From an uncultured Actinomycetes bacterium (lineage in GTDB: Bacteria > Actinomycetota > Actinomycetes > Nanopelagicales > Nanopelagicaceae): a DNA stretch of 64,000 nt. Positions 1 to 64,000 of this stretch are shown one piece after another; within the stretch, counting starts at the first letter, position 1, and every line of letters starts with the position of its first letter. The notes under the pieces are model-generated. The model saw nothing but the letters and a program-made list of their open reading frames with translations, was not told where the DNA came from and searched no databases. The stretch covers positions 124,001-188,000 of the forward strand of contig CAINLV010000029.1 in the NCBI GenBank assembly GCA_903850565.1, in the 5' to 3' direction. Position numbers and translations under genes: made by a program.

Positions 1-136
1 CGACTGCTTTTTCGGTTTCAACTTCGGCAATGGGTTGACCTGTCGCAAAAGTTGAACCTTCTTCAACTAGCCACTTCGAAATAATCGCTTCAGTTGCGTT
101 GGCAAGCACTTCGGGCATTCTCATAATGGTGGCCAT
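1..136 (-). CDS. 2-oxo acid dehydrogenase E2 (lipoyl acyltransferase), N-terminal part only
   Basis: The first 45 residues of an E2 component are visible; the rest lies beyond the window edge. The fragment is a biotinyl/lipoyl domain: it begins MATIMRMPEV and ends ETEKAV, where Lys43 is the expected lipoylation site. E2 carries the acyl group from E1 to CoA. Its ATG (134-136) overlaps the stop of the upstream E1 gene by one base (TAATG), so the two are translationally coupled and belong to one complex. The domain type is certain from the motif; the acyl specificity is not visible. Confidence 0.85.
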   Translation of the reverse strand, partial: MATIMRMPEVLANATEAIISKWLVEEGSTFATGQPIAEVETEKAV

Positions 137-2325
137 TATTTGGCACCGCCAAATCCGGCACGAATCGCTTCAAGTCCAAAAACGACTTCCTCAACACCGG
201 CGATCGCCGCACGTTCTAGAACTTTAGAAATGCTGGGAGATGCTTCTCCTCCAGTTACGCGGCCAATTGGTTGATCTAACCAATCAAAATATCTTCTCTG
301 GATTTCATCGGCCAACCAAGCGCCGTAAGAAGTTCCTCGGGCACCTTGCTCGACGATTAAGACATTGTTGGTCTTTTTAATGCTTGCGCCGATGGTTTCC
401 CAATCCAGGCTGGCACGATCTAGCCAGCGCAAATCGATAACTTCAGCATCAACACCACTGAGTTCGGTCGCGGTTAATGAGTGCTTCACCATGGATAAAT
501 AAGTCAGCACCGTTACTTCAGTACCCGCACGACGAACATTGGCCTTTCCAAAGGCGATTTGATAATCCAAATCTGTTTCCGGAATTTCACCAACATCGCC
601 ATATAAATCAACATGTTCCAGAACCAAGACTGGATCCTCCAGTTGCAGCGCTGCATTCATCAAACCAATGTAATCCGCTGGTGTTGAAGCCGCGACGATT
701 CGCCATCCTGGGTTTGTAGCAAAGATTCCAGCTGGATCCATCAAGTGCTGGGAACCATATCCGCTACCCATAGCAACCTTAGTTCGAAGCACTAGGGGAA
801 CTGGATTCTTTCCACCAAACATGTGGCGAGCTTTGCCAATTTGATTGAAAACTTGGTCAGCCGCGACCCACATGAAATCTGGATACATAAATTCAACTAC
901 CGGATGGAAGCGACCATCTAGAGCCATTCCCCCACCTAAGCCCATAAATGCATTTTCACTAATAGGTGTTCCAAGAATTCGATTCGGATACTTCTTGGAA
1001 AGCCCTTTAGTGGCACCGTTGGTACCGCCATTTAGTCGATGGATATCTTCGCCCAAAATGATGATTCGTTCATCTTCTTCCATGCGACGATCCAAAACAC
1101 TTGCTACCGCATCGACAAATTTAGAACTCTTTGTTGCACCAGAATATTGTGAAGGTTCTAAGGTGCGAACGCCGTTGAGTTCGCTGGCATCGCCTCGAAT
1201 TCCAAAGTCAACGAATTTAACATCAGGCCACAAACCTGGTCGGATTCTTCGCTTTCCTGGCAAATCTGGATTTGCTTCCATGAGTTCGGCAATTGCAATT
1301 TTGTTTGCCGTTACCGCTTGTTCTCGGACCGAATCCACTCCAGCTTGATCGATCAAACCCAAGGCAATCATTTCTGTTGCTACACGAAGCAGTGGATCTC
1401 GTTCGCGCCATTGTGCTTCTTCTTCTTTGGTGCGGTATCCAAATGCACTTCCTGGAAATGGTCCATTTTGATGGAAGAAGCGGTAGACCTGGGCCTCGAT
1501 CACGGTTGGCCCGCCTCCAGATCTCATCCGCTCTTCCGCTGCCTTCATCGCTAAATGAACGGCAAGTGGGTCCATTCCATCAACACGCCACGATGGAATA
1601 CCAAAACCTAAACCCCTGGCCGAAAGCCGATGTTCACCGGTTACTTCATCGACGTGGGTTGAGACCGCATACATATTATTTTCAATGAAAAAGCAGAGTG
1701 GCAACTTCCAGGCAGAAGCTAAATTCATGCTCTCCAATACTGAACCAATATTGACTGCGCCATCCCCAAAATAAGTAACTGTGACGTTTTGAGTTCCTGA
1801 ATGTTTTTGTGCCCAAGCATTTCCAGCCGCTAGCGGTACTCCGCCTCCGACGATGGCATTTGTACCAAGCGCACCCGCCTCAAAATATTGAAGGTGCATG
1901 GAACCACCCCGGCCGGCGCAATAACCTTGGGCTAAACCTAAAATTTCCGCATGCGTTTTCTGCAGAACTTCTTGCAATTCTTTCGAAACTAAGTTCGCCA
2001 AATCTAATTTTCCAGCAGAGACATGGTTAATCACCTTCGCTAAAAATTGGTGATGTCCTCTATGGGTCCCATTGACGCCATCTGCAGTAGATAGACCAAC
2101 AATTGATCCGACCGCGCCACCTTCTTGACCGATGCTGCTATGCGCCGGACCGTGAACCAAACCTTCTGCGGCAAGTTCCAAGACCGCTTCTTCGAAGGCT
2201 CGGATTAAATGCATCTGCCCCAACATCGTGGCCAATAGGGCTGGGTCTGCATCTTTCCAATCTTGCGGAGTGCTTCGAAGTTCAACCCATGGCTCGCTAG
2301 GGGCTAGGGGAATTATTTGCGTCAT
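136..2325 (-). CDS. Fused alpha-beta E1 component of a 2-oxo acid / acetoin-type dehydrogenase
   Basis: This is a 729-residue, thiamine-diphosphate-dependent E1 in which the alpha and beta subunits are joined. Residues 25-360 are the alpha part, with the TPP motif GDG at 187-189 and NN at 216-217, and a THRGH segment near 87. Residues 395-729 are the transketolase-like beta part (ILGEDI near its start). E1 decarboxylates a 2-oxo acid, or cleaves an alpha-hydroxyketone in acetoin-dehydrogenase relatives, and passes the acyl unit to the lipoyl E2 that follows. The alpha half resembles AcoA-type E1 more than classical AceE. A GAGGAG ribosome site precedes the ATG. It is divergent from the VOC gene across a region holding two matching palindromes. 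Pyruvate, branched-chain 2-oxo acids or acetoin-like ketones all remain possible substrates. Confidence 0.85.
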   Translation of the reverse strand: MTQIIPLAPSEPWVELRSTPQDWKDADPALLATMLGQMHLIRAFEEAVLELAAEGLVHGPAHSSIGQEGGAVGSIVGLSTADGVNGTHRGHHQFLAKVINHVSAGKLDLANLVSKELQEVLQKTHAEILGLAQGYCAGRGGSMHLQYFEAGALGTNAIVGGGVPLAAGNAWAQKHSGTQNVTVTYFGDGAVNIGSVLESMNLASAWKLPLCFFIENNMYAVSTHVDEVTGEHRLSARGLGFGIPSWRVDGMDPLAVHLAMKAAEERMRSGGGPTVIEAQVYRFFHQNGPFPGSAFGYRTKEEEAQWRERDPLLRVATEMIALGLIDQAGVDSVREQAVTANKIAIAELMEANPDLPGKRRIRPGLWPDVKFVDFGIRGDASELNGVRTLEPSQYSGATKSSKFVDAVASVLDRRMEEDERIIILGEDIHRLNGGTNGATKGLSKKYPNRILGTPISENAFMGLGGGMALDGRFHPVVEFMYPDFMWVAADQVFNQIGKARHMFGGKNPVPLVLRTKVAMGSGYGSQHLMDPAGIFATNPGWRIVAASTPADYIGLMNAALQLEDPVLVLEHVDLYGDVGEIPETDLDYQIAFGKANVRRAGTEVTVLTYLSMVKHSLTATELSGVDAEVIDLRWLDRASLDWETIGASIKKTNNVLIVEQGARGTSYGAWLADEIQRRYFDWLDQPIGRVTGGEASPSISKVLERAAIAGVEEVVFGLEAIRAGFGGAK

Positions 2326-2371
2326 CGTGGACTCCTCATTGAGATCTGGCTTGCACCGAACTGTAACGGTG

Positions 2372-2385
2372 GATTGAGTCCAATC
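2372..2385. promoter_or_regulatory. Operator-like palindrome 1 (GATTG-N4-CAATC)
   Basis: GATTGAGTCCAATC sits in the 5' region of the E1 gene. It shares arms (GATTG / CAATC) and a 4-base spacer with a second site 62 bp away. A dimeric regulator, possibly the nearby GntR protein, is the inferred ligand. Confidence 0.5.
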
Positions 2386-2433
2386 ACAAGATTATTTCCG
2401 ATATTTTCGCCATTTTCACCCAAAATTACCTAT

Positions 2434-2447
2434 GATTGGATCCAATC
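2434..2447. promoter_or_regulatory. Operator-like palindrome 2 (GATTG-N4-CAATC)
   Basis: GATTGGATCCAATC lies inside a perfect 16-bp palindrome (2433-2448) that abuts the ribosome site of the VOC gene. Binding here would block the VOC gene, and with site 1 could control both divergent units. The centre-to-centre distance of 62 bp is about six helical turns, which suits two dimers on one face of the DNA. Confidence 0.55.
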
Positions 2448-2461
2448 AAGGGAGGATCAAA

Positions 2462-2992
2462 ATGTCCACAGGGCTTCCAGGGCTACGGGGAACTGAGCAT
2501 ATTGGCTTCACCGTTCCCGATTTAGAGCAGGCAGAGCGCTTCTTCGTCGATGTTATTGGCTGCGAAAAGGTCTACACCTTGGGACCATTCGTCCGCGATG
2601 ACGACTGGATGCTAGAACACATGAACAATCACCCGCGGACAATCATGCGGGAATTGCGCTTCTTCCGCTGCAAGTTCGGCCCCAATTTTGAAATCTTTCA
2701 ATATGAATCATTCGGTGAACCAGCGCCACAACCGAAGAACAGTGACATCGGCGGGCACCATCTTGGTTTCTATGTCGATGATATGGATCTTGCTGTTGAA
2801 TACTTGTTGAGCAAAGGTGTTCAGGTCTTGGGTGAACCTACATTTAGCCGCAATGCAAGTGAAGGACAGCGTTGGGTCTATTTCTTAACTCCCTGGGGAA
2901 TGCAATTAGAACTTGTCAGTTTCCCAAATGGTAAAGCCTATGAAAAGGATTCTCCTATCCTGCTCTGGCATCCTGCCTTCCCGGAAAAGTAA
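2462..2992 (+). CDS. VOC (glyoxalase/dioxygenase) family protein
   Basis: This 176-residue protein has the two beta-alpha-beta-beta-beta modules of the vicinal oxygen chelate fold. The first begins TEHIGFTVPDLEQAERFF and the second GGHHLGFYVDDMD; it ends with a QLELV strand. The His and Glu residues of these segments are the usual metal ligands. Family members act as glyoxalases, epimerases, extradiol dioxygenases or lyases. The ATG at 2462 follows GGGAGG; an upstream in-frame ATG at 2432 has no ribosome site and overlaps the palindrome. It lies upstream of the GntR gene with a 34-nt gap and probably shares its transcript. The substrate is unknown; the setting suggests a role in the E1/E2 pathway. 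Confidence 0.8.
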   Translation: MSTGLPGLRGTEHIGFTVPDLEQAERFFVDVIGCEKVYTLGPFVRDDDWMLEHMNNHPRTIMRELRFFRCKFGPNFEIFQYESFGEPAPQPKNSDIGGHHLGFYVDDMDLAVEYLLSKGVQVLGEPTFSRNASEGQRWVYFLTPWGMQLELVSFPNGKAYEKDSPILLWHPAFPEK

Positions 2993-3026
2993 TTAAGTAA
3001 GCACTTAAGAAGTAGGAAGGCTTTTC

Positions 3027-3698
3027 ATGTCAGTCAGCTCTGAGAACGATCAAGCAACGAGTCATCGGATAGCTGCGTTGCTGCGCGAAGAAATTCTCAG
3101 TGGGCAATACCCACCTGGTGCCAGAATTCGCCAAGAAGATATTGCCGAACAATTCGGTGCCAGCCGATCGCCGGTCAGGGAGGCGCTTCGAATGTTGCAT
3201 GCAGATGGTTTAGTTAATTTGGTTGCGCATACCGGTGCTTGGATTGCCGAACTAAGTCTGACGGAGTGCGAAGAGATGTATCAAATTCGGGAACGCATTG
3301 AACCCCTGCTCTTGCGCATGAGTATTCCGCAACTTTCACCCCAGCAGATTTTTCAACTTGAAGCAATCATCGCCAAGTTAGAGAAAAATAAGGATGTGGA
3401 AGTCTTCCTAAAACTAGACCGGGAATTCCATTTACTTACTTATGCTGGTGCCAACACGGCCCTTCTCAATGAGATGGTCCAACGACTGTGGAACACCACT
3501 CAACATTATCGAAGGGCCTACACAAAACTATTAGCCGGTGAGGGTTTTACACCTGCGCACTACGAACACCATCTCTTGCTTTCGGCCATAAAGAAAGCAG
3601 ATTTAGAAGATGCCGAAAGAATTCTCTATGGCCACATCCGAAGGACTCGCTTAGAACTAAGCCAGCACCCCGATGTATTTAAACGACAAAATCAATAG
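3027..3698 (+). CDS. GntR-family (FadR/FCD subfamily) transcriptional regulator
   Basis: This 223-residue protein has an N-terminal winged helix (about residues 10-78, with GQYPPGARIRQEDIAEQFG and SRSPVREALRML) and an all-helical FCD ligand-binding domain (about 90-215). The FCD part shows the Asp/His pattern of metal-binding members (LDREFH near 130, EHH near 173, GHIRRT near 198). Such regulators usually sense an organic acid of the pathway they control. AGGAAGG precedes the ATG. The gene is the obvious candidate to bind the paired GATTG-N4-CAATC sites upstream of the VOC gene; that link is inference. Its last 20 bases overlap the convergent Dabb gene. Confidence 0.9.
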   Translation: MSVSSENDQATSHRIAALLREEILSGQYPPGARIRQEDIAEQFGASRSPVREALRMLHADGLVNLVAHTGAWIAELSLTECEEMYQIRERIEPLLLRMSIPQLSPQQIFQLEAIIAKLEKNKDVEVFLKLDREFHLLTYAGANTALLNEMVQRLWNTTQHYRRAYTKLLAGEGFTPAHYEHHLLLSAIKKADLEDAERILYGHIRRTRLELSQHPDVFKRQNQ

Positions 3699-3978
3699 CA
3701 ACTCGATCGGTGATGTAATCGGCGACCCACTTTACAAATTCTTGATGTAACGGATGAACTTGGTAAGCATCCAATGCCTCTTGTGATTCGTAATCGCCAA
3801 CAAGCACAACCTCCCAATGGAAATCAACCAATCCCATACCGCGATAAACATCGAGGCTTTTGATGCCCTCATGTGCGACGGTTAGCGCTTCCAATTTGCT
3901 TTTGATATTTTGAAAATCAGCTTCGATGACATTTTCTTCACTTGCCTTCAACTTAAAAACAACAATATGTCGAATCAT
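3679..3978 (-). CDS. Dabb-domain (dimeric alpha/beta barrel) protein
   Basis: This 99-residue protein begins MIRHIVVFKLK and continues through a single ferredoxin-like alpha/beta barrel, with H-P-L-H near residue 77. This is the Dabb/stress-responsive A-B barrel family. Members dimerise; some are small enzymes of aromatic or aldehyde metabolism, most have no known role. GGGAG lies before the ATG. It is convergent with the GntR gene and overlaps its 3' end by 20 bp, leaving no room for a separate terminator. It may serve the surrounding catabolic cluster. Confidence 0.8.
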   Translation of the reverse strand: MIRHIVVFKLKASEENVIEADFQNIKSKLEALTVAHEGIKSLDVYRGMGLVDFHWEVVLVGDYESQEALDAYQVHPLHQEFVKWVADYITDRVAIDFVV

Positions 3979-4024
3979 CTTAAGTATCTCCCTTGGTTCG
4001 TAGATTTATATTATCGTTGATGTT

Positions 4025-5047
4025 ATGACTTCTAGAAGAATTGCAGTTTTAGGTACTGGCGCCAATGGTGCTTCCATCGGTGCTGATCTAACCCGTGCCG
4101 GAGAAGATGTGGTCTTCATCGAGCAGTGGCCCTCACATGTGGAAGCCATGAGAGCAAATGGTGTTGTTATCAATACTCCCGAGGAAAGCCTTCGAACTCA
4201 AGTAAATACCTTGCATTTATGCGAAGTTGCTACCCTGCGAAAGAAGTTTGATGTGGTCTTAATGTTAATGAAGGCCTACGACTCTAAATGGGCGGCGCAA
4301 TTTATCGAACCCCATCTCAAGCAGGATGGATTGCTCGTTGGGGTTCAAAATGGCATGAGCATCGACCCGATTACTGATGTGGTTGGAGTCGAGCGGACCT
4401 TGGGGTGCGTTATTGAAATTACTTCGGCGATGTTTGAACCGGGGGTTGTCGAACGCCATTCCAATCATTCTCGTTCGTGGTTTGCAGTCGGAAGCTTGGA
4501 TCAGAGCACGATTGGGCGCGAAGAGGAGGTTGCCTCGTTACTGCGCCACAGCGGTACCGTCGAGGTAGTTGACGACATTCGCGCTACGAAATGGATGAAA
4601 CTTGTGAGCAACGCAACCACTTTGGTACCTACCGCAATCCTGGGACTACCGATGCGAGAAGCTATCCAGATTCCGCAGATGCGCGCCTTCATGTTGGCAT
4701 GTGGCGAAGAAGCACTTTCCGCTTCACTCTTGAGTGGGAATGCGATTCTGCCGATCTTTGGTTTGACCGCTTCAGATGTCGCGGATCGATCGCAAGTGGT
4801 GGAAAAGTTCTTAACCACCCTAATGAGCGGCTTTGTTCTTCCGGCTTCTACAACCACAATTCTTCAGGATTGGCAGAAATCCAGACATAGCGAAGTTAAT
4901 GAGATAAATGGATTAGTTGCTCAAACCCTTCAATCTTTTTCACAACCATCCCCGGCCAACTCACGAGTTATTGAGCTGGCTCAAAGAATCGAAAATGGCG
5001 ATTTAATGCCATCGATTGAAAATCTTGATTTACTTCTTTCGGTTTAA
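4025..5047 (+). CDS. Ketopantoate reductase family (PanE/ApbA-like) oxidoreductase
   Basis: This 340-residue protein starts with a Rossmann motif (VLGTGANGASIGADL) and a following acidic strand end, then carries the helical C-terminal domain of the ketopantoate-reductase family (ATKWMKLVSNATT near 190, the conserved Lys/Asn region). PanE reduces 2-dehydropantoate with NADPH, but many PanE-like proteins in catabolic clusters reduce or oxidise other 2-oxo/2-hydroxy acids, which I think is more likely here. There is no good ribosome site; TATTAT at 4009-4014, 10 nt before the ATG, suggests a nearly leaderless transcript. Its stop overlaps the convergent SDR gene by 4 bp. Confidence 0.8.
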   Translation: MTSRRIAVLGTGANGASIGADLTRAGEDVVFIEQWPSHVEAMRANGVVINTPEESLRTQVNTLHLCEVATLRKKFDVVLMLMKAYDSKWAAQFIEPHLKQDGLLVGVQNGMSIDPITDVVGVERTLGCVIEITSAMFEPGVVERHSNHSRSWFAVGSLDQSTIGREEEVASLLRHSGTVEVVDDIRATKWMKLVSNATTLVPTAILGLPMREAIQIPQMRAFMLACGEEALSASLLSGNAILPIFGLTASDVADRSQVVEKFLTTLMSGFVLPASTTTILQDWQKSRHSEVNEINGLVAQTLQSFSQPSPANSRVIELAQRIENGDLMPSIENLDLLLSV

Positions 5048-6105
5048 GGAATTATCTTTTCAGCTCTAAGACGGTCGAAGAGATCCGTAAACGAATCAGG
5101 AGTTACTTGCACTTCACGGAAGCCAGCTTTGCGGCTCTTTCCCATATCGGCAAAGGTTTCCACTTGTCGTCCTAAATCGGCATCGCTATGCCACCATGAT
5201 GCGATCTCGGATGCTTTGTATAGAGCAAGGTTGTATTTGGCAACCATGCCCGCCCAAATTTCATCTGCATCACTCATCCGCGGTTCTAATGGTTGCATCT
5301 GACTTGGATAACCCGGATCTTCGAGTTCAAAGTACTCCGCCAGCAACTTCCAGAGTTGCCGCCAACGAAATACATCGCCATTTACAGTGTTAAATGCTTG
5401 ATTTTTCCCAGCTGGATCCGTGGCCGACCAGACTGCGTGCCGAGCCAAAATTCTGGCATCGGTAACATCGGTAACGCCGTTGTACTGCTCAGTTGAGCCA
5501 GGGAAAATAAAAGGTCGACCAGTTTCTTTGCAGATGCTGGCATAGACCGACAAGGTCACGCCCATATTCATCGCATTTCCAAGCGCCCACCCGATCATTG
5601 TGTGCGGTCGATGCACTGACCATGAATATCCTTGTTCGGCTGCTGCTTTGAAGAGAATATCTTCTTGGGTGTAATAGAAGTTCTCAATCGGCAATCGAGC
5701 TTGGCTCTCTTTAAATGGTGTCTCCATTGGAGTAGCCGCATAAGATTCAAATGGTCCGAGGTAATGTTTCAACCCCGTGATCAAAACTGCATGTTCCATG
5801 CTCTTCGTCACCTTTAGCGCATCCACAGTGTTCTGGAGCATGGCGCCATTTACCCTAATGTTTTCGGCTTCGGTTTCTTGACGAGACCAGGTACAGAAAA
5901 ATAAATGGGTGATATCGAGTCCGGCAATTGCCGAACTAATGCTTGCAGGATCCAAAACATCGCCATAGATATGGTGAACTCCTGGAATGGTGATGCCCGG
6001 TTTTCTGGTCAACCCGTGAACGGTAAATCCAGCTTCGAGTAATTCGTGGGCGATGTTATTGCCCGCAATTCCAGTAACGCCGATGATGAGGGCTTCTTTA
6101 GCCAT
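5044..6105 (-). CDS. PRISE-type SDR (progesterone 5-beta-reductase / iridoid synthase-like)
   Basis: This 353-residue extended SDR begins MAKEALIIGVTGIAGNN, with the nucleotide-binding glycine motif. It carries the hallmarks of the plant PRISE family: FCTWSRQ, GLKHYLGPFE with the catalytic Lys, and FYYTQED with the catalytic Tyr, followed by WSVHRPHTMIGWA. PRISE enzymes reduce activated C=C bonds of enones with NADPH. Bacterial relatives are often annotated only as SDR oxidoreductases. The ATG at 6105 follows GGGGAG; the in-frame start at 6150 adds 15 residues and lacks a ribosome site. It is convergent with the ketopantoate-reductase-like gene and divergent from the next SDR gene. The substrate is unknown. 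Confidence 0.8.
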   Translation of the reverse strand: MAKEALIIGVTGIAGNNIAHELLEAGFTVHGLTRKPGITIPGVHHIYGDVLDPASISSAIAGLDITHLFFCTWSRQETEAENIRVNGAMLQNTVDALKVTKSMEHAVLITGLKHYLGPFESYAATPMETPFKESQARLPIENFYYTQEDILFKAAAEQGYSWSVHRPHTMIGWALGNAMNMGVTLSVYASICKETGRPFIFPGSTEQYNGVTDVTDARILARHAVWSATDPAGKNQAFNTVNGDVFRWRQLWKLLAEYFELEDPGYPSQMQPLEPRMSDADEIWAGMVAKYNLALYKASEIASWWHSDADLGRQVETFADMGKSRKAGFREVQVTPDSFTDLFDRLRAEKIIP

Positions 6106-6284
6106 AATCTCCCCTACTTTTCCATTATTTTGCTGCTCCAGGAGCGGCATATCTAGAGATGATGTTATGTGAGACTATACACAAACACAAGATCTACCCC
6201 TTTTTCTCTGAAAATTGTTCATTACTGCTTGACGCCCCTCGGCCACGGTGATTTAATCATCAGTAGATTCAATGGGAGGTCAAA

Positions 6285-7067
6285 ATGGGCAGTGTTGCCG
6301 GAAAACGGATCGTGGTCACTGGTTCTGGAAGTGGAATCGGGCGTGCCTTTGTCACCGCCTTTGCCGCCGAAGGTGCCCAAGTTGGCGTTATGGATCTCAA
6401 TCTCAAGGCTGCGCAGGCGGTCGTTGCCGAAATTACCCAAGCTGGAGGTTCGGCCATAGCTCTGGCCGGGGATGTCTCCAAGCGAGATCAAGTCCGCGAA
6501 GCCTTGCGCCTCTTTGTCGATTGGGCCGGAGGGCTGGACGTCATCTTCAATAATGCCGGCTTTAACAAGCCGATGCCCCTTTTGGAAGTAACGGAAGAGA
6601 ACTGGAATGCCATTATGAGCGTCAATGGCCTAGGCGTACTCATCTGCACCCAAGAGGCAGCCAAATATATGATCGCGCAAATAAGCGGAAAAATCATCAA
6701 TACCGCATCAATCGCGGGGCGTCAGGGCTACCCCGCATTCACGCCTTATTGCGCTAGCAAGTTCGCGGTAAACGCCATCACCCAAGCAACTGCCAGAGAA
6801 CTAGCTCAATACAACATCACTTGTAACTCTTTCGCTCCCGGCGTTGTCGATACGCCGCTGTGGACTGGTTTAAACCAAGATCTTTATGACATGGGGCAGG
6901 CACAAGCACCCGATTCGGCGATGAACGAATTTGGCGCCGGAATTCTCAAAGGGCGGGCAGCTCAACCTGGAGATCTTGTTGGGATGGCGAAGTTCTTAGC
7001 CTCATCTGACTCGGATTACATGACCGGCCAAACCATCATGATCGATGGCGGAATGGTTCTGCTCTAA
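6285..7067 (+). CDS. Classical SDR dehydrogenase
   Basis: This 260-residue protein is a typical short-chain dehydrogenase. It has the GSGSGIG cofactor loop, an acidic residue after beta-2 (VMDLN, favouring NAD), NNAG near residue 90, and the catalytic Ser-Tyr-Lys in NTASIAG and YCASK. The C-terminus ends TGQTIMIDGGM. A strong GGGAGG lies before the ATG. It is the first gene of a same-strand run with two medium-chain dehydrogenases and a beta-hydroxyacid dehydrogenase, so oxidation of a polyol or hydroxyketone such as a butanediol or sugar alcohol is likely. The exact substrate cannot be told. Confidence 0.85.
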   Translation: MGSVAGKRIVVTGSGSGIGRAFVTAFAAEGAQVGVMDLNLKAAQAVVAEITQAGGSAIALAGDVSKRDQVREALRLFVDWAGGLDVIFNNAGFNKPMPLLEVTEENWNAIMSVNGLGVLICTQEAAKYMIAQISGKIINTASIAGRQGYPAFTPYCASKFAVNAITQATARELAQYNITCNSFAPGVVDTPLWTGLNQDLYDMGQAQAPDSAMNEFGAGILKGRAAQPGDLVGMAKFLASSDSDYMTGQTIMIDGGMVLL

Positions 7068-7114
7068 AACTCAAATTTTTATCCACCACATACAACGACC
7101 GAATGCGAGAGAAA

Positions 7115-8092
7115 ATGAAAGCCCTGCAGTTTATGAGCCCTGGATTAATGGCCGTCAATGAGATTGCTATTCCAAAAATTGCCGAAGATGAAGTTCTTCT
7201 GGCCAGCCGTTCTGTAGGAATTTGTCATTCTGACATCGAACTTCTCGAAGGTCGCTACATCATTCCATTTCAATATCCAGTTATTCCTGGTCACGAATGG
7301 TCTGGCGAAGTCATCGAAGTAGGTAGCAAAGTAAGCAAGCTCAAGGCAGGAGATCGAGTCGTCGGCGAATGCGTCATTGGCCAGGAACACTTTGGTTTCA
7401 GCATTAGTGGTGCCATGGCTGAATTCTTTATCGCTAAAGCCGATTGGCTACATAAGCTTCCGGAAAATGTTTCATATACTCAAGGTGCACTAGTGGAGCC
7501 ATTTAGTTGTGGCTATTACGCCACCGTTCGCGCCGACAATATGGATGCAAGCGACACCGTGATGGTTTTCGGCGCTGGACCAATTGGGTTGGGTGTTATT
7601 GCCGCATCAGCAGCAAAAGGCGCTCGCGTGATCGTCGCAGAGCCGTCACCAGCACGAGCAAAGATTGCTTTAGGTCTTGGAGCTGAAGTTATTGCAGATC
7701 CAACCAAGGCAGATTTTCTAGAGCAGGTTAATGAAATTACCAAGGGTGCTGGTGCCTCTGTTGTTATTGATGCCAGCGGAAAACCCCAAGCGATGGCGAG
7801 CACGTTAGAAGTTGCCGGATTCCGCGCACGATTAGTGATCATTGGTATCAGTGTCGGTGGCGAAGCCCCGGCAAAGATGGGCTTGATTCAATCAAAAGAA
7901 CTACAGATCCGCGGCATCATTGGGTCTCCAGGTGTCTGGCCCGAAACCATTCGATTCCTAGCTAAAACTGGCGTGGATCTCTCTTCGATCGTTACTTCTA
8001 CCTTTAATCTCGCCGAAGCCGATAAGGCTTATGACACGGTACTTAATGATAAGAGTCAGATCAAAGTTCACGTTACAAGCAGCGCCTCTTAA
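7115..8092 (+). CDS. Medium-chain alcohol dehydrogenase without the structural zinc loop
   Basis: This protein of about 325 residues is an MDR dehydrogenase: CHSDIELLEG and GHEWSGEV carry catalytic-zinc ligands and GAGPIGLG is the Rossmann loop. The segment after GDRV (GECVIGQEHFGFSISG) lacks the four cysteines that bind structural zinc in most zinc alcohol dehydrogenases. The ATG at 7115 gives the usual MKALQF start; another ATG lies 12 bases upstream and neither has a strong ribosome site. The stop overlaps the next start (TAATG), so it is coupled to the following butanediol-dehydrogenase-like gene. It probably oxidises a polyol or secondary alcohol. Confidence 0.85.
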   Translation: MKALQFMSPGLMAVNEIAIPKIAEDEVLLASRSVGICHSDIELLEGRYIIPFQYPVIPGHEWSGEVIEVGSKVSKLKAGDRVVGECVIGQEHFGFSISGAMAEFFIAKADWLHKLPENVSYTQGALVEPFSCGYYATVRADNMDASDTVMVFGAGPIGLGVIAASAAKGARVIVAEPSPARAKIALGLGAEVIADPTKADFLEQVNEITKGAGASVVIDASGKPQAMASTLEVAGFRARLVIIGISVGGEAPAKMGLIQSKELQIRGIIGSPGVWPETIRFLAKTGVDLSSIVTSTFNLAEADKAYDTVLNDKSQIKVHVTSSAS

Positions 8093-9150
8093 TGAAAACT
8101 ATGCGCGCCGCGGTATTACATGACTTGCACGATCTAAGAATAGAAGATGTTCCACTTCCAGAAATCGGAGCCGATGATCTTCTGATTCAAGTGTCCTACA
8201 ACGGACTTTGTGGTACCGATGCCAGTGAATATGCCAAAGGTCAGATTATGGTTCCACTGAAGAATCCACATCCAAATAGTAAGCATGTTGGACCGACAAT
8301 TCTTGGACATGAATTTATTGGCATCGTCGTGGACGCTGGCGTGAGTGCCCAAGAGTTTATGGGTAAACGTGTTGCTTGCGGAGCTGGTGTTGCATGCGGA
8401 AAATGCGATCGATGTTTGGAAGGCAGAACTAATCTCTGCGATCACTACTTCACGCTGGGATTAAGTATTCACGGCGGGATGGCCGAATTTGCGGCAGCAC
8501 CTAAATCGACTTGTGTCGAAATCCCAGATGGCATCTCAGATCTCAACGCTGCACTTGCCCAACCACTTGCCGTCGGAATCCATGGAGTTCGCCGAGCAAA
8601 TGTTAAAGCTGGGGATCATGTCATCTTGCTTGGTGTTGGAGCAATTGGTTCGTTCGTCTGTGTTGCGCTTCAAACGTATGGTGTCCATATCACTGCAGTG
8701 GATATAGATGAAAAGCGATTGGCGACGGCAATCCAACTTGGCGCAGAAAAATCTGTACTCATTGGGAAAGAAATTACGCCAACCGAAATTCGAACTTTAA
8801 TCGGTGGTCAAGCAGATGTGGTTTTTGAAACTTCTGGTGCACCTGGGGCCATCGCTCGAGCGCTCTCATTAACCAAAATGGGTGGGACTCTCATGCTGAT
8901 GGGTTTGAACAAAACGCCACAAGAATTGGTTTTCGCTGATGCAGTTCTTCGCGAAGTAACGCTTCAAACTACCGTCGCGCATGTCTGTGCTGACGATATT
9001 CCGGATGCCCTGGAAATTCTGCGTTCTGGAACTGTTGCCTCATTGCTCACAGAACGAGTGGTCTCATTGGAGGATGCTCCTGCAGCGTTTGAAGATCTCA
9101 GTAGCGGAAAAGCTACTGGAAAGATTTTGGTGGCCCCTTCACATGGCTAA
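8092..9150 (+). CDS. Zinc-dependent 2,3-butanediol/sorbitol dehydrogenase-like MDR
   Basis: This 352-residue protein has both zinc sites of the family. The catalytic site is GLCGTDASEY plus GHEFIG. The structural zinc loop is CGKCDRCLEGRTNLC, four cysteines. GVGAIG forms the NAD(P) loop. The long insertion before GHEF, with NPHPNSKHVGPTILGHEF, is typical of butanediol-dehydrogenase-type enzymes. Family members interconvert vicinal diols and hydroxyketones, or polyols and ketoses. It starts on the stop codon of the previous dehydrogenase and overlaps the next gene by 8 bp, so all three are translated together. Confidence 0.85.
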   Translation: MKTMRAAVLHDLHDLRIEDVPLPEIGADDLLIQVSYNGLCGTDASEYAKGQIMVPLKNPHPNSKHVGPTILGHEFIGIVVDAGVSAQEFMGKRVACGAGVACGKCDRCLEGRTNLCDHYFTLGLSIHGGMAEFAAAPKSTCVEIPDGISDLNAALAQPLAVGIHGVRRANVKAGDHVILLGVGAIGSFVCVALQTYGVHITAVDIDEKRLATAIQLGAEKSVLIGKEITPTEIRTLIGGQADVVFETSGAPGAIARALSLTKMGGTLMLMGLNKTPQELVFADAVLREVTLQTTVAHVCADDIPDALEILRSGTVASLLTERVVSLEDAPAAFEDLSSGKATGKILVAPSHG

Positions 9151-10015
9151 CGTTGCAATATTAGGTGTTGGCAAAATGGGTGCAGCAATGGCCCGTGAGT
9201 TGGCTAGCGCCGGACATCAAGTTTTGCTGTGGAATCGGACCGAGGCGCGAGCGCAAGAAGTTTGCGAGGCGATTGATAATCCCTTGGTCACCGTTGCTCT
9301 CACTCTTTCGCAGGCAATTGCCAACTCAGATTTCGCAATATCCCTTTTCGCAAATGGTGAGATCACCGAATCAATATTGCTCTCCGACCCAGCGCTAGTA
9401 GCGAATTCTTCAGCCAACTACATCTTTGTAGATATGGGAACCAGTGGAATCGCGGTCGCAACAAGTTTGGCGGAAACCATTTCCAAAAATGGGCGAAGGT
9501 TCGTTGATGCCCCGGTTTCAGGGAGTATGGCCACCATTGCCTCGCATCAACTTTTGGTTTTGGCCAGTGGCGACGAATCTGCCGTGGATTTCATCCGACC
9601 GGTTTTGCAGGCCTTTTCTAAGAAAGTGGGCTATTTGGGCGCAGCTGGGGCTGGCCAAGCGATGAAACTTTCGATCAATTTAGTGGTTCATTCCCTCAAC
9701 GCTGCCGTGGCTCAAGCGCTGGCTTTGGCGACCTCCTCCGGAATTGACCCCGCCGTTGCCTATGACCTCTTTGAAGAGAGCGTTATTGCCGCGCCCTTTG
9801 TGAAGTACAAGCGTTCAGCCTTTCTTGACGCTAATACTCCTGTGGCGATGCGAATCGACACTACGGTGAAGGATCTAGCCCTGATTTTCGACTTTGCCCA
9901 GGCCCAAGAAATTGACTCTGCTGCCATTGCCGCGCTCCAAAACCTCTATATTCACGCTTGTGAGGGTGGTTTTGCAGATCAAGATATGGCCAGTTTGCTC
10001 CGATTTCTCCAATAG
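9143..10015 (+). CDS. Beta-hydroxyacid dehydrogenase (3-hydroxyisobutyrate dehydrogenase family)
   Basis: This 290-residue protein begins MANVAILGVGKMGAAMA, the NAD(P)-binding motif of the family. It has FVDAPVSGSMATIA, the substrate-binding loop, and GAAGAGQAMKLSINL, with the catalytic Lys in MKLSIN. Members oxidise 3-hydroxyisobutyrate, tartronate semialdehyde or related short hydroxyacids. The ATG at 9143 overlaps the preceding dehydrogenase by 8 bp; a longer reading starting at 8981 would run inside that gene and is rejected. It ends the dehydrogenase run just before the transporter operon. Confidence 0.85.
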   Translation: MANVAILGVGKMGAAMARELASAGHQVLLWNRTEARAQEVCEAIDNPLVTVALTLSQAIANSDFAISLFANGEITESILLSDPALVANSSANYIFVDMGTSGIAVATSLAETISKNGRRFVDAPVSGSMATIASHQLLVLASGDESAVDFIRPVLQAFSKKVGYLGAAGAGQAMKLSINLVVHSLNAAVAQALALATSSGIDPAVAYDLFEESVIAAPFVKYKRSAFLDANTPVAMRIDTTVKDLALIFDFAQAQEIDSAAIAALQNLYIHACEGGFADQDMASLLRFLQ

Positions 10016-10082
10016 GAGTGGATCAACTCCAATTGCTTTGCCTTAATAACGAAAACTTTGTAAAACCGTTATAAGTAATCCC

Positions 10083-10112
10083 TTGTTAACACCCTGCACT
10101 GGTGTGTAAAGT
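10083..10112 (+). promoter_or_regulatory. Promoter of the sugar-type ABC importer with a palindrome in the spacer
   Basis: TTGTTA (10083-10088) and TAAAGT (10107-10112) are 18 bp apart and form a plausible promoter. The spacer is filled by an inverted repeat, ACACC-N7-GGTGT (10089-10105), as expected of a repressor site. The 155-nt gap before the permease gene contains no other feature I can name. Confidence 0.45.
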
Positions 10113-10170
10113 CTGAGTGAACAATTACCGTCAATGAGATTTCATCATCGGAGACCAAAGGGGGGATCTA

Positions 10171-11193
10171 ATGAGCAACGTTGAAGAACGCGATGTTAAG
10201 AAGTCTTCTCGAATTCAGATTTCCCGCGGAATGCGCACCATCCTGATTGGCCTAGCCGTTCTTTATGCCGCAAGTGCTCTCTTAGCTCCAACAAGTGTGA
10301 GCCACGTCGCACAGATGGGCATGCTCCCCTTCGCTGCCGCTTTAGCAATTGTTGGCCTGGGGCAAACCCTGGTGATTCAACAGGGAGGAATCGACCTTTC
10401 CGTCGCTGGTGCAGTTTCACTTACCGTTGTAATTGTCACTTGGGGTCCTGATCGCCACGACAACAGATTGATCCCTGCAGTTCTTGCCGCATTTGTAGCC
10501 GCGATCATTACCGGAATTATTAATGGAATTTTAATTACCAAAGCCAAACTCAATTCCATCGTTGCAACCTTGGGAACCAACGCATTGCTTTACGGCGTGA
10601 TGATGGGACTTTCTGGTGGAAGCCCCCGTCGTACCACTGATCGCCTTTCACATTTTACAAATAACAAATTTTTGGGACTTCCACATTCAATTTGGTACGG
10701 CATCATTATTGCGATCGTAGTGACAATATTGCTCAAGCGAACCGTCTTCGGGCGACGCTTTGAAGCAGTCGGCGCCAATCCTCGTGCGGCAAGAGCAGCT
10801 GGTCTTAAAGTCGGCAGATACCAAATGAGTGCCTACATTAATTCCCAAATTTTGTATTGCATGGCCGGCGTAATTCTCGGTGGCGTAATTTCTCAACCAA
10901 CCGCATATCAAGGTGATGACTATGTCTTGCCTTCGGTTGCTGTTGTAGTTCTAGGTGGAACTTCACTTCTCGGCGGTCGTGGCTTTCCAGCTGCCTCTGC
11001 AGTCTCTGCACTTTTCTTAAAACAACTCGACATGTTTGTTCTTTCGCTGGGAGTTCCTTACGGCGTCCGAACCATCGTAATTTCACTTACCTTGATGATG
11101 GGTATTGCGATCTATGCAGTGAACTGGTCATCAGTTCGACAGAAGTTAATTAGGTTTTCTGGCAGTAACAAACTGAAGCGTGTTAACGCTTAA
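10171..11193 (+). CDS. Ribose-type ABC importer permease (RbsC-like)
   Basis: This 340-residue membrane protein belongs to the BPD_transp_2 (RbsC/XylH/MglC) family. It shows about eight to ten hydrophobic segments and the family signatures GLGQTLVIQQGGIDLSVAG and VVVLGGTSLLGGRG. It forms the membrane pore of a pentose/hexose/polyol importer. GGGGGG precedes the ATG. It is followed by the binding protein and, after a hairpin, by an ATPase-permease fusion containing a second, different permease, so the pore is probably a heterodimer. Confidence 0.9.
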   Translation: MSNVEERDVKKSSRIQISRGMRTILIGLAVLYAASALLAPTSVSHVAQMGMLPFAAALAIVGLGQTLVIQQGGIDLSVAGAVSLTVVIVTWGPDRHDNRLIPAVLAAFVAAIITGIINGILITKAKLNSIVATLGTNALLYGVMMGLSGGSPRRTTDRLSHFTNNKFLGLPHSIWYGIIIAIVVTILLKRTVFGRRFEAVGANPRAARAAGLKVGRYQMSAYINSQILYCMAGVILGGVISQPTAYQGDDYVLPSVAVVVLGGTSLLGGRGFPAASAVSALFLKQLDMFVLSLGVPYGVRTIVISLTLMMGIAIYAVNWSSVRQKLIRFSGSNKLKRVNA

Positions 11194-11201
11194 TTAGATT
11201 T

Positions 11202-11222
11202 CGGTTTCTCACAAGGAAACCG
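11202..11222 (+). promoter_or_regulatory. 5' leader hairpin before the sugar-binding protein gene
   Basis: A perfect 7-bp stem, CGGTTTC with GAAACCG and a 7-nt loop, ends 1 nt before an ATG at 11224. It covers the AAGGAAA that would serve as the ribosome site of the small leader reading frame. It could set translation level or stabilise the 5' end of the downstream mRNA. Confidence 0.5.
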
Positions 11223-11223
11223 G

Positions 11224-11271
11224 ATGTGTGCGTCAATGGTTGCCGCACGACTACGAAAGGAAGAAAGTTGA
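11224..11271 (+). CDS. Possible 15-residue leader peptide coupled to the binding-protein gene
   Basis: ATG at 11224 opens a short frame, MCASMVAARLRKEES, that ends in TGA at 11269-11271. The stop overlaps the TTG start of the binding-protein gene (TTGA), the classic geometry of translational coupling. AAGGAAA lies 5-6 nt upstream but inside the hairpin. It is too short to be found by codon statistics, so it is supported only by this arrangement. Confidence 0.35.
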   Translation: MCASMVAARLRKEES

Positions 11272-12359
11272 TACGGTTTAAATCTCGAGCCGCTGTCGTA
11301 GCGAGTAGCCTCGGCTTGGTTGCGGTCATGGCCGCATCTAGCCTGTTGGTTGCATCCTCAAGCAGTGCTGCTACCCGTCCTTCTTGGTGCGGCGCTAAAA
11401 AAATCACAATGGGATTTACAGATGGCTTCGGCGGAAATAGCTGGCGTTTAGTTACCACTGCTGCTGTTCGCGAAGAAGTAAAGCTTTGCCCAAGTGTTAC
11501 CAAGCTCTACTACGCAGATGGCCAAGGAAAGACTGACAAGGCGATCTCAGACATTAAGGGAATGGTTGCAAAGGGCGTTAAGGCTCTCGTTGTGTTCCCA
11601 GATGCAGGGCAGGCAATGCTTCCTGCGCTCCGTTCTGCTTACAAAGCAGGCGTCGTAACTGTTCCATACCGAGTATGGGCTGGCGGCGTCGCAGGTAAGG
11701 ATTACAACATTTTCGTTGGTTCAGACTTCGTTCTTGCTGGCAAGCTATGGGGTCAATGGATTAAGAAGAATCTTCCAAACGGTGGAAACATCCTTCGTAT
11801 TTCAGGTCCAGCTGGAAACAGCCAAGGCGCCGACGAAAGCAAGGGTCTCGCATCAGTTCTTGGATCAGATCCTAAATACAAGTTCATCGGTGCTGCACCA
11901 TTCGAAGCAACCGGTTGGGATCCAGGCAAGACTCAAGAAGTCCTAACTGCTGCTATCGCCAAGTATCCAAATATCGATGTCATCACATCAGACTTTGGTC
12001 CTTCAATGGTTTCAGCCCTACAGGCCGCTGTTGATTCAGGTTGGAAAGTTCCACTTATTGCAGCTTCCGACGGAAACGTTCTTGGTTGCTTCTATGAAGA
12101 TAACAAGGCAACTCAAGAGAACTTCAAGTTAATGACAGTATCAACCCAAAACGATCACTCTCGTTTGGCAACTGACTGGGCTATTGCTCTTGCCACAGGT
12201 GGCAAAGTTCCAACCCAGAAGTCATACCCATCTACCGCGTTCGAAGATTCAGTCTCTGGCAAGCCATCACCTGTCCAGTGCCGTAAAGATCTTCCTGGCG
12301 ACGTCTACCTATCTGCAAAGATGAGTGGCGATGCACAAGCTAAGTTGAAGACCAACTAA
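11268..12359 (+). CDS. Sugar-type ABC transporter substrate-binding protein
   Basis: This protein of about 363 residues has a signal sequence (MIRFKSRAAVV, then a hydrophobic stretch ending SSSAAT) and a type I periplasmic-binding fold of the Peripla_BP_4 family (KITMGFTDGFGGNSW, DIKGMVAKGVKALVVFPD). It captures the ligand, probably a sugar or polyol, outside the membrane. There is no lipobox cysteine, so anchoring is unclear. I chose the TTG at 11268 because GAAAGGAAG precedes it and it gives a normal signal peptide; a GTG at 11226 would add 14 residues. It lies between the two permease-containing genes of the importer. Confidence 0.85.
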   Translation: MIRFKSRAAVVASSLGLVAVMAASSLLVASSSSAATRPSWCGAKKITMGFTDGFGGNSWRLVTTAAVREEVKLCPSVTKLYYADGQGKTDKAISDIKGMVAKGVKALVVFPDAGQAMLPALRSAYKAGVVTVPYRVWAGGVAGKDYNIFVGSDFVLAGKLWGQWIKKNLPNGGNILRISGPAGNSQGADESKGLASVLGSDPKYKFIGAAPFEATGWDPGKTQEVLTAAIAKYPNIDVITSDFGPSMVSALQAAVDSGWKVPLIAASDGNVLGCFYEDNKATQENFKLMTVSTQNDHSRLATDWAIALATGGKVPTQKSYPSTAFEDSVSGKPSPVQCRKDLPGDVYLSAKMSGDAQAKLKTN

Positions 12360-12372
12360 GCATAAAACCGTG

Positions 12373-12412
12373 ATCAGATTGGCTGCAGGAAACTGTGGCC
12401 AATCTGATTTCT
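12373..12412 (+). terminator. Hairpin between binding-protein and ATPase-permease genes
   Basis: A perfect 11-bp stem (12373-12383 with 12398-12408) with a short inner CAG/CTG stem is followed by a modest T-rich stretch. It probably attenuates read-through or protects the 3' end, so that the binding protein is made in excess over the ATPase. Confidence 0.7.
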
Positions 12413-12466
12413 AATTTAGTTACTTAATTCGGTAATAAGTTTTAAGATAGTTTTCAATTAAACGAA

Positions 12467-14950
12467 ATGGTGAAATCGGTGCCTAGTTCTCTGCTTGTTC
12501 TCTCGAATATTTCTAAGAACTTTTCTGGCGTAGCCGCCCTAAGCGACGTGTCATTAGAGGCCCGCGCCGGTGAAGTCCATGCACTTTTGGGCGAGAACGG
12601 TGCTGGCAAGTCCACCTTAATGAATGTAGCCTCTGGAACTTTGCAGCCCGACGGTGGAGTCATAGAAATTGCTGGAAAAGTAATCACCAACTTAACTCCC
12701 CATCAAGCAACTGAACTTGGGTTAGCAATCGTTCACCAACACCCAGCAGTACTTCCAGATTTAACAATTGCGGAAAATATTTTGATTTCGGTCCCTGAAG
12801 CGTTACTTCAATCTGAAGGTAGCACCGAGAAAACAATGCGTAAAATCTTGGATGATTTTGGATTTACCGCCAGTCTTCGTGACCGCGTTGAGACACTGAC
12901 TGTTGCACAACAGCATTTACTTGATTTAGCAAAGGCCTTCGCCGTCAATCCTAAAATTTTGGTTCTGGATGAACCAACAGCTCCACTTGGCAAGGAATCT
13001 GTCGATCTCCTCTTTGAGAAAATTAGAATGATCGTTGCCACTGGTACTGCGGTCATCTACATTACCCACCGCCTTGCTGAAGTTCGAGAGCTTGCGACAC
13101 GCGTGACGGTTTTGCGGGATGGAAAGGGTCGAGGGACTTCAAACGTTTCCGACATTACCGACAATGAAATTATGACCATGATTGTTGGTCGAGAATTAGA
13201 ATCCACCTTCCCACCCAAGTATTCGTTTAACTCCAAAGATGGCGAATTCATCAAAATTGATAACCTCTCCAGCCCGGATTTCCATGAAGTTTCCATTTCT
13301 GCCAAAAAGGGTGAAATCATCGGAATCTCTGGAATTGTTGGAAATGGCCAGAGCCAACTGATGCGCTCGTTGGTCGGTCTAGATAGCCACGATGGAAAAA
13401 TTATTGTGAATGGGAAAGAGGTCGGGAATAATGAGTTATTGCTAAAAACTGCCTATCTTCCTGCCGATCGCCACGGCGAAGGTTTAATGATGACGTTGTC
13501 GGTTCGAGAAAATGCCTCGGTTAGCGCCTTAGGCAAATTTAGCCAAGGACTTTTCATCAACCGAAAGCGCGAAGATAATGTTGTTCTGGCTTCATTGAGA
13601 GAGTTGGAAGTTAAGGCCCCTTCCATGGACTCTGATGTATCGGCTCTTTCTGGCGGAAACCAGCAAAAGATCGTGATGTCGCGGTCGCTCTTATCGGAGC
13701 CAATCATGATTGTTGCCGATGAACCAACTCAAGGCGTGGACGTGGGCGCCCGAGCTGAAATTTATAAAATTCTTCGAAATGTAGCCAATAGTGGGATCCC
13801 AGTAATTGTTAATTCGTCGGACACTAAAGAGCTAGAGGGCCTCTGTGACCGGGTTTATGTAATGTCACGTGGCCACATTGTTGAATCTCTAGAAGGCGAT
13901 CAAGTCACCGAGACCAATATGGTTACCGCTGCAATCCGTTCCACAGCGTTAAAACGCCAAGAGATAGATGATGCGGTGGCTCTTTCCCAAAAGCGCACCT
14001 TCCGAAAAATTTTACAATCCGATTTTGTGCCGCCAATAGTCCTCACTGGAATGATAGGACTCCTGGCACTTTACATTTTTTCCAAGAATGATCTTTATTT
14101 TGGTTCCTACAATATTAATGCGGTCCTTGGCTTGGGAACTGGCCTTGGTTTCATAGCCCTGGGTCAAACGATCGTAATGATGACTGGTGGCATCGATTTA
14201 TCGGTGGGACCGGCTTCTGGAGTACTTCTGGTTGTCTCTTCTTTCTTTGTCAATGATGGAAAATCTTTCTGGGTAATTGCGCTTGGGTTTCTGCTCATTC
14301 CAATTGTGGCGGTGGTCATCGGTATGGCCAATGGTGTTCTGATTCGATACGCCAAGTTCACGCCTGTTGCTGGAACGTTAACGGTTTATATTGGTTTGAT
14401 CGGTATCGGTTTCTTATTACGCCCAGCTCCTGGCGGCTATATGAATGCTTCTGTAACCGACTTCTTGCTTAAAAAAGTAGGTCCGCTTCCAGATGCGTTT
14501 ATTGTTTTGACTTTGGTAGCCATATTTCTTGAAATCGCCCTTCGTAAAACTAAATGGGGCATTCAACTTCGCGCTTCCGGATCCAATGAGGAATCTGCCC
14601 GACGATTGGGTGTCAACATCAATCGCCGAATTATCGGTGCCTACATAACTTCTGCCTTGTTCGCCGGCATTGGTGCGATTATTTTCATGGGCCTTATTGG
14701 AGTTGGAGATCCTGCACAAGGAACTTCATACACCCTCCAATCCATAACCGCTGTAGTACTCGGTGGAACCAGCCTTTTGGGTGGTAGAGGTTCTTTCATC
14801 GGCACCTTACTTGGATCGGTTCTGATGGTTCAGGTCCTGAATGCCTGCGTTTTCCTCAATCTCTCCCAAACGTGGCAATACCTATTCCAAGGGCTACTTA
14901 TCGTCTTTGCAGCACTTTCCTACACGCTCACTCGTAAATCCAGGAGGTAA
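12467..14950 (+). CDS. Fused ABC ATPase (RbsA-like) and permease (RbsC-like)
   Basis: This 827-residue protein joins a two-cassette sugar ATPase to a permease. Cassette 1 has Walker A GENGAGKST near residue 44 and Walker B ILVLDEPT. Cassette 2 has the degenerate P-loop GIVGNGQS, signature LSGGNQQK and Walker B IMIVADEPTQGVD. From about residue 520 the protein turns into a BPD_transp_2 permease with GLGFIALGQTIVMMTGGIDLSVG and VVLGGTSLLGGRGS. In most bacteria RbsA and RbsC are separate. Here the fused permease would pair with the one at 10171. No clear ribosome site precedes the ATG; TAAGAT at 12443-12448 could be a -10 box. The last bases carry the AGGAGG for the next gene. Confidence 0.9.
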   Translation: MVKSVPSSLLVLSNISKNFSGVAALSDVSLEARAGEVHALLGENGAGKSTLMNVASGTLQPDGGVIEIAGKVITNLTPHQATELGLAIVHQHPAVLPDLTIAENILISVPEALLQSEGSTEKTMRKILDDFGFTASLRDRVETLTVAQQHLLDLAKAFAVNPKILVLDEPTAPLGKESVDLLFEKIRMIVATGTAVIYITHRLAEVRELATRVTVLRDGKGRGTSNVSDITDNEIMTMIVGRELESTFPPKYSFNSKDGEFIKIDNLSSPDFHEVSISAKKGEIIGISGIVGNGQSQLMRSLVGLDSHDGKIIVNGKEVGNNELLLKTAYLPADRHGEGLMMTLSVRENASVSALGKFSQGLFINRKREDNVVLASLRELEVKAPSMDSDVSALSGGNQQKIVMSRSLLSEPIMIVADEPTQGVDVGARAEIYKILRNVANSGIPVIVNSSDTKELEGLCDRVYVMSRGHIVESLEGDQVTETNMVTAAIRSTALKRQEIDDAVALSQKRTFRKILQSDFVPPIVLTGMIGLLALYIFSKNDLYFGSYNINAVLGLGTGLGFIALGQTIVMMTGGIDLSVGPASGVLLVVSSFFVNDGKSFWVIALGFLLIPIVAVVIGMANGVLIRYAKFTPVAGTLTVYIGLIGIGFLLRPAPGGYMNASVTDFLLKKVGPLPDAFIVLTLVAIFLEIALRKTKWGIQLRASGSNEESARRLGVNINRRIIGAYITSALFAGIGAIIFMGLIGVGDPAQGTSYTLQSITAVVLGGTSLLGGRGSFIGTLLGSVLMVQVLNACVFLNLSQTWQYLFQGLLIVFAALSYTLTRKSRR

Positions 14951-14952
14951 GA

Positions 14953-16017
14953 ATGAAAGCGGCACGTTTTCACGGTCAAAAAGATATTCGCATCGAGGAC
15001 GTCCCCCGACCTGGGGCACCGTTGCCAGATGAAGTAGTAGTAGAGCCGCTTTTTTGTGGAATTTGTGGAACCGATCTCCACGAATACTCAGTGGGTGCAA
15101 TTGTTACCCCGACTAAGCCGCATCCATTAACTGGAGTAACCAATCCGCAAATTTTAGGTCACGAATTTTCGGCCCGGGTTATTGAAATCGGTAAAGATGT
15201 TCGCGATGTTGCAGTTGGAGATCGAGTCTCCATAATGCCTGCGATCGTCTGTGGTCGTTGCATTCCATGTCGAACTGGTCGTGGTCACCTCTGTGAACTT
15301 TTCGCATGTACTGGACTATCCGCTTTAACTGGTGGCTTGGGAGAAATCGCCATCCTTAAGGAATACCAAGTTGCAAAGCTTCCCGATTCTATGTCTGACA
15401 TTGCCGGAGCGGTCGTTGAGCCAGCCTGTGTTGCTGCTTATGGCATTGATCGCGTTGGCGTCTGGGGTGGAGATATTGTGCTTGTTACTGGTGCTGGCCC
15501 AATTGGCGCGCTTAGCGCTATGTATGCCTGGGCGATCGGTGCATCTCAAGTAATCATCTCCGATCCAAACCCACATCGTTCCGCCTTTGCAAAAAGCCTT
15601 GATCTCGGTCCAGTACTAAATCCGCTCGATCCCGGATTCGATGATCAAATAAGAGAGATCACTCAAGGTCGCGGAGTAGATGTCGGCGTTGAATGTTCTG
15701 GTTCGACCGCAGGGTTGACTAGCCAAATGAACCACATCCGTCGAAGTGGCAAGATCGTGCAAACCGGTTTACATACAAAACCAGCCACGATAGATGCCAT
15801 GCGGTTATCCGAACGGGATATTTCCTACGTGGGAAGTTGGTGCTACCTGCTCACGGATTGGCCAAGAATTATTCGGTTGGCCTCATCGGGTAAATACCCC
15901 ATTGAAAAAGTGGTCAGTTCGGTTATCAATATCGACGATGTCGTCACAAAGGGATTTGATGTACTCATTGATCCAAAGGGCGATCAGATGAAAGTCTTGG
16001 TGCAGGTTAATAAGTAA
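14953..16017 (+). CDS. 2,3-butanediol dehydrogenase-like zinc MDR
   Basis: This 354-residue protein is close in pattern to (R,R)-butanediol dehydrogenases. It has GICGTDLHEY and the characteristic insert HPLTGVTNPQILGHEFSA for the catalytic zinc, the four-cysteine structural loop CGRCIPCRTGRGHLC, and GAGPIGA for NAD. Such enzymes interconvert acetoin-type hydroxyketones and vicinal diols. It starts 2 nt after the ATPase-permease gene, whose end supplies its AGGAGG, so it is in the importer operon and probably acts on the imported compound or its first product. A strong terminator follows. Confidence 0.85.
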   Translation: MKAARFHGQKDIRIEDVPRPGAPLPDEVVVEPLFCGICGTDLHEYSVGAIVTPTKPHPLTGVTNPQILGHEFSARVIEIGKDVRDVAVGDRVSIMPAIVCGRCIPCRTGRGHLCELFACTGLSALTGGLGEIAILKEYQVAKLPDSMSDIAGAVVEPACVAAYGIDRVGVWGGDIVLVTGAGPIGALSAMYAWAIGASQVIISDPNPHRSAFAKSLDLGPVLNPLDPGFDDQIREITQGRGVDVGVECSGSTAGLTSQMNHIRRSGKIVQTGLHTKPATIDAMRLSERDISYVGSWCYLLTDWPRIIRLASSGKYPIEKVVSSVINIDDVVTKGFDVLIDPKGDQMKVLVQVNK

Positions 16018-16045
16018 ATAATTAGCAAAGTATCCAGTTAGCGAT

Positions 16046-16099
16046 AAAGAGTTGAGCACGGGGCCAGATATTCGGCCACCGTGGTCAACTCTTTTTTTT
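16046..16099 (+). terminator. Strong rho-independent terminator of the importer operon
   Basis: A 10-bp stem (16046-16055 with 16085-16094), extended inward by a CACGG/CCGTG stem after one mismatch, is followed by a run of T. It ends the plus-strand operon and touches the stop codon of the convergent VOC gene, which may also use it. Confidence 0.85.
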
Positions 16100-16622
16100 A
16101 AAGCAATGACTCCAAGGAAGGGCGGGTCTTCAAGTACAACGCAGTAGCTGCTACCCGCTCTGACTTTAAGTAATAAGCGATTTCCACTAACTCAAGTGCT
16201 AAACCATCTGGATCGCTGAAGTAGCACCAACGCCACCCGGCCAGCGGGCCTTCATCCACGACATTGACATCGCTATAAAACTTGACGCCTTTTGCTTCGA
16301 GTTCGGCCTTAACCTTATGAATATCGTCCACATTAAAACAGACGTGGGCGGCGCCAAGGTGATTGTTGGGAACTAGGGCGTTCTCCTGCGGTAAATCCCC
16401 GCCATATTCGATTAGCTCCAAGGTACTGGTTGCATCAACCCACATTGAGGTTTGGCGCAATTGAGCCCCAGGAACCCCTACCCCTTTTGCAAGGTCGGGT
16501 CCGTCAAACCAATCAGTTGGCTCATTGGCGAATTGAAGGCCCAAAATGTCATGATAGAAATAGATCGATCGATCTAGGTTCTTAACGACCAAGCCAACAT
16601 GATGGATGTAATTTAGTTGCAT
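16098..16622 (-). CDS. VOC (glyoxalase/dioxygenase) family protein
   Basis: This 174-residue protein has two VOC modules: IHHVGLVVKNLDRSIYFYHDILG at the start and AAHVCFNVDDIHKVKAELEAKG in the middle, ending DPDGLALELVE. His8, the central His and the C-terminal Glu are the expected metal ligands. GGAGAAGG lies before the ATG. It is divergent from the XRE-cupin gene over a 154-nt gap. The family covers many reactions, so the activity is open. It is not a close copy of the VOC protein at 2462. Confidence 0.8.
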   Translation of the reverse strand: MQLNYIHHVGLVVKNLDRSIYFYHDILGLQFANEPTDWFDGPDLAKGVGVPGAQLRQTSMWVDATSTLELIEYGGDLPQENALVPNNHLGAAHVCFNVDDIHKVKAELEAKGVKFYSDVNVVDEGPLAGWRWCYFSDPDGLALELVEIAYYLKSERVAATALYLKTRPSLESLL

Positions 16623-16776
16623 TTTCCTTCTCCGTGTTCACTAGTGCCAAACGCTTTCCCAAAGACTACGCTCTTGTTGGAAGGCTGTACAGCACTTGTA
16701 AACACTGTAATAATAGCGCCACAAGTTAAAGGCTTAGTAAAATTCCACATCCGACGGTTCGCTGAGAGAGAAGGTT

Positions 16777-17430
16777 ATGAGAGATCCAATCGAATACTTA
16801 GGGCCGCGCCTGAAAGAAATTCGTCTTAAAACCGGACTCTCACTGCGAGAAGTTGCCCGTCAACTTCAGGTCTCCCCTTCTTTTGTTTCCCAGATTGAGA
16901 ATGGAAAGTCGCAACCCTCGGTTGCAACCCTTTATTCGCTAGCTCGTCTGCTCGCTGTACCCGTAGATATTCTTTTTGAATCACATTGGGACGGAACTTT
17001 GTTGCCCGATGAAAAACATGCTGCAGATCAAGTTAGCCGGGACAATTTTAATACGCCTACGGATGCCTGGGATGAATCCAGAGCGCGAATATCCGCCGTA
17101 AATCCGCAAAATCGCAGCGTAATAACAATGGATTCTGGTGTAACTTGGGAACGTCTGGCGGCGACAGCAGAGAAGAATGTCAACTTCATGGAGATCATTT
17201 ATGAGCCTGGCTCGGAATCAAATTCCAGTGGCGAGATGATGATGCACTCCGGATATGAATACGGCTATGCGCTTGAAGGCGAAGTTGAAGTAACTATTGG
17301 AGATTTAGTTTTGTCATTAGCAAAAGGGCATTCGATCGGCTTTGACTCTTCAATTCCGCACAAATTTCGAAACAACGGCTTAACTACTTTTCACGGCATC
17401 TGGTTTGTGCACGGCGGCAATACCCACTAA
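16777..17430 (+). CDS. XRE-family regulator with C-terminal cupin domain
   Basis: This 217-residue protein has a helix-turn-helix at about residues 8-62 (LRQ-type XRE, with SPSFVSQIENGKSQPSVATL) and a cupin sensor domain at about 140-210 (HSGYEYGYALEGEVEV and GHSIGFDSSIPHKF, the two cupin motifs). XRE-cupin proteins often control amino-acid, polyamine or sugar-acid catabolism and bind a small ligand in the cupin. GAGAAGG precedes the ATG. It lies directly upstream of the M24-EboE operon, whose promoter carries an 8-bp inverted repeat, its likely target. Confidence 0.9.
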   Translation: MRDPIEYLGPRLKEIRLKTGLSLREVARQLQVSPSFVSQIENGKSQPSVATLYSLARLLAVPVDILFESHWDGTLLPDEKHAADQVSRDNFNTPTDAWDESRARISAVNPQNRSVITMDSGVTWERLAATAEKNVNFMEIIYEPGSESNSSGEMMMHSGYEYGYALEGEVEVTIGDLVLSLAKGHSIGFDSSIPHKFRNNGLTTFHGIWFVHGGNTH

Positions 17431-17505
17431 TTCGACAACTAGATCTGGCATTGCTCTTTCCTGATCGCTGCCCCTTTAGGTGCGCTTATTTCTTTGGAAA
17501 AAACC

Positions 17506-17554
17506 TTGACACCCCCGCTTGCCTAGTGTTAACTAGTAGAGAACATCTAGGCAA
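17506..17554 (+). promoter_or_regulatory. Promoter and inverted repeat before the M24-EboE operon
   Basis: TTGACA (17506-17511) and TTAACT (17529-17534) are spaced by 17 bp. A perfect inverted repeat, TTGCCTAG (17519-17526) and CTAGGCAA (17547-17554), brackets the -10 box, and a further CTAG at 17533 makes an inner CTAG-N6-CTAG palindrome. This is a typical repressor layout; the upstream XRE-cupin protein is the natural candidate. Confidence 0.6.
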
Positions 17555-17575
17555 CTAATGTAACGGGAGTGAACA

Positions 17576-18955
17576 ATGGCTATCCCCACCTATGGGAACA
17601 ACGGCGTCGACTGGGAGAACCGTCTCGATACCGAACGGCTCCGCACCGAGCGACTAGCTCGCCTGAAGGCTGAGCTGGAAAGTTCGAGTCTGGGTTCGCT
17701 CTTAACCTTCGATTTCCACAATATCCGTTATATGACCTCGACCCATATCGGTACCTGGGCGATGGACAAGATGATTCGCTTTTCGATTTTGCCTCGCGGT
17801 GGCGAACCAATCCTCTGGGATTTTGGATCGGCCGCAAAACACCACACCATCCATACCCCGTGGCTGGATAAGGCGCATGCAGATGCAAGTGCAAATGGTC
17901 ACGCACCACATCACGATGCTGGACCACTCTTAGGCTCCCGAGCTGGAATCTCTACCCTTCGTGGCGCCATCAGTCCTAGCGCTGGGCAGGCCGAATCTGT
18001 TGCCGAGAAGATCTATGAAGTTCTTAAAATTTACGGTCTAGAAAATGAACCGCTAGGTGTGGACATCATCGAACCGCCAGTGATGTTTGCCCTTCAAGCT
18101 AAAGGCATAAAAGTTGTCGATGGCCAACAGGTCTTCTTGGCCGCTCGACGAATTAAGACTAAAGATGAGATCACCTTATTAACCTCTGCCGCCTCCATGG
18201 TGGATGCTGCTTATGACCGGCTGTACGAGTTCCTACGCCCTGGCGTTCGAGAGAATGAATGCGTTGGCCTAGTAAGCAAGGTTCTCTACGACATGGGCTC
18301 AGAGCATGTCGAAGGCGTTAATGCTATCTCCGGAGAGCGTTGCTCACCACACCCACACGTATTTAGCGATCGAGTAATCCGCCCAGGCGACCCAGCATTC
18401 TTCGACATTCTCCACAGTTTTATGGGATACCGAACGTGCTACTACCGAACATTCGCGGTGGGCAGTGCATCTCCAGCTCTGCGCGACGCTTACACAATCT
18501 GTCGCGAGTACATGGACAAAGCAATCGCACTTGTTAAACCTGGCGCCACGACTGCAGATATCGTCAAAGTATGGCCAACGGCGCAAGAGTTCGGTTTTGC
18601 AAATGAAGAAGCGGCTTTCGCACTGCAATATGGTCATGGAGTTGGCTTATCCATTTGGGAAAGGCCTATCTTCAGCAGAATGATTTCGTTAGATCATCCA
18701 GAAACGCTAGAAGAGGGAATGGTTTTCGCACTGGAGACCTACTGGCCAGCCAAAGATGGTTGGGGCGCGGCTCGGATTGAAGAAGAAGTGATTGTTACCG
18801 CAACCGGTTGCGAAATTATCACAAAATTCCCGGCTGAAGAGTTATTGGTGGCGGGGCAAAGATATTTCACAACTGGCGGATGGTTAAACACAACTCGCGA
18901 TTCTCAATCGCACTTGAATACCTCAACTTTCAATCACATTGGAAACGGTAAGTAG
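17576..18955 (+). CDS. M24 (creatinase/Xaa-Pro peptidase-like) protein with altered metal site
   Basis: This 459-residue protein has the creatinase-type N-terminal domain (about 20-190) and the pita-bread M24 catalytic domain (about 195-420). Canonical M24 metal ligands are Asp, Asp, His, Glu, Glu. Here Asp277, His354 (in YGHGVGL), Glu387 and Glu402 are kept, but the second Asp, expected 11 residues after the first, is Cys288 (GYRTCYYRT). The local GYxT...RT pattern resembles creatinase, which has lost its metals. DMSP lyase DddP is another relative, but it keeps both Asp. A hydrolase on a small C-N or similar substrate is more likely than a peptidase. GGGAGTG lies before the ATG, and the EboE-like gene follows after 3 nt. 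Confidence 0.8.
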   Translation: MAIPTYGNNGVDWENRLDTERLRTERLARLKAELESSSLGSLLTFDFHNIRYMTSTHIGTWAMDKMIRFSILPRGGEPILWDFGSAAKHHTIHTPWLDKAHADASANGHAPHHDAGPLLGSRAGISTLRGAISPSAGQAESVAEKIYEVLKIYGLENEPLGVDIIEPPVMFALQAKGIKVVDGQQVFLAARRIKTKDEITLLTSAASMVDAAYDRLYEFLRPGVRENECVGLVSKVLYDMGSEHVEGVNAISGERCSPHPHVFSDRVIRPGDPAFFDILHSFMGYRTCYYRTFAVGSASPALRDAYTICREYMDKAIALVKPGATTADIVKVWPTAQEFGFANEEAAFALQYGHGVGLSIWERPIFSRMISLDHPETLEEGMVFALETYWPAKDGWGAARIEEEVIVTATGCEIITKFPAEELLVAGQRYFTTGGWLNTTRDSQSHLNTSTFNHIGNGK

Positions 18956-18958
18956 TTA

Positions 18959-20176
18959 ATGGATCTTGGTAACGGCTACGGCCACCTGACTTATTCGACC
19001 TTGGTCCATCCAGGTGATACTTGGGCGGATATGAAGGAAAGTTTGCAAACATACCTTCCAGGTGTGAAAGCAAAGTTTTCGCCTGATGCTCCTATGGGAG
19101 TTTCACTTCGCCTAGCAAATGCTTCAGTTGAAGAACTACTTGCCAATCCGCAAGAGCGATTGTGGTTAAAGAATTTCCTTATTGATCAAGATCTTTATGT
19201 TTATACCGTTAATGCTTTTCCTTACGGCCCCTTTAAGGGTCAGCGCGTCAAAGAGCAGGTTTATGAACCTGATTGGACTACCGACGCTCGTACTACCTAC
19301 ACAATGAATGTGGCTGACATTTTGGCTGAAGTCACTGGCTCGGAAGTTGAGCCAACCATTCAAACTGCGCCACTTGCCTTTCGACCCAATGTACTTTCTA
19401 GCTCTTATGTAGATGCGTTCAACGAGAACATTTATCGGGTCATTGCCCACTTGATGAATCTAGAGAAACGAACTGGCCGAAGAGTGAAATTGGCACTTGA
19501 ACCAGAGCCATTTTGCTATCTAGAAACAATCCCGGAAACCGTCACTTACTTCCAAGAGCAGATCTACAGTTTGGCGGCTGCAGAACGCATTTCACAATTA
19601 TCGGGTGAGCCATTAGCAGAAGTATTCGGAGCGACTCGGCGCTACTTGGGAATTGTTTTAGATATCTGTCACCAATCGGTGCAATTCGAAAATATCGCAG
19701 ATGACATCAATCAGTTGTCACAAGCGGGAATCCCAATTTTCAAATTACAGGAAGCGGCAGCTCTTCAGGTTGAACATGTGACTCCAGAGATCGTTCAAGA
19801 GTTAAAGAAATACACTGGGACTATTTATTTGAGTCAAACGACCGAACTTCGGGATGGCAAAATAACTAGATACCTAAACCTCGAAGATGCGATAGCTGCG
19901 TGGGAAGAAGATCCTGGCCCGCGCGAATGGCGAACTCATTTTCATGTTCCAGTGTTCCTGAAAGATCTTGGTCCATTCCAAACAACTCGTGGTGGAATTG
20001 ATGCGGCGCTGAAGGTGCACGCAAAGACTCCGTTATCCACGCACTTAGAAATCGAAACCTACACCTGGGATGTTTTGCCCGAACATTTAAAAACCGGTGA
20101 CATTTCCGAATATGTTATTAGGGAACTTGAATATGTTCGTGATGAATTGGCCAGGCAAGTCGCCGCTTTAGCGTAA
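18959..20176 (+). CDS. eboE: EboE-like xylose-isomerase-type TIM-barrel protein
   Basis: This 405-residue protein matches the EboE pattern I know from ebo clusters: YGHLTYSTLVHPGDTW at the start, VYTVNAFPYGPF and VKEQVYEPDWTT near residue 85-110, and LALEPEPFC, LDICHQ and HFHVPVF later. These supply the Glu/His residues that bind metal in AP-endonuclease-2/xylose-isomerase-like barrels. EboE is annotated as a metabolite traffic protein and its reaction is not established. Ebo clusters normally hold EboA-F together; here no partner is nearby. It follows the M24 gene by 3 nt, so the two are one operon. A bidirectional terminator follows. Confidence 0.75.
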   Translation: MDLGNGYGHLTYSTLVHPGDTWADMKESLQTYLPGVKAKFSPDAPMGVSLRLANASVEELLANPQERLWLKNFLIDQDLYVYTVNAFPYGPFKGQRVKEQVYEPDWTTDARTTYTMNVADILAEVTGSEVEPTIQTAPLAFRPNVLSSSYVDAFNENIYRVIAHLMNLEKRTGRRVKLALEPEPFCYLETIPETVTYFQEQIYSLAAAERISQLSGEPLAEVFGATRRYLGIVLDICHQSVQFENIADDINQLSQAGIPIFKLQEAAALQVEHVTPEIVQELKKYTGTIYLSQTTELRDGKITRYLNLEDAIAAWEEDPGPREWRTHFHVPVFLKDLGPFQTTRGGIDAALKVHAKTPLSTHLEIETYTWDVLPEHLKTGDISEYVIRELEYVRDELARQVAALA

Positions 20177-20194
20177 GAAGAAATAACCCCCTGA

Positions 20195-20230
20195 CCGACC
20201 TAGAGCGTCTGCTCACTCTAGGTCGGAAGC
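20195..20230. terminator. Bidirectional hairpin terminator
   Basis: A perfect 11-bp stem (20195-20205 with 20216-20226, 10-nt loop) lies between two convergent genes, with TTTT a few bases past the stem on the plus side. It can serve both the M24-EboE operon and the peptidase-E-like gene. Confidence 0.7.
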
Positions 20231-20234
20231 GGTT

Positions 20235-20975
20235 TTAAAGGAGGATACGGTCGCCTTCTTGATAACGGTTAGTGGGAGCTCCGCGCAAGATATGAACGCC
20301 GGCAAATCCGTGAACTTCCCAAATCCCAACTTCATAGGTGGACTCATCATGAAGTCCGGTGACTAGAGCAGTACTTTCATCAATGCCAATCACAATTACG
20401 CCATCTGGTGCTTGTAGCAAGACTTTTGCCGCGCCATCGGGAATCCAACCAAAGAATTTGTTGTAGTGCGGAATAACTCTTATGTTGGAAAGTAAATCTA
20501 AACCTGGGTCTCCTTCACTTTTTAACTTCATGAAATGCGGGACATCTTTTGCTAGCGCCATTGCCCCAGCGCTGCATCCCGCCAATGAAGATCCAGCACG
20601 CCAATTCTTTTCAATTGCCCGCCACACTGGGGTATCTATAAGCGATTTCGCTAAGTAGCTTGGGTCGCCACCTGATAGGTAGATCAATCCGGCGTTTTCG
20701 ATATGGTCGGCATATGCCTCATTCATAGCATCTTCGCGATTGAAAACTGGGAGAAATACTTGTTTAGCTTCCAGACGATCGGCCGCAGCCGCGCCCATAG
20801 ACTCCCAGTAGGTCAGACTTTTCGGACCTTCTTGGCCAGCAGCGGTTGCCAATTGCACGAAATGGTTTGCCTTGCCTCGGTTTATTGCCCGATTAAGGAG
20901 CGCACCTTCTAGGGGTTCCATCACTGGTAGATATTCACCAGATCCAACGAGAGCCAGCGCTCCGACCTTTTCCAT
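20235..20975 (-). CDS. Peptidase E / cyanophycinase-like (S51) hydrolase
   Basis: This 246-residue protein belongs to the class-I-glutamine-amidotransferase-like S51 family. It begins GALALVGSGEYLP and carries GLIYLSGGDPS and the nucleophile elbow GCSAGAM, in which Ser is the catalytic residue. Family members are alpha-aspartyl dipeptidases or cyanophycinases; the C-terminal part (GIDESTALV) is also typical. No cyanophycin synthetase is seen nearby. It stands alone between a shared terminator and a divergent LCP gene. Cytoplasmic peptide salvage is a fair guess. Confidence 0.8.
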   Translation of the reverse strand: MEKVGALALVGSGEYLPVMEPLEGALLNRAINRGKANHFVQLATAAGQEGPKSLTYWESMGAAAADRLEAKQVFLPVFNREDAMNEAYADHIENAGLIYLSGGDPSYLAKSLIDTPVWRAIEKNWRAGSSLAGCSAGAMALAKDVPHFMKLKSEGDPGLDLLSNIRVIPHYNKFFGWIPDGAAKVLLQAPDGVIVIGIDESTALVTGLHDESTYEVGIWEVHGFAGVHILRGAPTNRYQEGDRILL

Positions 20976-21074
20976 AACTTACTTTAACCGCTAGATAGGT
21001 GGTGCGACATAAGCACATCCTTAGAAATTATTGAGATTCAATGCCATCCGCGCCCAACAGATAAGATTCGCCAT

Positions 21075-22256
21075 ATGCGCAATAGACCCTCGAAAGTGAC
21101 CGCCGGGCTATCTATCGCCATCGTTTTAGCTTCGGCCGGTTTTGCATTCTTTAGCAAGACGGCAACCAGTTCTATCCCTCGTTCGAAGGTCCTACAGGGG
21201 GCAAAGAAGTCAATCCAGGGCGACACCAATATCTTGTTATTAGGTTTAGATAGCCGCCGAGATGCCAATGGTGCGGACTTGCCTCGCGCCCTCCTAGATC
21301 TAATGCATGTGGGCTCCAGTAGCTCCATCGGTGGATATAACACCAACACCATGATCGTCATTCACATCCCCGCCAATGGCACCAAGGCGGTTGCGATTTC
21401 AATCCCGCGCGATGACTACGTCAATGTTCCTGGTCTAGGTATGAAGAAAATCAAAGAGGCATACGGCTACGCAAAATATGCCGAGGATTCAAAGCTCTAC
21501 AAGCAGGGTGTGAAAGAGCCGTTGAGAGAGCACTTAGCCAGAGATGCTGGCCGGAAGGCAACCATCGCCACCATTACCCAAATGTTAGGTATCCCTATCG
21601 ATCACCTCGCCGAAGTGAACTTGGTCGGTTTTTACGACCTAGCCACCGCACTGGGTGGTATCCAAGTTTGTCTCAACAAAGCAGTTAACGACGCTCAGTA
21701 CTCCGGCGCAATTTTCCCTGCCGGTCTCCAAACGATCACTGGAGTCGACGCACTCAAATTCGTAAGGCAGCGCCACGGCCTGCCCAATGGCGACTTGGAT
21801 CGAACTCATCGTCAGCAAGCATTCATCACCGGGGTGATTCAGAAATTTAAGACTCAAGGGATTTTGGGAGATTTAGGAAAACTCAAAGCGCTTCTCAATG
21901 TTGCGAAGAAAGATGTAGTAATTGACTCTGGCTGGGATATTTTAGGATTCTTGCCACAAGCCAAGGCGCTAACAGGTGGCCACATAACTTTTAGCACATT
22001 GCCTATCGAAGGTTATGTAATGCGCAACAGTCAAAGTGTGAATTTAATTGACCTAGTTAAAGTTCAAAAATTCACCCACGACCTCTTTTATCCACCAAAG
22101 CCAACTCCAAAACCAACGGCATCTGGTACTTCTTCTCCTGGCTCAGCAACCTCAACTGCGAAGGCGATTCCGAAACCCAAGCCAACAAAGGTTAACTACG
22201 CAAACTTGGCCAACGGAAAATCAGTTGATGGCAGCTCGATTCCTTGCGTTAACTAA
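21075..22256 (+). CDS. LytR-CpsA-Psr (LCP) family cell-wall polymer ligase
   Basis: This 393-residue membrane-anchored protein has one N-terminal transmembrane helix (about 8-28) and an extracellular LCP domain (about 50-300). The LCP domain shows LLLGLDSR, AISIPRDDYV and FVRQRHGLPNGDLDRTHRQQ, the Asp/Arg residues that bind the polyprenyl pyrophosphate substrate. LCP proteins transfer arabinogalactan or teichoic-type polymers to peptidoglycan. The C-terminal tail is rich in Pro, Lys, Ser and Thr, as expected for a wall-spanning linker. No ribosome site is seen; TAAGAT at 21062-21067, 7 nt before the ATG, suggests a leaderless mRNA. Confidence 0.9.
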   Translation: MRNRPSKVTAGLSIAIVLASAGFAFFSKTATSSIPRSKVLQGAKKSIQGDTNILLLGLDSRRDANGADLPRALLDLMHVGSSSSIGGYNTNTMIVIHIPANGTKAVAISIPRDDYVNVPGLGMKKIKEAYGYAKYAEDSKLYKQGVKEPLREHLARDAGRKATIATITQMLGIPIDHLAEVNLVGFYDLATALGGIQVCLNKAVNDAQYSGAIFPAGLQTITGVDALKFVRQRHGLPNGDLDRTHRQQAFITGVIQKFKTQGILGDLGKLKALLNVAKKDVVIDSGWDILGFLPQAKALTGGHITFSTLPIEGYVMRNSQSVNLIDLVKVQKFTHDLFYPPKPTPKPTASGTSSPGSATSTAKAIPKPKPTKVNYANLANGKSVDGSSIPCVN

Positions 22257-22279
22257 TAGCTCGAAGAGACGAGAAAATC

Positions 22280-23209
22280 TTGTACGGACTTGTAACAATA
22301 ATTGTTGGCGCGTTAGTGGCAGTTCAATCACGTATTAATGGACAACTAGCTACCACCGTTCATAATGGAATTGCCGGCGCTCTGCTTTCCAATCTTGCTG
22401 GTTGGGTTTTTCTCTGGGCTTTAGTTTTTGGATTGCGGGCCGAAAGATTGGCGCTCAAAAAAGTTATTAGCGCTTGGAAGAATAAGAAGATTAAGTGGTG
22501 GGAATTCACGGGAGGATTGGGGGGCGGTTTTTTCCTTTCCATGCAGAGCATCAACGTCCCGCAGATTGGCGTCGCAATTTTTACTATCGCGACTATCGGA
22601 GGCCAAACTGTGACCTCTTTGATTGTAGATAAAATTGGAATCTCCCCCAGCGGCAAGAAACATATAACGATTCCTAGAGTTGTTGGAGCGGTCACAACGC
22701 TAGTGGCGGTCACTATTGCGGTTAAGCCGGAATTAACCGGCACTACTTTTAAATTAGTGCCAATAGTCTTGACAGTCCTTGTCGGAGCGGTGGTTGCCTT
22801 TCAACAGGCTATTAATGGCCGTCTTAATGTCGTTACTGGCCGGCCATTGGCTACCAGCTGGATTAACTTTTCGATAGGTTCCATGGTTTTGACGACCGCG
22901 TTGGTTATTAATCTTCTCAATGGTGGCCATATCAGTAAGTTGCCTTCCAACCCATGGCTCTATCTAGGTGGACCTTTAGGGCTTTTCTATATTGCCATCT
23001 CTGCCTACGTCGTAAAGCACATGGGTGTACTCAATTTCATCCTATTTAGTGTTACCGGACAGTTGATTGGCGCGCTGCTTCTGGACTGGTTAGTCCCTGC
23101 CACAAAGAATCCAGTGAGTGGTTACCTGATTTTCGGAACCTTAATGACTCTCGCCTCGATCGCAGCTTCACAACTTTTTGAAAATAAAGTCACTAACCGC
23201 CAAAGGTAA
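22280..23209 (+). CDS. DMT-type transporter, YdcZ/DUF606 duplicated form
   Basis: This 309-residue membrane protein has about ten hydrophobic segments and consists of two related halves. Each half begins with a G-A-x-V-A-x-Q-x-x-I-N-G motif (VGALVAVQSRINGQL near residue 10 and VGAVVAFQQAINGRL near 170). This is the tandem DUF606 (YdcZ) family of small-molecule exporters; substrates are unknown. The start is a TTG with only a weak GAGA upstream, so a short uncertainty in the N-terminus remains. Its 3' end overlaps the convergent dipZ by 17 bp. Confidence 0.8.
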   Translation: MYGLVTIIVGALVAVQSRINGQLATTVHNGIAGALLSNLAGWVFLWALVFGLRAERLALKKVISAWKNKKIKWWEFTGGLGGGFFLSMQSINVPQIGVAIFTIATIGGQTVTSLIVDKIGISPSGKKHITIPRVVGAVTTLVAVTIAVKPELTGTTFKLVPIVLTVLVGAVVAFQQAINGRLNVVTGRPLATSWINFSIGSMVLTTALVINLLNGGHISKLPSNPWLYLGGPLGLFYIAISAYVVKHMGVLNFILFSVTGQLIGALLLDWLVPATKNPVSGYLIFGTLMTLASIAASQLFENKVTNRQR

Positions 23210-24875
23210 AGGTGTGAAGAGATACCCCTGGCGGCACCGTTATGGAAATCGTGTGTTCTCCAAAGATCGGAAATGTTGCTAGGTGATAAAGATTTGATCC
23301 AGAAATATTTAACTTTCCTTGCGGATCTTCGGAGGTAAAGTTACCGGATTCGCCAATCACTTTAACTGAAGCCTCATATGTTCTTGAATCAGCAACGCTA
23401 GCTACTAAATAAACATCCTTGGCATTTACCTTAAAGGTTAGCGTCGCCCCTACTCCTTGACTGGTGATTTTATCTGGCTCAACGTTCCAACTTCCACCGA
23501 TTGTCCAGAAATCAGAGAGCAGTGGTAATCGGGGCTGAAAATTATTGACTCCATCTTGCAACGCGCCATTGCCCATAAATCGGGACGCTCTCTCCGTTCC
23601 GAAGTAGGTTTCCGGTGTTTGATTAGGGTTATAGGCATCCACTTCCTTGGGACTTACTAATGTGGCGCTATCTCCCAACAAACTTTGTATCGCTTTTTCC
23701 GTCGCTAAGTATTCGCCCTCACCGTAATGAACGTTGACAACTTTCCCATCTCGATTGATCAAATAGTGGGCCGGCCAGTATTGATTTGCGAAGGCGTTCC
23801 AGGTCATTAAATTGTTATCTAGCGCGATGGGATAGGTCAATCCGTATTGCTTCGTCGCTTTTTCAACGTTGGTCAGCACTTTTTCGAAACTGAACTCAGG
23901 TGCGTGTATTCCAATTACTACAAAGCCTTTTGACTTATAAGTCTCGTACCATTTCTCAACATAAGGAAGCGTCCGAACGCAGTTAATGCAGGAGTAGGTC
24001 CAGAAATCGATCATTACAACCTTGCCGCGCAGAGCTTTTAGCGTAAGCGGAGAGCTGTTTATCCATGATTGCAATCCCGTTAATTCTGGTGCTAAGTACG
24101 GTGAAACATTGGTTGCACTTGAACTATTGGGGTTTTGACCGGGAGTCTTTACCTGCGCCAAAAGTGATTGGTCGATAGAACTCACGTCAAAAGGCGTGTG
24201 CGTTGTTACCCACAGCTCTGCTTTCTTGTCGTAACCGAAGCCGATGCCAATTCCGATCAGAATGAATAGCGCACCTAGGGCGCGACGAACCAGGCCATGT
24301 GAATCAATTGCCCAAGAGAACTTGTTAAGGAACTTCCGTCCTTTTATGGAGATCAATAGCAGAATGGTTACTAATCCCAAGCTATAAGCAAGAAGATAGA
24401 AGAGACCTGCAAATAAATTTTTTGGCAAGATCGTCGCCAAAATAAAGGCGTAGGTTGGGCTGCAACTGGAGAAAACTGGTCCTAGGGCTAAGCCGGTGGC
24501 AATTGCCCCGAAGCGACCTTTGCGAGTTACTCCGGCTTGAAGCAGTCGGTCTGAACGTGCTTGCCAACCCAACGCTGCCGATATTCGATCCCACGCAGAG
24601 GGAAAGAGGGTGCTGATTCCAAGAGCGATTACCAATCCGGCCGAAAAGTTAATCCACAGTTGTGGGGATACGCCAATAAAGATGGAGCTGACTTTCAATA
24701 AGTAAGTAAAAAGAATTAGCGATGTAGCAAGTGACCCGGCAATGAAGTACGGGCGAGTTCGATCTTTTTCATCTCCTGATATGGCGCCACCAATGATTAT
24801 TGGTAGTAGTGGTAAAACACAGGGCGCCAGGGCGGTTAGTGCACCAGCAATGAAGGCGAGAAAGAGAAGGATCAC
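23193..24875 (-). CDS. dipZ: DipZ: CcdA-type membrane electron carrier fused to thioredoxin and CBM-like domain
   Basis: This 560-residue protein has an N-terminal CcdA/DsbD-type membrane domain (about 1-220) with the redox cysteines in TALAPCVLPLLP and VFSSCSPTYAF. Next is a thioredoxin/TlpA-like domain (about 260-400) with the active site CINC in FWTYSCINCVRTLP. The C-terminal beta domain (about 430-560) is typical of DipZ. It carries reducing power across the membrane to extracellular thiols, in support of cytochrome c maturation or disulfide repair. The start is a GTG. A small secreted protein gene lies 28 nt upstream on the same strand. Confidence 0.9.
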   Translation of the reverse strand: MILLFLAFIAGALTALAPCVLPLLPIIIGGAISGDEKDRTRPYFIAGSLATSLILFTYLLKVSSIFIGVSPQLWINFSAGLVIALGISTLFPSAWDRISAALGWQARSDRLLQAGVTRKGRFGAIATGLALGPVFSSCSPTYAFILATILPKNLFAGLFYLLAYSLGLVTILLLISIKGRKFLNKFSWAIDSHGLVRRALGALFILIGIGIGFGYDKKAELWVTTHTPFDVSSIDQSLLAQVKTPGQNPNSSSATNVSPYLAPELTGLQSWINSSPLTLKALRGKVVMIDFWTYSCINCVRTLPYVEKWYETYKSKGFVVIGIHAPEFSFEKVLTNVEKATKQYGLTYPIALDNNLMTWNAFANQYWPAHYLINRDGKVVNVHYGEGEYLATEKAIQSLLGDSATLVSPKEVDAYNPNQTPETYFGTERASRFMGNGALQDGVNNFQPRLPLLSDFWTIGGSWNVEPDKITSQGVGATLTFKVNAKDVYLVASVADSRTYEASVKVIGESGNFTSEDPQGKLNISGSNLYHLATFPIFGEHTISITVPPGVSLHTFTFGG

Positions 24876-24903
24876 GCCTGCACTGTAGTTAAATTATTGA
24901 AAT

Positions 24904-25125
24904 TTAGTCATCTGATTCGGAATTTCCACCTGAAATTGATGGTGCAACCGTGATGGTCTTGGCTCCGGCAGTCGTCAGGGCCGCGCTATTGGCTGTGGTC
25001 GTAACTGCGGAATTACTGGTTAATGAGCCGGTAAGCGATCCTGATTGCTGTGGTGCCAACTGAACCAACGTCACAGCACCCGAGATAATTACTCCGAAAG
25101 CCAAGATTGCTATATGTCGTTTCAT
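24904..25125 (-). CDS. Small Ser/Thr-rich secreted or anchored protein
   Basis: This protein of about 73 residues starts MKRHIAILAFGVIISGAVTLVQLAPQ: a basic end and one hydrophobic segment, so a signal peptide or anchor. The rest is low-complexity Ser, Thr, Ala and Gly, ending in an acidic SESDD, with no cysteine. I do not recognise a family. GGAG touches the ATG and is too close to act as a ribosome site; a TTG six bases upstream is in frame, and a GATACT box ends 6 nt before the ATG, so a leaderless start is possible. It is 28 nt upstream of dipZ and is probably co-transcribed with it. Confidence 0.55.
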   Translation of the reverse strand: MKRHIAILAFGVIISGAVTLVQLAPQQSGSLTGSLTSNSAVTTTANSAALTTAGAKTITVAPSISGGNSESDD

Positions 25126-25223
25126 CTCCAAAGTATCGGTAACCAGGCTGGTTAGACGCCCAAAGGATCCTGAACATTGGCTGGTAATATTGTGCTTTGC
25201 TTTTTTGATGGGAGAATGTACCT

Positions 25224-25811
25224 ATGCCAAAGATCTTCGCGCCTAACTTAGCTGCTCATCGAGAATTTCGTCGTCAGCAACTAATGAGCGCCGCCTTGGA
25301 ACTTGCAGTGGCGAATGGCGCCCAGGCGATAACGGTCGCCGCGGTTGCTCAAAAGGCAGGGCTTTCCCGTTCTTCGATTTATGAATATTTTTCAAGTTCT
25401 GCCGATTTAGTAGCAGACCTAGTCGTTGAAGAACTTGAGCACTACGCACTTCGACTCACCGATGCCATCAAAGACGCGGTAGATCCATTTGATAAATTGT
25501 CCTTATGGATTGCTGAAGGGTTGCGCTACGTCGCAGATGGTCGGCACATGTTAGTTAAATCTTTAAATACCGTGACGACTCCGGATTATCGAAAAGAAGA
25601 TATTGCAATTGGGCACCGAAAATTAATTGCCCCACTTCGACAAGCCATTGCAGCCACGGACATTAAAGATGTAGCAGCGGCATTGACTTACATATCAAGC
25701 ATCACCGATGCGGCAAGTATTCGAATTGAGTCTGGAAATGAACCAGAGCTCGAAATTCGGAATGCAACGGTATTTGCGATTGCCGGACTTCGAGCTCTAG
25801 GGCGTAACTAA
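25224..25811 (+). CDS. TetR-family transcriptional regulator
   Basis: This 195-residue protein has a TetR helix-turn-helix at about residues 15-62 (QQLMSAALELAVANG, VAQKAGLSRSSIYEYFSSSADLVADLV) and a helical ligand-binding domain. GGGAG lies upstream of the ATG. It is divergent from the dipZ pair and abuts the convergent gene for a secreted protein with no gap. Its targets may be the dipZ pair; the short divergent region (about 100 nt) is where an operator would be, but I see no clear palindrome. Confidence 0.85.
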   Translation: MPKIFAPNLAAHREFRRQQLMSAALELAVANGAQAITVAAVAQKAGLSRSSIYEYFSSSADLVADLVVEELEHYALRLTDAIKDAVDPFDKLSLWIAEGLRYVADGRHMLVKSLNTVTTPDYRKEDIAIGHRKLIAPLRQAIAATDIKDVAAALTYISSITDAASIRIESGNEPELEIRNATVFAIAGLRALGRN

Positions 25812-26783
25812 CTACTTTATTTTTGAAACCTTCAGTGCAATTTTGGAACTGTAGGAATTAAATAGTCCAACTCTTCCAGTAGCTTTTGCAATGAGCGTAC
25901 AAGTTCCAGTCTTAATTATTTTCACTTGATTTCCAACGATTGAGCAGATTTTCGCTGAGGTAGTTTTATATGAAATCTTCTCCCCGAAATTTGTCATTTG
26001 GGCTAATAGGATGGAATTTTTTATCGCAGCGGCTCCGAATGGAACTGGGGTTTGAATGCCAATTTTCAAGTTCACTGGGAAGTGCGAAGTTACCGTGGCG
26101 ACAGTTGCATTTCCTGGGGAAGTAATTGCCACATCGCATTGACCTGATCCCTTAAGGGCAGTCAACATATTTCCAACCATCGAGCAGTTTTCGCCATAAA
26201 CTTTAAAAGTTGGCGCAACTCCAGAGCCAGTAGTCGCATCAATGGAAACCGGGGTCTGATATGAAATGGTGAAGGGTGCGGCACTTGAGAGGGTTTTGCC
26301 GTTAACCGAAGCAGTAATTGTGTCGTTTGGGAGCGCTGCAACTATTGGGGTGGTAGTAGCGGCGGCAAAAGTAATAGGAATAAATTGATCTTCGGAGGTA
26401 TCGCTCTGCGCCGTGTGATCTAGTCGAACAAAAATGCCGCAGACCATGTGGTAGCAATCTGCGCCAGTGAAATAGGCAGTTACTTTAACTTTTACATCAC
26501 CTTTGGGAGATGCAGGCGCTTGTGGGTCATTGGAAACCCAAACTTGAGCGGTGCTAAAGATTGTTGGGCGGGCACCGGTTTCTGGTTGAACCGCTTCATA
26601 GAGGTATAGCCCGTGCGCCGTTGGGAAATTTCCAAATCCGAAATGTATATCGGCGCCATTGGGATCCAAATTTGTGTAAGGACCACCTTGGACAACCACA
26701 CTTGGGGCGGCGCTTGCTCCTGCAAACGAACTTGCGATTGTTAACCCCGCTGCCAACAGCGCAACGATTCGAACTTTGGACAT
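25812..26783 (-). CDS. Secreted protein with neocarzinostatin-like first domain, at heme locus
   Basis: This protein of about 323 residues has a clean signal peptide (MSKVRIVALLAAG to ASAAP). The first 130 mature residues share a pattern with the upstream gene product: CYHMVCGIFVRLDHT followed by DQFIPITF matches CRKIKCAIYVRADHT and NIPIQF. Two cysteines four residues apart before a beta-strand, and an FxxxIPIxF-type end, recall the immunoglobulin-like neocarzinostatin fold. The remainder has further beta-rich repeats with paired cysteines (ENCSMVGN, KICSIVGN). It lies 11 nt after its paralogue and beside hmuTUV, so heme or surface binding is possible. AAGGAA precedes the chosen ATG. Confidence 0.65.
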   Translation of the reverse strand: MSKVRIVALLAAGLTIASSFAGASAAPSVVVQGGPYTNLDPNGADIHFGFGNFPTAHGLYLYEAVQPETGARPTIFSTAQVWVSNDPQAPASPKGDVKVKVTAYFTGADCYHMVCGIFVRLDHTAQSDTSEDQFIPITFAAATTTPIVAALPNDTITASVNGKTLSSAAPFTISYQTPVSIDATTGSGVAPTFKVYGENCSMVGNMLTALKGSGQCDVAITSPGNATVATVTSHFPVNLKIGIQTPVPFGAAAIKNSILLAQMTNFGEKISYKTTSAKICSIVGNQVKIIKTGTCTLIAKATGRVGLFNSYSSKIALKVSKIK

Positions 26784-26794
26784 ATTTCCTTCTT

Positions 26795-27277
26795 TCATAT
26801 TTTCTTAAATTGAATTGGAATATTTATGTCGTAACTTCTATCGTCGCCGCGGGTGTGATCGGCGCGTACATATATGGCACATTTAATTTTGCGACAATCC
26901 AATTTTCCAATCATCGGTGAGACTTTGATAGTGATGGAAAACCTTCCGCCAGGCAGATACGGCTTGGCCAAACCAATTCCATAATCCGGCGGATTGGAAG
27001 AGATCCACATCGAAGATCCAGTTGCTCCGGTCTCATCCACGCCCCCGCCACAAGGGGTGGGCAATTTACCCTTTGCCACCAAAATGCATATCGCAACATA
27101 TACTCCGACTGTTTCGTCGAAGCGGGCACCGGAAATTACGATTTTTTCGCCATTCTTAATATTTGTAACCTTTGAAACAGTAAGACTCTCGCCGTGATTT
27201 CCAGGGCGAGTCGCAGCTGAAGCGGCACTCAGGGGTAAGGCAAGAACTATCAAAAGGAGCACAATCTTCCGAAGCAT
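26795..27277 (-). CDS. Secreted neocarzinostatin-like protein, divergent from hmuT
   Basis: This protein of about 160 residues has a signal peptide (MLRKIVLLLIVLALPLSAASAA). The mature part reads as one beta domain: LTVSKVTNIKNGEKIVISG, then VGVYVAICI, then LDCRKIKCAIYVRADHT and IPIQF. This is the strand and cysteine order of neocarzinostatin-type domains, found in actinobacterial surface proteins. Its partner downstream repeats the C-terminal half of the motif. It is divergent from hmuT across a 117-nt region holding a large palindrome, which suggests co-regulation with heme uptake. The role in heme capture is inference. The ATG at 27277 fits the signal peptide, though no ribosome site is seen. 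Confidence 0.65.
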   Translation of the reverse strand: MLRKIVLLLIVLALPLSAASAATRPGNHGESLTVSKVTNIKNGEKIVISGARFDETVGVYVAICILVAKGKLPTPCGGGVDETGATGSSMWISSNPPDYGIGLAKPYLPGGRFSITIKVSPMIGKLDCRKIKCAIYVRADHTRGDDRSYDINIPIQFKKI

Positions 27278-27317
27278 TGGGGAAAGGTAACCCAAACTCC
27301 TTAAAAGGTTCCTAGAC

Positions 27318-27363
27318 ACTGGGCAGATGGTGTGTCGGGGCTTTACCGACAAAATCTGCCAGT
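27318..27363. promoter_or_regulatory. Large nested palindrome in the hmuT divergent region
   Basis: GGCAGAT (27322-27328) pairs with ATCTGCC (27354-27360), extended outward by ACT/AGT after a one-base bulge. Inside it TGTCGG (27333-27338) pairs with CCGACA (27346-27351). It lies between the divergent secreted-protein gene and hmuT, so an operator for an iron or heme regulator is the simplest reading. Confidence 0.5.
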
Positions 27364-27394
27364 TAGTACGGAATAAGCCTGTGATAATCGGACA

Positions 27395-28291
27395 GTGAAA
27401 CCAATCATTGGCGCCTTAATAGGCGTGCTCGTTCTCAGTGGTTGTTCAACACAAAATATCGCAGTTCAAAATATCGGCGACAGCCAGGTCACCTTGCCAA
27501 TCGTAAATTCCGGCGAAACCCCCGCTTACTCACGGGTGGTGGCGTTGGCCAACGGGAGCGCCGAAATCGTAGCCGCATTGGGTTTCACCAAAATACTCGT
27601 GGGTCGAGATATCGCATCGACGATGCCCGAATTATCGAAAATCCCAATCGATACCGATGCCCATCAAGTTTCAGTAGAGCGCGTACTCTCACAGCACCCA
27701 GATCTCATCTTGATTGATTCCAATACAAGTCCAGCATCGGCAATCACTGTTTTGCGAAATTCTGGAATTAAAATTGTCACCGTTCCAAATTCTTGGACAT
27801 TAACGACGATGCCATCCAAAGAAGCAGCCGTTTCTGACGCATTGAAAGTTCCACAGGCGCAGAAAATGTTGCAAGCTCTTTTGAAACAAAATGAATACCC
27901 ATCGAAAAAAATCAAGGTCGCCTTCCTCTACTTGCGCGGAACCGCCTCTATTTATTTAATTGGCGGAAAGGGATCTGGAGCTGATTCGCTTCTGACCAAT
28001 ATTGGGTTGATAGATGCTGGAGCAGCAGTGTTACCCCACCCATTTAACGCTCTGACGGCGGAAGCGCTCATAAAGTTACAACCAGATGTTTTACTTCTGA
28101 TGACGAAAGGATTGGTCTCTGTGGGTGGACTTTCAGGATTGATCCAACTCCCTGGAATTGCCCAAACACCTGCTGGAAAAAATAAGCGAGTTATCACCGT
28201 TGACGATTCATTGTTGCTTTCTTTTGGTCCGCGCACCATCTCGTTATTGCCAAAACTCAGGGCTGCCATTCTTAAGGTTTCGGCACAATGA
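27395..28291 (+). CDS. hmuT: Heme ABC transporter substrate-binding lipoprotein HmuT
   Basis: This 298-residue protein has a lipoprotein signal (GVLVLSGC, Cys17 as the lipid site) and a helical-backbone type III binding domain. The C-terminal part LTAEALIKLQPDVLLLMTKGLVSVGG and LLLSFGPR is typical of HmuT of Corynebacterium-type heme importers. It binds heme at the cell surface. The start is GTG; GATAAT at 27383-27388, 6 nt before it, suggests a leaderless mRNA. The stop overlaps the start of hmuU (ATGA), so the three hmu genes are one operon. Confidence 0.9.
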   Translation: MKPIIGALIGVLVLSGCSTQNIAVQNIGDSQVTLPIVNSGETPAYSRVVALANGSAEIVAALGFTKILVGRDIASTMPELSKIPIDTDAHQVSVERVLSQHPDLILIDSNTSPASAITVLRNSGIKIVTVPNSWTLTTMPSKEAAVSDALKVPQAQKMLQALLKQNEYPSKKIKVAFLYLRGTASIYLIGGKGSGADSLLTNIGLIDAGAAVLPHPFNALTAEALIKLQPDVLLLMTKGLVSVGGLSGLIQLPGIAQTPAGKNKRVITVDDSLLLSFGPRTISLLPKLRAAILKVSAQ

Positions 28292-29271
28292 AACGAAGAT
28301 TCCTCTATTTATCTTTAGCGATTGCGCTCGTACTTCTATTTATTCTTTCGCTGCAAATAGGTTTGATTCACCTTCACCAATCCGTCTTTTCGCTCATTGG
28401 TAAAAACAATTCAGTCGATGCCACCACCGTATGGGATGTTCGATTTCCTCGTGCATTTGGAGCAGTAGTGATTGGCTGCGCGCTCGGAGTTGCTGGCGCG
28501 CTCTCCCAAGGGATTTTTAAGAATCCATTGGCCGAACCCACGCTGATTGGTCTATCCAGTGGCGCTACCTTCGGCACAATATTGGGAATTGCAACGGGCT
28601 TGGCTGGTTATGGATCATGGGTCAATTGCTTGATGGCAACCGCAGGGACGGCTATTGCCGCGACGGTCATTCAATTATTAGCGCCAAATAAGAACTTTGG
28701 CTTCCTCTTAACTGGAATTGCCTTCTCATCTATTTTAACTTCCGTGGCCGGCTTAATAATTTCCATTTCTAGAAGGCCAGGAATAGCATCCATAACTTTT
28801 TGGAATTTTGGATCGTTAAGTTTGGTGAACTTTTCCACGATTCGAACAATTCTTCCCTTTGTACTTGCTGGGATTATCTTGGCCTTCTTCCTTGCTCCTG
28901 GATTAAATATCTGGAGCCTGGGTGAAGATTCGGCTTTCTATATGGGGATGAATATAAATCGATTTCGATATCTCAACATTTTGGCGATCGCTTTACTAAT
29001 TGGCCCAGCCGTGAGCGCAGTTGGTTCCATTGCCTTCTTAGGTCTTCTGGTGCCACATGTCGTTCGACTAGTTGTCGGTCCGATGCATCGCCACCTGATT
29101 CTTCTCTCTGGATTATTGGGAGCAATCGTTCTGCTCATATCTGACCTCTTGGCTCGTGCCGCTTTTGCGCCACATGAAGTTCCGCTTGGATTGCTCACAT
29201 CGGCCCTAGGCGCCCCAGTATTAATTATTTTGCTCCGAGCACGTCGTGCGGCTTGGGTGGTAGAGCAATGA
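28288..29271 (+). CDS. hmuU: Heme ABC transporter permease HmuU (FecCD family)
   Basis: This 327-residue membrane protein belongs to the FecCD/BtuC family, with about nine to ten transmembrane segments. Signatures are WDVRFPRAFGAVVIGCALGVAGALSQG near residue 50 and AVGSIAFLGLLVPHVVRL near 250, the latter being the coupling helix that contacts the ATPase. It forms the heme channel as a homodimer. It overlaps hmuT by 4 bp and hmuV by 4 bp. Confidence 0.92.
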   Translation: MKRRFLYLSLAIALVLLFILSLQIGLIHLHQSVFSLIGKNNSVDATTVWDVRFPRAFGAVVIGCALGVAGALSQGIFKNPLAEPTLIGLSSGATFGTILGIATGLAGYGSWVNCLMATAGTAIAATVIQLLAPNKNFGFLLTGIAFSSILTSVAGLIISISRRPGIASITFWNFGSLSLVNFSTIRTILPFVLAGIILAFFLAPGLNIWSLGEDSAFYMGMNINRFRYLNILAIALLIGPAVSAVGSIAFLGLLVPHVVRLVVGPMHRHLILLSGLLGAIVLLISDLLARAAFAPHEVPLGLLTSALGAPVLIILLRARRAAWVVEQ

Positions 29272-29870
29272 TCGAAATCAAAAATATTAGGATCCGAAGA
29301 GGAACTGCGTTGGTCTTCGATAGTTATTCTGCGACAATTTTGAATAAGGGTGCCACCCTTTTGGCTGGTCCGAACGGTGCCGGCAAAACAACATTGGTAA
29401 GTGCCATTGCAGGAAGCACACCGCTAGAGGCGGGAGAGATTTTGATCAATGGTAATGATATTTCTGCTCTCAAACCTTCGCGATTTGCCCAAATGCGTTC
29501 GGTAGCCCCGCAGCGAAGATTCTTTACCCTTGCATTTAGTGTGGCGGAAATTATCGAACTTTCTCCCACTCATCTTCGAAGTAGCGACTGGTTAGAGGTC
29601 ATCGAAACGCTGGGATTGAATCAACTCAAGTCCAAGAAGGTCACAGAACTTTCGATCGGACAACAGCAGCGAGTCAGTTTAGGTTTGTCGTTAATTCAGG
29701 AAGCCGATTTCTATTTACTGGATGAACCATTTAGCGCCCAAGATTCCAATTTCCAAAAAGCGATTCTAGAAATAATTGATATTAGGGCAAAAGAAAAGGG
29801 AGTTCTGGTTGCCAGTCATAACACTGACGCCCTTCGCTCCCATTTCTCTCACGAGATAGCTATCAAATAG
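29268..29870 (+). CDS. hmuV: Heme ABC transporter ATPase HmuV, short form
   Basis: This 200-residue protein is an ABC ATPase with Walker A GPNGAGKTT, signature LSIGQQQR, Walker B FYLLDEPF and the H-loop region ASHN. It energises HmuTU. It is about 50 residues shorter than usual HmuV; the C-terminal accessory part is missing, but all catalytic motifs are present. The ATG overlaps the hmuU stop (ATGA). Its 3' end overlaps the convergent helicase gene by 8 bp. Confidence 0.85.
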   Translation: MIEIKNIRIRRGTALVFDSYSATILNKGATLLAGPNGAGKTTLVSAIAGSTPLEAGEILINGNDISALKPSRFAQMRSVAPQRRFFTLAFSVAEIIELSPTHLRSSDWLEVIETLGLNQLKSKKVTELSIGQQQRVSLGLSLIQEADFYLLDEPFSAQDSNFQKAILEIIDIRAKEKGVLVASHNTDALRSHFSHEIAIK

Positions 29871-31818
29871 CGCGCGCTGGTCGCTTTCCGGAAGTAACTT
29901 TCTTCACTCCACCCTTGCGATGCTCGGCTGGAAAAGGCTTGCCGCTCTTCTTCTTTGAACCACCGGCACGTTGACGGGTAGTTTTTTCAGAGAAGTCGAC
30001 GCTCTTACGATCACCTTTTGGGGCTGGTCGTTCGGAGCGAGCTGGCTTTTCAGTACGAGCTGGCTTGGACCAAGTTTCAGTACGAGCTGGCTTTTCGGTG
30101 CGGGCTGGCTTTTCGGTGCGGGCTGGCTTTTCGGTGCGGGCTGGCTTCTCCCATTTTTCGGCACGCATTGGCGCACCAGTTTTAGCTGGGCGGTATGGTC
30201 GCTCCGACTTTTCGCTACGGACTGGACGTTCGCTGCGAACCGGGCGCTCACTCTTGGCTGGGCGATCAAATTTATCCGCTGCGCGGTAGGGACGATCGCT
30301 TCTTTCGGCACGAACTGGACGATCGCTTCTTTCGGTACGAACTGGACGATCAAATTTATCGGCTGCGCGGTAAGGGCGGTCAGTTCGTTCAACGCGGGCT
30401 GGACGCTCACTTCTTTCGGCACGTACTGGAGCTTCAACTCGTTCAACTCGAGCCGGACGTTCAGTTCGCTCAGGGCGTTCGGTTCTTACTGGACGATCAG
30501 CTCTTGCTGGTCGATCTGAACGCTCGCTGCGATCTGGACGATCGTAACGCTCTGAACTTCTGCCACGTTCGCCACCGCGGCCACCGCGGAAACCACGGTC
30601 ACCACCGCGATCGCCACCACGACCACGAGAAGGCTTCTCTGCTTCAACAATAACTGGGATACCAGAAGGTTCTTGTGCGCCAGTGATTCGGATTAATTCT
30701 TCATCAGATGGACGAACATAACTTTCGGTCAATTTCACTCCGGCGCGGGTGGTTAAACCGTAGACGCCTTTCTTCTGCTTCGAAGTTGCCAATGTGACAA
30801 CCACTCCAGTTGCACCGGCACGAGCTGTTCGGCCAGCACGGTGTAAATAATCTTTGTGATCGGCTGGTGCATCAACGTGCACAACTAGGGAAACATCATC
30901 AACATGGATACCGCGCGCAGCAACATCGGTTGCTACAAGTGCAGAGGCTCGGCCATCTTTAAATGCGGCTAATACTCGAGTTCGTTGTCCTTGCGACTTT
31001 CCACCATGAAGGACCCCAACTGGCACGCCATTTTGCAGCATCTTGTCAGCTAATTTATCGGCGCCATGCTTTGTGCGAACGAAGAAAATGGTACGGCCTT
31101 CGCGAGCAGCAATTTGGGTAGAAATTAAATCTTTATGTGCTTGGTCCATAATCAAAATATGATGCAACATATCGGCGGAACGGGACTTCTCATTCTCAAG
31201 AGAGTGCGTTACCGGGTTCTTCAAGAATTTCTTCACCAAGGTATCAACATCGCGATCCAAAGTGGCGCTGAACAACAATCGTTGTCCGTTATCTTTTGTT
31301 AAACCAAGAATTTCTTTAACGACGGGCAGGAAACCCATATCAGCCATTTGATCGGCTTCGTCAATAACAGTGATGACAACATCATCAAGTTCGATGTGTC
31401 GTTTTTCTAGCAGGTCAATTAACCGGCCAGGGGTTGCAACAATAATCGGGACTCCACGCTTTAGCGCTTGAATCTGACCGGTATAGGAAAGACCACCTGC
31501 AACTACTTGGGAGTTCAAATTAACGCGGCGAGATAGTGGTCCAATAACATCGTTGATCTGCATCGCGAGTTCGCGGGTAGGAGCAAGGATTAAGCCGAGT
31601 GGACGATGAGGTTGAGCGGTTCGACCAGCCAAACGTGTCATCATGGCTAAGCCGAATGCGAGAGTTTTACCAGAACCAGTTTGACCTCGACCAAGAATGT
31701 CGCGACCTTCAATAGCATCGGGCAATGTGGCGGTTTGAATAGGAAATGGCGAAGAGATTCCTTCGAGGTCAAGAGCTTGGACCAGCGCAGGGTTAACACC
31801 TAAAGCATGAAAAGACAT
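29863..31818 (-). CDS. DEAD-box RNA helicase with long repetitive charged tail
   Basis: This protein of about 651 residues has a complete helicase core (about 1-370): Q motif, GQTGSGKT, VIDEADQM, FSATLD and HRAGRTARAG. From about residue 400 to the end it is low complexity: an RGG-rich start (GRGGDRGGDRGFRGG), then a long series of short (D/E)RPxR- and EKPART-type repeats, then a Lys-rich end. Such tails bind RNA and can drive phase separation in RhlE/CsdA-type helicases. I use the ATG at 31818 because the usual MSFHALGV start follows; a TTG at 31872 would overlap a -10-like box. The protein probably aids RNA folding or cold adaptation. Confidence 0.9.
   Translation of the reverse strand: MSFHALGVNPALVQALDLEGISSPFPIQTATLPDAIEGRDILGRGQTGSGKTLAFGLAMMTRLAGRTAQPHRPLGLILAPTRELAMQINDVIGPLSRRVNLNSQVVAGGLSYTGQIQALKRGVPIIVATPGRLIDLLEKRHIELDDVVITVIDEADQMADMGFLPVVKEILGLTKDNGQRLLFSATLDRDVDTLVKKFLKNPVTHSLENEKSRSADMLHHILIMDQAHKDLISTQIAAREGRTIFFVRTKHGADKLADKMLQNGVPVGVLHGGKSQGQRTRVLAAFKDGRASALVATDVAARGIHVDDVSLVVHVDAPADHKDYLHRAGRTARAGATGVVVTLATSKQKKGVYGLTTRAGVKLTESYVRPSDEELIRITGAQEPSGIPVIVEAEKPSRGRGGDRGGDRGFRGGRGGERGRSSERYDRPDRSERSDRPARADRPVRTERPERTERPARVERVEAPVRAERSERPARVERTDRPYRAADKFDRPVRTERSDRPVRAERSDRPYRAADKFDRPAKSERPVRSERPVRSEKSERPYRPAKTGAPMRAEKWEKPARTEKPARTEKPARTEKPARTETWSKPARTEKPARSERPAPKGDRKSVDFSEKTTRQRAGGSKKKSGKPFPAEHRKGGVKKVTSGKRPARAI
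30087..30140 (-). repeat. Three perfect 18-bp tandem repeats in the helicase tail
   Basis: The unit ctggcttttcggtgcggg occurs three times in a row (30087-30104, 30105-30122, 30123-30140) with a partial fourth copy. On the minus strand it encodes PARTEK. The exact DNA identity shows recent slippage or gene-conversion expansion. A larger, imperfect repeat (PYRAADKFDRP, twice) lies further upstream in the tail. Confidence 0.9.
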
Positions 31819-32023
31819 GGATCTACCAATCGAGACATCAAGCGTGTCTCGAGATGATCCGACTTCGATCAAATTATTAGCTAAGACTCGCGAGCGAACG
31901 CTGTGTGCGTTCTTATGGGGAGTGCTGCGGTTGCAACAACTGAGAAAGGGTAACGGAGAGGAGGGGGTTTTCCCAAATCGCTCTTGTTTTCACGCGGTAA
32001 ATAGGCTAAGCCGAGTGAAGAAA
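31819..32023 (-). other. Upstream region of the helicase gene
   Basis: This 205-nt stretch holds a TAATAAT box on the minus strand (31873-31879), which would give a leader of about 50 nt to the helicase. A GAACGC/GCGTTC inverted repeat with a 5-nt loop lies just upstream (31896-31912). I see no coding region or known riboswitch in it. Confidence 0.35.
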
Positions 32024-32416
32024 CTAGCGAATAATGAAGGAAACGCTCTCATGTGATCCATCTACTTCCAACTGCCATTCATATCTGCCCGCTGCTAAAA
32101 CAAGATTATTTATATTGACCGCCATCGGCCACGAGATAGGGGCACCTTCGGGATGACCAGACGGGCGTCCTACCTCCACTTGTCCATTGGTTCCCATGAG
32201 ATTTCCAGATTCATCTCGGATCAAATTGCCATCTTCGTTGACCAAAGTGAGTGACCAATTTAATTTCTTATTTGTGGATGTCCATGGAATTTCCGCTTTT
32301 ACTGCGACCGCCATTGATGGAAGTGGGGAGCCAGCAACATCCCATCCGCCACCCAAAATATAAAGTTTGCCGTTTACCTCTTGAGCTGAATCAGCCAAAA
32401 TCATATAAATCTTCAC
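32024..32416 (-). CDS. Conserved hypothetical protein (DUF6941-like)
   Basis: This 130-residue protein begins MKIYMILADSAQEVNGKLYILGGGWD and continues as a mostly beta protein: VAVKAEIPWTSTN, LNWSLTLVNEDGN and a C-terminal AGRYEWQLEVDG strand. The opening and the AAGRYEW end match a family I know only as DUF6941-like, of unknown function. It has no signal peptide or transmembrane segment. It stands alone between the helicase and LysE genes, 47 nt from the latter. Confidence 0.7.
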   Translation of the reverse strand: MKIYMILADSAQEVNGKLYILGGGWDVAGSPLPSMAVAVKAEIPWTSTNKKLNWSLTLVNEDGNLIRDESGNLMGTNGQVEVGRPSGHPEGAPISWPMAVNINNLVLAAGRYEWQLEVDGSHESVSFIIR

Positions 32417-32463
32417 GGGGTGTTCCCTTCGATAGGCCCTAATCTACTTTAAATATCCAACGA

Positions 32464-33099
32464 TTATCTGGGCGATGTCAGTAACAACCCTAGAGCCAGG
32501 ACCAATATTCCCGCCGCAGAAACTCCTGTGAGAAATCTTCGAATACTTGGGCGCGAGAGGAAGGTGGAGGCTCGATCGACAACGCTGACCAAGAATGAAT
32601 ACCAGGTCGTGGAAACGCAAGCTTGAACGATTCCAAGGATAAAGATTCCCCAACCCAGTGAAAAATTCTTGGGCACAAAGGCCGGAATGAAAGCGACTGC
32701 GAAAACCGCAGCCTTCACATTGGTTAAGTTGGTAATCAAACCAAGGCAATAGGCCGGTAGAAATTGGATTTTCGCGCTTCCAGTAATATCGAACTTGCCG
32801 AATTCTTTTCGCAACTGCAGCAATGTTTGGATGGCAAGTCCAACCAAGAAAATTACGCCCGCGTATTTCAAAATTGAAAAGGCGAAATGAGATTTAGCAA
32901 AAACCGCCGAAAGCCCCACTGCGGACATGGTTCCCCACACAATCAGTCCTGATGCATTTCCTAGCACCGAATAGATGGCTGCACGAGATCCACCGATCAA
33001 ACTCTGGCGAAGCACCATAGCAACGCCCTGACCAGGAACAATCGCCAACAAAAGAGCTGTTAGTGCAAAGGCTGGAATGATTTTTATTAATTCAATCAA
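32464..33099 (-). CDS. LysE-family exporter
   Basis: This 211-residue membrane protein has the LysE/RhtB pattern of six hydrophobic segments, with VPGQGVAMVLRQSLIGGSRAAIYSVLGNASGL near residue 20-52, the family signature. It would export an amino acid or derivative. The start is a TTG one base after the gatD stop, with no strong ribosome site, so it depends on translation of gatD. Cell-wall genes and this exporter are thus read together, but a functional link is not established. Confidence 0.85.
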   Translation of the reverse strand: MIELIKIIPAFALTALLLAIVPGQGVAMVLRQSLIGGSRAAIYSVLGNASGLIVWGTMSAVGLSAVFAKSHFAFSILKYAGVIFLVGLAIQTLLQLRKEFGKFDITGSAKIQFLPAYCLGLITNLTNVKAAVFAVAFIPAFVPKNFSLGWGIFILGIVQACVSTTWYSFLVSVVDRASTFLSRPSIRRFLTGVSAAGILVLALGLLLTSPR

Positions 33100-33100
33100 C

Positions 33101-33793
33101 TTATTTTGTCACCGATCTTCGCCAACGGGCGTATTCAACTGCCAGATCGTCTACATAATTAATCGTTGATTGACCAGTGGTTTTTGCCAAGAGGAAATCA
33201 GCGAATTCAGGATTTCGGGCCAAAACTGGTCCATGTAAATAGGTACCAAAAACATTTTCAGAAATTGCGCCGTCGACGGATTCGGCTCCGTTTCCATGAC
33301 CGACAAGTACATTTCCAAATGGCTGTACTCCTTCGCCCAATATGGTGCGACCGCCATGATTTTCAAAACCGGTAAATTCACAATCTAGGAATGAGGCTTT
33401 GACCTTTATATCTCCGACAAAACGCTGCTCGCCTGGAGTGGTGCGGACATTCAACAAACCCAAACCCCTGATTTCTTGACCCAGTCCATCGGTAAAACTC
33501 TCACCAATTATTTGAAATCCGGCGCAGATGGCCAAAAGAGTGGCACCTTGGGAAATCGCGCTCGCTAGAGCTCCCCCATTTTGTAAGGCGGACAGACTCA
33601 AGGCTTGCGCGGCATCTTCAGCGCCACCCATGAGATAAATATCGGCGCTCTTGGGAAGGGTCTCTAGATAGGAGATATCAATGACTTCGGCAGCGATTCC
33701 GTTGAGGTGCGCTCTAAATGCCAGCACATCAGCGTTACCGCGGTCCCCATAGGTACCGAGTAGTTCGTTATGAATGCGGACGATTGTGAGCAT
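33101..33793 (-). CDS. gatD: Lipid II isoglutaminyl synthase, glutaminase subunit GatD
   Basis: This 230-residue class-I glutamine amidotransferase begins LTIVRIHNELLGTYGDRGN and has the nucleophile Cys in LLAICAGFQIIGE and the His in GTYLHGPVL. It is the glutaminase partner of MurT: it supplies ammonia to amidate the D-Glu of the lipid II stem peptide. It starts 2 nt after the murT stop, the usual gatD-murT pairing of Gram-positive bacteria. LysE follows in the same transcript. Confidence 0.92.
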   Translation of the reverse strand: MLTIVRIHNELLGTYGDRGNADVLAFRAHLNGIAAEVIDISYLETLPKSADIYLMGGAEDAAQALSLSALQNGGALASAISQGATLLAICAGFQIIGESFTDGLGQEIRGLGLLNVRTTPGEQRFVGDIKVKASFLDCEFTGFENHGGRTILGEGVQPFGNVLVGHGNGAESVDGAISENVFGTYLHGPVLARNPEFADFLLAKTTGQSTINYVDDLAVEYARWRRSVTK

Positions 33794-33795
33794 GA

Positions 33796-34923
33796 CTATC
33801 GGCTCAATTCAAAAAAGGCGGTGTAGGCCGAAAGCACTTGCACATGCTCCCCCGATGAAAATTGGGAGATCGCCGTTGCGAAGCTCTCGGCTGCAATTGA
33901 TTCGATCCCTTGGACGTGTAATCGATATTGAATGTCTAAAGCACGTTCGCCGGTGACAACAACTTTGCGACCTTGCAAAATTTGAAAGTCAACATCGTAG
34001 AGCCATGAGGTATCGATTCCATCTACTTCCCGCGCATTCAAAATCAAAATTACTTGATTTGAATTAATTCCCGTTAGCGCTTCGGTCCAAGATGCAGGAT
34101 TTTTTGTGAGTCGAATAGAAGCGGTAACTCCACCAGATTCGATGCTGATTGTCCGTTCTAGTTCCGAGGGAGAAACTTCTAACCAGGGTGCACCGATCAC
34201 AGATCCAGCAATATTTGCCAGTATGGAATTTCGCTCTGGTGCACTGGTGGCGACAAGAAGTTTGTCATAAGACTTATTAGATAAGCCGCATGAACATTCA
34301 TATGACCCCGAACTCCATTTCATGTAACCACCGCAGTTGGGGCAGACTGCGCCATCCGGATGAGACCGACCGCCGAAAGAAACCCGCAAAACCTTTGCAG
34401 CTTTTTGTGTCGCGTAATTTACAAATGGGTCATCAATATCAATTACAAAAGTCGTATCCGGTGACTGTTCTGCGATTTCGCGCCATCTATCTGCAACGCG
34501 TTTTACTTCGTGCATTCGATGCAATTGATCTCGAGTTAAGTTAAGAAGTAGGACCACTTCTGGCTGTGTCTGCTTGATGACATTAGCTAAATGCAATTCA
34601 TCTACTTCTAGAACTGCGTAATTGGCTCGCTTTAAGAGTGAACCCGCTACTCCCCACGAGAGATTTGACCCTGACGGACTAGTTGTGACGGCACCTAACT
34701 GCTCAATGATTCTTACGAGAAAACGGGTAGTACTGGTTTTCCCATTTGTTCCGCTCACTAAGAGAACTCTTCGGCCTTGCGAAAGTTCGGATATTGCTGA
34801 AGGCCGCAAGAAAAGAAGAACTCTTCCTGAAATGGTTTCGCCAGATTTTTTAGCAAAGGTCTTGGAAGCCCAGGCCGAGAGTAATGCGATAAGAACCGCA
34901 CGTTTTAGCCCTCTATTTGGCAT
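33796..34923 (-). CDS. murT: Lipid II isoglutaminyl synthase, Mur-ligase-like subunit MurT
   Basis: This protein of about 375 residues is a Mur ligase homologue with the ATP loop SGTNGKTSTTRF and the central domain motif of the family. It carries the MurT-specific zinc ribbon CPNCGGYMKW...CSCG (four cysteines), followed by the C-terminal domain that binds GatD. It activates the D-Glu carboxylate of lipid II for amidation. I chose the ATG at 34923 (MPNRGLKRAV); a start at 34959 would add 12 residues. It is transcribed towards gatD, and tRNA-Thr lies just upstream. Confidence 0.92.
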   Translation of the reverse strand: MPNRGLKRAVLIALLSAWASKTFAKKSGETISGRVLLFLRPSAISELSQGRRVLLVSGTNGKTSTTRFLVRIIEQLGAVTTSPSGSNLSWGVAGSLLKRANYAVLEVDELHLANVIKQTQPEVVLLLNLTRDQLHRMHEVKRVADRWREIAEQSPDTTFVIDIDDPFVNYATQKAAKVLRVSFGGRSHPDGAVCPNCGGYMKWSSGSYECSCGLSNKSYDKLLVATSAPERNSILANIAGSVIGAPWLEVSPSELERTISIESGGVTASIRLTKNPASWTEALTGINSNQVILILNAREVDGIDTSWLYDVDFQILQGRKVVVTGERALDIQYRLHVQGIESIAAESFATAISQFSSGEHVQVLSAYTAFFELSR

Positions 34924-34966
34924 TAAATTCCAATCACAGGATCCCCGATAATGACACAATTGTTCG

Positions 34967-35039
34967 AGCCACCTGTGAGAGTCGAACTCACGACCTACGC
35001 TTTACGAGAGCGTCGCTCTACCGACTGAGCTAAGGCGGC
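34967..35039 (-). tRNA. tRNA-Thr (anticodon CGT)
   Basis: The 73-nt minus-strand sequence folds as a cloverleaf. The acceptor stem is GCCGCCT with AGGTGGC (one G-U pair), the D arm contains AGCTCAGTCGGTAGAGC, the anticodon arm is ACGCT-CTCGTAA-AGCGT, and the T arm contains GTTCGACTC. The anticodon CGT reads ACG. No CCA is encoded. Confidence 0.95.
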
Positions 35040-35053
35040 GAAGGTAATAAAAA

Positions 35054-35698
35054 CTAATCTAGTCGAACTATTCCATTTGGAGTTTTGAAATCGATAGCAA
35101 CAACCCCGGTAATACCGTCATTGGCTTCAACATCGAGCCATTCAACTTCGACATCACCAAGTGCGGATTTAATATCGGTGCCGAGCCATGCTTCTATGGT
35201 CTTTAGATCCCCAGCAATTTGAATTTTTACAATTTCTGCAACTGCTTTGCCATCGGCTGAAGGATGGTCTGCTGAACTCCATTCGATGAAGAAGGGAAGT
35301 TGGGCATCGTAAATTGTTGCAAGAACTCCAATTTGCTTCCAATGAAGATCAGTACCGTCAGGACGCATTCTGTGTCCGGGAACGGCTTCGCGACCGAGTC
35401 TGGAAACGATTGGTGAAATATCATCGGTTGAGATCACCCAAGTAAGCCAACCGCCACCTTCATTTGCTCGCTTGGTGACTGCCTGACCAAATGGGGTTTG
35501 GTCTGAGGCTGGATGATTCAATGGACAGACAACTTCTAAGTAGTGGCCATTTACCAATGGAATTGTGAAGTTGCGAGTGCCAAAACGCGGATGAATCCCG
35601 CCATCCACAAATGCTGATCCCAGTCGAGAACCTAAGCGTTGAACTACATCAACGAGCTGGTCATGGGAGGCGACGTAGGAGACATGATCGAGGCGCAT
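35054..35698 (-). CDS. Glyoxalase-like (VOC) domain protein
   Basis: This 214-residue protein begins MRLDHVSYVASHDQLVDVVQRLG and has GTRNFTIPLVNGHYLEVV, the pattern of the Glyoxalase_3 type of VOC proteins. A second half (VKIQIAGDLKTIEAWLG) continues the beta-alpha fold. The function is unknown in most actinobacteria that carry it. It lies between tRNA-Thr and the TAP-like hydrolase gene, a conserved-looking position next to holB in this lineage. It has no signal peptide. Confidence 0.8.
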   Translation of the reverse strand: MRLDHVSYVASHDQLVDVVQRLGSRLGSAFVDGGIHPRFGTRNFTIPLVNGHYLEVVCPLNHPASDQTPFGQAVTKRANEGGGWLTWVISTDDISPIVSRLGREAVPGHRMRPDGTDLHWKQIGVLATIYDAQLPFFIEWSSADHPSADGKAVAEIVKIQIAGDLKTIEAWLGTDIKSALGDVEVEWLDVEANDGITGVVAIDFKTPNGIVRLD

Positions 35699-35747
35699 GT
35701 GTAAATCTTGCCCTATCTAGAGGAGTGCTTTTTACCAACTTTTGGGG

Positions 35748-37223
35748 CTAAGCCACGCAGCGAAGCGAATGAGCCGGTGCTTGGCCGGTCAAGAAATATC
35801 GGTCTACCGCCCCGTCGATACAGACGCTGCCACGGTTATGACCAGTGTGGCCCTCGCCTACAAAGGTCAAGAAAACCGATGCTGGAAAATCTTTATGTAG
35901 CGCCACTGCCCAGTCGTACGGGGTTGCCGGGTCGCCAGTCACGCCAATTACCAAAATGGGCGGCGTTTTTAAATCTCGGAGTAAAACTGGTGGAACCACT
36001 GGCGGCGCGCTCCAGTAGTGGCAGGAGAGCCCTGAAAAGGTCAAGAATGGGCCGAAGACGGGAGCGGCCTTCGCAAAAATCGCTCGATCCAACTTCATTT
36101 GAGCCAAAGAGCGTGATTCATTCCAGTCGAGACAGCTGACTACTAGGGCGATGTCATTCTGATTATCTGAATAATGACCATTCTTATCTCTATTTGTATA
36201 TTGATCCGAAAGCTCCAAAAGCAACTGTCCGTTTCCAGTATCCATGGCTTGGCGAAGGGCCTTTTGTAAGAGCGGCCACCCTTCGGTGTTGTCATAAAGG
36301 GAAGAAGCAATTCCAATCACAATTAGCGCCGGCGTGACTTTCCGATTGGAAGCACTGGAAAGAGGTTTGGTCTCGGCTCGATTAATAAGTGAGAGTATCT
36401 GATCGCGAGTAATGCCCTTAGTTGACTTTAGAAAATCGCCAAGTGCCAAATCGAAACCTTTAGCTTGAGCTAGGTTTTGATCTCGGATTGAGACGTTTGG
36501 ATCGACCGCACCATCTAAAACAAAACGACCAACGGAATTCGGATACAAAGACGCATACAAGGTTCCTAAGAAAGTTCCATAGCTTTTTCCAAGGAAGTTC
36601 AATTTCTTCTCGCCCAAAGCCATTCGAAGTAATTCCATATCTTTGGCTGATTCCAAAGTGCTGTAATGGCCCAACCTAACTCCGGCTGCTTTCGCACATG
36701 CTTGTGCAAAAAATTTGCTGGATTTTAAAGAATCGGCTTCTTGCTGCGGAGTATCGGCTTTTCCATCTTCGGCTAAATAGGCATCAGTTTGCTTATCATT
36801 TAGGCAACGAAGGGGATCGGAGGAAGCAACTCCCCTGGGGTCAAATCCCACAATATCGAATTTTTGATTTATAGCGCTAGAAACAATTGATTCGGCTGCA
36901 TAAGCATAATCGGTGCCAGAACCCCCTGGACCGCCGGGATTAACAACAATAGATCCAAGGCGTTGTTTTGAATTTAGCGCTTCATGTTTAAGAACTAATA
37001 TATGAAAAATATTCTTATCGATGTGGTCATAATCCATCGGTACTTTTAAAACAGCACATTTGTAGGTCTCGTAACAACCTTTCCAATCCAATTTCTGAGT
37101 TTGGAAATCCTTAATAGTCCAAGTACTTTGAAAGACATTCTTTACCGAAGGAAGTGTGAAAGCCAACATGACAACCACTAAAAGTAGGCCAAAAACCGTG
37201 GTTTTATTGGGTTTTTCCCTCAT
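35748..37223 (-). CDS. Secreted alpha/beta hydrolase, tripeptidyl-aminopeptidase (TAP)-like
   Basis: This 491-residue protein has an N-terminal membrane/signal segment (about 8-27) and an alpha/beta hydrolase domain. The oxyanion segment is VVNPGGPGGSG, the nucleophile elbow is GKSYGTFLG, and the C-terminal TAP-like domain carries VIGVTGDPATPYDWA (Asp) and EGHTGH (His). Streptomyces TAP cleaves N-terminal tripeptides; relatives act on many esters and peptides outside the cell. Its stop lies near the VOC gene, and its start overlaps the end of holB by 4 bp. Confidence 0.88.
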   Translation of the reverse strand: MREKPNKTTVFGLLLVVVMLAFTLPSVKNVFQSTWTIKDFQTQKLDWKGCYETYKCAVLKVPMDYDHIDKNIFHILVLKHEALNSKQRLGSIVVNPGGPGGSGTDYAYAAESIVSSAINQKFDIVGFDPRGVASSDPLRCLNDKQTDAYLAEDGKADTPQQEADSLKSSKFFAQACAKAAGVRLGHYSTLESAKDMELLRMALGEKKLNFLGKSYGTFLGTLYASLYPNSVGRFVLDGAVDPNVSIRDQNLAQAKGFDLALGDFLKSTKGITRDQILSLINRAETKPLSSASNRKVTPALIVIGIASSLYDNTEGWPLLQKALRQAMDTGNGQLLLELSDQYTNRDKNGHYSDNQNDIALVVSCLDWNESRSLAQMKLDRAIFAKAAPVFGPFLTFSGLSCHYWSAPPVVPPVLLRDLKTPPILVIGVTGDPATPYDWAVALHKDFPASVFLTFVGEGHTGHNRGSVCIDGAVDRYFLTGQAPAHSLRCVA

Positions 37224-38374
37224 CGAAGTTGCACCATCAGCGCTTCTACCGCAATCAGTGGGTTGGCATTGTGAGAAAGATTCACGCGAGTTCGCATAAT
37301 TGCATCCATTTTACGAAGCGTTTGTTCCGCGGTTGTAATGGCGGACATTTTCATAATCTCATATTCCAAATCCATATTTATTATTACATCAGCAATATCG
37401 GTTGCATCAGATTGAACAAGGAGCACATCTCGATAAAAGGTGACCATATCAAGTAGGGCTATATCTAAATAATCTCGGACCATCCGGGTCGATCGAGATT
37501 TCTGCTCTTTCTCCAATTCTTTAACGGCTTTCGAGCCGCCTTGTGAAAGTTTTGAACCTTGCTGCCCCCAAGCTTCTTTGAGGTCGTGGATCTCTTTATC
37601 GTCGCGTCGGTCGGATTCGATTTCTGCTTCTTTTTTAGCCGCATCAACCAAAAGTGCAGCGGCTTTAAATGCAGATGCAATATCGGTAATTGCGGTAGGA
37701 AGTTTCAAGATGGCGGTTCGGCGGTTTCGGGCGCCTTCATCCAGAGCCAGCCTTCGAGCTCGGCCAATATGTCCTTGGGAAGCCCTAGCTGAAAAATCCG
37801 CCAATTCTGCCGGAATAGATGCGCGCTGCAACAAGATCGAAACTGCTTTCGTTGATGGGGTGCGAAGGGTGAGATTTCTGGTTCGAGAGCGAATGGTGGG
37901 CAACACATCACTCAGGGTTGGAGCACACAGCAGCCAAACGGTTCGAAGGCCTGGTTCTTCGATCGCTTTCAGCAGCGCATTTCCGGCGGATTCAGTTAAG
38001 CGGTCCGCATCTTCAATTACTACGACGCGATAATTTGAGACCGAAGGGGACCAGCTTGCTCTAGTGATTAATTCTCGAACCTCATCGATCTTTATAGTGA
38101 GGCCTTCGCTGCGCACCAACTCTACATCTGCGTGACTTCCCGCCAGTGCGGTACGGCAGTGGTTACAGGAGTCGCAACCGCTGTTCGGGCAGACTAATGC
38201 GGCCGCAAATGAAAGTGCGGCAGTAGAACGTCCGGAGCCAGGTGGACCAGTAAAAAGCCAAGCATGCGTCATGCCTTGCGAATCATCGAGATCATTCTTA
38301 GATGATTCGATTGCCTCTTTTAAAACTTCCACAACCGAATCTTGATCGATTAGATTATTGAATACTTCATACAT
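37220..38374 (-). CDS. holB: DNA polymerase III delta-prime subunit HolB
   Basis: This 384-residue AAA+ clamp-loader subunit has Walker A GPPGSGRST, the zinc module CPNSGCDSCNHC, and VVVIEDADRLTESAGNALLKAIEEP as Walker B and sensor region. It loads the sliding clamp during replication. The ATG overlaps the stop of the MFS-tmk gene by one base (TGATG), a coupling common in actinobacteria where holB follows tmk. The TTG one codon upstream is an alternative but is less likely. The C-terminal third is helical and Lys-rich. Confidence 0.92.
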   Translation of the reverse strand: MYEVFNNLIDQDSVVEVLKEAIESSKNDLDDSQGMTHAWLFTGPPGSGRSTAALSFAAALVCPNSGCDSCNHCRTALAGSHADVELVRSEGLTIKIDEVRELITRASWSPSVSNYRVVVIEDADRLTESAGNALLKAIEEPGLRTVWLLCAPTLSDVLPTIRSRTRNLTLRTPSTKAVSILLQRASIPAELADFSARASQGHIGRARRLALDEGARNRRTAILKLPTAITDIASAFKAAALLVDAAKKEAEIESDRRDDKEIHDLKEAWGQQGSKLSQGGSKAVKELEKEQKSRSTRMVRDYLDIALLDMVTFYRDVLLVQSDATDIADVIINMDLEYEIMKMSAITTAEQTLRKMDAIMRTRVNLSHNANPLIAVEALMVQLR

Positions 38375-40422
38375 CAATGCACTTTGTTCTTCTTGGACTT
38401 TGACTTTGCATTAATCTTCAAAAGGGGAAGTTGGGAAATTCGTTCGGTGATTTGCGAGTGAATCTGTTCGCGAGTTTGAGTCGCATTAACCACAAAATAT
38501 CGTTCTGGATCTACATTGGCTAGATTCAAAAACTCTTGCCGCACTCTTTCGTGGAAGGCTAGCGGCTCGCTCTCCAACCGGTCTTGTGACTCGAGTCGAG
38601 AGAGACCGATTTCGGCTGGAAGATCCATGATGACTGTTAAAGTCGGCGTTAAGGTTTCAGTTGCCCAACGGGATATTCGAGCAACTTCGGCTGGTTGCAG
38701 GACTCGTCCAGCACCCTGGTATGCAATCGATGAATCCAAATATCTATCTGTAATCACCACATCGCCACGATCTAGGGCTGGCTTAATAACAGAATAAACA
38801 TGGTGGGCTCGATCAGCTGCATACATCAACGCTTCAGCGCGGGGGGAAATATCACCAGTCTGGTTATCCAACAAGATCTCACGCAATTTCACACCTAAGG
38901 GAGTGCCACCGGGTTCGCGGGTTAAAACAACCGTTTCGCCCAAAGATTCTAAATATTCCTTGAGTAACTGAGTCTGGGTTGATTTACCGGAACCTTCGCC
39001 ACCTTCGAACGAAATAAATATCCCAGTTTTCACGGCACCAGTGATACCGCCGAGCTCACCTCGGAATGCCGCTAAGACATCGGACCACAGTGAAACGGTG
39101 GGTCGATCTCGCATCTGGCGGTAGGAAAAAATACCAACCAGAATGCCGATAACCCCGGCGAAAAACATTGTAAAAGCCGCGCCATTGTAGGTGAAAACAG
39201 TGTTGTTGATTTTGTAGGTGTGCTTGCCTATTGCCGCGGCTATCACTGGCGCGATGGCCAAGACTAGGACTAATGAAATTCGGATCAAGGATTGAACGAA
39301 GGCAAAGGTTCTGCCTCTAACTTCATCTTCCACTTCTAAGCCCAGCATGGTGAACCCAGTAACCCAAGAAACGCCGGCGAATGCGCCAAGAATTATGGTT
39401 ACGCCAATTGCTAATACGAGGTTAGAAATCAGTGCGAGTAAGAGTAGGAAAGTTGAAGAAATAGTTAATGCAGCACCGAAAAGTCTTCTTCGTGAGAACT
39501 GACTAAATATCTTTGGGCCGAGCGAAATTCCCAAGGCGAGTCCAGTAAAGACGGAGGCGAAAAGAATTCCGTATGCAGCATCTCCAGCATTGAGATCGCC
39601 CACGAATGTTCTAGCTAAACCAATAACCGCGCCTGCTGCAAAAAATGCTCCTAGCATTCCGAAAATTAGCCCACGAATTACTTTGGAATCATTCACGAAT
39701 TTGAAACCTTCGACCAGCGCCTTGCCGATATTTTCGTTGGCAGCACCTTTTGTTGCCGGGCCTTTTGGAATCTCTTTTAGTTTATAAACAATGTAAGCGG
39801 TGTAAAGAAATGAGGCGGCATCTATATAGAGCGCCAGGTCTGCTGATGAGGCGTACTTAGTTGGTAATAAATTTGTTAACCCATGGGAAAAAAGAGCGAG
39901 AATGGTGAAGGTCAGTGCGGCTAGCGGTGCCGTTCCATAAGAGGCAAGGAGAGTGACCTGATTTGCGCTCTCTAATTTACTTTTTGGAACTAAATTGGGG
40001 ACAGTTGCTTCCTTTGCTGGAGACCAAAAAAGGGTTACCGATTCCACAAGAACTGTCGCGGTGTACAACCAAAAATAATTTCCTACCAAGGGGATGGATA
40101 AATAGAGGGCAAAACGTAGAAGGTCGCAGACGACCATTAATCTGCGCCGATCGAAGCGGTCCGCAATTACCCCGGCTAATGGACCCAAAATAACTGCTGG
40201 AAGAAGTCGAACTATGAAAACGCCGGCGATTGCAAAGTTAGCCTTGGTGTAATCCCCACCCGAAAGTTCTTGGGCAAGGGCTGTGGTTGCCAAAAGTCCC
40301 AACCAGTCGCCAAAGGAGGAGAAGGCCATTGAATTCCAGAGTTTTCGAAATGCCGGAATGGCAAGAACGCTTCGACTCTCGGATTGAGTGGGCGCGCTGG
40401 GATAGGGCAGCGATTGGGACAT
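38374..40422 (-). CDS. tmk: MFS-like membrane domain fused to thymidylate kinase
   Basis: This 682-residue protein has an N-terminal 12-helix MFS_3-type domain (about 20-430) and a C-terminal dTMP kinase (about 460-670). The kinase part shows FISFEGGEGSGKST as P-loop, REPGGTPLG, and ITDRYLDSSIAYQGAGR. The kinase makes dTDP for DNA synthesis. Such MFS-Tmk fusions are known in several actinobacteria; the role of the membrane part is unclear. It lies between topA and holB, the usual actinobacterial order. The ATG has only a weak AGG upstream. Confidence 0.92.
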   Translation of the reverse strand: MSQSLPYPSAPTQSESRSVLAIPAFRKLWNSMAFSSFGDWLGLLATTALAQELSGGDYTKANFAIAGVFIVRLLPAVILGPLAGVIADRFDRRRLMVVCDLLRFALYLSIPLVGNYFWLYTATVLVESVTLFWSPAKEATVPNLVPKSKLESANQVTLLASYGTAPLAALTFTILALFSHGLTNLLPTKYASSADLALYIDAASFLYTAYIVYKLKEIPKGPATKGAANENIGKALVEGFKFVNDSKVIRGLIFGMLGAFFAAGAVIGLARTFVGDLNAGDAAYGILFASVFTGLALGISLGPKIFSQFSRRRLFGAALTISSTFLLLLALISNLVLAIGVTIILGAFAGVSWVTGFTMLGLEVEDEVRGRTFAFVQSLIRISLVLVLAIAPVIAAAIGKHTYKINNTVFTYNGAAFTMFFAGVIGILVGIFSYRQMRDRPTVSLWSDVLAAFRGELGGITGAVKTGIFISFEGGEGSGKSTQTQLLKEYLESLGETVVLTREPGGTPLGVKLREILLDNQTGDISPRAEALMYAADRAHHVYSVIKPALDRGDVVITDRYLDSSIAYQGAGRVLQPAEVARISRWATETLTPTLTVIMDLPAEIGLSRLESQDRLESEPLAFHERVRQEFLNLANVDPERYFVVNATQTREQIHSQITERISQLPLLKINAKSKSKKNKVH

Positions 40423-40431
40423 GGATTAAGC

Positions 40432-43176
40432 CTAGACGGCAACTGCCTTTTTTGATTTTCCAGTTCCCGAGGCGGCTTTCTTCTTTACCTTTGCTGCGCC
40501 AGTTGCTTTGACCGTGTTCTTGGTCAAAGTAGGTGCGCTCTTCTTTCGCGATGAGGCTTTTTTGGCGGCTGGTGCCTTCTTAGCAGCCTTCTTTGCGCTC
40601 TTCTTGACTCGTCCAGCTCCACCATTTTCAGCTTCCCACGCTCGGCGTCCGGCGAGAAGTTCTAAGCCGCGCTCAAGGGTGAGAAATTCGACGGTATCTC
40701 CGCGTCGCAAAGTGGCATTGGTTTCGCCGTCCGTGACATAAACCCCAAATCGACCATCTTTGACCAGAACTGGCTTACTACTTCCTGGATCGATTCCTAA
40801 ATCTTTTAGCGGCGGCTTGGCAACGCCACGGCGTCGAACTTTGGGTTCTTTGTAAATGGTAATCGCTTCTTCTAAATCAATCGAGAATAGTTGTTCTTCA
40901 GAAGTCAATGTTCTGGAATCGGCTCCGCGCTTGAGGTATGGACCATATCTACCATTTTGAACGGTGATTTCTTCGCCATCGAATTCACCAAGCGTCCTAG
41001 GTAGAGAGAGCAATTTCAAAGCGTCATCAATGTTGATGGTGTCCAATGACATCGTGGAGAGCAGTGAAGCAGTTTTTGGTTTCTCGCTCTTCTTCGCACC
41101 TTCAGGAAGTGCTTGGGTTACATAAGGGCCAAATCTTCCTGACTTTGCAACTACCGGCAGATTTGTTTGTGGATCTACACCTAATTCTCGTTCACCAGAT
41201 GGCTGTGAGAGAAGTTGAATTGCAATATCAAGAGTGAGTTCATCAGGTGCAAGTGATTCTGGAATATTTGCGAATTTACGAGTCTCGCCCTCACCTTGTT
41301 GCAGATATGCACCATAACGACCAACGCGAATTTCTATTCCTTGGCCCATCTTCATGGTATTTATTTCTTGAGCATCAATTGCACCTAAGTCAGCAGCTAG
41401 ATCCTGAAGACCTGGGTGGCCTTCGGTCCCAAAGAAGAATCGCTTTAACCAGGCAACACGATCTTCTTCGCCATTAGCAATTCGATCCAGATCTTCTTCC
41501 ATCGCAGCCGTAAATTCGTAATCCACCAAATTGGAGAAGTGCTGCTCTAACAAACCAGTAACCGAGAATGCCAAGAAAGTTGGGACTAGAGCTCTTCCAC
41601 GTTTTCCAACATAGCCTCGATCTTGAATTGTGGAAATGATTGAAGCGAATGTTGATGGCCGACCAATACCTAACTCTTCTAACTTCTTCACCAAAGTTGG
41701 TTCGGTATAACGTGCCGGCGGCTTTGTTTCATGGCCTTCGCAGGTATATTTCGAAACGCTCATCAGGTCGCCTACAGTCATTGCTGGCAATCGCTTGGAG
41801 TCATCGTGATCGTCAGTTTTCTCGTCAACTATTTCTTCATAAGCGGCCAAGAAACCCGGAAAGGTAACAACCGAACCATTCGCCCGAAAGACAGCGGTTT
41901 CCTTATTTGAGGTGAGAGCGCCAAAATCCACGCGCATTTGAAGTTTCTTTGCATCCGACATCTGGGAAGCAATTGTGCGCTTCCAAATTAAGTCATAAAG
42001 TGCAAATTCATCTCGAGATAATTCTGGTGCCAGCTCCCCTGGGGTTTTAAACTCATCGCCCGCTGGTCGAATAGCTTCGTGAGCTTCCTGCGCATTCTTA
42101 GTTTTGCTTTCGTAGGTTCTAGGTGCCGCAGGGATGTAATCAGCGCCATACAATGCTTTTGCAGACGCCCGGGCAGATGCGATTGCCGATTGCGAAAGGG
42201 TCACCGAATCCGTACGCATGTAGGTGATGTAACCATTTTCGTACAGACGTTGGGCAACTCTCATGGTTAGTTGTGCACCCCAACCCAAGCGAGAACCAGC
42301 ATCTTGTTGCATTGTGGAAGTTGTAAATGGAGCCTTTGGTCGTTCAGTTCGAGGAGATTCATCAGTCGACTTAACTAGTAGAGATTGTCCTGCCAATGAT
42401 TGAACCAGCGCATTAGCCGATACTTCATTTAGTAACAAAATATTTTCTAGAGATTTTTCCTTAATCCCGCCATGATCATCAAAATCATTAGTGGTTGCGA
42501 CTCGTTTTCCATCCAGAGTCAGTAACCTGGCTTTAAAGCCGGCATCGCACTCGGCATTGAGATCCCACCATTGCGAGGAGATGAAAGCCATACGCTCTCG
42601 TTCACGTTCTACAATCAAACGAGTTGCAACGGATTGAACTCGACCCGCAGAAATCCGGGGCATGACTTTCTTCCACAAAACTGGCGAAATTCGATATCCA
42701 TATAGTCGGTCCAGTACACGACGGGACTCTTGGGCATCCACTAATCGGTAATCTAAATCCCTGGTTTCATCTGCAGCTTTTTGAATTGCCTCTTTAGTAA
42801 TTTCGTGAAAAACCATTCGCTTTACCGGAATTTTTGGTCGCAAGACTTCAATCAAGTGCCAGGCGATTGCTTCGCCTTCTCGGTCTTCATCAGTAGCCAA
42901 AATTAATTCATCGGCGGACTTCATTAATTCTTTTAATTCAGAAACTTTTGCCTTTTTATCGGGATTAATTACGTAGAGAGGCGCGAAGTCCTCTTCGATA
43001 TTTACACCCTCTTTAGCCCAGGCAATCTTTTTATATTCTTTCGGGATATCAGCAGCGCGCTGGGGCAGATCACGGATATGCCCCACCGACGCTTCCACCA
43101 CGTAGTCCTCCCCGAGAAAGCTCCCAATCTTGCGAGCTTTCGCGGGTGATTCAACAATGACTAATTTGGTACCCAA
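40432..43176 (-). CDS. topA: DNA topoisomerase I TopA
   Basis: This 914-residue type IA topoisomerase has the TOPRIM acidic motif DEDREGEAIAWHL near residue 110 and the active-site tyrosine in YITYMRTDS. It has several C-terminal TOPRIM_C-type repeats (VGRYGAYLQ, KSGRFGPYV, QNGRYGPYL, KDGRFGVYV) and no zinc fingers. The last 50 residues are an Ala/Lys-rich tail, common in actinobacterial TopA and needed for DNA binding. It relaxes negative supercoils. The start is a TTG with AAGGAG four bases upstream. It is 33 nt after hppA. Confidence 0.95.
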   Translation of the reverse strand: MGTKLVIVESPAKARKIGSFLGEDYVVEASVGHIRDLPQRAADIPKEYKKIAWAKEGVNIEEDFAPLYVINPDKKAKVSELKELMKSADELILATDEDREGEAIAWHLIEVLRPKIPVKRMVFHEITKEAIQKAADETRDLDYRLVDAQESRRVLDRLYGYRISPVLWKKVMPRISAGRVQSVATRLIVERERERMAFISSQWWDLNAECDAGFKARLLTLDGKRVATTNDFDDHGGIKEKSLENILLLNEVSANALVQSLAGQSLLVKSTDESPRTERPKAPFTTSTMQQDAGSRLGWGAQLTMRVAQRLYENGYITYMRTDSVTLSQSAIASARASAKALYGADYIPAAPRTYESKTKNAQEAHEAIRPAGDEFKTPGELAPELSRDEFALYDLIWKRTIASQMSDAKKLQMRVDFGALTSNKETAVFRANGSVVTFPGFLAAYEEIVDEKTDDHDDSKRLPAMTVGDLMSVSKYTCEGHETKPPARYTEPTLVKKLEELGIGRPSTFASIISTIQDRGYVGKRGRALVPTFLAFSVTGLLEQHFSNLVDYEFTAAMEEDLDRIANGEEDRVAWLKRFFFGTEGHPGLQDLAADLGAIDAQEINTMKMGQGIEIRVGRYGAYLQQGEGETRKFANIPESLAPDELTLDIAIQLLSQPSGERELGVDPQTNLPVVAKSGRFGPYVTQALPEGAKKSEKPKTASLLSTMSLDTINIDDALKLLSLPRTLGEFDGEEITVQNGRYGPYLKRGADSRTLTSEEQLFSIDLEEAITIYKEPKVRRRGVAKPPLKDLGIDPGSSKPVLVKDGRFGVYVTDGETNATLRRGDTVEFLTLERGLELLAGRRAWEAENGGAGRVKKSAKKAAKKAPAAKKASSRKKSAPTLTKNTVKATGAAKVKKKAASGTGKSKKAVAV

Positions 43177-43209
43177 TATGCTCCTTATTAACCGGATCTA
43201 TTCGAACTA

Positions 43210-45465
43210 CTACGCAAAAATCGCGGTTGCGGCTCGACGATTACGGATTAAGGCACCAACAATGACAATCACTGCGACTAGAGCAATAAGTTTGCTATAT
43301 GTCTGGTGGCCATTGAGGGTAAATCCAACAATTGCTGGAGTGATCAAAAGTCCCACTAAGTTCATTACTTTCAGCAATGGGTTAATTGCTGGACCAGCAG
43401 TGTCCTTGAATGGATCTCCGACGGTATCTCCAATAACTGTGGCTGCGTGGGCATCAGAGCCCTTTCCACCATAGTGACCATCTTCAACCATCTTCTTTGC
43501 GTTATCCCAAGCGCCACCGGAGTTAGCAAGGAATACAGCCATCAAAGTTCCGGTGCCAATTGCTCCGGCAAGGTAGGCACCAAGTGCGCCAACACCTAAA
43601 CCAAAACCAACGGCAATAGGAGCCATAACCGCGAGTAAGCCAGGTGTGGCTAATTCACGAAGTGAATCACGAGTACAAATATCAACTACGCGACCATATT
43701 CTGGAAGCTCGGTGCCCAACATAATTCCTGGATGCTCGTGGAATTGCTTACGCACTTCGACGACAACAGCACCAGCAGCGCGAGAAACCGCGTTGATAGC
43801 AAGACCAGAGAACATAAAGACAACAGCAGCACCGATGATCAATCCGACCAAGTTACGTGGATTGGCAACATCTAGCACGCCGTTGAATTGTGGATCGGTA
43901 ACTGCTTTAGCGGCATCTTTAACTGCCAACTTGATCGCATCGGTAAATGCTCCAAAGAGTGCAGTAGCGGCCAAGACTGCAGTTGCGATAGCAATACCTT
44001 TTGTGATCGCCTTGGTGGTATTCCCAACAGCATCTAGAGAGGTAAGAATCTTCGCGCCTTCTCCTTCAACATCACCAGACATTTCAGCAATGCCTTGTGC
44101 GTTATCAGAGATAGGACCAAAGGTGTCCATTGCGACAATTACGCCGACTGTGGTCAGTAATCCAGTTCCGGCCAGCGCTACAGCGAATAGCGAAAGAACG
44201 ATTGAACCGTGGCCGAGAAGGAAGGCGCCATATACAGCTGAAGCGATAAGAACTGCAGAATAAACTGCAGACTCAAAACCGACTGAAATACCAGCCAAAA
44301 TAACGGTTGCGGCGCCGGTGTTAGAAGAAGCAGCTACGTCATTTACTGGGCGCTTGCCAACTTCGGTAAAGAAGCCGGTGAGCAATTGAATTGCAGCAGC
44401 GAGAACAATTCCAATAAGAACGGCGCCAAGTGCCAAAGTACGTGGTTTAACATCAACACCAGCAGCTTCAGCAGTCAGACCTGACATCTGCTTCAAGGAA
44501 GCTGGTAGATAAGTAAATGTTGCAAAACCAACCAAGACGGCGGAAATCATTGCCGAAATAAAGAAGGATCGATTAATTGCGGTCATCGCGCTCTTATCAG
44601 TTGAACGCAGACGAGTAATGAAGATTCCAACGATCGCAGTAACGATTCCAATTGCTGGAACGATAAGCGGATAAATTAAACCGGCATCACCGAATCCTGC
44701 TTTTCCGAGAATCAGTGCGGCAACAAGTGTTACTGCGTAAGACTCGAAAAGGTCCGCTGCCATACCGGCACAGTCGCCGACGTTGTCGCCGACGTTGTCA
44801 GCAATTGTCGCGGCGTTACGAGGGTCATCTTCTGGAATTCCTTGCTCAACTTTTCCAACAAGGTCTGCACCAACATCTGCAGCCTTCGTAAAGATTCCGC
44901 CACCAACACGCATGAACATCGCCAACATTGCGGCGCCAAATCCAAAACCTTCAAGTACTGAAGGTGCATTTTCGCGGTAAATAACGACAACCAGCGATGC
45001 ACCGAGCAATCCCAAACCAACAGTGGTCATACCAACTACGCCACCAGTACGGAATGCAATACGAACCGCATTCTCTGCAGAATTCTGCCGGGCTGCTTCA
45101 GCTACGCGCACATTTGCCCGAACCGCCAACCACATACCGTTGTATCCGACACCGGCTGAAAAGAGCGCGCCGAGAAGGAAGAAGATTGATCTTCCGATTC
45201 GAATGTCACTAGTGCCAGGAAGTGCGAAGAGAAGAACAAAAACTATGGCGACAAAAAACGAGAGCGTCTTAAATTGTCGATTGAGATAAGCAGCGGCGCC
45301 TTCTTGCACAGCGGCTGCAATATTTTTCATGCTTTCAGTTCCTTCATCGGCTGCAAGGACCTGTGCCCGTAAGGCATAGGCAACTGCGAGCGCTATTAAG
45401 GAAATTCCCAGAACTACATACACGTAGGCCAGGTTTGATCCTGTTACTTGAACCAGATTCGTCAC
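43210..45465 (-). CDS. hppA: Proton-pumping inorganic pyrophosphatase, K+-independent type
   Basis: This protein of about 751 residues has some 16 transmembrane segments and the signature DVGADLVGKVEQGIPEDDPRN, plus ADNVGDNVGDCAGMAADLFESY and the C-terminal repeat GDTVGDPFKDTAGPAINPL. It couples pyrophosphate hydrolysis to H+ export across the membrane. GNTTKAITKG has Lys where K+-dependent enzymes have Ala, which marks the K+-independent class. I chose GTG at 45465, with GGAG six bases before it; ATGs at 45477 and 45522 give longer N-termini without a ribosome site. The 257-nt upstream region shows no riboswitch I recognise. Confidence 0.93.
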   Translation of the reverse strand: MTNLVQVTGSNLAYVYVVLGISLIALAVAYALRAQVLAADEGTESMKNIAAAVQEGAAAYLNRQFKTLSFFVAIVFVLLFALPGTSDIRIGRSIFFLLGALFSAGVGYNGMWLAVRANVRVAEAARQNSAENAVRIAFRTGGVVGMTTVGLGLLGASLVVVIYRENAPSVLEGFGFGAAMLAMFMRVGGGIFTKAADVGADLVGKVEQGIPEDDPRNAATIADNVGDNVGDCAGMAADLFESYAVTLVAALILGKAGFGDAGLIYPLIVPAIGIVTAIVGIFITRLRSTDKSAMTAINRSFFISAMISAVLVGFATFTYLPASLKQMSGLTAEAAGVDVKPRTLALGAVLIGIVLAAAIQLLTGFFTEVGKRPVNDVAASSNTGAATVILAGISVGFESAVYSAVLIASAVYGAFLLGHGSIVLSLFAVALAGTGLLTTVGVIVAMDTFGPISDNAQGIAEMSGDVEGEGAKILTSLDAVGNTTKAITKGIAIATAVLAATALFGAFTDAIKLAVKDAAKAVTDPQFNGVLDVANPRNLVGLIIGAAVVFMFSGLAINAVSRAAGAVVVEVRKQFHEHPGIMLGTELPEYGRVVDICTRDSLRELATPGLLAVMAPIAVGFGLGVGALGAYLAGAIGTGTLMAVFLANSGGAWDNAKKMVEDGHYGGKGSDAHAATVIGDTVGDPFKDTAGPAINPLLKVMNLVGLLITPAIVGFTLNGHQTYSKLIALVAVIVIVGALIRNRRAATAIFA

Positions 45466-45722
45466 GTAATACTCCATTCTTGCGGCTCTGCAAGGATGCG
45501 CAGCCCTTTTGGCTTGCGGCACACAATGGGCGAAAGGTTACACACACTGGCACCCTTAACTCCAAAAATTGCTAATTAAATAGGTATAGGTGAAAAAGCG
45601 CCCGATTGTGAGGGTATTTATAGACCGCTAGTCTATTGCTCGGGTATTAATTCCTACTTTTAGGAATAAATGGCTCTCTGACCTCTCTCTGCCTGCCTAC
45701 TCAACGGTAAGGTACGCGTTCT

Positions 45723-46355
45723 ATGAATATCTTCAATGCCAGTAGCGCTATAAATTCCTTTGGATTAGCGGGCATTTTTGCGATCCTTTTTGTCGAGACT
45801 GGCTTGCCAGTTGTCATCGGACTGCCAGGGGACTCATTACTTTTCATCGCCGGTGTTACTGCCTCAGGAACTGGCGCCAAACTCCATGTCCATCTCTCGC
45901 TCTGGGCTGTTGTTATTGGCGCTCCAGTTTTCGCAATCCTCGGTTCGCAATTTGGCCATCACTTAGGTCATAAATACGGCGTAAAACTCTTCAACAAGCC
46001 CAACTCTAAATATTTCAATCCGGACCGACTCAAGTCTGCCGAAAAATGGATGGACAAGTACGGCCACGGCAAGATGATTTTCTTGGGTCGCTTCATCCCC
46101 GTTGTCCGCCACCTAGTTAACCCCGTCGCTGGCATTATCAAGATGAGCTACAAGAGATTTCTCTTTTGGAATGTCATTAGCGCCTTGGTCTGGACTCAAG
46201 GCTTTATCTGGGCAGGTTATTTCCTTGGCGAAAAATTAAAAGGCTCGGTCGACCGTTACATCTTGCCTATCGTTGCCGTGATTGTGCTTCTCTCGATTGC
46301 CCCACTTATTTGGGAAGTCTTTAAAGAGTGGCGAACCCGAAAGCATTTGAGTTAA
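45723..46355 (+). CDS. DedA-family membrane protein
   Basis: This 210-residue protein is a DedA (SNARE-associated Golgi) membrane protein, with FVETGLPVVIGLPGDSLLFIAG near residue 25 and FLGRFIPVVRHLVNPVAGIIKM near 118, the two conserved half-helix motifs. DedA proteins act in lipid-carrier recycling and membrane homeostasis. No ribosome site is seen; TAAGGT at 45708-45713, 9 nt before the ATG, suggests a leaderless or nearly leaderless mRNA. It converges on pyrE with a 12-nt gap. Confidence 0.9.
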   Translation: MNIFNASSAINSFGLAGIFAILFVETGLPVVIGLPGDSLLFIAGVTASGTGAKLHVHLSLWAVVIGAPVFAILGSQFGHHLGHKYGVKLFNKPNSKYFNPDRLKSAEKWMDKYGHGKMIFLGRFIPVVRHLVNPVAGIIKMSYKRFLFWNVISALVWTQGFIWAGYFLGEKLKGSVDRYILPIVAVIVLLSIAPLIWEVFKEWRTRKHLS

Positions 46356-46367
46356 TTAACTGCTTTG

Positions 46368-46901
46368 CTATAGACCCAGATCTGATAGCGAATAAGCAGC
46401 TCGATATTCAAAACCTGCTTCAGTTACTTTAGGTTCGGCGCCGCGTTCAACAATAACCGCAACCCCCACAACAATCGCACCTGCTTCTTGTAGCGCAGTC
46501 ACAGCGGTAAGAACAGAGCCACCGGTTGTTGAGGTGTCTTCAACTGCCAGAACTCGCCGACCTGCAACATCCGGACCTTCGATGCGGCGTTGTAATCCGT
46601 GCGCCTTTTCCGCCTTACGAACTACGAAGGCATCTAACTTTCTGCCTCGAGAAGCAGCGACATGAAGCATTGCGGTTGCCACCGGATCTGCGCCTAAAGT
46701 TAATCCGCCGACCGCATCAAAATCTAAATCGGCAGTTAGCTCCAACATGACTTCGCCAACTAACGGTGCGGCAATCGCATCCAAGGTAACGCGGCGAAGA
46801 TCAACGTAGTAATCGGCTTCTTTCCCGGAAGAGAGAATGACCTTTCCATGAACTACTGCCTTACTTAGAATTTCTGCTTTTAATTCTTCTCGTGCGCTCA
46901 T
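46368..46901 (-). CDS. pyrE: Orotate phosphoribosyltransferase
   Basis: This 177-residue protein has the PRPP-binding motif VLAVEDTSTTGGS and DYYVDLRRVTLD near the start, plus VGGLTLGADPVA. It joins orotate to PRPP to give OMP in pyrimidine synthesis. It is followed by no other pyr gene, and lies 23 nt downstream of hspR on the same strand, so it may be at the tail of the chaperone operon. Confidence 0.92.
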   Translation of the reverse strand: MSAREELKAEILSKAVVHGKVILSSGKEADYYVDLRRVTLDAIAAPLVGEVMLELTADLDFDAVGGLTLGADPVATAMLHVAASRGRKLDAFVVRKAEKAHGLQRRIEGPDVAGRRVLAVEDTSTTGGSVLTAVTALQEAGAIVVGVAVIVERGAEPKVTEAGFEYRAAYSLSDLGL

Positions 46902-46924
46902 GGCTTTACCTTATCTAGTTGTAT

Positions 46925-47356
46925 CTACTTAGATTCATCTTCCACTGCTTGACTGGATATTGGCTCTTGGTACAACACAATCGGCGGATTAGATCTGCGC
47001 ATTAAAGACTTAGGTGGGTTGGCTTCAATTAAAGCATCGACCTCAGTTCGCAATTTGGCCATTTCCAAGGCCATTGTTGCTACGGCGCTTTCTAGTTCAA
47101 TGATTCGTTTGATGCCAGCCAGGTTTATTCCATCGCCAACAAGGCGTTGCACATTTCGCAATGAGGCAATATCTCGAAGCGAGTACCTGCGGCCTCTTCC
47201 CGAGGCTCGATCAGGAGAGACCAGTCCCATTCGGTCATATTGTCGAAGCGTTTGTGGGTGCAGTCCTGACAATTGTGACGCTATCGAAATTACATAGACC
47301 GCTTCGTCATCAGAGTGCGTGGCGAAGTCTTCCGCGTCCAGTTCATTATTATCCAT
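46925..47356 (-). CDS. hspR: HspR, MerR-type heat-shock repressor
   Basis: This 143-residue protein has a MerR-type DNA-binding domain (about 17-90) with SGLHPQTLRQYDRMGLVSPDR and RYSLRDIASLRNVQ, the HspR pattern, then a short coiled-coil region. HspR represses the dnaK operon by binding HAIR sites, and with DnaK as co-repressor. It is the last chaperone-operon gene, 3 nt after dnaJ. Two HAIR-like elements lie upstream of dnaK. Confidence 0.93.
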   Translation of the reverse strand: MDNNELDAEDFATHSDDEAVYVISIASQLSGLHPQTLRQYDRMGLVSPDRASGRGRRYSLRDIASLRNVQRLVGDGINLAGIKRIIELESAVATMALEMAKLRTEVDALIEANPPKSLMRRSNPPIVLYQEPISSQAVEDESK

Positions 47357-47359
47357 TTA

Positions 47360-48286
47360 TTACGCCTGTGCTCTTTGGCTAAGTTCGGCTCTGGGATCAA
47401 AATCTTTAGTTGCTTCGGCGAATTCTTCTAGCGCTTTTTTGGCTTTTCCATCGACTCGTTGCGGAACTTGCACATCAACGGAAATCATAAGATCACCAAG
47501 CGCATGGCCCTTCTTAACCCCGCGCCCTTTTACTCGAAGGGTCCGACCATTTGGAGTTCCAGGTGCAATTCTGACCGTAACTTCTTCGCCATCTAGCGTG
47601 GGAACTGAAATATCAGCACCTAACGCCGCTTCGGTGAATGTCACCGGCAAACTCATATGCAAGTTTTCGCCCTTGCGGGTGAAAACTGGATGCGGGATGA
47701 CATGGATAATAATGTAGAGATCGCCAGGGCCAGCTTGACCGGGCGAACCTCGACCTTTTAATTTAATTTTCGCGCCATCGTTTATGCCGGCGGGAACTCT
47801 GGTGGAGATTGTCGTTGGGGCAGATCCTTGGGGCGCAACTTTAAGATTCAGTTCGGAACCAAAAATAGAATCCCGAAACGAGATGGAAGTTTCGGTCTGG
47901 ATATCGCCACCTTTGCGAGGTGCCCGACCATTTCCAAATAAGGTACTAAAAATATCTTGAGGGCCACCGCTACCGAAGAGATCGGAGAAATCCTGGCCAC
48001 CAAATCCACTCGGACCGGCTTGGGCTCCACCTCGGGGCATGCGTCCGGAAGTGAAGGCGTCGCGCATTTCGTCGTACTCGACTCGCTTCTTATCGTCCGA
48101 GAGAACTTCATACGCTTCAGAAACTTCTTTGAATCGATCTTCTAGTTTCTTATCACCTTTAGTTTTATCGGGATGCAACTCTCTGGCCAATTTTCGATAT
48201 TGCTTCTTAACGGCAGCGGCATCGTCGCTTTTTTGCACGCCAAGGATCTTGTACAGATCTTTTTCGTATAAATCCTTGGCGGCCAT
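47360..48286 (-). CDS. dnaJ: DnaJ-type co-chaperone without zinc finger
   Basis: This 308-residue protein has a J domain (residues 5-70, HPD in ARELHPDK), a Gly-rich stretch (GGAQAGPSGFGGQD) and two C-terminal peptide-binding domains. The CxxCxGxG zinc fingers of type I DnaJ are absent, so it is a type II (CbpA-like) co-chaperone. It activates DnaK ATP hydrolysis. It lies 2 nt after grpE in the dnaK operon. Confidence 0.9.
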   Translation of the reverse strand: MAAKDLYEKDLYKILGVQKSDDAAAVKKQYRKLARELHPDKTKGDKKLEDRFKEVSEAYEVLSDDKKRVEYDEMRDAFTSGRMPRGGAQAGPSGFGGQDFSDLFGSGGPQDIFSTLFGNGRAPRKGGDIQTETSISFRDSIFGSELNLKVAPQGSAPTTISTRVPAGINDGAKIKLKGRGSPGQAGPGDLYIIIHVIPHPVFTRKGENLHMSLPVTFTEAALGADISVPTLDGEEVTVRIAPGTPNGRTLRVKGRGVKKGHALGDLMISVDVQVPQRVDGKAKKALEEFAEATKDFDPRAELSQRAQA

Positions 48287-48288
48287 AA

Positions 48289-48795
48289 TTAATTCTCCGG
48301 ATCGGTTACCGCGACTCGTGCTGGACGGATAACTTTCTCTTTAAATTTGTAACCAGGTTCTAAAATTTGAGTTGCTAGGGTTTCGGTTACATCAGTTGAG
48401 GTTGAGTGCATCAATGCCTCATGGATCATGGGATCAAATGGAACATTGACATCAGCGAATTTGGTTAATCCCAATTTCGAAGTAATGGTGTTAAGTCGGT
48501 CCGAAACGGCTTTAAATCCACCGACGAGTTCGCCATGGACTTCAGCACGATCAATATCATCTAATACGGGTAATAGTTCAGTTACAACTAATGCGACAGT
48601 AAAGTCGTATGCAGAAGCTCGATCTCGCTCAACCCGCTTTCGGTAATTTGCATACTCCGCCTGTAGGCGTTGTAAATCAGATGTTAAAACCGCAACTTCA
48701 TCAACAATGGTTGTTGCCTCCGCTAAGGCTTCTTCAACAGCGGCAGAGAGCTCGGCCTCCGAACTCTCTGCGCCATCTACATTCTCTTCGTTCAT
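48289..48795 (-). CDS. grpE: GrpE nucleotide-exchange factor
   Basis: This protein of about 168 residues has an acidic N-terminus, a long coiled coil (LTSDLQRLQAEYANYRKRVERDR) and the GrpE beta domain (FDPMIHEALMHS, EPGYKFKEKVIRPARVAV). It releases ADP from DnaK. The ATG at 48795 lies 1 nt after the dnaK stop; a longer reading would run inside dnaK. Confidence 0.93.
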   Translation of the reverse strand: MNEENVDGAESSEAELSAAVEEALAEATTIVDEVAVLTSDLQRLQAEYANYRKRVERDRASAYDFTVALVVTELLPVLDDIDRAEVHGELVGGFKAVSDRLNTITSKLGLTKFADVNVPFDPMIHEALMHSTSTDVTETLATQILEPGYKFKEKVIRPARVAVTDPEN

Positions 48796-48796
48796 T

Positions 48797-50617
48797 TTAT
48801 TCTTCAACGATTTCTGCGTCTTCAACACCATCTTCAGCGGGAGGTGTCTCTGATGCTGCTGCCGCATTAGCTGCATAAAGTGCTGCACCTAATTGTTGGC
48901 TAATCTCGGAGACTTTTTCAGTAGCTGCTTTTATCGCGGAGTAATCGTTACCTTCTAAGGCAGTTTTTAATTCAGCCATAACAGTTTCGACTTCGGCTTT
49001 CTTTTCAGCAGCTTCGCCTTCAGCAAATTTCTCTTGATTGTCTTTCAGGAACTTTTCAGTCTGATAAACAAGTGATTCGGCAGTATTTCTAATCTCTGCC
49101 TCTTCTTTTCGAGACTTATCTTCTTCGGCATGTGCTTCTGCATCCTTCATCATTCGATCGATCTCGTCTTTAGAAAGTGCCGATCCACCCGTAATGGTCA
49201 TAGATTGAACTTTTCCGGTGCCAAGATCTTTAGCCGATACGTGAACAATTCCGTTGGCATCGATATCGAAAGTAACTTCAATTTGTGGAATTCCGCGAGG
49301 TGCTGGTGGAAGTCCAGTTAGTTCGAACATGCCTAACTTCTTATTGTAGGCAGCCATTTCGCGCTCACCTTGGTAGGCCTGAATCTGCACTGCCGGCTGA
49401 TTATCGTCGGCAGTAGTGAATATTTCAGAGCGCTTTGTTGGGATAGTGGTGTTTCTTTCGATCAGCTTTGTCATTACGCCACCCTTGGTTTCAATTCCCA
49501 ATGAGAGTGGAGTGACGTCCAGAAGCAAAACATCTTTTACTTCACCGCGAAGTACACCAGCTTGAAGTGAAGCTCCAACGGCAACAACCTCATCTGGATT
49601 AACGCCCTTATTAGGCTCCTTGCCACCGGTCAGATCGCGGACCAAATCCACAACCGCAGGCATACGCGTTGAACCACCAACAAGAACAACATGGTGAATG
49701 TCAGCAATAGGAATTCCGGCATCTTTGAGGACTGCCTGGAATGGCTTCTTGCAACGATCTAAGAGATCTGCAGTCATTCCCTGGAATTGGGCACGGGATA
49801 CGGTTTCATCTAAGAACAACGGATTTTTTTCCGCATCTACCGTGATGTAAGGCAGGTTGATGGAAGTCTGTTGTGACGAAGATAGTTCGATCTTTGCTTT
49901 TTCAGCTGCTTCTCGAACGCGTTGCATCGCCATCTTGTCTTTGGTTAGATCAATTCCAGTCTTCGCTGCAAAGGTCTTCACCAAGTAATCAACAAGTGCT
50001 TGATCCCAATCATCGCCACCAAGGTGGTTATCGCCATTGGTTGCCTTCACTTCGACAACGCCATCGCCAATTTCCAGAAGGGAAACGTCGAAGGTTCCGC
50101 CGCCTAGGTCAAAGACCAGGATGGTTTGTTCGCTATCGCCCTTATCTAAACCGTAAGCGAGCGCCGCAGCAGTTGGCTCGTTAACAATTCGAAGCACATT
50201 AAGCCCAGCGATCTCGCCAGCTTCTTTAGTTGCTTGACGCTGGGCATCGCTGAAGTAGGCCGGGACAGTAATCACGGCATCAGTTACAGCTTCGCCAAGG
50301 AAAGCCTCGGCATCGCGCTTGAGTTTCATCAAGATGCGAGCGCTGATCTCCTGTGGGGTGTACTTCTTGCCATCGATATCTACTGTCCAAGTTGTACCCA
50401 TATGTCGCTTTACCGAGCGGATCGTCCGTTCCACGTTGGTCACAGATTGACGCTTGGCTACTTCACCGACCAGCACCTCCCCATTCTTTGCAAAGGCCAC
50501 GATCGACGGGGTGGTTCGGGCGCCCTCAGCGTTAGCGATAACGGATGGTTCTCCGCCTTCTAGAACTGAGACGCAACTATTCGTGGTTCCTAGGTCAATA
50601 CCAACTGCTCTAGACAT
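48797..50617 (-). CDS. dnaK: Chaperone DnaK (Hsp70)
   Basis: This 606-residue Hsp70 begins [18 protein letters not shown] and shows the family signatures IFDLGGGT-type ([15 protein letters not shown]) and [13 protein letters not shown]. The substrate domain ends in an acidic tail (EDAEIVEE). It refolds proteins with DnaJ and GrpE. AAGGAG precedes the ATG. It is the first gene of the dnaK-grpE-dnaJ-hspR operon, with two HAIR-type sites about 90-135 bp upstream. Confidence 0.96.
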
Positions 50618-50707
50618 TTTTACTCCTTCTTAGCCCGGGTCGGGCAATTCTGTTTCAGCTTCTGTTTCTGTTTCTGCTAACTTTTCTAGCCTGGTTCTAT
50701 TCTCGTC

Positions 50708-50751
50708 CTTGAGTGCAACGATGTCAAAAGATTGAGCCAGTACGACTCAAC
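50708..50751. promoter_or_regulatory. Two HAIR-type HspR operators upstream of dnaK
   Basis: The HAIR consensus is CTTGAGT-N7-ACTCAAG. Site 2 (50731-50751) reads aTTGAGC-N7-ACTCAAc, nearly complete. Site 1 (50708-50728) has a perfect left half CTTGAGT and a degenerate right half (tgTCAAa). The centres are 23 bp apart, about two helical turns. HspR, encoded at the operon end, would bind here. The region is shared with the divergent Fe-S oxidoreductase gene. Confidence 0.8.
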
Positions 50752-50839
50752 TCTGGCGCATCTAGGTAACGAAGGTGGCTACCTATTTATTCCCAGGCTT
50801 TGGCTAAAAATTTAGGTTGGGCGAAGTATTGTCAGAGGT

Positions 50840-52894
50840 ATGAGGGCACTCCTGATCATCCTTTCCTTGCTCACCACAATTTCGGCGCTGGCGCTACTCC
50901 TCTGGCGCGGAGGTCAGCTCTATCAAATTTTCGCGGCCGGCCAATCGGACCCAACTCGTTCCAATCGCTACCGTCGCCGCTTAGCCTGGGCGGCTCACGA
51001 AATATTGAGCCACAGCAAAATGCTCCGCTTCACCGGATCGGGCATAGCTCATTGGTTTGTGATGATTGGTTTTGTTTCCTTACTCGGCACATTGATAACT
51101 GCCTATGGACAAATATTTTCACCAACATTTGCCTTGCCTTTAATTGGTCATTGGATCGGATACGAATTCTTTGCCGAATTAATTGCTTGGCTCACTGGCA
51201 TCGGAATCATCACTTTAATTGCCATTCGCCAGGTAACAAGAATTACTCGAAGCGGTCGCGCTTCCAGATTCTTTGGATCAACTGGTTGGAAGGCTTACTA
51301 CGTTGAAGCAACAATCTTGGCCATCGTCTTCTGCGTTATTGCATTACGCGGATTAGAAGGAGCACTTTCTGGCATTCAATCCTGGAATTGGCATTTTGCA
51401 CTTTCTTATCCGGCAGTCTTAGCGTTTAACGGACTGTCATTTTCCATAATTGAAAATCTGATTCGAATTGTGGCAACTGTAAAGATCGTAGTTTCCATGG
51501 CTTGGTTTATCGTGATTGCGCTCAACCTAACTATGGGAGTCGCTTGGCATCGATTCTTAGCACCCTTCAATATTTTCTTTCAACGCAATCCTGATCGAAC
51601 CCCAGCCTTGGGCGAACTGCCACAGATGCTCTCGCATGGGAAACCAATTAATTTTGAAGATCCTTCTGAAGATGATGTTTTTGGAATCGGCAAGAGTGCA
51701 GACATTTCTTGGAAAGGTCTGTTGGATATGGCTAGCTGTACCGAGTGCGGTCGGTGCCAATCACAATGTCCGGCTTGGCATACTGATAAACCACTCTCAC
51801 CAAAGATGCTGATCATGGCAATGCGCGATCATGCGTTAACAAAGGTTCCTTCTGAAGCTGCATTGGTAGGCAACGCGCACGAAAATGCCATCAGTCCTGA
51901 TATTTTGTGGAGCTGCACCACCTGCGGTGCCTGCGTTAATGAATGTCCTGTAGATATCGAGCATGTTGACCACATTGTAAATATGCGGCGGTTTCAAGTT
52001 CTGGTGGAATCGGAATTCCCGTCCGAACTCGGGGGAACCTTTCGCAATTTGGAAAAGGCCGGAAATCCTTGGGGTGCCAACCGTAATGACCGTAATGGTT
52101 GGATTAGTGAAGTCGATTTTCCAGTTCGCGTGATTGAAGCCGAAATCCCCGATGATGTCGAGTACCTCTTCTGGGTCGGATGTGCCGGCGCCTATGAAGA
52201 GCGAGCAAAGAAGACCACCAAGGCCGTTGCTGAGCTTTTGTATATGTCTGGCACTACTTTTGCAGTACTTGGAAAGCGCGAAACATGTACTGGTGATCCA
52301 GCCAGAAGAGCAGGCAATGAATTCCTCTATCAAATCTTGGCTGCAGAAAATATCGAAACTCTGACTCAGACTTTCGGAAACCGCGGCGTTAAGAAAGTTG
52401 TTGTGACTTGTCCTCATTGCTTCACAACAATCGGTCGCGATTATCGTCAGCAAGGTTTCGAATTGGAAATGGTGCATCACACCCAACTTCTCAATCAATT
52501 GATTAAGAGCGGAAAACTAAAGCCAGTGGCGCACGATGCAAAGAAATTGACCTATCACGATCCTTGCTACTTAGGACGGCACAATCAGATTTACATGCCA
52601 CCCCGAGAATTGTTGGAATCTACAGGTGTGGAGATTTCGGAAATGCCACGCAATCAGGATCGTTCTTTTTGTTGTGGTGCTGGGGGCGGCCGAATGTGGA
52701 TGGAAGAAAAGATCGGAACCAGAATCAATCTCAACCGAGTCGATGAAGCCATTGCAACCGGCGCAGAAGAAGTAGCGGTGGCTTGCCCATTCTGCCGAGT
52801 AATGGTCAGCGATGGCGTAACCGCCAGAGAGTCCGATATTCAAGTTCTAGATGTTGCTCAGGTGTTGCTTCGTTCTATAAAGAGTCAGGAGTAA
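50840..52894 (+). CDS. Membrane-bound Fe-S oxidoreductase (HdrD-like, CCG domains)
   Basis: This 684-residue protein has about five to six N-terminal transmembrane helices (about 1-245) of nitrate-reductase-gamma type. Two 4Fe-4S motifs follow (CTECGRCQSQCP near 298 and CTTCGACVNECP near 358), then two CCG domains (CPHCFTTIGRDY and the second with FCCGAGGGRMW, plus CPFCRVMVSDG). It is the actinobacterial heterodisulfide-reductase-related protein, thought to pass electrons from an unknown donor to menaquinone. TATTGT at 50827-50832, 7 nt before the ATG, suggests a leaderless mRNA. It is divergent from dnaK and shares its HAIR region. Confidence 0.88.
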   Translation: MRALLIILSLLTTISALALLLWRGGQLYQIFAAGQSDPTRSNRYRRRLAWAAHEILSHSKMLRFTGSGIAHWFVMIGFVSLLGTLITAYGQIFSPTFALPLIGHWIGYEFFAELIAWLTGIGIITLIAIRQVTRITRSGRASRFFGSTGWKAYYVEATILAIVFCVIALRGLEGALSGIQSWNWHFALSYPAVLAFNGLSFSIIENLIRIVATVKIVVSMAWFIVIALNLTMGVAWHRFLAPFNIFFQRNPDRTPALGELPQMLSHGKPINFEDPSEDDVFGIGKSADISWKGLLDMASCTECGRCQSQCPAWHTDKPLSPKMLIMAMRDHALTKVPSEAALVGNAHENAISPDILWSCTTCGACVNECPVDIEHVDHIVNMRRFQVLVESEFPSELGGTFRNLEKAGNPWGANRNDRNGWISEVDFPVRVIEAEIPDDVEYLFWVGCAGAYEERAKKTTKAVAELLYMSGTTFAVLGKRETCTGDPARRAGNEFLYQILAAENIETLTQTFGNRGVKKVVVTCPHCFTTIGRDYRQQGFELEMVHHTQLLNQLIKSGKLKPVAHDAKKLTYHDPCYLGRHNQIYMPPRELLESTGVEISEMPRNQDRSFCCGAGGGRMWMEEKIGTRINLNRVDEAIATGAEEVAVACPFCRVMVSDGVTARESDIQVLDVAQVLLRSIKSQE

Positions 52895-52899
52895 AAGCA

Positions 52900-53658
52900 C
52901 TAATCCATCACCCAGCCGCCATCGACCACCAAAGATTGCCCAGTAACAAAGGAAGAGAGTGGGCTGGCAAAATAGGAAACCGCATTGGCGACATCAGTTG
53001 GCATTCCCCGACGCGGGAGGGATTGAAAACCAATCATGCGCGCATCGAGTGCATCTTGATCGCCATAAACTGATTCGTCCGGGGTTTTAATGCCGCCACA
53101 GAGGATTGAGTTCACTCTAATGTTGAAATCTCCAACTTCGCGCGCTAAAACTCTACTAAATCCAATCTGGCCAGCTTTTGTCGTTGTGTAGTGGATATTT
53201 CCTTCCATTCCCAAGATCGTTCGGATGGAGGAGATATTAATTATTGAACCATCGCGCATCTTTTTCATATCAACAAGCGCACTCTTACTACAAAGGAACA
53301 TTCCCCGAAGATTGGTGGCGGTAACCGCGTCCCAATCAGCTACTTCAATTTCATCTATTTTTATACTTGAAGCGACCGATGCCGCAGCATTGTTGACCAA
53401 GACTTGAATGGGGCCAAGTTCGCTTCTTATTCGTTCAAAACTACTTAAAACTGCAGCTTCGTCGGAAACATCAAATTGATAGCCTTTTGCTCGCCCACCT
53501 GTGGCTTCAATTTTTCCAACTAACTGAGCCACTTCATCTTCGGCTTCGTGTTGGTAGTAATTGATTGCGACCGCAAAACCATCTTCGGCCAATTTCACTG
53601 CAGTGGCAGCGCCTAAATTGCGCGAAGCGCCAGTGACGACGGCAACAGTGCGGGTCAT
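52900..53658 (-). CDS. SDR-family oxidoreductase (FabG-like)
   Basis: This 252-residue SDR has VVTGASRNLGAATA, NNAA near residue 90, and the catalytic Ser-Tyr-Lys region (NISSIRTILG, HYTTTKAG), ending FVTGQSLVVDGG. It reduces or oxidises a carbonyl/alcohol with NAD(P). The stop is 5 nt from the convergent Fe-S protein stop. TATCGT ends 7 nt before the ATG, so the mRNA may be leaderless. The substrate is unknown. Confidence 0.85.
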   Translation of the reverse strand: MTRTVAVVTGASRNLGAATAVKLAEDGFAVAINYYQHEAEDEVAQLVGKIEATGGRAKGYQFDVSDEAAVLSSFERIRSELGPIQVLVNNAAASVASSIKIDEIEVADWDAVTATNLRGMFLCSKSALVDMKKMRDGSIINISSIRTILGMEGNIHYTTTKAGQIGFSRVLAREVGDFNIRVNSILCGGIKTPDESVYGDQDALDARMIGFQSLPRRGMPTDVANAVSYFASPLSSFVTGQSLVVDGGWVMD

Positions 53659-53766
53659 GGATTTAACGATACTTCACAACATTCACCCGACACCAGAGCC
53701 CGGGTGCGCTATATCGGAAGGGATATTCCGCGCCGTGTATGGAAATGGTGGTTTAATAACCATACT

Positions 53767-55131
53767 GTGATTGATACATTGAAAAGAATTGTCGGCGCGC
53801 AATATGTCTTGAGTTCCAGTGACGATGTTGCCGTCTACAAACACGATGCAACTCCGCTCTTTAGTGGAACGCCAGATGCCGTAGTTCTGCCTCGCACTAC
53901 AGCGGAAATCCAGGAGATAGTGAAATATGCCGCGGCGGCTGGCATCCCAGTTGTTGCCCGTGGTTCCGGTTCTAGCCTTTCAGCAGGAACTGTGCCAATT
54001 CATGGCGGGATAGTTCTCTCCCTAACCCGAATGGACCAGATCAAAGAGATCAATCCTGCCGAAATGCTCGCCGTTGTTGAGCCCGGTGTTACTACCGCCG
54101 AATTAGTAACCGCCGCATTAAAACTGGGCCTGCTCTATCCGCCAGATCCTGGCAGCAAAATAATTTCTACGATGGGTGGAAATGTCGCCACCTCCGCTGG
54201 TGGGCTTCGGGGACTCAAATATGGAGTTACCCGCAATTACGTATTGGGTTTGGAGGTAGTTCTCGGTACTGGTGAGGTCATCCGAACCGGCGGACGACTT
54301 TGGAAAGATGTCGCCGGTTATGACTTGACTCGCCTTCTCACTGGATCAGAAGGAACGCTGGGAATAATTACGGAAATAACAGTTGCTCTAGTTCCAAATC
54401 CGGCGCAATCGCTCAATGGAATCGCCTACTTTGCCTCGTTAAAAGAAGCCAGTCACGCAGTCAATCAAATTATCGCCGCTGGGTTATTGCCCGCCACCTT
54501 GGAATTTCTCGACCAAAAATGCATTATCGCTGTTGATGAGTACGCCAACCTCAATCTAGATAGAACAGCTGGGGCGCTACTTCTCTTCGGTGATGATGGC
54601 GACCTCGATGTGGTCAACAAACATATGGAATTAATGGAACGAGCCTGCCTGGAAACAGGTGGCTTCGGAATCGAGATTGCCACCGAAATAACTCGTTCGG
54701 AGCAGTTGCTTGAAGCCAGACGTTGTTCGCTGCCTGCGCTCTCGCGATTAGCTCCAACGTTGCTTTTAGAAGATGTAGGTGTGCCGCGTCCTTACTTGGC
54801 AGAAATGGTGGCGAAGATCAATCTGGTTGCCGAAAAATACCAAGTTATATGTGCCACCTTTGGTCACGCAGGTGATGGCAACCTTCATCCGACAATCGCT
54901 TTTGATGAAGCAGATCCAGATGCAAAGAAACGGGCACTTGCCGCTTTTGACGAAATATTTTCGCTCGCTATTTCCTTCGGGGGTTCAATATCGGGAGAGC
55001 ATGGCGTTGGCGCAGCAAAACTTCCTTGGTTAAAGGATCAGATCGGTGCCGAACAAGTGGCTCTTCTAAAAAGAATTAAATTTGCCTTTGATCCACATGG
55101 GATTTTAAATCCAGGAAAATTGGGCTCATAG
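53767..55131 (+). CDS. FAD-linked oxidase, GlcD/D-lactate dehydrogenase type
   Basis: This protein of about 454 residues has the PCMH FAD-binding domain (VVARGSGSSLSAGTVPIHGG, STMGGNVATSAGGLRGLKYG) and the C-terminal FAD-oxidase domain with FGHAGDGNLHPTI and GEHGVGAAK. It oxidises a 2-hydroxy acid such as glycolate or D-lactate. I chose the GTG at 53767, which begins VIDTLKRIVG as in GlcD; a GTG at 53704 would add an odd basic N-terminus. It is directly followed by a GlcF-like Fe-S protein, with which it forms one enzyme. No GlcE is present. Confidence 0.85.
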   Translation: MIDTLKRIVGAQYVLSSSDDVAVYKHDATPLFSGTPDAVVLPRTTAEIQEIVKYAAAAGIPVVARGSGSSLSAGTVPIHGGIVLSLTRMDQIKEINPAEMLAVVEPGVTTAELVTAALKLGLLYPPDPGSKIISTMGGNVATSAGGLRGLKYGVTRNYVLGLEVVLGTGEVIRTGGRLWKDVAGYDLTRLLTGSEGTLGIITEITVALVPNPAQSLNGIAYFASLKEASHAVNQIIAAGLLPATLEFLDQKCIIAVDEYANLNLDRTAGALLLFGDDGDLDVVNKHMELMERACLETGGFGIEIATEITRSEQLLEARRCSLPALSRLAPTLLLEDVGVPRPYLAEMVAKINLVAEKYQVICATFGHAGDGNLHPTIAFDEADPDAKKRALAAFDEIFSLAISFGGSISGEHGVGAAKLPWLKDQIGAEQVALLKRIKFAFDPHGILNPGKLGS

Positions 55132-56244
55132 GTGGAAGCGAAGAAGATTTCCCCACAACTATTGTCACCTTGTATCTCTTGTGGTTACTGCCTTTCTGCC
55201 TGCCCTACTTATCAAATAACCAAAGATGAACGATCATCCCCTCGCGGCCGAATTTCGCTGATGAAGGAATTCAATTCCGGTTCGATAGAAGTGACAAATG
55301 AACTCTTTGTCGAACAATCATCCTTCTGTCTTGGCTGCCGAGCTTGTGAACCTGTCTGCCCCGCGGGAGTTCAGTATGGCGCCCTTCTTGAGGAGTGGCG
55401 CGAAATTACGTGGACTGGGAAGAATTTACCGTTGCGAATTCGTGGACTTCGAATCGCGGTGACAATGACTCCGATTATTCGCCTTCTTGGCCGTTTAAGA
55501 AGAGTCAAGCGAAATACCCAGAAGAATGCCGGCCAGGGAAGCGACTTTCTGATGCTCGGTTGCGTGGAACGCGTTCTATACCCTCAACTTTCTCGCGTCA
55601 TTGCTAAACGTTTTCCATCGATCGTTATTAATGATGACCAAGGATGTTGCGGTGCGCTTCATTCGCACAATGGCGCTCCCAATAAAGGCCACGAAATGGC
55701 GCTCTCTTTGGGGCAAGATTTGCCTGGCCGAATTGTTACTACCGCCGGTGGTTGTGCCGCACATTTATCAACTGAAATTGGACGAGAAAAAGTAATTGAG
55801 TTCTCCGAATTTGTGCTTGAGAAAATCCTTGCGGGCGAGCTCACGATTGAGAGTCCAATTTATATCGATGGCAAAATTGCCAGAATTGGTCTGCAAGATT
55901 CTTGCCATCTGCGAAACGGAATGGCGGTCTTTCAAGAACCTCGACAAATTCTTGCCAAATTGGGAACCTTTATAGATATGAAATCTTCCAAAGATTGTTG
56001 TGGCGCTGCTGGAACTTACGCAATCATGAGGCCCGATGATTCCACCGCAGTTTTAAGTAAAAAGTTGGTAGAGATTGAGGCCGCCGACCTGGACTTTCTG
56101 GTCACGTTAAATCCAGGCTGCCAAAGACAATTGGAGCATGCACCCGATCTTCGGAAATCAAAGGTTCGCGTCTTGCACTTAGTCGAACTTCTAGAACTAT
56201 CTCTATCTACTCAAACTCTGGAAGGCTCACGCCAAATTCGCTAG
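55132..56244 (+). CDS. GlcF-like Fe-S subunit of the 2-hydroxy-acid oxidase
   Basis: This 370-residue protein has two 4Fe-4S motifs (CISCGYCLSACPTY and CLGCRACEPVCPAG) and two CCG-type domains (CCGALHSHNG, CCGAAGTYAIM). It accepts electrons from the preceding FAD oxidase and passes them towards quinone. The GTG immediately follows the GlcD stop, so the two are coupled. Its 3' end overlaps the convergent malate/lactate-type dehydrogenase by 38 bp. Confidence 0.88.
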   Translation: MEAKKISPQLLSPCISCGYCLSACPTYQITKDERSSPRGRISLMKEFNSGSIEVTNELFVEQSSFCLGCRACEPVCPAGVQYGALLEEWREITWTGKNLPLRIRGLRIAVTMTPIIRLLGRLRRVKRNTQKNAGQGSDFLMLGCVERVLYPQLSRVIAKRFPSIVINDDQGCCGALHSHNGAPNKGHEMALSLGQDLPGRIVTTAGGCAAHLSTEIGREKVIEFSEFVLEKILAGELTIESPIYIDGKIARIGLQDSCHLRNGMAVFQEPRQILAKLGTFIDMKSSKDCCGAAGTYAIMRPDDSTAVLSKKLVEIEAADLDFLVTLNPGCQRQLEHAPDLRKSKVRVLHLVELLELSLSTQTLEGSRQIR

Positions 56245-57253
56245 CTAGACCAACGATATTTTTGCGAACGCCGTTGGATACCGCGATTCCTTTTTGAGAT
56301 CTAGACCCAAAGACATTTGATTCATGTTCGCCCGGTAATAAGACCTTCGGTCCTGCCGAAGGGGAGGAACCTTTCATCTTCCCTTCAAAAAGTTGCGAAA
56401 TACTTTGTAACATCGATAGTTCAACAAATCTAGAAATATCGGTGGCCATAAAAATGGTTCCGTTTCCGAATCCATTATCTGCCAATGTTGCTGGCATATT
56501 TCCAGAAAGAACTCCGGCGGCAACATCAATAAGTACTGACATTCCAGAACCTTTATGGCCCCCAAAAGTCAGAAGGGCGCCACCTTCTTCTAAATCAGCA
56601 GCACGAGTTGAAGGATTACCATTCTTATCAATCAACGACCCAGGCGCTATTTCTTCGCCATTCATGGCGGCTAAAACCACTTTGCCTGCAGCAACTACCG
56701 CTGTTGAAAAATCGAGAACGTAGTTATGGCCTTGTGGACCAGGCAAACCCCAAGCGAAAGGATTAGTACCTAACACTGGTTTCACACCTCCAAAAGGAGC
56801 GACAACTGCCCCACCAGTGTTGCAGACTGCAATTCCCATGAGACCGGCATCGGCCATTTGATCAACATATTCGCCCATTCGACCAATGTGGTGACTCTGA
56901 CGAAGCACCACTGTTGCGCTTCCGAACTCTTTTGCAAGTTCGATTACGGTTGTATTAGCAAGTGCGGCAGTCGCTTGGCCCCAGCCCCAGTGGCCGTCAA
57001 TCAAGGCAGTTCCTTCGCGTTTCCAGAGTACTTCTGGTCGCGCATGTGGAATCAATGTTCCTGCTTTTACCCAGCCGGAATATTCCATTAGTCGAATAAT
57101 TCCATGCGAATCGTGGCCGACCAGATTTGATAACACTAAAGATTCTGCGACTAAGTGAGCTAAGTCTGCCGGCGCACCCATACCCATTAATGTGGCTGAG
57201 GTGACTCGTTCAAGTACTTCGGGCGTAAATATCTGCTCGTCGCTATCAGACAA
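56207..57253 (-). CDS. Malate/L-lactate dehydrogenase family (Ldh_2 type) oxidoreductase
   Basis: This 348-residue protein belongs to the Ldh_2/AllD/ComC family. It shows SNLVGHDSHGIIRL near residue 50 and the catalytic His/Arg region, PVLGTNPFAWGLPG, LDFSTAVVAAGK, and GGALLTFGGHKGSGMSVLIDV. Members use NAD(P) to oxidise malate, ureidoglycolate, sulfolactate or 2,3-diketogulonate. It overlaps the upstream hydratase gene by 8 bp, so the pair forms an operon for 2-oxo/2-hydroxy acid catabolism. The substrate is open. Confidence 0.85.
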   Translation of the reverse strand: MSDSDEQIFTPEVLERVTSATLMGMGAPADLAHLVAESLVLSNLVGHDSHGIIRLMEYSGWVKAGTLIPHARPEVLWKREGTALIDGHWGWGQATAALANTTVIELAKEFGSATVVLRQSHHIGRMGEYVDQMADAGLMGIAVCNTGGAVVAPFGGVKPVLGTNPFAWGLPGPQGHNYVLDFSTAVVAAGKVVLAAMNGEEIAPGSLIDKNGNPSTRAADLEEGGALLTFGGHKGSGMSVLIDVAAGVLSGNMPATLADNGFGNGTIFMATDISRFVELSMLQSISQLFEGKMKGSSPSAGPKVLLPGEHESNVFGSRSQKGIAVSNGVRKNIVGLASEFGVSLPEFE

Positions 57254-58193
57254 AATATGCCTCCACTAATCCAAGATCGGCGAAATCAACGCTTACCAGA
57301 TCTCCGGGCTGAACAAAGCAATGTCCCGTACAAGTTCCCGTACTCACAATTTCGCCTGCCTTAACTGCTCTGCCGCGTTCACGCACCCAATTTACGAGCC
57401 AGGTGAGACTTGTAACTGGATGGCCCATAGCTTCGACTCCTTGACCGGATTTAATATATGAATCATTGACATAGAGATCGATATTTGATTTAGGTAAATC
57501 AATATCTTGCCAATCTTTAACTCGTTTGCCAGTCACTAGCGCTGCTCCTCCGGCATTGTCATACATCCCACCGAAATATCCACTGATGGCGTACCAGTCG
57601 AGAAATACCGAATCGCCAATTTCAATTACTGGCATTAAGCAATCAATGCCTGCGCGAACATCGGCTTCCGTATACTCTTTTTCTCTCACGGGGAAATCTA
57701 AATTCATTTCGAAGGCGAATTCGGTTTCGCATAGCCGATAATTCACAAAAAATTCTGGGCCTAACTTTGCTGGACTTTCATGAATGGCGTGCTCAAAGAT
57801 TCGACCAGGAGATGGGCTCGGCATATTTTCGGCCTCACGCACAGCCATACTTGCCGCCCCGATTTTCCAACCACCAGTTTCCCACCCCAACGCGTATTCC
57901 AAATTGAGTAATACCTCTTCAACCGACTTCCATGACCTTGCCCGCAAATGTTTTGGCATTTCAACAGGAACGCGCGCCAATCTTGCACCGGCGATCAACT
58001 TTATTAATTCATTCACTTCCTCTGGAGATAGATCTGAAGTTCGCGAGGATGGAACCGATCCACCAGGAGGTGTCGCTCCATAAATCATTCGACCCCGGTC
58101 GCTGAGATAATCAGGTCGCACTTGATGGCGACGTTGGCGAAGAATGCGCAATCGGTCTTTGGCATATTCCATAGAGTCGGTAGCTGAGGGCAT
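57246..58193 (-). CDS. 2-keto-4-pentenoate hydratase-like (MhpD/FAH-related) enzyme
   Basis: This protein of about 315 residues has the MhpD-type fold of FAH-related hydratases and decarboxylases: WKIGAASMAVREAENMPSPSPGRI, CETEFAFEMNLD (E-x-E metal motif), VIEIGDSVFLDW and VSTGTCTGHCFVQPGDLVSVDF. Such enzymes hydrate 2-oxo-4-enoic acids or decarboxylate 4-oxalocrotonate. I chose the ATG at 58193 after GGAG; the in-frame start at 58289 adds 32 residues with no ribosome site. It precedes and overlaps the Ldh_2-type gene. Confidence 0.8.
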   Translation of the reverse strand: MPSATDSMEYAKDRLRILRQRRHQVRPDYLSDRGRMIYGATPPGGSVPSSRTSDLSPEEVNELIKLIAGARLARVPVEMPKHLRARSWKSVEEVLLNLEYALGWETGGWKIGAASMAVREAENMPSPSPGRIFEHAIHESPAKLGPEFFVNYRLCETEFAFEMNLDFPVREKEYTEADVRAGIDCLMPVIEIGDSVFLDWYAISGYFGGMYDNAGGAALVTGKRVKDWQDIDLPKSNIDLYVNDSYIKSGQGVEAMGHPVTSLTWLVNWVRERGRAVKAGEIVSTGTCTGHCFVQPGDLVSVDFADLGLVEAYFV

Positions 58194-58383
58194 GAGTTCT
58201 CCGGTATCGGTTGCTGGAATTGTTTTTTGTTTACAGTATCCAAGCACCTCCATCTCGGCCTGTATATAGAGAAAAGCGAGAAAAGCCACCGATAATCGGC
58301 TGAAAGTCGTGGTTGAAACTCGGCTAGTTCTCAGAAAACCCCCAGTTTAGAGGAGAATCCTCGGCAACGAGGTGAGGAGAGAG

Positions 58384-59127
58384 ATGACAACAGTCAAAGA
58401 ACGACCAGTGACCACAGATGGTTCTCAAGTACAGACCCATCGAATTCTTGTAGTTGATGATGAAAGCTCCATCAGCGAATTAATTTCAACCAGCCTTCGC
58501 TTTGTCGGCTTTGAGGTGCGAACTGCCGCCAGTGGTGCAGAGGCACTTCGGGTTGCCGAAGAATTCAAGCCACATGCCCTGATCTTGGATGTCATGCTTC
58601 CAGATCAAAATGGTTTTGAAGTCTGTCGTCAGCTTCGCCAAGATGGTCATAGCGTTGGCGTTCTCTTCTTGACTGCAAAAGATGCAGTAGAAGACAAGAT
58701 TACCGGCCTAACAATCGGTGGTGACGATTATGTAACTAAGCCATTTAGTCTTGAAGAGTTGGTCGCCAGATTGCGCGCACTTCTTCGACGAATTGGTGTA
58801 ATCCAAGTAGAAGTAGATGATGAAAAGATCCGCTTCGCCGACCTTGAGTTAGATGAAGCCACTCACGAAGTTCGCAGAGCCGGAAATATGGTGGATTTAT
58901 CGCCGACAGAATTTCTACTCCTACGCTATCTGATGATCAACGCTGACCGCGTTGTGAGTAAATCTCAGATTCTCGACCACGTTTGGCAATATGACTTCCG
59001 TGGCGACGCAGGAATAGTTGAAACTTATATTTCCTATCTCCGAAAGAAGATCGATATCTTCGAACCGCCACTCATTCATACAGTCCGTGGAGTCGGTTAT
59101 CGGATGCGTCTACCTGCAAAAAAGTAA
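58384..59127 (+). CDS. OmpR-family response regulator (TrcR-like)
   Basis: This protein of about 247 residues has a receiver domain (RILVVDDESSISELIS, phospho-Asp in LILDVMLPDQNG, Lys in VTKPFSLEEL) and an OmpR-type winged helix (DLSPTEFLLLRYLMINA, DHVWQYDF, SYLRKKID). The sequence pattern matches TrcR of mycobacteria. GAGGAGAG lies before the ATG at 58384. A GTG four codons upstream is possible. The cognate sensor kinase starts 17 nt downstream. Confidence 0.9.
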   Translation: MTTVKERPVTTDGSQVQTHRILVVDDESSISELISTSLRFVGFEVRTAASGAEALRVAEEFKPHALILDVMLPDQNGFEVCRQLRQDGHSVGVLFLTAKDAVEDKITGLTIGGDDYVTKPFSLEELVARLRALLRRIGVIQVEVDDEKIRFADLELDEATHEVRRAGNMVDLSPTEFLLLRYLMINADRVVSKSQILDHVWQYDFRGDAGIVETYISYLRKKIDIFEPPLIHTVRGVGYRMRLPAKK

Positions 59128-59144
59128 TTAGGTACCATTAGTAA

Positions 59145-60626
59145 ATGAAGCCAGTGCTGCAAGGAAAGAATCCATTGTCGAAATGGAGTCTGCGAAATCG
59201 ATTGATTCTCGCGACACTTTCTCTTGCAGCAGTGGCCATCATGGCATCTGATGCAGCTGCCTACACCGCGCTTCGCTCTTTCTTAGTCAACCAGGTTGAC
59301 ACGCAACTCAACAGCATTGCTGGTGGTTCACTTCTCCGGTTAGATCGTGCTGGCATTGAAACCATCACCACTCAGACAACGGATGACCAAATAACAAGTC
59401 CATACACGGTACTCAAACCGCTTCGGGGCGTACCTACTGCAACGACGGTGACGGTCCTAGATAACAAAGGCAAGATCCTTGGTGAGCTCGGCGGAGATTT
59501 AGCAGATGTCACCTCAACCGATCTCTTTAATGGCTTTTCTACGACAGATGTCACGAAATACGGTGGTAAGCCATTCACCTTTATTAGTAAGAAGAATCAA
59601 CCAGATACTCGGGCAATCGCAAAGTTGCTGCCATCTGGGTTGGGAATAGTCGTTGTCTCAGTTTCACTAGATAGCGTCGATCGCACCCTTGGTGAACTTG
59701 GACTGCTATTCCTGTTGATTAGCTTCTTGGTTCTGATTTTAATTGGCATTGTTTCTCGTTGGATTATCAATTTGAGTTTGAAACCATTAAGCCAAGTAGA
59801 GGCCACCGCAGAAGCGATCGCGGCCGGTGATCTTTCAGCTCGTTTACCTGACGTCAATCCAGATACTGAAGTTGGTCGACTTACAACATCACTGAACCGA
59901 ATGTTAAGTCGGATCGAAGAATCATTTGCAATCCGCGTCGCATCAGAGTCCAAACTTCGACGATTTGTTGCCGATGCCTCGCATGAATTGAGAACACCAT
60001 TAACTGCTATTCGCGGCTTTGCTGAGCTACACCGACAAGGTGCGGTTCGGGGTGAGGTAAAGACAAAGGAACTAATTTCCCGAATTGAAAAAGAGTCGAT
60101 TCGTATGGGTTCTTTGGTTGAGGATCTACTTCTGCTGGCACGACTAGATCAATCCCGAGAACTGGCTAAAGATCCAGTTGATTTAAACCAGTTAATATCT
60201 GAAGTAGTCGCATCTGCTGAGGCCGCAGGACCTCAACATCCGATCTCCGTTCACCTACCTGGTGATGATGCCTATGTTTTGGGAGACAATCTTCGAATTC
60301 ATCAAGCGGTAGCGAATCTTTTAGCTAATGCCCGAACTCATACACCGGCAGGAACCAAGATTTCGGTGACCGTCGATCAGAATGAATTGGAAACCACAGT
60401 TCAAGTCAGCGATGACGGTCCTGGGTTATCTGAAGCCGATCAAGAACGAGTATTTGAACGCTTCTATCGTGCCGATCCATCCCGAGTTCGAAGCAGCGGT
60501 GAAGGCAGTGGCCTTGGATTGGCAATCGTGTCGGCAGTTATGCAAGCCCACGAAGGCTCTATTACCTTGAAATCAAGCCCTGGTGAAGGCTGTTGCTTTA
60601 CCCTGCATTTCCCATTTCAGGATTAG
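59145..60626 (+). CDS. Sensor histidine kinase (TrcS-like)
   Basis: This 493-residue protein has two transmembrane helices (about 17-38 and 183-206) bounding an extracellular sensor region, then HAMP (about 210-262), HisKA with the phospho-His in ASHELRTPLTAI, and HATPase_c (NLLANARTHT, DDGPGLSE, GSGLGLAIV). It phosphorylates the preceding regulator. The signal is unknown. Its last 29 bases overlap the convergent htpX gene. Confidence 0.92.
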   Translation: MKPVLQGKNPLSKWSLRNRLILATLSLAAVAIMASDAAAYTALRSFLVNQVDTQLNSIAGGSLLRLDRAGIETITTQTTDDQITSPYTVLKPLRGVPTATTVTVLDNKGKILGELGGDLADVTSTDLFNGFSTTDVTKYGGKPFTFISKKNQPDTRAIAKLLPSGLGIVVVSVSLDSVDRTLGELGLLFLLISFLVLILIGIVSRWIINLSLKPLSQVEATAEAIAAGDLSARLPDVNPDTEVGRLTTSLNRMLSRIEESFAIRVASESKLRRFVADASHELRTPLTAIRGFAELHRQGAVRGEVKTKELISRIEKESIRMGSLVEDLLLLARLDQSRELAKDPVDLNQLISEVVASAEAAGPQHPISVHLPGDDAYVLGDNLRIHQAVANLLANARTHTPAGTKISVTVDQNELETTVQVSDDGPGLSEADQERVFERFYRADPSRVRSSGEGSGLGLAIVSAVMQAHEGSITLKSSPGEGCCFTLHFPFQD

Positions 60627-61524
60627 CTTCCATCGCGCGCAGCGTGGCAATCCGTTCTGAAAGTGGTGGGTGGGTTGAGAACAACTTTGAAACAGATGAA
60701 GAATCTAAGGGAGATTCAATCCAAATATGAGCAACCGCAGTTGACCGCTGATGCACCACAGTTGTGTCGGATTGAAGAACTTCCAGTGCTTGACGAAGAC
60801 CAGCGGGGTTTCTAGTAAATGCCACTGCAGTCGCATCGGCTAGCGCTTCCCTGCGGCGCGAAATCGCTGAACGAAGCAAAATTGCTGCGATTGGAGCCAA
60901 AATTATGACGACTAAAGAAACGATCAGGGCAATTGGATTTTGATTGTTGTTATTGTCGTCTCGATTTCTACCGCCACCAAACCACATAATTCTGGTAAGA
61001 AAATCGCTGAGAAGTGCAATGGCTCCTGCGGTAGTAGCCGCAATCGCCGAAACCAATGTATCGCGGTTTGCGATGTGCGCCATTTCGTGTGCGACTACAC
61101 CTTGAAGTTCATCGCGATTCATGACTCCCAAAATTCCGGTTGTGAAGGCGATGACCGCATGTTCTTCATTTCTACCAGTTGCAAATGCATTTGGGGCAGA
61201 ATCTTCGACAACGGCAACTTTCGGCATTTTCAATCCGCTTGCTAAACAAACTTCCTGAATTAAATTGAAAAGTTTGGGATTATCAGATTCTTCAATAATG
61301 CGAGCGCCGGTCATCGTCATGACTAATTTGTCGGATGAGTAATAGGAACCCCAGACCGAAGCCAAGGCAATTCCAACCGCAATTGGCAGAACGCCGACGC
61401 CAGTTTTACCAAAGTAAGTCATGGCCGCATAAACCACAACGAGAACTAAGAATCCCATTCCTGCTAACAAACCAATTGTCTTTCGACGATTGGCTAATTG
61501 AAGACCGCGAAAACTAGGAGCCAT
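60598..61524 (-). CDS. htpX: M48 metalloprotease HtpX
   Basis: This 308-residue membrane protease has two N-terminal transmembrane helices, the zinc motif HEMAH, the third ligand Glu in RREALADATAVAF, and further hydrophobic segments around residues 155-220. HtpX degrades damaged membrane proteins. Its ATG overlaps the lemA stop by one base (TAATG), a common LemA-HtpX pairing. The 3' end overlaps the sensor kinase gene by 29 bp. Confidence 0.93.
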   Translation of the reverse strand: MAPSFRGLQLANRRKTIGLLAGMGFLVLVVVYAAMTYFGKTGVGVLPIAVGIALASVWGSYYSSDKLVMTMTGARIIEESDNPKLFNLIQEVCLASGLKMPKVAVVEDSAPNAFATGRNEEHAVIAFTTGILGVMNRDELQGVVAHEMAHIANRDTLVSAIAATTAGAIALLSDFLTRIMWFGGGRNRDDNNNNQNPIALIVSLVVIILAPIAAILLRSAISRRREALADATAVAFTRNPAGLRQALEVLQSDTTVVHQRSTAVAHIWIESPLDSSSVSKLFSTHPPLSERIATLRAMEANPEMGNAG

Positions 61525-62078
61525 TAGAACTTAACGGTAGGTGCTTGGCGATCTGCAGGATCGTCAACAACATAAAAATCACGAGCTCCAACTTTGGCCA
61601 ATCCAGCAAAAAGATTGGATGGGAAGGTTTTAACCGCTTGATTCAATGAGCGGACATTGTCATTATAGAATTGACGAGCAAAAGAAACTTTATTTTCAGT
61701 AGTTCCTAATTCTTCTTGAAGTGCCAAGAAATTCGAGGAAGCTTTCAAATCTGGATAATTTTCCACAACCGCTAGTAAGCCACGCAGCGCTTGGGTAACC
61801 GCGCCATCTGCCGCAGCAACATCTGCTACTCCTGAAGCAGTGGTTGCCTTTGCTCGAGCAGCGACCACATTTTCGAGTGTAGTTTTTTCGTGAGCGGCAT
61901 AGCCTTTTACTGTTTCCACCAAATTGGGGATCAAATCAGAACGGCGCTTGAGTTGGACTTCAATTTGAGCAAATGCTTCATCTACCGAAACATTTAGTCG
62001 AATCAATTTGTTGTACGTCATGATTGCGAATAAAACAAAGAGCACTACGAGTGCGATGATGATCCAGGTTGTTCCCAT
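61524..62078 (-). CDS. LemA-family protein
   Basis: This 184-residue protein has an N-terminal transmembrane helix (WIIIALVVLFVLFAIMTYN) and the LemA four-helix domain (SVDEAFAQIEVQLKRRSDLIPNLVETVKGYAAHEK, VENYPDLKASSNFLALQEEL). The function is uncertain; it is often found with HtpX as here, where the genes overlap by one base. It probably scaffolds membrane quality control. Confidence 0.92.
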   Translation of the reverse strand: MGTTWIIIALVVLFVLFAIMTYNKLIRLNVSVDEAFAQIEVQLKRRSDLIPNLVETVKGYAAHEKTTLENVVAARAKATTASGVADVAAADGAVTQALRGLLAVVENYPDLKASSNFLALQEELGTTENKVSFARQFYNDNVRSLNQAVKTFPSNLFAGLAKVGARDFYVVDDPADRQAPTVKF

Positions 62079-62129
62079 GGCATTCCTCTTATCTTGGGGT
62101 AGAACTAGATTCTAATGAATCTGAGGTGG

Positions 62130-62708
62130 CTATTGAATATCGGATTGGTGAAAGTTCAGCCAAGATTTGCTCGGCGTAGGACCGCGCTGGCCTTGGTATC
62201 TAGAACCATAGAGCGCCGAACCATACGGGTGTTCCGCCGGAGATGAGAGTTTGATGAGACATAACTGACCGATCTTCATCCCGGGAAATAATTTGACTGG
62301 CAAATTGGCGACGTTGGATAGTTCTAAGGTGATGTGTCCGGAAAAACCTGGGTCAATAAAGCCAGCGGTGGAGTGAGTTAACAAACCTAAACGCCCCAAC
62401 GAAGACTTACCTTCCAATCTTCCGGCAATATCATCGGGAAGAGTGATGACCTCGTAGGTACTGGCTAATACGAACTCACCAGGGTGAAGGATGAAATGTT
62501 CATCTGCGGCGACCGCTACCTCACGAGTAAGTTCACTCTGCTCGATAGATGGATCAATAACTGAATACTTATGGTTTTCAAAAACCCGAAAGAATCGGTC
62601 CAGCCGAACATCGACGCTGGAGGGCTGAATCATTGCCTCTTCATATGGCTCAACTTTGACTCGGCCGGCATGAATTTCAGAACGGATATCACGATCGCTT
62701 AGTAACAC
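62130..62708 (-). CDS. dcd: dCTP deaminase (dUMP-forming type possible)
   Basis: This 192-residue protein begins at a GTG: (M)[11 protein letters not shown], the normal Dcd start. It has [52 protein letters not shown] with the catalytic Glu and active-site residues, and a C-terminal [14 protein letters not shown]. It deaminates dCTP to dUTP; actinobacterial enzymes can also hydrolyse dUTP to dUMP. A longer reading to 62807 would add 33 residues of foreign-looking sequence. TAGGGT ends 8 nt before the GTG, so the mRNA may be leaderless. Confidence 0.92.
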
Positions 62709-62852
62709 AGTTGATAACCCTATCTGGTAGCGGAATGGGATAAGCGTAACCAAACTACGCTCCTGGGCATGATCTGAACCGTAAATGCGGACAAATTGCG
62801 ATTTCACTTCAAAATAACTGGGTTTAGAATGGGTTCCGATGCATTAAGCAGT

Positions 62853-62923
62853 GCGGGCGTAGTGAAATGGCATCACGTCAGCTTCCCAAGCTGACAGCGC
62901 GGGTTCGATTCCCGTCGCCCGCT
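62853..62923 (+). tRNA. tRNA-Gly (anticodon CCC)
   Basis: The 71-nt sequence folds as a cloverleaf: acceptor GCGGGCG with CGCCCGC, anticodon arm TCAGC-TTCCCAA-GCTGA and T arm with GGTTCGATTCC. The anticodon CCC reads GGG. No CCA is encoded. Confidence 0.95.
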
Positions 62924-62974
62924 CTCATAGGATAGTTTGTGCCCAATGAGATATTTATAAGCGAATGGAAACCA

Positions 62975-63895
62975 ATGCGCGCCGTAGCAATTACTGCAGA
63001 ATCTGCTCCTCCGACCTTAATTGAACTGGATCGACCAAAGCCAGGTGCTGGTGAGGTTCTAGTTCGGGTTAAAGCATCTTCACTCAATGGTTTCGATGTT
63101 GCCGTAGCTAACGGTTATTTAACGGGGATGATGGAGCATAAATACCCGGTTGTTTTGGGTAAGGATTTCGCCGGCATTGTTGAAGACCTAGGTGGCGGGG
63201 TTACCCGATTTCGCCTTGGAGATGAAGTTTTCGGAGTTGTAACCGAATCTGTTTTAAGTTCTGGAAGTTTTGCCGAATATATCGTTGTAAACGAATCAGC
63301 CAGTATCTACGCAATTCCAGATGGCACAACCATGTCAGATGCTGGGGCGATTGGACTTGCAGGAACTGCTGCTCTTGATTCCATCGATGCCGCAAAAATA
63401 GAGCCATTGGATGTTGTACTAATTGTTGGAGCAACTGGCGGAGTGGGGAGTTTGATTCTTCAGTACGCAGTTGAGGCCAAAGCAAACGTTATTGCCACTG
63501 CCACTCCCGGTATTGCTGCCGAATTTGTTACCGATTTAGGGGCTGTTGCGACGGTAAATCCCGAAGAAGATTTGGCAGAGCAAGTAATCCGCTTGGCTCC
63601 TGGCGGCGTAGATGTGATCTTCCATCTGGCCGGAGATCCATCCCGGTTGCCGTTAGTGCTCTCTGAGCGAGGACGAATTATTTCCACCCTCGGATACGGG
63701 GCAGACAAGCACCCATTAGCCACAGCAATCATGGCAAATCCTTCGCAAGTAACTTTGGCCCAATTGGCTGCAGATATGGCAGCCGAAAGAATTGGCGTGG
63801 CTATCACCGATACTTTTGAACTAGATCAGCTCCCAGAAGCGATTACTGCCTTTCCTGACGGAACCCTAGGAAAGCACGCAATCAATATCGCTTAA
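62975..63895 (+). CDS. Quinone-oxidoreductase-like MDR (zinc-free)
   Basis: This protein of about 306 residues begins MRAVAITAES and has VRVKASSLNGFDV, GKDFAGIVE and the NADPH loop VGATGGVGSLILQY. There are no zinc-binding cysteines, so it belongs to the QOR/CurA-like branch that reduces quinones or enones. GGAAA precedes the chosen ATG; a GTG at 62939 would add 12 residues. It follows tRNA-Gly by about 50 nt and precedes an acyl-CoA dehydrogenase. Confidence 0.88.
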   Translation: MRAVAITAESAPPTLIELDRPKPGAGEVLVRVKASSLNGFDVAVANGYLTGMMEHKYPVVLGKDFAGIVEDLGGGVTRFRLGDEVFGVVTESVLSSGSFAEYIVVNESASIYAIPDGTTMSDAGAIGLAGTAALDSIDAAKIEPLDVVLIVGATGGVGSLILQYAVEAKANVIATATPGIAAEFVTDLGAVATVNPEEDLAEQVIRLAPGGVDVIFHLAGDPSRLPLVLSERGRIISTLGYGADKHPLATAIMANPSQVTLAQLAADMAAERIGVAITDTFELDQLPEAITAFPDGTLGKHAINIA

Positions 63896-63905
63896 GTGGG
63901 GAAAC

Positions 63906-63934
63906 TTGATTATGTTACTGACCAGTAGCATAAT
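63906..63934 (+). promoter_or_regulatory. Promoter with strong palindromic operator before the acyl-CoA dehydrogenase
   Basis: TTGATT (63906-63911) and CATAAT (63929-63934) are 17 bp apart. The palindrome TATGTTACTG-AC-CAGTAGCATA (63911-63932), arms matching at 9 of 10 bases, fills the spacer. The -10 box ends 6 nt before the ATG, so the mRNA should be leaderless. A TetR- or FadR-type lipid regulator is the likely ligand. Confidence 0.65.
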
Positions 63935-63940
63935 TGAGAT

Positions 63941-64000
63941 ATGAGTCACTACAAAGCCAATCTTCGCGATATTGAATTCTGCCTTTTTGACCTATTAGAG
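63941..64000 (+). CDS. Acyl-CoA dehydrogenase, N-terminal fragment
   Basis: Only the first 20 residues are in the window: MSHYKANLRDIEFCLFDLLE. This is the typical N-terminus of one branch of actinobacterial acyl-CoA dehydrogenases (fadE-like, with an AcdN-type N-terminal segment). The enzyme would catalyse the first step of beta-oxidation or a branched-chain acyl-CoA oxidation. It lies behind a palindromic operator and is probably leaderless. Confidence 0.75.
   Translation, partial: MSHYKANLRDIEFCLFDLLE

Follow-up and report, generated by a model that had tools for sequence, protein, structure and literature searches.

The window, i.e. the whole 64,000-nucleotide stretch of DNA that was analyzed, contains the genes of a predicted heme-type ABC importer (HmuT, HmuU and HmuV) next to two genes on the opposite strand for secreted proteins, for which the names NcsS and NcsL were coined in this analysis; a gene for a TetR-family regulator comes after NcsL. 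The locus comprises the following features:

25224..25811, forward strand: TetR-family regulator, kept beside the neocarzinostatin-type (NCS) genes in the window's family; candidate local regulator
25812..26783, reverse strand: NcsL, larger secreted protein of 323 amino acids, signal peptide at about residues 1-25 (open reading frame)
25815..26333, reverse strand: two Cys-bearing Ig/Big_2-like domains predicted in NcsL, mature residues 126-298 (AF2 model and VIA)
26361..26702, reverse strand: predicted neocarzinostatin-fold domain of NcsL, mature residues 3-116 (VIA Z 11.1, 2.6 Å over 100 residues against 2cbq_B)
26795..27277, reverse strand: NcsS, secreted protein of 160 amino acids with predicted neocarzinostatin fold, signal peptide at about residues 1-21 (open reading frame, alignment of 20 relatives and AF2 model)
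26852..26896, reverse strand: NcsS motif C-x4-C-x-I-Y-V-R-A-D-H-T, residues 128-142
26981..26983, reverse strand: Tyr99 of NcsS in the loop WISSNPPxYGxGLAxP, candidate axial heme ligand
27278..27394, no strand: intergenic region shared by NcsS and HmuT, with an inverted-repeat site in relatives and the TGTGATAAT element
27395..28291, forward strand: HmuT, heme-type periplasmic-binding lipoprotein with invariant H90, Y179 and R181
28288..29271, forward strand: HmuU, FecCD-type permease (PF01032, E 1.9e-75)
29253..29870, forward strand: HmuV, ABC ATPase (best NCBIfam match the heme ABC ATPase PRK13548)

A first-pass annotation had placed both secreted proteins head-to-head with the heme importer. 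This arrangement applies to NcsS, which lies 117 bp away from the divergently transcribed HmuT, but NcsL lies behind NcsS on the same strand, so that only NcsS is strictly head-to-head with HmuT. Judged by its predicted ligand residues, the importer is of the heme type. HmuT is a member of the Peripla_BP_2 family with a His/Tyr/Arg heme site, the combination by which heme substrate-binding proteins were recognized here, and its best PDB matches were hemin-binding proteins including 5az3, which we take to be corynebacterial HmuT; the aligned residues include those mutated in 5b4z, 5b50 and 5b51. In corynebacterial HmuT, His141 and Tyr240 are reported to be the heme ligands, with Arg242 as their partner (PMC4926363). 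The corresponding residues H90, Y179 and R181 were invariant in all 30 HmuT proteins from the loci studied. In the region between NcsS and HmuT, the inverted repeat CCGACA-N13/14-TGTCGG was found with at most one mismatch in 14 of 23 sources from the window's family, as against 5 matches elsewhere in 343 kb (matches were sorted by eye into intergenic and other). The window itself has no copy within one mismatch in this region, and a degenerate copy, TAGACA-N14-TGTCGG, was recognized by eye at 27313-27338. An extended -10-like element, TGTGATAAT, lies at 27380-27388 and ends 6 bases before the HmuT start codon; like the repeat, it was also noted in the corresponding region among loci L026-L117. 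Its position together with the inverted repeat suggests a leaderless transcript under local control, and the TetR-family protein is the obvious candidate to bind the repeat.

Both secreted proteins carry the annotated motif C-x4-C-x-[IF]-[YF]-V-R-x-D-H-T, starting at residue 128 in NcsS (CRKIKCAIYVRADHT) and at residue 110 in NcsL (CYHMVCGIFVRLDHT), which are the only two matches in the six frames of the whole 64 kb, and the I-P-I-x-F strand reported for both was located at residues 153 and 135, respectively. Their signal peptides were likewise borne out, since direct reading revealed an N-terminal signal sequence without a lipobox Cys on each protein; an extracytoplasmic location is supported by these signal sequences as well as by the LPxTG-type tails on 11 of 26 NcsS relatives from outside the window's family. 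Alignments of the two families with hhalign identified NcsS and NcsL as homologous (98.9% probability over 112 columns). The four cysteines Cys64, Cys76, Cys128 and Cys133 are invariant in the NcsS family alignment (NcsS and 20 relatives), and the first Cys pair is missing in the window's NcsL. Fold prediction, a check named beforehand, assigned the proposed Ig-like neocarzinostatin fold to both proteins. With the AF2 model of NcsS (pLDDT 85, pTM 0.82, from a 21-row alignment), 12 of the first 14 Foldseek rows were named neocarzinostatin-family entries, among them macromomycin at E 2.1e-5, and the other two were chains of the binder-complex entry 4jw3. VIA gave Z 9.6-11.7 at ranks 1-10 (11.2-11.7 against neocarzinostatin and macromomycin), with the next, unrelated rows at Z 8.0. 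For full-length NcsL (pLDDT 90.7, pTM 0.55), Foldseek alone placed unrelated multi-Ig proteins on top, and it was VIA that told the domains apart: mature residues 3-116 matched neocarzinostatin (Z 11.1), and residues 126-298, modeled as two Ig/Big_2-like domains, matched Big_2 and S-layer Ig-like domains, in agreement with the extra Cys-bearing beta repeats that had been noted in the larger protein.

At the sequence level, the evidence for membership in the neocarzinostatin family is weak but consistent. The window's NcsS scored 12.5-13.1 bits with PF00960, below the Pfam gathering score of 25 bits, and NF040680 (NCBIfam) matched it at E 5.2e-5 and 23/86 bits, also below the curated cut-off; across the NcsS alignment, PF00960 touched 17 of 21 rows at E up to 1 (best 1.3e-5) and NF040680 touched 20 of 21. 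Because hhalign aligned just 40 columns of NcsS with five PF00960 proteins (86.7%), the family link rests on the fold and on partial sequence similarity. NcsS shares with this family (macromomycin, C-1027, neocarzinostatin) the predicted fold at Z of about 11, secretion and a similar spacing of its four invariant cysteines, which would form two pairs, and the known members carry a small molecule. However, identities in the structure alignments were only 15-19%, NcsS has its own loop, WISSNPPxYGxGLAxP, and an RxDH..DR..D motif, and it is linked to heme import, whereas the neocarzinostatin family is linked to enediyne synthesis. That NcsS and NcsL are themselves enediyne-type antibiotic chromoproteins, as the fold and the weak NF040680 match might suggest, is scarcely credible given scores under both curated cut-offs, the fixed partner hmuTUV, the small genome and the lack of an enediyne synthase among the seven proteins scanned in the window, and we rejected it on gene context and scores. 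The closest PDB sequence to NcsS (profile E 2.1e-8) was ThiX, a lipoprotein subunit of the bcc-aa3 supercomplex of C. glutamicum (7qhm), which has the Cys pairs, Tyr60, Trp91 and the DHT and PxxF positions in common with NcsS but is lipid-anchored and has neither the Tyr99 loop nor the conserved Arg residues. Its role is described as unclear and its soluble domain as unresolved in the structure (PMC8795186). By its matching Cys, Trp and DHT positions, this soluble domain (7qhm chain M) looks like an NCS-type domain.

Residue conservation was assessed in 71 unique strong and 51 weak homologues of NcsS (numbering of the NcsS precursor). Tyr60, Trp91, Cys64, Cys76 and Cys133 were invariant in all 71 strong homologues, in which Arg138, His141 and Arg147 each occurred 70 times, Cys128 69 times and Tyr99 68 times. 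In the weak homologues Tyr60, Trp91 and the cysteines were mostly kept, and His141 was also found in many of them; most of these residues recur in ThiX. To our knowledge, no heme role has been described for either the weak homologues or ThiX. Tyr99, in contrast, did not rank with the three most frequent residues of its position in the weak homologues and is missing from the ThiX alignment. Its retention in strong but not in weak homologues makes Tyr99 the best NcsS-specific candidate for a heme ligand, followed by His141, as far as conservation can suggest. NcsS was the best conserved of the six locus proteins compared; in L033, for example, it had 52% identity relative to 44% for HmuT, 36% for TetR, 31% for HmuU, 26% for NcsL and 24% for HmuV.

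The co-occurrence with hmu genes in other genomes that had been anticipated was found. HmuT adjoins NcsS in all 20 non-redundant first loci (not counting L040 and L042, which duplicate L025 and L026, or L039, where the contig ends and just NcsL and TetR are present). In a draw of 394 genomes from the class, NcsS was present in 71, HmuT in 125 and HtaA in 89; NcsS and HmuT occurred together in 65 genomes and at most 6 kb apart in 60 of these (Fisher p 5e-32 for co-occurrence, a value not corrected for relatedness). The five remaining genomes comprise a contig break (G072), a weak match (G161) and three members of family f19 (G074, G175, G398) with a diverged NcsS unlinked to HmuT. Six genomes had NcsS without a scored HmuT. 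In G147, where the contig start cuts the locus, heme oxygenase and HtaA lie beside NcsS, in G247 heme oxygenase does, and the NcsS matches in G125 and G242 are weak or paralogous; only G169 and G326 (the latter of f19) are real exceptions, having NcsS and no HmuT at E 1e-45. Since 60 of the 125 HmuT-positive genomes are devoid of NcsS, HmuTUV does not require NcsS. Among these 125 genomes, 33 have NcsS without HtaA, 32 have both, 47 have HtaA only and 13 have neither. A TetR-linked NCS paralogue without adjoining HmuT occurs in G125 and G177. A second TetR-NCS pair was seen at L114:7414-8449 and L115:6950-8001, with no adjoining hmu genes and, by reading, beside an NhaA-type-antiporter-like gene. 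At three loci from f19 genomes of 7.6-9.4 Mb (L079, L102, L107), NcsS-like proteins that have diverged are encoded as tandem pairs at a distance from hmuTUV.

Gene neighborhoods were annotated at 61 loci, 14 of which were set aside for lack of an HmuT above 150 bits or an NcsS above 100 bits. NcsS and HmuT are head-to-head in 43 of the 47 loci left and co-directional in four. Loci from outside the window's family had heme oxygenase nearby (12 of 26), HtaA nearby (12 of 26) and an LPxTG-type NcsS tail (11 of 26), and none of the three was found in the 21 family loci. A draw of 198 genomes outside the class yielded four positives, two of which have heme oxygenase, NcsS, HmuT, HmuU and HmuV in this order and in one direction. 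Generic cell-wall Ig-like proteins that stay beside hmuTUV by inheritance only could in principle produce such a picture, given that Ig-like domains are common on actinobacterial surface proteins and that kinship inflates co-occurrence counts. However, the linkage spans about ten families with changing orientation and partners and extends to the two genomes outside the class, and this repeated re-association of NcsS with hmuTUV renders mere inheritance highly improbable. Another tetrapyrrole or a siderophore as the ligand, or an importer that does not serve heme, might likewise be considered because B12 and siderophores are also transported by members of the FecCD and Peripla_BP_2 families; the His/Tyr/Arg heme site of all 30 HmuT proteins, the hemin-binding nature of the best structure matches and the heme oxygenase neighbors in 12 of the 47 loci leave little probability for this alternative. 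In summary, NcsS and NcsL almost certainly function in heme uptake.

The first-pass annotation regarded the two proteins as unrelated to HtaA and as a separate class of candidate heme receptors. The former was confirmed at the sequence and profile level (hhalign probability 0.1%); a Pfam scan found no match to the HtaA profile PF04213 or to the NEAT profile in NcsS or NcsL, and HtaA and NEAT structures are not among the fold-search matches listed, which in itself excludes nothing. However, the NCS proteins outside the window's family often occur beside HtaA or in one frame with it, so that they do more than merely take its place. At nine loci (L078, L085, L086, L087, L091, L097, L100, L104, L108), a single stop-to-stop frame contains both HtaA and NCS domains, and within such long frames PF00960 clears its cut-off. 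The hemophores with HtaA or CR domains (PF04213; HtaA, HtaB and ChtA of Corynebacterium) resemble NcsS in their place beside hmuTUV and as surface or secreted beta-sandwich proteins, and they occur in NcsS loci and open frames. The Tyr used by CR domains is located in helix alpha-1 (PMC12494546), whereas the NcsS model has no predicted helix of at least four residues. The same paper names two Gram-positive hemophore types, CR and NEAT, and describes the NEAT domains of Bacillota as secreted or wall-bound heme carriers that feed an ABC importer (PMC12494546), a feature shared with the role considered here for NcsS.

These domain arrangements could also mean that NcsS and NcsL are accessory surface adaptors that take part in heme uptake without binding heme, serving to dock heme proteins, to keep HtaA or HmuT in place in the wall or to stabilize the complex. 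NCS domains between HtaA domains in one frame, the LPxTG-type anchors on NcsS in 11 of the 26 non-family loci and the additional Ig-like spacer domains of NcsL would fit such a function, which nevertheless appears unlikely because the window's family has no HtaA to assist, its NcsS lacks an anchor and is short, and no protein of the locus is better conserved than NcsS, unlike what would be expected of a drifting spacer. All 89 HtaA-positive genomes of the class draw lie outside this family, and the window's genome had no HtaA match. In a draw of 101 genomes from the family, HmuT was detected in 40 and NcsS in 46, with strong NcsS matches in 42. These 42 include every HmuT-positive genome; the remaining two, G034 and G424, have an HmuT truncated by the end of a contig. 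Porphobilinogen deaminase (PF01379) was found in only six of the 101 genomes and not in that of the window (94.7% complete); G443 is the only HmuT-positive family genome that has it. Ferrochelatase was present in 2 of 17 family genomes and absent from 15, including that of the window, and heme oxygenase was found in none of the 17. The window's freshwater actinobacterium thus appears unable to make heme, and the missing heme-biosynthesis markers suggest that most carriers of HmuT and NcsS in the family import heme as a cofactor. Both porphobilinogen deaminase and this HmuT are missing from 56 of the 101 genomes, including single-contig genomes that are 99-100% complete (e.g. G003, G019, G030); these organisms may have another heme importer.

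Heme binding by NcsS and NcsL might also serve buffering or sensing, i.e. protection from heme toxicity or input to the TetR protein, instead of feeding HmuT. This notion agrees with the TetR gene that most family loci have next to their NCS genes and with the TetR-NCS pairs of L114 and L115, but secreted proteins cannot directly signal to a cytoplasmic TetR and the linkage to the importer is far wider across families than that to TetR, making such a role improbable. By their gene context, the two proteins are candidate heme receptors. We consider it probable that NcsS, with the help of NcsL, captures heme outside the cytoplasm by means of its neocarzinostatin fold and hands it to HmuT, and we lean towards direct capture and transfer by the NCS-fold protein as such. 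NcsS would be secreted, with NcsL assisting, and would bind heme, which could also have been released from heme proteins, in the cleft in which enediyne proteins hold their chromophore, possibly through Tyr99 and His141. The lipoprotein HmuT would then receive the heme, and HmuUV would import it. For the window's organism, without heme-biosynthesis markers or HtaA, heme capture by NcsS would be the only step recognized at the surface in supplying an essential cofactor, heme. The locus is a concrete candidate for this supply in at least those members that carry HmuTUV.

Since relatives lie beside heme importers in many other actinobacteria, these proteins are good candidates for an undescribed heme-capturing class. 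A surface heme protein feeding HmuTUV is known, but this fold was not found in that role in the literature searched, in which no paper joined neocarzinostatin with HmuT, heme uptake or the HtaA domain; the one paper that came up on the neocarzinostatin family together with surface proteins dealt with phage metagenomes. We give about even chances to the full proposition that the neocarzinostatin fold adds a third class to the Gram-positive hemophores with HtaA (CR) and NEAT domains, with NCS proteins as surface heme carriers that work by themselves in streamlined freshwater lineages auxotrophic for heme and alternate with HtaA domains in iron scavengers, and with the enediyne carriers and the supercomplex subunit ThiX in the same superfamily. 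If true, a fold of small-molecule carriers would gain an unexpected job.

Two other genes of the window were noted. The region 23193-24875, near the heme locus, encodes a protein that combines a DsbD/CcdA-like membrane domain with a thioredoxin/ResA domain and may serve in cytochrome c maturation, and 29863-31872 encodes, by reading, a DEAD-box helicase-like protein with a long, repetitive C-terminal tail rich in Arg, Glu and Pro.
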